A stretch of DNA of 64,000 nucleotides, taken from positions 1-64,000 of the forward strand of contig CAMPAL010000001.1 in assembly GCA_946631855.1 (NCBI GenBank), written 5' to 3'. Shown piece by piece: positions 1-64,000 of the stretch. A program made the position numbers and the translations under genes. Source of the DNA: an uncultured Treponema sp. (GTDB lineage: Bacteria > Spirochaetota > Spirochaetia > Treponematales > Treponemataceae). Positions within the stretch are counted from its first letter, which is position 1; each line of letters opens with the position of its first letter. Under the pieces are notes generated by a model. The model searched no databases and was not told where the DNA came from. It saw nothing but the letters and a program-made list of their open reading frames with translations.

Positions 1-50
1 ATTAGTTTTTTAAAGGCGGGGCATTTTTTCAAAGACCTATATTTTAATGC

Positions 51-1142
51 ATGAAAGTAGATGCAGTTATTGGAAGTTCATTTGGGGATGAAGGAAAGGG
101 TACTATAACAGCTCGTCTTGCTTTTGAAAGTAAAAAAGAAGATAAAAAAGTTCTCAATGTACTCACAAACGGAGGCCCACAAAGAGGTCATTCTGTTACT
201 CTTGCAAACGGAACTCAAATTATAAACAAACATTTCGGCTCAGGTACATACTTTGGAGCAGACAATTACTTTTACAAAACTTTCATTCTCAACCCAATGC
301 AATTTATCAAAGAAGTAAGATCCTCTCGGTGTTATATTCACCCTGACTGTATTTTTACAACTCCTTTTGATATAATGGCAAATCAAATTATTGAAAGAAA
401 AAGAAATGCAGGGACTTGTGGAATGGGTATTTGGCAAACAATTATCCGTTATAAAGATTGCCCTTTTTCAACAACATTCAAACATTTTATTGAAAGCAAA
501 ACTTTTGAAAAAATCCAACTTTTAAAAGGTATTCGTAAATGGTATGAGAAAGATTTGACAATTCCAAAAGATTACTCTGAAGCCTGGTATTCAGATGGTA
601 CAATTATGCATTTTATTGAAGATTGCAAAACAATGGGTTTGAAGTGTGCCTTTGGTTTGAGTCAAAAAGAAATGCATTCTTTTGATCATGTTATTTTGGA
701 AAACGGGCAAGGTTTGCTTTTAAATGACGAAGGCAAAGATGATAAAGATGCAACCCCAAGCAAAACGGGAATGGATATTATAAACGATTTTTGTTTGACT
801 TATAATTTGCAAAATCCGAATATTCATTATGTAACTCGCCCATATATTACCCGCCACGGTGCAAAAAGCAGAGACTTTTTGGGTAAAACAAAACTTGAAA
901 ATATTGGAATTGATTTTACAAATGACAGAGAAATAAATAAAGAAGGAGAATTTCAAGGGGATTTTGAATACGGCAATTTGGATATACATGAATTGTATAA
1001 AAGAGTTGTAAATGATTTCAATAAAAGTGTAATAAAAGGTTCAAAAATGATTTTGGATGTAACGCATCACGATCAAATGTCAAGAGACTGGAAAGGCTTT
1101 GAGAATGTAAATTATTGGACTAACCCTGTTGTGGGAGAGTAA
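51..1142 (+). CDS. Adenylosuccinate synthetase-like protein (PurA/PurZ family)
   Basis: N-terminal GSSFGDEGKGTITARLA (PurA GDEGKG loop), NGGPQRGHSV, ENGQGLLLND, VTRPYITRHGA; CTATATT motif 7 nt upstream of ATG. Confidence 0.8.
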   Translation: MKVDAVIGSSFGDEGKGTITARLAFESKKEDKKVLNVLTNGGPQRGHSVTLANGTQIINKHFGSGTYFGADNYFYKTFILNPMQFIKEVRSSRCYIHPDCIFTTPFDIMANQIIERKRNAGTCGMGIWQTIIRYKDCPFSTTFKHFIESKTFEKIQLLKGIRKWYEKDLTIPKDYSEAWYSDGTIMHFIEDCKTMGLKCAFGLSQKEMHSFDHVILENGQGLLLNDEGKDDKDATPSKTGMDIINDFCLTYNLQNPNIHYVTRPYITRHGAKSRDFLGKTKLENIGIDFTNDREINKEGEFQGDFEYGNLDIHELYKRVVNDFNKSVIKGSKMILDVTHHDQMSRDWKGFENVNYWTNPVVGE

Positions 1143-1180
1143 GAAACATTTTCTATATTTTTTCAAAAAAAGGAGTAAGA

Positions 1181-1618
1181 ATGTCACAGATAAATCCAAA
1201 TAAAGCAATTCAGAACGGATGGTTTAAGTCTACTGAATATTCAAAAGTACAGCAGATTGGAATTGATGTAAGTCTAAAAACGGGTTCTTTGATTGAAAAG
1301 AAAGTACTAAAACTTTTCCCAGGTTGTAGTTATAATGTAGAAATTAACGAAGGTGTAGATCTGCCAAGCAATGTTTATGCAGAATTGGCAATTCGTTCAA
1401 GCTGGAGTAGAAAAGGTATTTTCCAGAGCTCCGGAATTTATGACCCAGGTTTTCACGGAACTTGCGGTTTGACTTTGTACAACCTTTCTGACAAGCCTAT
1501 TGAAATCCCTGTAAATGAGAGAATCGCGCAGATGATCTTTTTTGAGGCTGATTCTGCATCAACTTATGACGGTCATTACAATCATACAGATTCCACAGAA
1601 TCTCAGTACAAGGAGTAA
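1181..1618 (+). CDS. dcd: dCTP deaminase / dUTPase-fold protein
   Basis: RSSWSRKGI...GIYDPGFHGTCGLTLYNLSDKPIEIPVNERIAQMIFFEAD typical of Dcd family; RBS aaaggag. Confidence 0.75.
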   Translation: MSQINPNKAIQNGWFKSTEYSKVQQIGIDVSLKTGSLIEKKVLKLFPGCSYNVEINEGVDLPSNVYAELAIRSSWSRKGIFQSSGIYDPGFHGTCGLTLYNLSDKPIEIPVNERIAQMIFFEADSASTYDGHYNHTDSTESQYKE

Positions 1619-1621
1619 AAA

Positions 1622-2017
1622 ATGATTGTAAAAAATGTTGAAGTATCTAATTTGGAGAGAGCTGCAAGAGCCATTGAGAATTCCTTTAACGTTGGAAGTA
1701 TTGACACTACAAAAGGAAATGTAAAAGAAAAGCTTGCAAAGAGTCTAGGTTCAAATACTCAGCCGTATCAAAGCCATGATGCTTGGCTTGCAGGGGTTAT
1801 TGTAGATTTTGATTTGGTAAATTGCGAAGAGGGTCTTTATAAAAAGCTTTTGCAGAATAAGTATTTTACTGTAAGTTCTCTTAAAGCAGGGGGCTTTCAC
1901 GTAAATACGAATTTCAGAGCCTTAAAGCATTTCAACCTAAAGTACCCTGAAGAAAAAGAGTTTTTGAGTATTTGTAAAACTTTTGAAAAGTTTTCTGAAC
2001 TCACTGGAATCAATTAA
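1622..2017 (+). CDS. Hypothetical phage protein
   Basis: ORF directly downstream of dcd with RBS aaggag. Confidence 0.6.
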   Translation: MIVKNVEVSNLERAARAIENSFNVGSIDTTKGNVKEKLAKSLGSNTQPYQSHDAWLAGVIVDFDLVNCEEGLYKKLLQNKYFTVSSLKAGGFHVNTNFRALKHFNLKYPEEKEFLSICKTFEKFSELTGIN

Positions 2018-2028
2018 ACCCAAAAATA

Positions 2029-2058
2029 AAAACGGAAGATTTTCCTCTTCCGTTTTTT
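2029..2058. terminator. Bidirectional intrinsic terminator
   Basis: AAACGGAAGA-ttttcc-TCTTCCGTTTTTT between convergent genes. Confidence 0.8.
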
Positions 2059-2069
2059 ATATGTCTTTT

Positions 2070-2642
2070 TTAGATTGATGCCAAAGCTGTTATGTAATAC
2101 ATGTGAATTTCCTGGAAATGTACATTTGCTTTTGTTGGCTTTCTTGTAACTCTTTTCTTTGTTACATTGCATTCACAAACAACACTGCTTCCTGATTTCA
2201 CGTACTCAATTGAAATCCAATGTGAAATACCTGTTTTAAGGCTTCTTTCTTCTGCAAAACTCTTTGCATCTTTTGCTGATTTGAAATCCTTCACATTGTC
2301 TGAACCTTCGTTCTTTACAACGTATCTTTTCTCAAACTTTGCGGTTGACTTTTTTGCAGCTTTTTTTACGGTAATGACATCGTAACCAACAATACCCATG
2401 TCGATTACTGTTGATTCCCATTTTCTTGTTTCGTTGTCAACAATCTCGTCAAGTTTCTTTTTGTCTGCCTTTTTAAGAGATTCGCTGTACTTTTCCTGGA
2501 ATTTGATTCTTTTGCCAACTTTGCTGCAAGTATTCCAATCTCCACTATAAGAAGCTCTGCTTTCTGACCAGCTATCAATTACTGATCCTGTGATTGAATC
2601 TTTTGGAGCTTCAACTGTTTTTGAAATAAATTCTGCACCCAT
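2070..2642 (-). CDS. Hypothetical phage protein
   Basis: 190 aa ORF; upstream shared leader ...CTATATTATAA...AGAGGTACGA. Confidence 0.65.
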   Translation of the reverse strand: MGAEFISKTVEAPKDSITGSVIDSWSESRASYSGDWNTCSKVGKRIKFQEKYSESLKKADKKKLDEIVDNETRKWESTVIDMGIVGYDVITVKKAAKKSTAKFEKRYVVKNEGSDNVKDFKSAKDAKSFAEERSLKTGISHWISIEYVKSGSSVVCECNVTKKRVTRKPTKANVHFQEIHMYYITALASI

Positions 2643-2727
2643 CTTTTCGTACCTCTTTTAATTTAATTTATGTTTATAATATAGGGTTTTCTTGAGTGAA
2701 TTCTTCCAAAAAAAACTAATTAAAATT

Positions 2728-2892
2728 ATGATGCAAATTATAAAAAGTAGAAACAATTTTTACGTAAAAACAACAGATGGATTTTATGGGCCGTTTCATT
2801 CGGTTGCTGATGCTGAAACGACAAAGTTGAAGGCTTCTCTAAAACTAGAAAAACCTCTAACTCATTATAATTACGTGAAACCGATCTATTAA
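2728..2892 (+). CDS. Small hypothetical protein
   Basis: ORF with internal ATG start (MQIIKSRNNFYVKTTDGFYGPF); coding-like but short. Confidence 0.4.
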   Translation: MMQIIKSRNNFYVKTTDGFYGPFHSVADAETTKLKASLKLEKPLTHYNYVKPIY

Positions 2893-2925
2893 ACTTTTCT
2901 ATAATTTTATAGAGGAGTTAAAAAG

Positions 2926-3552
2926 ATGGTCGAAGTAAAAAATATCGAAACGCATTTTCCAAAAAACTTGAAAGAAGATGATTTTGAAAATAGAGATGAT
3001 TTTCTTCAGAATATTTCTGTAACTTTTGATATAAAAGGAAACGGTGTTTTCATGCCGGAGTTTCAGCGTTATGAAAAAAGATCAAACTGTGGTTTGATTA
3101 TGTCGCAGAGCACAATGCATTCAATGGAAAAGTTTATAAGCTCTGATTATGATCCTTTTACAAAGTATGTGGATGATGTTACAAAAGAGCACATTAAAGT
3201 ACTTTACAACCAATGGAACGCTGCAAAAGAAAATCTTGCAAACTTTTCAAAAGAAAATCCAAACGAAACAAAAACAATTGAAAATTTGAGACTTGATGTG
3301 TATGAATCTTTTGAGAGACTTGTGCACAATTTGCCGAGAGGCCTTGAACTTTGGGCAACGGCTACTTCAAATTATTTGCAACTTAAAACAATTGTAATTC
3401 AGAGGTCAAAGCACAAGAATCAGGAAGACTGGGGTGCATTTATTGACTTTTGTTTTAATTTGCCACGCTTTAGAGAACTTTGCGGTTTTGAAAGTTCTGA
3501 TTGGGATTTAGATAAAAACTTTCCATTTTACAAAACTATTTCCTATAATTAA
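2926..3552 (+). CDS. Possible ThyX-like (flavin-dependent thymidylate synthase-related) protein
   Basis: LPRGLELWATATSNYLQLKTIVIQRSKHKNQEDW resembles ThyX core; located in nucleotide metabolism cluster; weak. Confidence 0.4.
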   Translation: MVEVKNIETHFPKNLKEDDFENRDDFLQNISVTFDIKGNGVFMPEFQRYEKRSNCGLIMSQSTMHSMEKFISSDYDPFTKYVDDVTKEHIKVLYNQWNAAKENLANFSKENPNETKTIENLRLDVYESFERLVHNLPRGLELWATATSNYLQLKTIVIQRSKHKNQEDWGAFIDFCFNLPRFRELCGFESSDWDLDKNFPFYKTISYN

Positions 3553-3692
3553 ATTAACAACGGCTAAGTAAGAAAATCGCTCCTAAGATAAAGGGGAAAT
3601 GATACTTTACAAATCAAATTGGAATTTGCAGATGAAAATTTGAATGAGGGTGTGCCGTATCCTCCACTTGAACTGCAATTTGGGTGTGGAAA

Positions 3693-3765
3693 AATCCTGT
3701 AGTGTAATTGGAAAGCACAGCGGTCATTTGACTGGCAGGAGCTGGTTCGAGTCCAGCCTGGGTTT
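3693..3765 (+). tRNA. tRNA-like gene with non-canonical anticodon arm
   Basis: 73-nt cloverleaf-like: acceptor aatcctg/ctgggtt (one mismatch, one wobble), TA at 8-9, D arm GTGT-AATTGGAAA-GCAC, T arm GCTGG-TTCGAGT-CCAGC; anticodon arm GCGGT CATTTGA CTGGC poorly paired and lacks U33. Confidence 0.4.
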
Positions 3766-3931
3766 TAAAAAAGCAAAAGTTGTTCCTATTTTATACAATG
3801 GGTTTTTGTTTTATACAACTCGCTTTTTTTTGGATTTGTATTAAAAGAAGCTGTATCAAAAAGGTACAGCTTTTGTTTTGCTTTCAGCAACCCTCAATCT
3901 ATATTCTTTTTTACAAAAGGAATTTACTAAA

Positions 3932-4474
3932 ATGTTTTTAACGAAATTTTTATTTAAACCGAAGGCAGTTTTATATGCAAAAATTGCTGTAAAGAAGTTG
4001 AATGAAGACGCAAAACTACCTGCTTACTCAAGAAGCGGAGATGCTTGTATGGATTGTTATGCAGATAAAGATGTAACAATTCCTGGTTTTGATTTGGAAA
4101 AGGGATTGGGCAGAGCATCTGTACCTCTTGGATTTGCAATTGCATTGCCAAAAGGTTGGGAAGCTTTGGTACGCCCACGTTCAGGCCTTGCACTAAAAGA
4201 AGGGTTGACAATTCTTAATACACCTGGAACTATTGACGAGAATTACAGAGGTGAAGTTTGTGCAATTGTTTGTAACACTACATCAAAGGCTTATAATGTA
4301 AAGAAAGGTGATAGAATTTGCCAGCTTGCAATTCGCCCAATTTTAGGCATTGATTTGGATATAAAAAAATCTTCTTTTACAAATAAATCTTTTGAAGTAA
4401 TGTGGGAAGAAAAAAAAGAGTTGGATGAAACAAACCGAGGCACAGAAGGTTTTGGGTCAAGCGGTAGGAGGTGA
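3932..4474 (+). CDS. dut: dUTP diphosphatase
   Basis: SRSGDACMD, PRSGLALKEGL, GTIDENYRGEV, RICQLAI, RGTEGFGSSGR motifs; ATG at 3932 follows RBS aaaagg. Confidence 0.9.
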   Translation: MFLTKFLFKPKAVLYAKIAVKKLNEDAKLPAYSRSGDACMDCYADKDVTIPGFDLEKGLGRASVPLGFAIALPKGWEALVRPRSGLALKEGLTILNTPGTIDENYRGEVCAIVCNTTSKAYNVKKGDRICQLAIRPILGIDLDIKKSSFTNKSFEVMWEEKKELDETNRGTEGFGSSGRR

Positions 4475-4477
4475 AAA

Positions 4478-4822
4478 ATGATAAAACCCATGAAACAATA
4501 CCATTTTGAAAGAGATAAATTTCGTGAAGTATTTAATCGCGTTTTTGGAGAAGATGATACAATCGATTTCATAAGTGGAACGTTTGGAAAACATGAATCA
4601 GGTTTCGATTATCAGACTTGGAATTTTAAGTGTTTTTGCATTGAGGAAGATTATCATATACTTGACCTGAGTACAGGTGTTTTAATTGTTTGGTACAAAG
4701 GTTTACATCTCGGAAGATGTAATCAATGTTCTCGTCCTGATTTCACTTTAAAAGACTTTGAACAAATGTTGTCAGAGTTACATACAGAGTTGATTGAGGT
4801 GTATGGAGAAAACAAAAATTAA
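4478..4822 (+). CDS. Hypothetical protein
   Basis: 114 aa ORF, RBS ggtaggaggtg. Confidence 0.6.
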   Translation: MIKPMKQYHFERDKFREVFNRVFGEDDTIDFISGTFGKHESGFDYQTWNFKCFCIEEDYHILDLSTGVLIVWYKGLHLGRCNQCSRPDFTLKDFEQMLSELHTELIEVYGENKN

Positions 4823-4843
4823 TTAAAAAGGAGGTAAAAGAGT

Positions 4844-5747
4844 TTGGTAGAATTTTACAACGAGGATTGCTTTAAAAGATTCTCTAAACTTGAAAAAGGG
4901 TCAGTTGATGCAATAGTCACTGACCCTCCATGAAAAACCGTATGGTATTGCATTTTCAGGAAAAACGTCTAACACTAATTGGGACAACTTGAGTGATAAA
5001 GATTATTACAAACTCTTATGCGCCTTTTTCTCAGAGTGTCAAAGGGTATTGAAAACAGGAGGTACGCTTTGGATGTGTTTTGGGCGTACAAAAATACAAA
5101 CTGTTTTTCAAGCATTAAATGATTTTGATAAAGACAAAAGAGTTGAAAAAGATAGGCTGCAGGTTAATTTAGAAAATTGGCTAACCTATGCAAGACAAAA
5201 AGGTAGAGGAGCTTCAAAAAAGTTTAAGTCTCAAGCAGAAGAGATTTTTCATATAACAAAAGGTAAATCTTATGAATGGAATGCTATAGAGTATTTGAGA
5301 GAGTGTGTAGTACCTTATGTCAAAGATGGAAAACCCAGAGGATGGTTTTTGGATCAGACTGATGGTATAAGAAAAAGATGGAGTGGGGTAGGCAACATAT
5401 TGTGTTTTACTTCCCCTTTCTTCAAAAACAAATTTGAACCTCAAATACACTCAACTCAAAAACCTTTTTTGCTTTTTACAGAGTTGATTATGCTTTCAAC
5501 AAAACCGGGTGAAACGGTTTTTGATCCTTTTGCAGGCTCAGGTGTTTCAGGCATAGCTGCGGATTGTTGTGGAAGAAACTGGGTTGGCTGTGAGTTGGAT
5601 AAAGAAATGTTTGCAAAAGCAAATAATTGGATTCATAATTACGATAAAACTTTAGTTGAAGAATATTACAAAAGCAGAGTTAGGGGTATGACAAAAGAAA
5701 AAGAGATAGAAATTCAACCTAAAAAGTTTACTTTGAATAAGGTATAG
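4844..5747 (+). pseudogene. DNA methyltransferase (N4-cytosine/N6-adenine, DPPY first), frameshifted inside motif IV
   Basis: TTG start after aaggaggt; VEFYNEDCFKRF...VDAIVTDPP then TGA at 4931; next frame resumes at once as EKPYGIAFSGKTSNTNWDNLSDKDYY...QKPFLLFTELI...VFDPFAGSGVSGIAA. Confidence 0.75.
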
Positions 5748-5756
5748 GAATTAAAA

Positions 5757-5790
5757 AAGGATTGGTATTTTAGCCAATCCTTATTTTTTT
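5757..5790. terminator. Intrinsic terminator
   Basis: AAGGATTGG-tattttag-CCAATCCTT-attttttt. Confidence 0.75.
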
Positions 5791-5805
5791 AACCTAATTT
5801 AAAAC

Positions 5806-6378
5806 ATGGAAAATGCAGATGTTTTAGAGAAATACAAAACTAAACCAACTCCTAGTTTAATTTATGATACAGGCGAGATAAAGGATCCATCTGCTTTTCA
5901 AACAATAGAAAACATAAACAAACATAGAAAAAACGTAAAAGATAAAATAGAATTTTTTATCAAGAAATTACAGGAACGCGCAAATGATCATGATATGTCA
6001 AAATTAAAACAACCTGAAATTGAATGGCTTATACAAATGGATAAAGAACCTTCTTATCCTTATGGTTCTCCCCAGTATTATGAAAAAATGAAAAAATGGG
6101 AAAAGTTTTTTGAACATCATTATAAAGAAAACAGGCATCACCCTGATCATTTTGCAGATGGTATTCAAGGTTTCAGCATAGTTGATTTGGTTGAATTTAT
6201 TGCTGATATCACTTCTTATTTAGAGAATATGCACCCAGGAGATGCAATTCGAATAATTGAAGGGCAAAAAGAAAGATTTGGGCTTGATGATCAAATTGCC
6301 CAAATCTTGAAAAACACTCTTTTTGAATACTTTAGCTGGGTCGGAAGTTTTGAACCTGAATTTAAGCAACCTGAGTAG
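5806..6378 (+). CDS. DUF5662-like phage protein
   Basis: HKHRKNVKDKI...HDMSKLKQPE...HHYKENRHHPDHF...VDLVEFIAD pattern. Confidence 0.65.
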   Translation: MENADVLEKYKTKPTPSLIYDTGEIKDPSAFQTIENINKHRKNVKDKIEFFIKKLQERANDHDMSKLKQPEIEWLIQMDKEPSYPYGSPQYYEKMKKWEKFFEHHYKENRHHPDHFADGIQGFSIVDLVEFIADITSYLENMHPGDAIRIIEGQKERFGLDDQIAQILKNTLFEYFSWVGSFEPEFKQPE

Positions 6379-7390
6379 ATTTTACAACCTGAATGCACGC
6401 AGACATTTCTTCATCTGAAATATTCAGAGTTTCTTTGTATAATTTTATCAAATCCTCTGAAGTTGTAACTTTATATTCTTCTACCTCAATCTTTTGAACA
6501 TTGCCCATTTCACCTTCCTCTCTTAATTTTTCAGTAGAATAAATATTAATCCCTAAAAGATCTGCTTTTGTTTTTATTGATTTTTCCAGTATTTCTCCCT
6601 TGTACATTATTTTATAAAATATAGCAGGGTCTTTTTCTAGTAAATCCAATTCTTCAATGTTTTTTATATGTACTTCTTTTATTGAAACAAATGAAGGGAT
6701 TGCAACTTGCCTTTCTTTCGCTTTTCCTTTTTCAAAATCTTTGCACAACATTTTTACAACCGAATTATTAAATTCTTTTCCCTCTGCAATACTATTCGGC
6801 AAAATCGAACCGAGGTACATAGGGTTTTGGTTATGCGAATGAATATGGCCTGCCATAAAAGAAGTTGCATTTATTTTACTTACATCCACAAATTCATTAT
6901 TTCCAAACATTGATTCCAATTCCCAATGTGACAAAACCGCGTCAAATTGCTGATCTTCAACAGTTGAAATAAATTCATTTATCTTTTTGAATGTAGCTCC
7001 ATAAACCCAAGGCAAACATAAAACCTTAAATCCAAGTTTAGTTGTAATTACACTCAAATCATCAATTACAGTAAAATGCAGTTCCTGTAAAAACTTTTTG
7101 GTGTTTACAATTTTATATTTATGTAATCCATAATCGTGATTGCCCAAAATTACATAAACCGTTTTGGCTTTTTTGAATAATAAATTTGACAATTCAACCG
7201 CCATTGCAGCTACATCAGGTAACAAAGTTGTTTTATCAAAAACATCTCCCGCTAAAAATATTTCTGTATTTTCTTTCATCTCATCAGGAAAAGTTTCATC
7301 AAGCCAATTTGTAAACTTTTTAAATCCTACTTCAAAAAAATTCTTTTTTCTTAAATGGATATCTCCAATACCACCTAAAACTTTTATCAC
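6362..7390 (-). CDS. SbcD/T4 gp47-like recombination nuclease (metallophosphoesterase)
   Basis: GGIGDIHLRKKNF, LAGDVFDK, VILGNHDYGLHK, LSHWELE, MAGHIHSHNQ phosphoesterase motifs. Confidence 0.8.
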   Translation of the reverse strand: MIKVLGGIGDIHLRKKNFFEVGFKKFTNWLDETFPDEMKENTEIFLAGDVFDKTTLLPDVAAMAVELSNLLFKKAKTVYVILGNHDYGLHKYKIVNTKKFLQELHFTVIDDLSVITTKLGFKVLCLPWVYGATFKKINEFISTVEDQQFDAVLSHWELESMFGNNEFVDVSKINATSFMAGHIHSHNQNPMYLGSILPNSIAEGKEFNNSVVKMLCKDFEKGKAKERQVAIPSFVSIKEVHIKNIEELDLLEKDPAIFYKIMYKGEILEKSIKTKADLLGINIYSTEKLREEGEMGNVQKIEVEEYKVTTSEDLIKLYKETLNISDEEMSACIQVVKSTQVA

Positions 7391-8343
7391 TTCTTTACTC
7401 CGTTCAATGTAAACTTTGATTTTTTAATACTTTTTACAGTTACATCCACTTTTGTTATAAACTTTTCAATTGGAATATCTGATTCGCGAGGTAATCTACT
7501 TTCAATTATTTGGAAATTTTCATCTGCCAAATCCAGTAATTTTTTATAAGATTTCGAGGTATTTGAAAGCTCAAGCAATTCCTTTAATTTTGCGAATCTG
7601 CCAGTTCCGCTAAAGAAGTTTCTTTTCTCTTCAAAATAATTTACGTTTTCTTCACCCATTTCTTTTACCAATTCTTTTGCCAAATCATTTGCAGACCTTA
7701 AAATCTTTGTTCGGCTATCCAAGAAAATACCGGGAATATTATCGCTTTTATCTCCCCAAAAAACTTTCCAAAAAGTTACCGAAGTAATAGAAGGCTTGAA
7801 TCCGTGTTTCTTTACAAAATCATCAAAAGTAAAAACACCATCATCCTTTATTGAAACTCCCTGAATAAGCATTTCAACTCTATCTTTTACTAAGTAGCGT
7901 GTAAAGTCTTCGTCAGAAGTAATCAACAAACATTTTCCTTCTTCAGTTAATTTTTCCGCGTAATCATCTGCTTCATATTCCAAAGAATGTAAAACTTTGA
8001 CTTTTTTACTTTCATTCAAAATAAAATGAGAATAAAGTTTTTGCAAAGTGTCAATTTTCAATTCAGAAATCGCATCATTTTTTACACGAGTTCCTTTATA
8101 AGTTTCCAAAAGTTTTTGTCTTTCAGATTTTTGCCCGTCAGATCTTAAAGGGTCAAAAAGTATATAAAGTGTACCCATTGTTTGATTGGCTAAATTCAAA
8201 ACGGTTTGTCTGTAATTATTAAAGATTGTATTGTTTTTTATATAAAGAGCTGCATCTTGATCAGAAAGGTTTTTCAAATAAAACGCCGCGACTCTATAGA
8301 AAAAGTTGGATGCATCCAAAATAACTTTATCGTAAATCTGCAT
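7387..8343 (-). CDS. FEN-family 5'-3' exonuclease / RNase H-like
   Basis: VILDASNFFYR, FDPLRSDGQKSERQKLLETYKGTR, EYEADDYAEKL, LLITSDEDFTRYL, WGDKSDNIPGI motifs. Confidence 0.85.
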   Translation of the reverse strand: MQIYDKVILDASNFFYRVAAFYLKNLSDQDAALYIKNNTIFNNYRQTVLNLANQTMGTLYILFDPLRSDGQKSERQKLLETYKGTRVKNDAISELKIDTLQKLYSHFILNESKKVKVLHSLEYEADDYAEKLTEEGKCLLITSDEDFTRYLVKDRVEMLIQGVSIKDDGVFTFDDFVKKHGFKPSITSVTFWKVFWGDKSDNIPGIFLDSRTKILRSANDLAKELVKEMGEENVNYFEEKRNFFSGTGRFAKLKELLELSNTSKSYKKLLDLADENFQIIESRLPRESDIPIEKFITKVDVTVKSIKKSKFTLNGVKK

Positions 8344-8419
8344 TTTTCTCCTCTTCTTTTAAATATAGTTCAGAGACTGAAAAGCAATTTTAGCTATATT
8401 TTACTGTAGGAGAATCAAA

Positions 8420-8626
8420 ATGATAAAAGTGAATTTTTCAAAAGAATGGAGCGAGGAGAAAAACAGCTTTGTTTTCAAAGTAAACAGTGAAGGTATAAGT
8501 CCTAAACAAATGGCGAATATTATAGAAAACATCAAAGCTTACTGTGATAGTATATCTGTAGGCGATTATACAGCTGTATTTGATGGAGATGAATTGAAAA
8601 TCAAAACAGCAACAGTCTCTGTGTGA
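8420..8626 (+). CDS. Hypothetical protein
   Basis: Short ORF with CTATATT promoter-like motif and RBS taggag. Confidence 0.55.
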   Translation: MIKVNFSKEWSEEKNSFVFKVNSEGISPKQMANIIENIKAYCDSISVGDYTAVFDGDELKIKTATVSV

Positions 8627-8657
8627 ATCTATATTTTTTTGAAAAGGAGTTTTTATA

Positions 8658-9545
8658 ATGGATGAAATGTTTACTGAAATAAAAGTATATGTAAAGACTT
8701 TACATCTTGCTCATTGTTTGTATAGAGGTGCTTATTCAGGTCTTTGCTGCGGGAATGTATATAGAGATAAAGGTCAATGCGATGGAAAAAATGATAGGTA
8801 TGATTTGGGAGATAAAGCTTTTCCAGTAATTCATGCTCATACATATCATATTACAGTTCTTTATACAATGAATGAACCTGTAATAGATTTGACAAAAGAA
8901 TTGGATGAGTTTTTTGACAAATATGAAAATACAACTTGTTTGACATCCGACAACCCTATTTCTGAATTATTTAAGGGGCACCCAAACTTCCATATTTGGG
9001 ATGAAAACCCGACTGCAGAGTATATGGCATGTTCTTGGTGCAAAGAATTAACAGAAAAGTTTGGCAACAAACATATACGGGTAAGCGTTGAAGAAACTTC
9101 CCATAATCTTGTAAGATACAGCGAGTATACCGGTTGGACAATTGTAACAAATATTGAACTTCCTGTAGCTTTTCCTGCGTTTCCTGATTCAGAGGATATT
9201 ACTCCTTTGACGGGTTCAAATATTTTTGTAACAGTGGAATTGACTTCAAATAAATTGGATAAAAATGGAATGGTTATTGATTTCAAAAAGATGAAGAAAA
9301 TTCTTCACGAAGTTTTTGATAAATATGATCATTCCTTGATTTTGCCAAAAGATTGTAAACTCGCAAAAGCATATAAAGAGAATTTTGAAAAAAACGGAAT
9401 TGATTATTCAAGATCTAGAATTTATGAAGTGCCTGTACAGTTTAATATGCAAGATGCAATCAAAGGGCTGTTTGAGGAAGAAGTAAGAAACGCGTTTAAA
9501 AACGAACTTGAGTTGGATTCTGTAAATGTAAAATTGGAATTTTAA
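8658..9545 (+). CDS. queD: Tandem 6-pyruvoyl-tetrahydropterin synthase / QueD-like protein
   Basis: First half HAHTYHITV...ENPTAEYMACSW...VSVEET; second half LDKNGMVIDFKKMKKILHEVFDKYDHSLIL typical of the QueD/PTPS T-fold. Confidence 0.75.
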   Translation: MDEMFTEIKVYVKTLHLAHCLYRGAYSGLCCGNVYRDKGQCDGKNDRYDLGDKAFPVIHAHTYHITVLYTMNEPVIDLTKELDEFFDKYENTTCLTSDNPISELFKGHPNFHIWDENPTAEYMACSWCKELTEKFGNKHIRVSVEETSHNLVRYSEYTGWTIVTNIELPVAFPAFPDSEDITPLTGSNIFVTVELTSNKLDKNGMVIDFKKMKKILHEVFDKYDHSLILPKDCKLAKAYKENFEKNGIDYSRSRIYEVPVQFNMQDAIKGLFEEEVRNAFKNELELDSVNVKLEF

Positions 9546-9615
9546 TGATTTTAGAAGAACAAATTCATAAAAATATTTACCGTTCTTATTACAGGGGGCA
9601 ATTAAAAGACCCCTT

Positions 9616-18686: not shown

Positions 18687-19535
18687 ATGAATTATGAAAA
18701 AATTTACAGAAATTATGTTGAATTTGTAAGAAAAGAGGTATCCGAAGGAAGAAGACCTTCGGATAGAAGTACTTATATTTTTCAAAGAAAAAAGGGAATT
18801 TTGAAAAAAGATGAAATTTTTGAATTTCACCATATCTTACCAAAATGTTTAGGAGGAGAAGATTCTAAAGAAAATTTAATTCCTTTAACTCCAAGAGAAC
18901 ATTATTTAGCTCATTTAACACTTTGGAAAATATATCCTCATGAAAATGGAATTGCATTAGCTCTTTGGGCTTTTAACGGGGCTTTTAAAAAAGAGGGTTT
19001 TGAATTTCAAAAAGGTCTGCCCTCAAAAATATATCAAAAATTGAAAGAATCTATTGATTTTGGGGCATCTCAAAGAGGTATTAAAAAGTCTCCTGAATTT
19101 TGTGAAAATTTAAGAAAGAAAAGATTAGGAAAAAAAAATTCGGAAGAAACAAAAAGAAGAATAAAAGAGCATCATGCAGATGTGAGGGGTATAAAAAACG
19201 CAAATTTTGGAAAAAAGTGGAGTGAAAGTCAGAAAAAAAGAGCTTCTGAAATCAAAAAAGAATACTACAAGGATCCTCAAAATAGAAGTAAACCTGTTTT
19301 GAGTAGGAAAAAGAATGGAATTTCCTATAAAGGAAGTTTGAACCCTAATGCAAAAAAAGTTATTTGCACCACTACTAATGAAGTTTTTGATTCAGTGAAA
19401 GATTGTTGTAAAAAAATTTTTAATAATGATGAACATGGAATATGTCAATGCGTTGCAGAAGCTGCGAGAGGGAAAAGAAAAACAAAAACACCTTTTTCTT
19501 TTAAGGGGTATTCTTTTAAATATGAGGAAGTTTGA
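18687..19535 (+). CDS. HNH homing endonuclease
   Basis: FEFHHILPKCLGGEDSKENLIPLTPREHYLAHLTLW; NUMOD-like C-terminus. Confidence 0.85.
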   Translation: MNYEKIYRNYVEFVRKEVSEGRRPSDRSTYIFQRKKGILKKDEIFEFHHILPKCLGGEDSKENLIPLTPREHYLAHLTLWKIYPHENGIALALWAFNGAFKKEGFEFQKGLPSKIYQKLKESIDFGASQRGIKKSPEFCENLRKKRLGKKNSEETKRRIKEHHADVRGIKNANFGKKWSESQKKRASEIKKEYYKDPQNRSKPVLSRKKNGISYKGSLNPNAKKVICTTTNEVFDSVKDCCKKIFNNDEHGICQCVAEAARGKRKTKTPFSFKGYSFKYEEV

Positions 19536-19627
19536 AAGACGTAGAAAAAGAAGAAATTGAGAACCCTTCTTTTTAATCAAACAGTTTTTTAAATGCTTTT
19601 CTATATTCCTTAAAAAGGAGAAAAGTA

Positions 19628-20365
19628 ATGAATAATAATAAGGTGAAAAATTGCAGCTTTATTGTTGTAATTTTAGCAATGGCTTCTGTTATTTTTAGTG
19701 TAGCTGCTAATCAAGTTTCAGGAAGATTAGGCTTCTTTGGGCCTTTCGCAGCTCCTTTGGGTGTGTTTTATTTTCCTTGCATTTATGTTATTTCTGATAT
19801 TCTTTCAGAAGTGTATGGTTATAGAATTTCCAGATGGGTTTCCTGGATTACCTCTTTTGTAAACATCATATTCCTCGGATTAGTTCTTGGTGTAATTTCC
19901 ATTATCAAACCGGTACCGTGGTGTGAAGATTTAAATCAAGCCCTTTGGGATGTAAATGGAACCTCATTCAGAGTGGTAGTAGGATCTATATTAGGAGCGG
20001 TTTTAGCTGGATGGGTTAATGATATTATTTTTCAAAAGTTTAAACATAAGGAAGGAGAAAAGGGTTTTGCAAAAAGAAAACTTCTTTCTAGTTTAGCTGC
20101 AGAGGCCGTAGATACTATTACATTCATCACTATAGCTTTTTTAGGTACAATGCCTTTTAGTCCCCTTTCAGAAGGAGGATCTATTTACACTTCTGTATGT
20201 TCTTTGTATGTTGTACAGTTTTTATTGAAATACAGTGTTGAAGTAATAACAGAACCTTTAGCTCATCTTTTAGCTAAGAAATTGAAGAAATTGGATCCTG
20301 ATGCTTTCGAGGATAGAAGCAATTTCAATATTTTTGGTTTTGAGAAAAAGCAGAAAACAAACTAA
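19628..20365 (+). CDS. yhhQ: Queuosine-precursor transporter, YhhQ/VUT (DUF165) family
   Basis: Multi-TM; GPFAAPLGVFYFPCIYVISDILSEVYGYRISRW; GAVLAGWVNDIIF; AAEAVDTITFITIAFLG; EVITEPLAHLLAKKLKKLDPDAFED. Confidence 0.85.
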   Translation: MNNNKVKNCSFIVVILAMASVIFSVAANQVSGRLGFFGPFAAPLGVFYFPCIYVISDILSEVYGYRISRWVSWITSFVNIIFLGLVLGVISIIKPVPWCEDLNQALWDVNGTSFRVVVGSILGAVLAGWVNDIIFQKFKHKEGEKGFAKRKLLSSLAAEAVDTITFITIAFLGTMPFSPLSEGGSIYTSVCSLYVVQFLLKYSVEVITEPLAHLLAKKLKKLDPDAFEDRSNFNIFGFEKKQKTN

Positions 20366-20493
20366 ATCAAAAAGTCAAGGGGACAGGTTAGCAATCCCAC
20401 TGCAACTTGAAAATTGCATCATACTCAATTTTCTAACCCTTTCTACTAATTAAATTTATAGAGTCGTGGGAAGCTCTTAAAAGGAGTTTAAGT

Positions 20494-21354
20494 ATGAAAA
20501 AATTAACAGATGAGGTCATATTCCTCAAATCCCTAGAGAATTTCTCTACTCTATTTTTAGAGTATGGTGGAAATCAAAAATTTCAATTCATTTGTGAAAA
20601 ATGCAATCACTCTCAAACCCTTCCAAAGAAAAGAATTAAAAAACTTCAATCCTTAAAATGTTCAAAATGTAGAAGAAAAGAAACTAATCTGCAAAAATAT
20701 GGAGTTGAAAATATTTTTCAGGATACTAAAAGAATTGAAAAGGCCTGCATTTCAAAGCTTGGAGTATCAAACCCTCAGCAATTAAAGACTGTAAGAGAAA
20801 AAACTAAGAAAACTAATCTAGAAAAATATGGATGTGAAACTCCTTTGCAATTAGAAAAATCTAAAGAAGCATCTAGACAAAATTGGAAAGAATGTAAAGA
20901 TACCAGAATTGAAAGAAGAAGAAAAACTTGCAAAGAGAAGTATGGAGAAATTCATTTTTTAAAAACAAACGAAGGAAAAGAAAAATAGGAAAACACTTGT
21001 AAGGAAAGATTTGGGTGTAAAAGTTCATCTCAATCAGAAGTTGTTAGACAAAAATTAAAGGAGGCTTGGGCTAAAAAATCAGAAGAGGAGTTAGTAGCTA
21101 TAAAGGAGAAGTATGTATCTACTTGTTTAGAAAGGTATGGAGTTGAAAGCTCTTCACAATCTCCTGAGATTCGGAAAAAAGGAAAGTCTAAAATTAGAAA
21201 GGATGGACAATTGTTCGATAGTAGTTGGGAATTGAAAGTTTTTGAATTTTGTAAGGAAAATTCAATTCCTGTAAAAAGAGAACCTGTAGTTTTAGAATAT
21301 GAATTTCAAAACAAAAAATGTAAATATTTTCCTGATTTTGAAGTGAACTACTGA
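20494..21354 (+). pseudogene. Zinc-finger / VSR-like homing-type nuclease, interrupted by in-frame TAG and truncated by an IS200/IS605-type end
   Basis: LQKYGVENIFQ / LEKYGCETPLQ repeats as in 60348-61355; TAG at 20986-20988 then same frame continues ENTCKERFGCKSSSQSEVV...FDSSWELKVFEFCKE...YFPDFEVNY. Confidence 0.8.
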
Positions 21355-21415
21355 TTGGCTAAAGACCAATCAGCTTCCAACTTTATGTTGTTTCCAACAA
21401 TGAGTTTGGACTTTC
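21341..21415 (-). mobile_element. Solo right end (RE/omegaRNA-like) of the IS200/IS605-type element
   Basis: 75 bp gapless match to 49211-49285 with conserved hairpins CTGATTGG-ctaaaga-CCAATCAG and GTTG-tttc-CAAC. Confidence 0.85.
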
Positions 21416-21526
21416 CTGTATATTTTAATTTTGCTATTTATCAAACCTTTGTATAAAGGTCATCTATTCTTGCATTAATATTTTGAAATTCCATTTCTAT
21501 ATAATTTAAAATACCATTGAAAGTAT

Positions 21527-21955
21527 TTACATCGGCTTTGTCAAATTCTTTTTTAACGGATTTAAAGAAAGGAATTCTTTAACGTTATAATATCTCCAAA
21601 GGTTCATTGGATTCCATTCAAGAAGGCCACCCTCTTTTATTGTACAAAAACCTTTAACGAGGCAAAAAGTTAATATTGGAAAATTTTTAAAATCCCAATT
21701 TGTAACAATTGGGCTTCCAAATTCCTTTCTAAACTTCTCCACTTGTTCGTAAGTAGGCTCATCATACTTTAGACGAATCACTCCTTCTCGAAACTTTGAA
21801 AAATCTATTGGAAGATTTTTCGGAAGATCAACCCATTTACCTTCGGTTTCTTCATATTCAAGGGTTGCACCTCTGTCGTAACAATTTTTTAAAAACTTTT
21901 GAGATTCACTCAATTTTTCCTTAAACATTCTTTCCTCCTCTAAAATATCCTGCAT
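21527..21955 (-). CDS. Hypothetical protein
   Basis: 142 aa ORF. Confidence 0.55.
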   Translation of the reverse strand: MQDILEEERMFKEKLSESQKFLKNCYDRGATLEYEETEGKWVDLPKNLPIDFSKFREGVIRLKYDEPTYEQVEKFRKEFGSPIVTNWDFKNFPILTFCLVKGFCTIKEGGLLEWNPMNLWRYYNVKEFLSLNPLKKNLTKPM

Positions 21956-22118
21956 TAAAACCAGATTTAAATGCTCTTTCTACTCTAAATTCTTCGCAAG
22001 GGTCATCAAACATTTTATCTTTTGAATATTCCTTCCACGCTTTTTCAATTTCTGAATTTGGGGATTCAATAATGTTATTGATTTTCTTTTTTAGATGTTT
22101 AGAAATGAATTTTAACAT
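21921..22118 (-). CDS. Hypothetical small protein
   Basis: 65 aa ORF; overlaps downstream gene. Confidence 0.45.
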   Translation of the reverse strand: MLKFISKHLKKKINNIIESPNSEIEKAWKEYSKDKMFDDPCEEFRVERAFKSGFNAGYFRGGKNV

Positions 22119-22165
22119 ATTAGTATTATAGAGATACGCGCAGAAGAAAAACTAATTTTTTACAT

Positions 22166-22606
22166 ATGACTAGAGCAGAATTAAAACAAAAACGTTTGAA
22201 CGAAGAAAATGAAAAAATTGAGGAATTAAAAGGTAAACAAATAACTGAGGATCAAAAGAATTGGTTCCGTAGTACTCTTCAATGGAAGGAATTTAGAGAC
22301 TCTTTTGAAAATGCAGGTGTAAAGAAATTTAAAAATGGAAAAGAAAAACCCATCAAAGCAGTAGACCCTTTTACTCTTAATCCTCTAAAGAAAGGCTGGC
22401 AATTGCACCATTGCGATCTTGACAGTAGAAATTACACAAATCTAATTAAAGAACACTTTTTAGCACTTAATCCCAACTCACACTCGTTCTTACATTGGGC
22501 ATTCACTCAGATGTGTAAGGATAAAGGTTTTATAAAAAGATTTGAGGATGCATTATATATGATGTACGAATTAAATGAAGGAAAAGATGTGAAGGATTTC
22601 AAGTGA
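22166..22606 (+). CDS. HNH-like nuclease
   Basis: GWQLHHCDLDSRNYTNLIKEHFLALNPNSHSFLHW. Confidence 0.55.
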   Translation: MTRAELKQKRLNEENEKIEELKGKQITEDQKNWFRSTLQWKEFRDSFENAGVKKFKNGKEKPIKAVDPFTLNPLKKGWQLHHCDLDSRNYTNLIKEHFLALNPNSHSFLHWAFTQMCKDKGFIKRFEDALYMMYELNEGKDVKDFK

Positions 22607-22662
22607 AATTATTTTGACAAAAAAATAAATGAGATGTTTCCCCATCTCATTGCAATTTAGAT

Positions 22663-22878
22663 CTAAATCTTTTTCTGAGAATTTTTCGATAAGCCTTCAG
22701 CAAGCTTATTTAGTTGAGCTTTTCCTTCTTCCAAACTATAATAAAGAGCTTCTTTTATCCACCCGTCTGTTCCTTCTATATATCCATTAAAGTCATGCCA
22801 AAACAAAAATTTCTTGTACTGAATCTTGAATGGCTTTGCATTTGTCGAGCGATCTCCTAAAGATAATCTAAGTTTCAT
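22663..22878 (-). CDS. Hypothetical small protein
   Basis: 71 aa ORF. Confidence 0.45.
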   Translation of the reverse strand: MKLRLSLGDRSTNAKPFKIQYKKFLFWHDFNGYIEGTDGWIKEALYYSLEEGKAQLNKLAEGLSKNSQKKI

Positions 22879-22939
22879 GTTGAAAAATATAGAACCAAAA
22901 TTAAAAAACTACTCAAAAAAGAGTAGTTTTTAGATTCAC

Positions 22940-23476
22940 TTAAAAATATTCAAGAATTTCGTTAATTATTCTATGTTCTTTTAGAAACTTATCTAAATCC
23001 TCATAATCTTCAATAGTTTCGTCTTGTATTTGAAGCAAATCTCTTAAATATTCCCTGTACTTTCCAGGAATTACTAAATCCTCTTCAGCTTCCTTAAAAG
23101 CTCGCTTATTTTTAATCATCTTACTCTCCTTTTTTATAGTAGAAGGCGTTATACTTCCTTTAAACTCATCAATAAAATCAATTGTATCTTCCAGGTCCAT
23201 TTGCAATTCTGAAAGTTCACCTGACCAGCTTTCAATTTTTTCTTTATTTGAATCTTTACAATCAATTGTATAAGAATCCACTCCGTTTGGAGAGAATGAG
23301 AAAATCAAATCAGTTCTTCCACAATCAACCTGCCAAATAATTGAAACATTAGATTCTTTATCCATTATAAAGATATCCGGTCTATTAGAATCTTTCAAAA
23401 ACTTCAAAACCCTTGCGCGAAGTTTTGCACTAAAGTTTCCTGCTCTTGCTTCTTTTAAATTTCTATTTATTCTCAT
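22940..23476 (-). CDS. Hypothetical protein
   Basis: 178 aa ORF, RBS aaaagga, CCACTAATT motif upstream. Confidence 0.6.
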   Translation of the reverse strand: MRINRNLKEARAGNFSAKLRARVLKFLKDSNRPDIFIMDKESNVSIIWQVDCGRTDLIFSFSPNGVDSYTIDCKDSNKEKIESWSGELSELQMDLEDTIDFIDEFKGSITPSTIKKESKMIKNKRAFKEAEEDLVIPGKYREYLRDLLQIQDETIEDYEDLDKFLKEHRIINEILEYF

Positions 23477-23552
23477 TTTTATTTTCCTTTTAAAACAATT
23501 AGTGGGTTTTTTTGCATTAAGGAAATGTATATTTTCAGTATAGGAGTCAAAA

Positions 23553-23996
23553 ATGAATGATCTTGAAAATTCATCTAAAATTGAAAAAATGGAAAATTTC
23601 TTTCATCAATGGTACGACATTTTGAATCCTTTACAAAAAATAGATGCCGATAACTTTTTGTTGAATTATCCAATACACGAGATTGAAAATGATATCTTTT
23701 CAGCTGCAGAAAAGAACAATATTAAAATTGAGGTTCCTCCTGCAAGGCTTTTTCAAGTTGAAGTTGAAAATAAAGTGAAAACCCCAGAACGCAAAATTCT
23801 AGAGTGCAAATTCATTCCATTTGGAAAAACTAACGACTCTTTCCGTAAAGAACTTTTCAATCTTTTTGAAAATACAAAAAGCACTTACCCTGATAAACTC
23901 ATAACTTTTTTTTGCATGTGCCCTTTTATAAAAAGTTTTTCCTTTTCCGCAAAAGAATATCAATACGGAATACTTGGAACTTTTTGGATTCCTTAA
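23553..23996 (+). CDS. Hypothetical protein
   Basis: 147 aa ORF, RBS taggag. Confidence 0.6.
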   Translation: MNDLENSSKIEKMENFFHQWYDILNPLQKIDADNFLLNYPIHEIENDIFSAAEKNNIKIEVPPARLFQVEVENKVKTPERKILECKFIPFGKTNDSFRKELFNLFENTKSTYPDKLITFFCMCPFIKSFSFSAKEYQYGILGTFWIP

Positions 23997-24021
23997 AAAA
24001 AGCTCCTGTAAAAAGGGCTTT

Positions 24022-24504
24022 TTAATATCCGTAAAATTCAATTCTGTAATTATATCTTGTTCTTGTACCATCTTGAAATTCATCAAAAGAGCAAGCTAAA
24101 AGAACTTGCCTAACCTTGTAATCTTCTTCGCATTCGTGAATTTCTACACCAAGATCGTATTCGCTTACACTATAAGTTTGTTCAGCATAAACTATCAATT
24201 CACGTACAGCTTTTAAAACGGCAGCGAGATTGTTGGAAACGTTGATTTGCTTTAGAATTTCACCTCCTTGACAAGTTAGAGGATTATCTTTCGGCTGTTT
24301 CTTTACAAAAACCAATTGTTTTAAAAAAGTTCTGCTGACTGCAGGAAAATCAGGATCATTGTGAGAAAGCATACTCTCCGCATGCCGATCACACCAATCT
24401 TTTACAAATTTCTCTTTCTCTGCATCTGTATAACATGTGGTGAGATAATCATCTAAATCTGAGCCACAAAAATCTGCGCTATGAAAAATATCCCAAACTG
24501 CCAT
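24022..24504 (-). CDS. Hypothetical protein
   Basis: 160 aa ORF, RBS aaggaggta. Confidence 0.6.
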   Translation of the reverse strand: MAVWDIFHSADFCGSDLDDYLTTCYTDAEKEKFVKDWCDRHAESMLSHNDPDFPAVSRTFLKQLVFVKKQPKDNPLTCQGGEILKQINVSNNLAAVLKAVRELIVYAEQTYSVSEYDLGVEIHECEEDYKVRQVLLACSFDEFQDGTRTRYNYRIEFYGY

Positions 24505-24569
24505 AATTGTACCTCCTTAGAAAAAGGTTAAGGGTTTTCACAAAAAGACCCTTACCTTTTCATTTTTTT

Positions 24570-25295
24570 TTAGAAATTTTTTTCTGTTGAATGCTTTACA
24601 GAGTACATTACCCTTGTAAGATAATAATCTCCTTTCTGCTGGTAAGGTTTTTTACCTTCTTCCAAAGGCTGAATATTGAAAATTACCCAACCTTTTTCTG
24701 CGTGCTGCTGAGCGAGCTTGTAAACTTCTACTTTTGAATTTAAACTGTCATAAGCTGCAGCAATTTTCTTTTCTGTAGCTTTATAAGCTTTGCGGAACTC
24801 TTCAACTGCATAACCAGAAGCGTTAATCCAATCAAAACTCATTTTTGATTCTTCCAAAATCTTTTTCGCTTCTGCAACTTCTTTTGCAATTGCAGCTTTA
24901 AGTGGTTCAACGTTTACCGAAGTTTCAGCAAACCGCTTGTTTACCTCAATAATTCCTTCACGGTACTTTTCAATTGTACTCATCAAATCTTCGAGTTCAA
25001 AACCCTCAATTCCACCATTGAATTTATCACCGAGTTTGTAAGCCTCTGTTTTGCTCCACATTTCCCAAGGAGCATCCATTGTAAGATCTGTAAGACCCTC
25101 TTTCTTCAATGTAGGAAGGTAATCATAACGAAGACTAATGAATGTTCCATACTTTGAATCTCTGCACTGTGAAAAAGGAATTCCTTTATACATCCACATT
25201 GTAAAGCGGTTGCCATCATCTGAAAAATTAAACTGTGGAAGGTATTCAAAACCTTCAATGTCCTGGATTCTTTTCTCTGTAACTGTCTTGATCAT
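24570..25295 (-). CDS. Hypothetical protein, paralogue of 45894-46235
   Basis: GTFISLRYDYLPTLKKEGLTDL...W...EAYKLGDKFNGGIEGFELEDLMSTIEKYREGI parallels RTCISFSNALLKDFREKGLTDI...KAFWIGDKFFDVKEFELEELFAAADKFREAM. Confidence 0.65.
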   Translation of the reverse strand: MIKTVTEKRIQDIEGFEYLPQFNFSDDGNRFTMWMYKGIPFSQCRDSKYGTFISLRYDYLPTLKKEGLTDLTMDAPWEMWSKTEAYKLGDKFNGGIEGFELEDLMSTIEKYREGIIEVNKRFAETSVNVEPLKAAIAKEVAEAKKILEESKMSFDWINASGYAVEEFRKAYKATEKKIAAAYDSLNSKVEVYKLAQQHAEKGWVIFNIQPLEEGKKPYQQKGDYYLTRVMYSVKHSTEKNF

Positions 25296-25411
25296 TGTTC
25301 GTACCTCTTATGCTTATAATATAGGGTTTTGAGTAAAGAAATTCACACAAAAAAATAAAATTCTTTTTGCAAAAGTTACCCTATAATATTGAAAGCAAGG
25401 CAGGTATTAAA

Positions 25412-26068
25412 TTGAGCAATATACTTGAAAAACTTTTAGCTTTAGCAAACGATAAGTGCAATTCTTTTGAAAGTGCTTTGGCCTATAAAATGTATCTTAA
25501 ACTAAAAGATAAGTTTTCAGAAGAAGAAGCTGTCAAGAAAGCAAATGAAGAAGCTGAAAAAGAGTGGAATGCTTATGATAGTTCTACATGGTCTGAGGAT
25601 GAAAGAAAAGAATACGATTACTGGCGTGGCGGAAAATTCTCTTTTGAAAGAACAGAAAAATTTCTCAATGAAGTGTACAAAGTTGAAGGTGGATATCTTA
25701 TAAGACGTTGGAATTATTTGAATGCAATGTCTTTTCATTACATAACTCAGTTACGTACCTTTGGGAATGAATATGAAGGCGTAAGAAAAAATTGCCTTAA
25801 AAAGATTGCCTTTTTTGAGCAACTTCAAGAAGATGAGTTTGGAAAAGATGAATATGATGATTACGATTGGTACACAGAAACAGAAGGCACAATTAAATTT
25901 GAAAGATTCCAGGGGCAAGATAATAAAAAAGTAGGCAATCCAAAAATAAATTATCTCATGTTTATTGAAGGGAGTTTGATTTCACTGCTTGAAAGCTTTT
26001 ACCCTAAAGATGCATTCAAAAATGCAAAAAGTTTCGAAAGTAATGCAATTGCAAAATTAGAGTATTAA
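25412..26068 (+). CDS. Hypothetical protein
   Basis: TTG start after aaggcagg; CCTATAATATTG motif upstream; followed by terminator AGGTTCC...GGAACCT. Confidence 0.55.
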   Translation: MSNILEKLLALANDKCNSFESALAYKMYLKLKDKFSEEEAVKKANEEAEKEWNAYDSSTWSEDERKEYDYWRGGKFSFERTEKFLNEVYKVEGGYLIRRWNYLNAMSFHYITQLRTFGNEYEGVRKNCLKKIAFFEQLQEDEFGKDEYDDYDWYTETEGTIKFERFQGQDNKKVGNPKINYLMFIEGSLISLLESFYPKDAFKNAKSFESNAIAKLEY

Positions 26069-26107
26069 AAAAAGGTTCCCTTTTTACAGGAACCTTTTTC
26101 CAAAATT

Positions 26108-27445
26108 TTAGCGGCGTCTATTTATCTTTCTTCTTATAGCTTCCTTCAAACGTCTAATACGAGCCCTTCTCCTTATTGCTTCTTTGAGGTCTGTATCCGC
26201 ATTTTCAATGTCGTCTTTTGTAGTGACAAAAACCTTATCAACAGTTCCATCCCTATCTTCATCTACTCCGTAATAGCCAGGTTGTCCAAATTCCTGGCCT
26301 GCTCCTTTGGCAAGTTTTTTATCATCTGCATCTGCCAAGGTATGTACAATTCCTTGCTTTTTACCGTCTGCATTAAGAACAGCAGCGGTAGCTCTTGCTT
26401 TTGGACCGTCTTTAGCCTGAACTACAGCATCTGCATTTTTATTCTTCTGTCTGTAGAATTTTTTATCACTGCTGTTGTAAAACATTGTTTCTTTGGAAAA
26501 CTTCATGCCTTTGGTATCACCTGAAAAAGCTTGTGCATCTTCTCCAATTCTACGTTTTCTTGCAAATTTACGAGCTTCAAACAAATCTGCATAATCTTCA
26601 GGACTTAATCCTTCCAAATCATCTTTGTTTAAGAGATAACCGAGTTTTGTCATTTTGTTACCGTTTTTATCAAAACCTCCTCTGTCTTTACCCTTACTGT
26701 CAAAACCTTCTTCATCATATCCTTCACGGTCTCTTCCGTACCTGTCAAAGCCTTTACTGTTGTAACCTTCTCTATCAAAACCGTTTTTATCAATACCGTC
26801 AATAATTGTATCAACAATCATATCTCTGTTAGGATCCCAGAAAGAGTAATAAGCCTCAACATTTACTGTATCAACATAATAAGAATCTTCATTTTCATAA
26901 TCCTCGTCTTCGTAATTCTGCTTTTCTTCACAATCTCTTTCAGCATCTTCAATAGAAGAAAAGAATTCAGTGTCATATTTATCGTTTTCATTAAAGACAC
27001 CATAAATTGTAGTTTCAGCAAGAGGAGTTTGTTCAAAACCTTCTCCCCATCCATCACTCATTTGACCTTCTACATAATCTCTCAAGCTTTTTACAACGTC
27101 TTCTGTAGCTGGAACATTGAGTTTACAGGTAACAAGGAGAACACTTTCTTTTGTGTCAAAGTCAAGATAAATACCTGAAACTTTGTCATAAAGTTCATCT
27201 CCAGCCTCGAAAGCGGCTAAACCTTTTGGACCAAACTCTTTGTTATCCAACTTAACAATATCTTTGCACTTTCTGTCAGGGTCAAAGTCGAAATCGTTAT
27301 AAACAATTTCATCGTTAAACTGCATATTAAAAGTATCATTATCGATACTATCTGTCATATATGTAACTCTTGGAGCTATCTTAAAAATAACTTCGCTAGT
27401 TGAAGCAACTTCTGCTTCGCGTAGTCTTCTAAAATTTTTTTCCAT
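26108..27445 (-). CDS. Hypothetical protein with tandem DxxGFDxxGYD repeats and basic C-terminus
   Basis: 445 aa; IDKNGFDREGYNSKGFDRYGRDREGYDEEGFDSKGKDRGGFDKNG. Confidence 0.65.
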   Translation of the reverse strand: MEKNFRRLREAEVASTSEVIFKIAPRVTYMTDSIDNDTFNMQFNDEIVYNDFDFDPDRKCKDIVKLDNKEFGPKGLAAFEAGDELYDKVSGIYLDFDTKESVLLVTCKLNVPATEDVVKSLRDYVEGQMSDGWGEGFEQTPLAETTIYGVFNENDKYDTEFFSSIEDAERDCEEKQNYEDEDYENEDSYYVDTVNVEAYYSFWDPNRDMIVDTIIDGIDKNGFDREGYNSKGFDRYGRDREGYDEEGFDSKGKDRGGFDKNGNKMTKLGYLLNKDDLEGLSPEDYADLFEARKFARKRRIGEDAQAFSGDTKGMKFSKETMFYNSSDKKFYRQKNKNADAVVQAKDGPKARATAAVLNADGKKQGIVHTLADADDKKLAKGAGQEFGQPGYYGVDEDRDGTVDKVFVTTKDDIENADTDLKEAIRRRARIRRLKEAIRRKINRRR

Positions 27446-27476
27446 TCTATTAAATCTCCTGTTTTTAATAATTTAG

Positions 27477-28004
27477 TTAAAAAATTCCGTTAAGTGTAAA
27501 AACCTGTTTTAAGTCCTCCTCAAGTTCCTCTTTAGAAGATCCATAAAATTGGTCATCCCCTGTAACAATTCCATAATGATTCATAAGTGAGACTGTTGAA
27601 TGAAACCCCTCCACTATAATATCATCGTAATATTTTCCCTGTACAGAAATTTCAATAATGTTATCTTTCACTTTATACGACATTATAGCAGGGGGAGTTC
27701 TAGGATCTTCATTTTCAATGAACCCATAGTATTCACAAAACCGTTTGACAAAATTAATTGTGTCAAAAGTTGTAATACCTTCACCTGTTTTCACTTTTGA
27801 TTCTCTGATTTTTTCCAAAGTTATTTTTCCTTTTGGTAGAAACTTTTTACTCTTTTTTAATTGATTTATTCTTTGACGAGGCTCTGTTTCACTTTCAAAA
27901 ACATCTGCATTTTCAGCATTACTTGTAAATGATTTACCTTTAAGATATTTATGGCCAATTCTAGCTTTGTAAGAGTAATCTTTTTCATTCAACTTTTTAG
28001 TCAT
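27477..28004 (-). CDS. Hypothetical protein
   Basis: 175 aa ORF, RBS aaaaggag. Confidence 0.6.
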   Translation of the reverse strand: MTKKLNEKDYSYKARIGHKYLKGKSFTSNAENADVFESETEPRQRINQLKKSKKFLPKGKITLEKIRESKVKTGEGITTFDTINFVKRFCEYYGFIENEDPRTPPAIMSYKVKDNIIEISVQGKYYDDIIVEGFHSTVSLMNHYGIVTGDDQFYGSSKEELEEDLKQVFTLNGIF

Positions 28005-28102
28005 TTTTTTCTCCTTTTAATAAAATTAGAGAAAAAAATAAGTCAACAAAAAAAGAGGTTGTTTTTAATGACAACCTCTTGTTGAACTTTTTTTAAAAGA
28101 TC

Positions 28103-28483
28103 TTACTTTCGGAGAAGACCGTACTTTTGGAAAAGTTTTGAAATACACTGCACTGCTGTTTTCCTGTCAGCCCAATTACCTTGTACATAATACATCTTTT
28201 TTGCTTTTCCAAGTCCTTCCCCATTTACAAGGTTCCAAACTTTTGCACAAGCAGGGCAAACAAGATATTCATTGTAATCCTCTACAATTTCGAAGCCTGC
28301 TTCTTTCAAATCCTCAACGAGAGAAGGATTAGCTTCATATACCTCTTTTGTTATAAGAACAAGAGAATCCTTGTAAAGAACACAGCCTGGTTTCACATCC
28401 TTCAAATCTTCGTAAAACTCAAGATCTGAAATACGAAGATCCTTAAACGCGTTCTTGAAATATCTTTGTACCAAATATGCCAT
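28103..28483 (-). CDS. Hypothetical protein
   Basis: ATG at 28483 preceded by AGAGGCACGAAAG leader; CxxC motif (CPACAK). Confidence 0.6.
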   Translation of the reverse strand: MAYLVQRYFKNAFKDLRISDLEFYEDLKDVKPGCVLYKDSLVLITKEVYEANPSLVEDLKEAGFEIVEDYNEYLVCPACAKVWNLVNGEGLGKAKKMYYVQGNWADRKTAVQCISKLFQKYGLLRK

Positions 28484-28707
28484 CTTTCGTGCCTCTCTTA
28501 ATGTATCCTTTATGTTTATAATATAGGGTAAAAGGTGTTTTAAGACCAAAAAAATTATTTGAGAAACTTTTTTCTCAAAATATTCAATTATTTTTTAGAT
28601 TTTTTTATTTAAAGGGATAATTTTGAATTTTTATTTTTTTAGAATTCTTTAGATTTTATTCAAATTTTAATTTTTTTTAGAATTCTTTCTAGAATTTTTT
28701 AATTTTA

Positions 28708-46332: not shown

Positions 46333-47889
46333 ATGAGACTTTGGCTTTCAGAAGCAGATAAATCTAGATTTATAAACCCTGTTTGGGATGTAATTGAAAA
46401 AGACCCGGAAGATGTTTTGGATTATACAAGTCTGAAAAAGCTCCCAAATAGATCTGATGTAATTAAATGGGTCAATAGTGGGGCTGCAGATAAATACAGA
46501 ATTGATTGGAGTAAATTCGACCCAAAGAAAAAACAAAACTGGGATTTTTCAGACGTAGCTGAAGAAATTATACAGCCTTTTTTAGATTATCAATCAGATA
46601 AACAGAAAAAAGCTGACCCAAAAAATATGTTTTCAAATAAAGAGGATTTCTTGATTTTAGACGAAAACAGTCATTACCTTTTTGTAGGAGTTCTCACTTA
46701 TCAGGGCGCAATCTTTTGTGATAGTTTTCAATGTGGAGGTGCAGGCGCTAAATGGTGTATTGGTTATGAAAAAACAGACAGGTATTGGATAGATTATGTT
46801 GCAAAAAGAAACAAAAGATTCGTTCTTGTATTCAATAAAAAAGTGTACGGAGATGAGTTCAGCCAAAAATACATGCTTGAAATTTCTGAAACAGGCTGCA
46901 GAGGATGGGATCAAAAAGATCAGCCTGAAGATACTTTAAGTGCAATGGCTTGTATGGATGAGTTTGGCTTTTCACAAAAGCAGCTAAACAATTGGTACAA
47001 AACACTTGAAAATAAAGTAAAAGTAGAACTTAAAGATTCTTTTTCAATTGCAGCTATATTTGCAGGAGAAAAAGCTGTAATAGGTAATGATGTTCAATCT
47101 GTTAAATTGACCGATTTTAATTGTACAGAATTTAATTACGGAATTATTCTTGAAAATGTAAGATTGGGTGAATTGGTATACCAAATGGTTTCTGACGGGG
47201 AGGGAAAAGATTTACATCTTTCTGAGGTTAAAATGGGGGCTGCAAATGCACCTGAACTTGCTAAATTCAAAAGCAAAACTTTCTTGCCATGCTTAAAATT
47301 GATAAATTACAACAGAATTGTAATAGATGATTTATGGATTGGAAATCCTGTTCTTCATTTCCAGGATTGTAAAGAAGTGGTTATTGGTACATTACACGTA
47401 CCTGCAGGGTATGCAAGTGACAGTATTGATGCAAACCAAGTTTTACAGGATGTTTCTCAAGAAACCGGTACAATTTTATATGACTCTGAACCTAAAATTA
47501 CAAACGGTGTAAAATATTTTCCAAAAGAAAATGTTTGTGAGCAGTATCCAATGTGGATTACAGAAGGTGAAGGTGCAAGTGCAATCATTACAAAATATAT
47601 GGTAAGAAACGCTGTAAATGGAAGAAAAGATGTAGAGTTGTTGAGCGGCTATAAAAGAGCTTTCATAGACTTCGATTGCAACTCTCAATTTTTTACAAAA
47701 GGTAAATTCGATCTTAGCTTAGTTGTTTCTGATGTTCCAAAATCAAATAGAATTTATTGCTTAAACGTTCCTCCTAGCTGCAAAGTCACTTATAAAGATC
47801 ATCCTGAAACAGATTTGGAAATTTTGTATACAAATTGCACTCCAAGTAATTTGTCTGAAAAGTGGCATAGATTTAAACGAGTTTTTTAA
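46333..47889 (+). CDS. Hypothetical protein
   Basis: 518 aa ORF; GAGAKWCIGYEKTDRYWIDYVAKRNKRFVLVFNK block. Confidence 0.6.
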   Translation: MRLWLSEADKSRFINPVWDVIEKDPEDVLDYTSLKKLPNRSDVIKWVNSGAADKYRIDWSKFDPKKKQNWDFSDVAEEIIQPFLDYQSDKQKKADPKNMFSNKEDFLILDENSHYLFVGVLTYQGAIFCDSFQCGGAGAKWCIGYEKTDRYWIDYVAKRNKRFVLVFNKKVYGDEFSQKYMLEISETGCRGWDQKDQPEDTLSAMACMDEFGFSQKQLNNWYKTLENKVKVELKDSFSIAAIFAGEKAVIGNDVQSVKLTDFNCTEFNYGIILENVRLGELVYQMVSDGEGKDLHLSEVKMGAANAPELAKFKSKTFLPCLKLINYNRIVIDDLWIGNPVLHFQDCKEVVIGTLHVPAGYASDSIDANQVLQDVSQETGTILYDSEPKITNGVKYFPKENVCEQYPMWITEGEGASAIITKYMVRNAVNGRKDVELLSGYKRAFIDFDCNSQFFTKGKFDLSLVVSDVPKSNRIYCLNVPPSCKVTYKDHPETDLEILYTNCTPSNLSEKWHRFKRVF

Positions 47890-47895
47890 AAAAAG

Positions 47896-47925
47896 GTGCA
47901 GCTACTTTGGCTGCACTGTTTTTTT
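47896..47925 (+). terminator. Intrinsic terminator
   Basis: GTGCAGC-tactttg-GCTGCAC-tgttttttt. Confidence 0.75.
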
Positions 47926-48178
47926 ATGATTTCATTTCTTGTTGAAGATTATAACCTGCTTCAAAAGCTTTTTCAAGTAATTTTGTAATGCTTTCAGCCG
48001 TCCAATAATCATCAGGCATTTCAGCAACTACGGTATCATCTTCGCCCCATTCTTCGAAAACATCTTTTAGTTTGGTAGAGTTGAGCCATTTACTAAATGA
48101 GGCTTTTTCAATAAAAACTGATCGACTCATAAGCATTTTCCTTTTTTTAGATAAGTCCGAGCAGATAATCTGTTTCAA
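47924..48178 (-). CDS. Hypothetical protein
   Basis: 84 aa ORF. Confidence 0.45.
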   Translation of the reverse strand: MKQIICSDLSKKRKMLMSRSVFIEKASFSKWLNSTKLKDVFEEWGEDDTVVAEMPDDYWTAESITKLLEKAFEAGYNLQQEMKS

Positions 48179-48332
48179 GACCTGTTGAGCTTATCCAAAA
48201 CTCCTCAGCTTCCTCAGAACCTTCAGATGCCATAAGTTCGATTGTTTCATCCAAAATCTCTCGAACAGTTTTACATGCCTCTGTTTTAGACATGCCGTCT
48301 CTTTTCATGAAAATCTCAACAACTTCATTCAT
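48147..48332 (-). CDS. Hypothetical small protein
   Basis: 61 aa ORF overlapping the next gene. Confidence 0.45.
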   Translation of the reverse strand: MNEVVEIFMKRDGMSKTEACKTVREILDETIELMASEGSEEAEEFWISSTGLETDYLLGLI

Positions 48333-48350
48333 TTTTGTAAACCCCCAATT

Positions 48351-49082
48351 TTAAGCAACCTGACAATTTTCAAAAGCTTTGATTGCATCTGCAAGACCTG
48401 TATCTCCTCTCCACATGTCATCCATGTTGCGAATGCTACCGGTTGAAACAAACTGAACCTCATTTCCTTGCTTTGCCTCTTTTGTGAATTTTACAAACAT
48501 GTAACGATCTGTAGAAAAATCATCAATTACGGCTGCGATTTCGTTTTTACCTTCTTTAATCATTTTCTGATATACACCAAAGCCTTCGCTTGAAAGACCG
48601 TAAATTGAATTGCCAGCTTTGATAATCTCTCTACCGTCAAAATACCAAACGGGTTTTCCATAAGAAGTTGTATTGACTTTTTCCCAGTTGTTGACATCTT
48701 CTTCGTTAGTGAAAACAACAGGCCCGCCGTATTTCAAGTTGATACAATTGTCTCCACAAGTCCAGATTTCAGAACCATCATCGAGTACCAAAAGTATTGA
48801 AGGATTCAGGTGAACAAGTCTTCCTGTAAGAACATCATTGAAGGTAGAGCCGAATTTGTTTGGTACAGCTACTTTTACAGTGCCTTCAGTTCCAATTGGA
48901 AACTTGCGGCCTTTTACGATTCTCAAACGGTCGTTCTTTGAAACGCCTGAGTGATATGTGCTTTGTTCAAGTTCATCGCAAGAAACATCGATTGAAACGG
49001 TTTTTGAAAATTCAACTGGGCCATACGCTGTAGAAACGACTGAATCAACTCTTTTTGAAACCCTGTAAAAATTCTTCTTCAT
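48351..49082 (-). CDS. Hypothetical protein
   Basis: 243 aa ORF; shared promoter/leader CTATATTATAA...AGAGGTACAG. Confidence 0.6.
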   Translation of the reverse strand: MKKNFYRVSKRVDSVVSTAYGPVEFSKTVSIDVSCDELEQSTYHSGVSKNDRLRIVKGRKFPIGTEGTVKVAVPNKFGSTFNDVLTGRLVHLNPSILLVLDDGSEIWTCGDNCINLKYGGPVVFTNEEDVNNWEKVNTTSYGKPVWYFDGREIIKAGNSIYGLSSEGFGVYQKMIKEGKNEIAAVIDDFSTDRYMFVKFTKEAKQGNEVQFVSTGSIRNMDDMWRGDTGLADAIKAFENCQVA

Positions 49083-49210
49083 AATACCTGTACCTCTGTT
49101 TTATAATATAGGGTTTTAAGTACGAAAATTTGTCAAAAAAATAGAGTTTTTCAGAATCTATTTAATCTTCGGAATTATCCCATGACGTACTTTTAATATA
49201 GGAATCAACT

Positions 49211-50590
49211 AAGTGAACTACTGATAGGCTAAAGACCTATCAGCTTCCAACTTTATGCAGTAACCTGCAATGAGTTTGGACTTTCTTCCTTCATAGAACT
49301 TCGTAGTTCTCCAGAAGCATTTGTAATTTCGGATGGTTCCCTTCCTACTATGCCAAGACTAGTCACACCTTTTTTCAAGATGTTTTTGGCTGCATTTATG
49401 TCACGGTCGTGCTCTTTTGAGCAGACTGGGCATTTCCATTTCTTTATTCCAACAACTACTTTTGGATTTACGTAACCGCAATCAAAGCAAGTTTTTGAAG
49501 TATCTTTTGCAGGTACTTTTACGAGATTTGTTTTGTAAGCAATCATGTCTCGTAACATTCCAAAGCCCTGATCAGAAACAACTTTTCCGTGATGTAGATT
49601 TTCAGACATATTCTGAAGATTGATGTTTTCTACAATCACATACTCAAATTTGTTTGCTAAATCTCTACTCACTTTGTGAAGCCAATCTTTTCTTTGCAAA
49701 GCTACTTTTTCGTGTAGCTTTGCAACTTTGTACTTGGCCTTCAAATAGTTGTTGGAATCTGCAATTTTCCTAGACTTTTCCTTTTGATAATGTTTTAATT
49801 GCTTTTGCTTCTTTCTCAAAAACCTTGGGCACTTGATTTTCGTACCATTGCTCATTGAGATGAAGTCTTCATCATCGCAGTTCCAATCTATTCCAATTGC
49901 TTTTCCATTATGTACTTTTGGTTCTTCTTTCTTTTCAACACAAATCTTTACAAACCATTTCCCTGTAGCTGTCCTTCTGAATGTGATATTCTTCCATTTA
50001 CCTTGAGCAAATCTATGAGCTCGAATATCAATGTAACCAAGTTTGTTTGTTAAGAACAATCCATTTTCATCTATTTTAGGGTTACAGTTTGAACAGCTAT
50101 ATCTGAATGAATCCTTTGGATTCTTTTTACTTTTGAGTTTTGGAGGTTGAACGAATTTTCCTTCTCTTTGACCTTTACAACTTTTGAAGAAGTTTGTATA
50201 AGCAGCCCTTACATCTGACCACATTTGTGCAAGTGGAATTGAGCAAGCAGCTTCTTTTGCCCATTGCAATGCTTCAGGTTTGTACTTTTCAAAAATTGGT
50301 TTGTAACCTTGAATCATCATATCATGATTTTCGTTTTTGTTAGCTACAACAATATTCCAATACAATCTACATAAACCGAGAGTTTGGTTGAAGGTATTTT
50401 CTTGATCTTTTGTTGGATAGATTCTGAATTCGTAAGCTTTCAACATTTTCTTCAACCTCCTTTTAGTTAGTGTAAATTGTTTTATTATATTTAGTGTCTT
50501 TTCAAAATATATAATAATTATAGTTAATGGAAATGTTTTGAGTCGATTCATCCTATCGACTAAAGATCAATAGGTTTTCTCGACTCGTTC
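49211..50590 (-). mobile_element. IS200/IS605-type element carrying tnpB only (right boundary approximate)
   Basis: RE hairpin CTGATAGG-ctaaaga-CCTATCAG at 49221 region; LE hairpin CCTATCGA-ctaaaga-TCAATAGG at 50552-50574 with same loop; no tnpA ORF. Confidence 0.8.
49253..50446 (-). CDS. tnpB: TnpB RNA-guided nuclease
   Basis: MLKAYEFRIYPTKDQ; RuvC motifs AIGIDWN, VIVENINLQNM, DRDINAAKNIL; zinc finger CFDCGYVN...CPVCSKEHDRD; RBS aaaggaggttg. Confidence 0.92.
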   Translation of the reverse strand: MLKAYEFRIYPTKDQENTFNQTLGLCRLYWNIVVANKNENHDMMIQGYKPIFEKYKPEALQWAKEAACSIPLAQMWSDVRAAYTNFFKSCKGQREGKFVQPPKLKSKKNPKDSFRYSCSNCNPKIDENGLFLTNKLGYIDIRAHRFAQGKWKNITFRRTATGKWFVKICVEKKEEPKVHNGKAIGIDWNCDDEDFISMSNGTKIKCPRFLRKKQKQLKHYQKEKSRKIADSNNYLKAKYKVAKLHEKVALQRKDWLHKVSRDLANKFEYVIVENINLQNMSENLHHGKVVSDQGFGMLRDMIAYKTNLVKVPAKDTSKTCFDCGYVNPKVVVGIKKWKCPVCSKEHDRDINAAKNILKKGVTSLGIVGREPSEITNASGELRSSMKEESPNSLQVTA

Positions 50591-50615
50591 ATTATAAATA
50601 CAGAGGGATAATTCT

Positions 50616-51092
50616 ATGAAAACGAAGAAAAACAGGCCGAGAGATTTGGACAGCATACTTGCTGAAATGCTTGACCTGCTGATGTACAAGCAGGTTTTGA
50701 CCGAAGAAACGGCAGAAGATTATTTCGATTGGCTGATTGAAGAGGGATTGGAAGCGGTAAATTGGAATCTAACAGGAGATAATCTTGTCAATGAATTGAG
50801 CGACATAAACACAAGAGAAAGATTCAATAACGAATTAGATAGGGAGGGAATTGAAGATAATTATTTTGAAAGCAACTCTTTATCTCAGTTCAGAAAAGAT
50901 TTTGCAAGGAAAGTAAAAAACGAAAATCTTCCAGACGACCAAGAAAAGAAAGTATGGCAAATGTTCAACAACTATTGCTATCATTTTGCCCAATCTGTCA
51001 GTTCTAAAACTGTAAAACCGAATTTTAGGAAACAGGTAAATTGGACAGATAAAAGCAAAGATACCGTTGTGCACGATTATCCGCTTCACTGA
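50616..51092 (+). CDS. Hypothetical protein
   Basis: 158 aa ORF. Confidence 0.55.
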   Translation: MKTKKNRPRDLDSILAEMLDLLMYKQVLTEETAEDYFDWLIEEGLEAVNWNLTGDNLVNELSDINTRERFNNELDREGIEDNYFESNSLSQFRKDFARKVKNENLPDDQEKKVWQMFNNYCYHFAQSVSSKTVKPNFRKQVNWTDKSKDTVVHDYPLH

Positions 51093-51538
51093 TTTCGTTT
51101 CACAATTTTTTCTACAAAACGCTTGTGTGAATACATTCGGCTTTTCACATCGTCCGAAAGCAGTTCGTAGGCATCTTCATAACCGAGAATTGCGTTCGCA
51201 ATATTGTACTGCTTTACGACTTCTTCGTCTGCATTTTCGGAACAAATCAGTTTTTCTTTTGAATCCCAATTCATAACCGACAAGAAAAGATAGTCTTCTA
51301 CGGGTCGGTTCAGTTCCTTTTGCAATTCAATATAAATCCTTATGCTTGAAAGATGCTCGGACGCATAAAATCTCCAGCCGTATTCCTTTGCATATTTGAA
51401 TGCAGTTTCAAACGAGATAATCATATCGTCCGGGAGTATACTGTGGGATTTTCTTGAGCGAATCCGTAACTGACCCGTTGATTTTGTTTCGTCAACAATC
51501 ACGACGTTTGTCTTGTTCCATTCGTCAAAGTTCAACAT
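51086..51538 (-). CDS. Hypothetical protein
   Basis: 150 aa ORF; upstream CTATATTATAATC and GGAGGTACAG. Confidence 0.6.
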   Translation of the reverse strand: MLNFDEWNKTNVVIVDETKSTGQLRIRSRKSHSILPDDMIISFETAFKYAKEYGWRFYASEHLSSIRIYIELQKELNRPVEDYLFLSVMNWDSKEKLICSENADEEVVKQYNIANAILGYEDAYELLSDDVKSRMYSHKRFVEKIVKRNQ

Positions 51539-51623
51539 CTCTGTACCTCCTGTATCTGATTATAATATAGGTCGTTCCGTCAGCAATTTTCCAAAAACAG
51601 CATTTTTTATTTCCACTAATCTT

Positions 51624-51920
51624 TCACTTTTTGTAATTCTTTTTTGTAAGTTTCACGTAATCATCGATTTCTGTAATGACTTTTTCAAAAGGTAAAAACC
51701 AGACTTTTCGGTACGTGCAAATTACCGCGTTGTCCAAAAACAAATCTATCCAGGCTTCAGCTTTTTCATCTATCAGATTTTTAATTTCCAAAAACTTGCA
51801 AGAGGAAACAAAACGCAATCTTGCGAAAAAAGTATTGTAAACATCGACAACAAAATGGTTGTTTTTGTCTATGAGAATATTCACTTTTAGCTTTCCTTTG
51901 TAAGTTGCAAAATATTCCAT
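51624..51920 (-). CDS. Hypothetical protein
   Basis: 98 aa ORF, RBS aaggagg. Confidence 0.5.
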   Translation of the reverse strand: MEYFATYKGKLKVNILIDKNNHFVVDVYNTFFARLRFVSSCKFLEIKNLIDEKAEAWIDLFLDNAVICTYRKVWFLPFEKVITEIDDYVKLTKKNYKK

Positions 51921-51967
51921 TTTATTCCTCCTTTTCTAAAATTGCTACGGGTTTGTGTCTTTAAGTT

Positions 51968-52591
51968 CTAACCTCTATACTTTACTAAATTACCCCAATC
52001 CTTTTCTTTTACAATTCCAAATCCATAAACATGTATGGTTTCAGCGATTTGAGATTCTTCAAAAGGCTGTAAAAGTTTGTAAGGATAAAAATCATTGAAA
52101 TCAACAACAATATCATTTAACAAATTCATTGAGTTCGTTAAATGTTTCATTGGCTCAGAGAGTTTTTTACTTGGAAGAGTAATATCAAATTCATGCAGGA
52201 ATTTACTGTATCTCGCAACAGTAATTTCATAATTTGTAAACATATCCAAGAAAGATTGATTTGTATCCTTTACAAAAGTTTGTGTAATTTGCGGTTTTTC
52301 ATCTAAAAGACTTTTAATCTTTTCTATGTTGTTTTGTATTCTTTTGTCAACCACTTGAATATTTGTATAGAGCTCTATAAGTTCGTTTATTTCATTTTGT
52401 TTTGTTTTTGCTTCAAAGAGTTTTCCGTTTTCTTCATACAGGCTTTTTATTTCGGAAACATAAGTTTGGAATAAATAAAGATTGTGACGCAGATTCTCAA
52501 TTTCAACAATAAGCTCATCTGACTTTTCAGAGTAGTCACTTTCCATTTCATTCAAAATATCTTCAGCTTCCTTTTCTGTTAAAATTTTCAT
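51968..52591 (-). CDS. Hypothetical coiled-coil protein
   Basis: ATG at 52591 after GGAGGAAAAAGA; overlaps methyltransferase stop. Confidence 0.6.
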   Translation of the reverse strand: MKILTEKEAEDILNEMESDYSEKSDELIVEIENLRHNLYLFQTYVSEIKSLYEENGKLFEAKTKQNEINELIELYTNIQVVDKRIQNNIEKIKSLLDEKPQITQTFVKDTNQSFLDMFTNYEITVARYSKFLHEFDITLPSKKLSEPMKHLTNSMNLLNDIVVDFNDFYPYKLLQPFEESQIAETIHVYGFGIVKEKDWGNLVKYRG

Positions 52592-53694
52592 TCTTTTTCC
52601 TCCAAGAAATCTTCCGACAATCCAAGCTCTTTTAGGATTTCCTGGTCTGTCCAAGGTCTTGACCAGTCAATTGCAGGAAAATTCTCAAAGTAGAATTTCA
52701 TTCTCCCTCCACCTCCTGCAAAAGCACATATAAGATCTAATAAAAAGTTCGTCAAACCAATTTTATCTTTATTATCTCTTTTTTCATTACAACTGTACCA
52801 CCACTTTGCGAAGTTATCTCTTTCTTGCTTTGTTTTAAAAATTAAACCGCTTGCAGAACCCCTGACACACTCAGTAATTTTTCCTTCAAGGTTGTGCGTC
52901 ATGTCTTTTCCACCTTTTTTATGAACACCATCTTCTTCTCCTCTCCAAGTTATCAAAAAGATTTTTTCAAAATTTGAAAGGTATAGTTTTTCATAAAACT
53001 CAGGTCCAATAATATTGGATTGTGCTTTGTAACTAAAAGAATGGATACTGTTGTAATCATCTATAGCTTGCTGAATTTGTTGTTGTTTTTTTGTAAGAAT
53101 GTAAGTCCTAAAGAAGTCTCTTTCATAAATTTTACCTGGAGTGATATGAGCAATACAAGTATTTGAAAGAGTTGCATCTGTAAAGTAATCTCCTAAGTTT
53201 CCAATATTTTCAAGAAATTCTACAAAGGGTTCAACTTCAGACTCTCTAAATGTCTTCAAAGGAGCAAGACAAACCACTTCATGAGATTGTTTCATACACA
53301 TTTTTGTTATAGGAATTGCCAATGTACTTGCATATCCATACGGAGGATTAGCAATAATTAAATCAAATGACATATTATCAATATTATAGACAGAGGATAT
53401 TTCGTTTTCTACAAAGTTAGAATACCATTTTTTCATCAGTTCAACTTTTGTTTCATCACTTTCACTTACAAGAAAATAGATATTTTGTAGAGGTACTTTT
53501 TTGACATTAATCAAAAAGTTGATCATCTGAAAACCAAAGTCATCAAGCACGGTAATTTTATCATTTTGCCAATCGGTATCACTTACCATATCGGTCATTT
53601 TTTTACAAATGCTTTCTGGATACCCAAAATAATCTCCCCAATTTTTTAAGGATTCAATTGGATAATTTTTGATCAGCTCAAGTTTTGTTTTCAT
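52588..53694 (-). CDS. DNA adenine methyltransferase-like (NPPY)
   Basis: ITVLDDFGFQMINFLI..., FDLIANPPYGYASTLAIPITKMC. Confidence 0.75.
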   Translation of the reverse strand: MKTKLELIKNYPIESLKNWGDYFGYPESICKKMTDMVSDTDWQNDKITVLDDFGFQMINFLINVKKVPLQNIYFLVSESDETKVELMKKWYSNFVENEISSVYNIDNMSFDLIIANPPYGYASTLAIPITKMCMKQSHEVVCLAPLKTFRESEVEPFVEFLENIGNLGDYFTDATLSNTCIAHITPGKIYERDFFRTYILTKKQQQIQQAIDDYNSIHSFSYKAQSNIIGPEFYEKLYLSNFEKIFLITWRGEEDGVHKKGGKDMTHNLEGKITECVRGSASGLIFKTKQERDNFAKWWYSCNEKRDNKDKIGLTNFLLDLICAFAGGGGRMKFYFENFPAIDWSRPWTDQEILKELGLSEDFLEEKE

Positions 53695-53807
53695 CTTTCG
53701 TACCTCTTTTCTTATAAAAAATCAACTAAAATATAGGCTTTTATTTTGAAAATGCAAAAAAAAATACTCAAGATTGACTTGAGTATTCCTTTTGAAGGTA
53801 CCTTTTT

Positions 53808-54125
53808 TTATTCCTCTACCAAACGCATTGCATATTGTGCTTCTGCAGGATCTTTGTGAGCCAACCAGTACTTACATGCATCTGCCAATACATCAGCTCC
53901 GCCAGTGATATCAGAAATAGCACCTTTTGCAGCTCCTACTCGAGCTTCACCTTTACTCAAGCCCCTCTTTAATCTGTTTTGATAATACAATTCAAAAGAA
54001 TCATCGAAAAGGGAACCCATTTTCTTATCTTGATCAAAATTGTAAAACTCCATTACACGGATTACACTATCCGCAAAATCATCCCAGTTATCAGCTGTAA
54101 AACCTGTCCAATTAAAATACTTCAT
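53808..54125 (-). CDS. Hypothetical protein
   Basis: 105 aa ORF. Confidence 0.5.
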   Translation of the reverse strand: MKYFNWTGFTADNWDDFADSVIRVMEFYNFDQDKKMGSLFDDSFELYYQNRLKRGLSKGEARVGAAKGAISDITGGADVLADACKYWLAHKDPAEAQYAMRLVEE

Positions 54126-54149
54126 AAAATAATTTCTTCCTTATCAAAA

Positions 54150-54704
54150 TTAGTTCTTTTTTCTTTTGAGCCTTTCAATGTGAGAATGATTTTCCTTCAT
54201 TTGCTTTCTTATAGAATTCAACTTTTTAAGGAATTCTTTTTGTACCTCAAGGTTTTTACAAAGGTTTGCACTTATCTCTGCAACTTTATGTATTTTCTTT
54301 GAAGTGAAAGCTTCTTTCAATTCTAGTTTGTCTTTTTCAATTTCTTTAAAGACTTTAGGTAAAGCGGACATTTTCAAAATATTTTTCTGCTTATTCAGTT
54401 CATCCTGATCATCATAAAAACTCGCAAGCTCATTTGGCAGGTTTTTCAATTCGATCTTATTTGACCGAATTTGCTTTTTACAGTCAAAGGCCTGTTTTTG
54501 TCTTTTAGCGAGCATTTCTTTATCGAAAGCAAGAAGGTGTGCAAACTTTTCTATACCTTTCAAATCATGACTTTTCCAAGCAGCTTTCATCATGCCAAGA
54601 TCATCTGTTTTTTTCTTTTCATAAAAACGAAGTTCTTTGTGAAAAAACTGCAAGTGACGAGAAAGTTCGTGCTGTTTTGCTATAAGTGTATCTCTTTTGA
54701 TCAT
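54150..54704 (-). CDS. Hypothetical coiled-coil protein
   Basis: 184 aa Lys/Glu-rich ORF. Confidence 0.55.
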   Translation of the reverse strand: MIKRDTLIAKQHELSRHLQFFHKELRFYEKKKTDDLGMMKAAWKSHDLKGIEKFAHLLAFDKEMLAKRQKQAFDCKKQIRSNKIELKNLPNELASFYDDQDELNKQKNILKMSALPKVFKEIEKDKLELKEAFTSKKIHKVAEISANLCKNLEVQKEFLKKLNSIRKQMKENHSHIERLKRKKN

Positions 54705-54707
54705 GTT

Positions 54708-54965
54708 TTACATTATAGGATTATTTGTAAAGATGTACTCCTTTTTGTTTTTTGTCAATTCTATTTTATTTTCAGCAAGATACTTTTTTGTTTCTTCTGC
54801 GTACATTTCAAGAAGGCTTTGCAAACGAAATACCCTTTCCTGAGTTGCACCTTTTGTTTCCACCCCCACATTAAACCAATCTAAAGGTACCTTGAACAAA
54901 CCAAATGTTTTTGCCATACCAATTATGTAAAAAAGTTTCTTTTCAAAAGCGTTTTTGTAATCCAT
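54708..54965 (-). CDS. Hypothetical protein
   Basis: 85 aa ORF. Confidence 0.5.
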   Translation of the reverse strand: MDYKNAFEKKLFYIIGMAKTFGLFKVPLDWFNVGVETKGATQERVFRLQSLLEMYAEETKKYLAENKIELTKNKKEYIFTNNPIM

Positions 54966-55026
54966 AGTATTGAAAATTAGTCTTCAGAAAATCTGCACTA
55001 AATATTTTCCAAGGAGATTAAAATAA

Positions 55027-55398
55027 ATGTTTCAAACAATTTTTATCTTAGCTGTAGCTGTTGTCGGGTTGGTTGAATTTGTAAAGAATTACCTTCCAGA
55101 CTCAGTGAAGGAAAAGAAAGCTGTTATGTCAAGTCTTTCGGGTGCTTTTTCTGTTGCAGTAGCTTGCGGTTTTGTAGCTCTTAATAAAAAGATAGGTTAT
55201 AATATAGAGCCAACTATTCCAAACTTTGTTTTATATTCAGTTGGAGCTGTAGGTATTGTACAAACTTCTTATGACACACTCTTTAAGATTTTCAAAGCGG
55301 TTGTGGAAAAGCTAAAGAATAAATTCGTAGGCCCAACAGATGTTGACAAGACATCAGACGAAATAGTCGAAACTATTACAAACACAGTTAGCAAGTAA
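55027..55398 (+). CDS. Small membrane protein (possibly holin-like)
   Basis: Three hydrophobic segments, RBS aaggag, followed by AACTCGGGA...TCCCGAGTT terminator. Confidence 0.5.
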   Translation: MFQTIFILAVAVVGLVEFVKNYLPDSVKEKKAVMSSLSGAFSVAVACGFVALNKKIGYNIEPTIPNFVLYSVGAVGIVQTSYDTLFKIFKAVVEKLKNKFVGPTDVDKTSDEIVETITNTVSK

Positions 55399-55627
55399 TT
55401 TTTTTTTAGAAAACTCGGGATTGAAAAAAAAATTCCCGAGTTTATTTTTTTTTCACACCCACAAAAGAGATTCAGGGTAATCCATAATTCTTGAAGCTGT
55501 ATGCTCAATAGCTGCTTCCCAATCATAAGTACCATTAGCAATCATCTCTTTGATTGCTTTTATCATTTCTTTTCTCTGCATGTTCCAAAATATAGGAAAC
55601 TAATTTTGAAAAAGGAGTACAAAAATT

Positions 55628-55942
55628 ATGAAACATTTTATTTCAATTCGGGAGATTGCCGATGATAAAACAACTATATCCTCAACAAGATGGGCTTTTG
55701 CAACTGTTGTAAAAGTTGATATAGCAATTATCATTATTGTTTTACTTGCAGCTTTAGTTGCTCATTTTTTTCCGGGTATAGATGATTTCGATAATTCATT
55801 TTTTGGAAGCGTTGCAATGTTGCTTGGTGTTATAACTACACTTGTAACAACCGGAAAAGTTTTGCAGGGCTTTGAACCTCATAATGAAGTTGTAAAACCT
55901 GAGGTTGAAAAAGAACCTGAAAAAGAAACAGAAGAAAAATAA
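55628..55942 (+). CDS. Small membrane protein
   Basis: Two TM segments and acidic C-terminal tail; RBS aaaggag. Confidence 0.55.
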   Translation: MKHFISIREIADDKTTISSTRWAFATVVKVDIAIIIIVLLAALVAHFFPGIDDFDNSFFGSVAMLLGVITTLVTTGKVLQGFEPHNEVVKPEVEKEPEKETEEK

Positions 55943-55947
55943 AAAAA

Positions 55948-55970
55948 GAACCGGCTGAAAAAACCGGCTC
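55948..55970 (+). terminator. Terminator-like hairpin
   Basis: GAACCGGC-tgaaaaaa-CCGGCTC. Confidence 0.5.
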
Positions 55971-56057
55971 TGTTAGGAGGTACAAAAATGTAAAGCTTTT
56001 CTTTTTACTTTACATTAAAGAAATATAGAAAAGGGGATTTAAATTCGAATCCTTTTT

Positions 56058-64000: not shown

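Follow-up and report, generated by a model that had tools for sequence, protein, structure and literature searches.

The truncated right end and its insertion site

The stretch of DNA analysed here (the window, 64,000 nucleotides) represents most of a 66-kb contig from a 2.65-Mb metagenome bin. At the locus under study the end of an IS200/IS605-type tnpB element lies between two convergent genes, directly against the broken end of a homing-nuclease gene, and an uninterrupted paralogue of that gene is found further along the window. The features of the locus are as follows:

20494..21342, plus strand: truncated DUF7487 (PF24308) homing-nuclease gene (Pfam and PHROG matches, translation and paralogue alignment)
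21323..21342, minus strand, read from 21342 down to 21323: would-be guide flank TTCAAAATCAGGAAAATATT, beginning directly after TTCAC
21343..21415, minus strand: last 73 nt of the right end (RE) of a tnpB element, with two 3' hairpins and the TTCAC terminus (ungapped match to 49213-49285; covariance model)
21527..21955, minus strand: 142-aa open reading frame upstream of the truncated RE, on the same strand
60348..61355, plus strand: uninterrupted DUF7487 paralogue, with TTTAT on the minus strand at 61156-61160

A preliminary description of this DNA had identified 21341-21415 as a tnpB-less right end of a TnpB element that aligns without gaps to the RE of the intact element (49211-49285), and both points were borne out. 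The two stretches are identical at 67 of 75 positions (89%; E about 1e-22 in a search within the genome), no tnpB was found near 21343, and a 40-base pattern derived from 21341-21415 occurs at only two places in the window, here and at the intact RE (0 in 100 shuffles). The truncated copy shows the marks of the RE of an IS200/IS605 tnpB element, namely a subterminal hairpin, a conserved loop and a TTCAC-type terminus. All eight differences with respect to the intact RE are located inside the two predicted hairpins. Six of them form three compensated base pairs, one in hairpin 1 (A-U to U-A) and two in hairpin 2 (C-G and A-U to U-A); two more change the loop of hairpin 2 (GUUA to GAAA), and no pair is broken. 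The paired changes previously noticed in both hairpins are genuine, and they are not random: when eight random substitutions were simulated, three compensated pairs appeared in 6 of 200,000 trials (chance about 3e-5), and the arms covary across the family.

A search with the RE hairpin retrieved 76 stretches from GTDB genomes and a further 15 from IMG/VR. The layout arm-GGTCTTTAGCC-arm-(R)TAGTTCA is common to the family; the next base is fixed within a subfamily (a C in that of the truncated RE and in most GTDB copies), and beyond it the flank varies. Since the RE of this subfamily terminates in TTCAC with variable flank beyond it, the edge of the element is placed at 21343 and the start of the guide at 21342, which corrects the end initially set at 21341, where the extra matching TT belongs to the flank. 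TTTAT precedes the left end (LE) in the intact copy, in a second copy on contig C13 and in most viral relatives, and it is the predicted target/TAM of the subfamily.

On the plus strand, the frame of the nuclease gene stops at ..KCKYFPDFE and then enters the RE, and the 3' half of the gene is gone. The gene also has an in-frame TAG at codon 165 (near 20986). Recoding of TAG was rejected as its cause, the open frames of the window being barely longer when TAG is not read as a stop. Past the YFPDF region, uninterrupted paralogues continue with ..INGKLIEIKG (contig C4) and ..YKGELIEIKG (60348-61355). At the very codons of the insertion, the C4 paralogue presents TTTAT followed by TTCAAAATCTGGAAAATATG, which matches the would-be guide at 18 of 20 positions (C4:51227-51246), with mismatches at guide positions 10 and 20. 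This site is in effect an empty one, so that the truncated RE is best taken as the product of a genuine, normal insertion; the fixed target is seen through the C4 paralogue, the LE side of the truncated copy itself being lost. The flank had been described as part of a homing-nuclease gene, and it indeed lies in one of the DUF7487 type that has a TAM-flanked counterpart in a paralogue. The resemblance proposed for 61131-61150 in the paralogue of the window holds as far as the TAM, which is present; the site is shifted by one base and has several mismatches beside the TAM, and C4:51227-51246 is the better match. The search for targets yielded the TTTAT-flanked site in C4, and no match to TAM plus guide was seen in the viral contigs. 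The 142-aa frame on the other side of the truncated RE has no Pfam or PHROG match, and no relatives of it were found. The C4 contig also encodes a protein in which a DUF7487 homing nuclease runs on into a C-terminal part resembling a DNA methyltransferase (L137 10282-12222; DPFSGFSG..TCPPY, recognized by eye), and a similar protein is found on C2.

Seven contigs of the bin (C1, C2, C4, C7, C13, C16 and C32) share a common tetranucleotide signature (r 0.85-0.94 to C1), and the other eleven sampled contigs show r values of 0.68-0.77 to C1. On account of this signature and of the phage-type genes found, we infer that the seven belong to one huge phage, about 315 kb when summed, that was binned with the bacterium; C4 is probably part of the same huge phage as the contig with the truncated RE. 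This contig encodes a PurZ-like adenylosuccinate synthetase (phrog_1211, window 51-1142) and a family A DNA polymerase with 3'-5' exonuclease (window 58124-60238), which together could point to phage DNA with 2-aminoadenine. Its metabolic genes comprise those for a nicotinate phosphoribosyltransferase (34937-36226), a cytidylyltransferase-like protein (37805-39256) and a Vut_1-type vitamin-uptake transporter (19628-20365).

Full copies of the element and the 5' core of the scaffold

The element against which the truncated RE was compared is complete, and its parts are the following:

49213..50593, minus strand: intact tnpB element from LE to RE (edges by comparison with the C13 copy and viral relatives)
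49253..50446, minus strand: tnpB, starting MLKAYEF, with RuvC motifs and zinc ribbon (Pfam OrfB_IS605, Cas12f1-like_TNB and HTH_OrfB; resembles ISDra2 TnpB structures)
49213..49345, minus strand: full omegaRNA scaffold, about 133 nt (alignment, covariation and model)
50552..50574, minus strand: subterminal hairpin of the LE, whose CTTTAG loop is also that of the RE hairpin (sequence)
50594..50598, minus strand: TTTAT target/TAM beside the LE (same five bases in the C13 copy and most viral relatives)

The relatives of this tnpB begin at the same Met. One viral relative, about 80% identical (L014 6001-7155), has a single in-frame TAG in the middle of the gene and is likely a decaying copy. The copy on C13 (C13:21317-21596; L003 1503-1782) spans 280 bp and lacks tnpB, and contains the LE, TTTAT, the RE and a complete omegaRNA scaffold, in which the 5' helix shows a compensatory change (GGA/TCC to CCG/CGG). 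Because both ends and the full scaffold are kept without tnpB, its sequence recommends it, more than the truncated RE, as a candidate for a guide RNA that acts in trans. The intact and C13 copies have the only LEs of the family in the bin, and neither of them is near 21343.

The full copies carry a scaffold of ~130 nt, whose best conserved part in seven of them (C13 included) is the region from -133 to -74, with the blocks AGGGAAC, GAAATTA, AAATGC, GGAGAAC and a TATGAAG-like one. This region is conserved in C13 although TnpB is no longer encoded there. The 5' core so defined comprises helix 1, the presumed pseudoknot strand GAAA, the AAATGC..GGAGAAC block and the AGAAC/GTTCT stem; it is present in the intact copy, five viral relatives and the C13 copy, and missing upstream of 21415 (position -73), where the homology of the truncated RE ends. 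Beyond this point local alignments of the truncated RE with full copies scored no better than those of shuffled sequences (p 0.32-0.87); over the same part, by contrast, the intact copy and that of C13 scored 63, with a shuffle maximum of 25. The covariance model gave 145 bits for the intact copy and 130 for the C13 copy, which both belong to its training set; the truncated RE scored 60.5, and the GAAAUU stretch is deleted in its alignment. A match of this model to 21343-21467 was considered as a diverged 5' half and rejected, given that the invariant blocks are missing, the similarity is at chance level and GAAAUU is deleted. No relevant Rfam family was retrieved for the intact, truncated or C13 copies, even at E up to 5.

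Of the parts of a functional omegaRNA, the truncated RE therefore has the 3' hairpins and the terminus and lacks stem 1 and the pseudoknot strand of the 5' core; of the parts of an intact element, it lacks the LE and tnpB. In ISDra2, the terminal UUC pairs with positions -105 to -103 in a pseudoknot placed beside stem 1 (-116 to -86) (PMC10097598), and the GAA of GAAATTA would be, from its position and sequence, the counterpart of that strand here. An RE deprived of it should be unable to form a working TnpB guide. This argument is strong but not absolute, since some TnpBs process RNAs down to a length of 79 nt, as found in one survey (PMC10278001).

Origin of the truncated copy and meaning of its paired changes

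The stretch 21343-21415 is very probably dead, the truncated remnant of an IS200/IS605-type tnpB element that inserted by TTTAT in the homing-nuclease gene and later suffered a deletion, and most likely an ordinary decayed remnant of a known kind. Besides the match with its compensated pairs, the empty site in C4 and the missing 5' core, this reading is supported by the nonsense codon also present in the host gene, by the absence of an LE and by how common truncated REs are elsewhere. A rough census by motif and tblastn covered 46 GTDB copies that have 1.5 kb or more of upstream sequence: 29 had no detectable tnpB and 16 of these 29 also lacked a recognizable core. Judged by these copies, a right end cut short in this way looks like the ordinary debris that such elements leave.

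As for the order of events, which like the loss of activity we infer, a full element (LE, tnpB, full scaffold and RE) would have inserted beside TTTAT in the DUF7487 gene of the huge phage, downstream of the YFPDF motif and upstream of IEIKG, with inactivation of the nuclease gene. A later deletion or recombination event would have taken away the 3' half of this gene and, from the element, the LE, almost the whole of tnpB and the 5' half of the scaffold. The paired changes would reflect a constraint acting on full elements while the source of the truncated RE and the intact copy diverged, imposed by the guide RNA and, for hairpin 1, also by its recognition as single-stranded DNA by TnpA. In this scenario two selfish nuclease systems compete in one genome, probably that of a huge phage: a TnpB element disrupts a homing-nuclease gene and subsequently decays.

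The claim that the paired changes indicate selection on the RNA structure of this particular copy fails, given that they could predate the truncation and that hairpin 1 is a TnpA-type DNA hairpin as well. The covariation is a trait of the whole family, probably inherited before the truncation, and the changes show selection on the lineage and not on the truncated copy; compensatory changes between two copies of an element do not prove that a truncated one is a working RNA. Hairpin 1 is constrained in two ways, as RNA and as a DNA hairpin of the TnpA type, because its arms vary around a fixed loop throughout the family and the LE shares that loop, and in the present comparison the two constraints look inseparable. 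That its paired changes stem from selection on a DNA hairpin read by the TnpA transposase, instead of on RNA, is a serious possibility, though on balance we doubt it. In its favour, the LE hairpin has the same loop and lies outside the guide RNA, and in REs throughout the family, both those with tnpB and those without it, the arms covary around a fixed loop; however, hairpin 2 and its outer stem, which are not known TnpA sites, covary too, which argues for RNA. Both pressures can act together, and selection by TnpA does not compete with the reading of the truncated RE as a dead remnant.

The proposal that the truncated RE is a source of guide RNA was not supported, owing to the missing 5' core and presumed pseudoknot strand upstream of 21415. 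According to it, a transcript through 21343 would load the phage TnpB and aim it at uninterrupted homing-nuclease genes, and we regard it as very unlikely. The intact 3' hairpins with their compensatory changes, the TAM-flanked 18/20 match of the adjacent guide in a paralogue, the nuclease motifs retained by TnpB (49253-50446) and an upstream frame on the same strand that could supply the transcript, with no terminator predicted in between, are all consistent with it. Besides the loss of the core, it is opposed by the near-match itself, which probably lies in the same phage, so that an efficient guide would risk self-cutting; by the lack of a TAM-plus-guide match in viral contigs; and by promoter-like sites that are no more frequent than in shuffled sequences. 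If the truncated RE still guided TnpB, it would show how the debris of a transposon can provide a phage with a guide of its own against rival homing genes.

The 73 nt are unusually intact: the eight differences all lie in hairpins, none breaks a pair, and the copy starts just 5 nt before the outer stem of hairpin 2, for which reasons the two hairpins might conceivably have kept a function. Their retention for another job, such as ending transcription, would suit two stable hairpins placed between genes that point towards each other, but a terminator-like site was looked for there and none was found, and the left gene is itself broken; there is little probability in this explanation. Hardly to be credited is a minimal or split guide RNA, in which the 73-nt 3' half and the guide would be transcribed and the 5' core provided by another RNA (e.g. 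from the intact or C13 copy), with TnpB directed to the region of the catalytic motif in sibling homing-nuclease genes, where TTTAT is found in the same codons. An assembly chimera at 21415/21416, with the rest of the element existing in the real genome, is most improbable: the metagenome bin is split into 217 contigs and 77% complete, and no relative spanning the junction was found in viral contigs with the RE or RE/hairpin-2 patterns, or by the 3' part of the truncated nuclease gene, but beyond the intact and C13 copies the bin contains no LE or second close tnpB of the family.

Comparison with known systems

The truncated RE has in common with tnpB-less miniature (MITE/PATE-like) derivatives of IS200/IS605 elements an RE without tnpB, the 280-bp C13 copy being a real example of these; MITE-like elements keep both ends, whereas the truncated copy has only the RE and does not form a mobile unit. 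Stand-alone, trans-encoded omegaRNAs were reportedly described for OMEGA systems by Altae-Tran in 2021. They resemble the truncated RE in being scaffold-like RNA sequences away from the nuclease gene, and they differ in that a complete scaffold is expected there and only the 3' half is found here.

In ISDra2, an IS200/IS605 element, the UUUA loop is placed at -20 to -17 and the TAM is TTGAT (PMC10097598). As in that element (PMC8612924, PMC10097598), the RE described here ends in TTCAC after a UUUA-loop hairpin, the T-rich 5-nt TAM stands beside the LE and the guide is the flank after the RE; the truncated copy differs in having neither LE nor tnpB and only the 3' half of the scaffold, and the TAM is TTTAT instead of TTGAT. 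TldR proteins, relatives of TnpB that have lost the nuclease activity, are encoded by phages and act with guide RNAs (PMC13418256). They are likewise a TnpB-derived system in a phage, from which the present case differs in a TnpB that retains its nuclease motifs, with no regulatory target or linked guide gene found.

RE copies with the same type of hairpin are present at no fewer than 26 loci (L059, L061, L062, L064 and about 22 more), in the bin of the Methanosarcinaceae archaeon STD2_68 (JAQVBP MAG). Most of those with enough upstream sequence lack tnpB and several retain the scaffold core, so this single genome may, judging from these copies, hold many tnpB-less elements of guide-RNA-like type.
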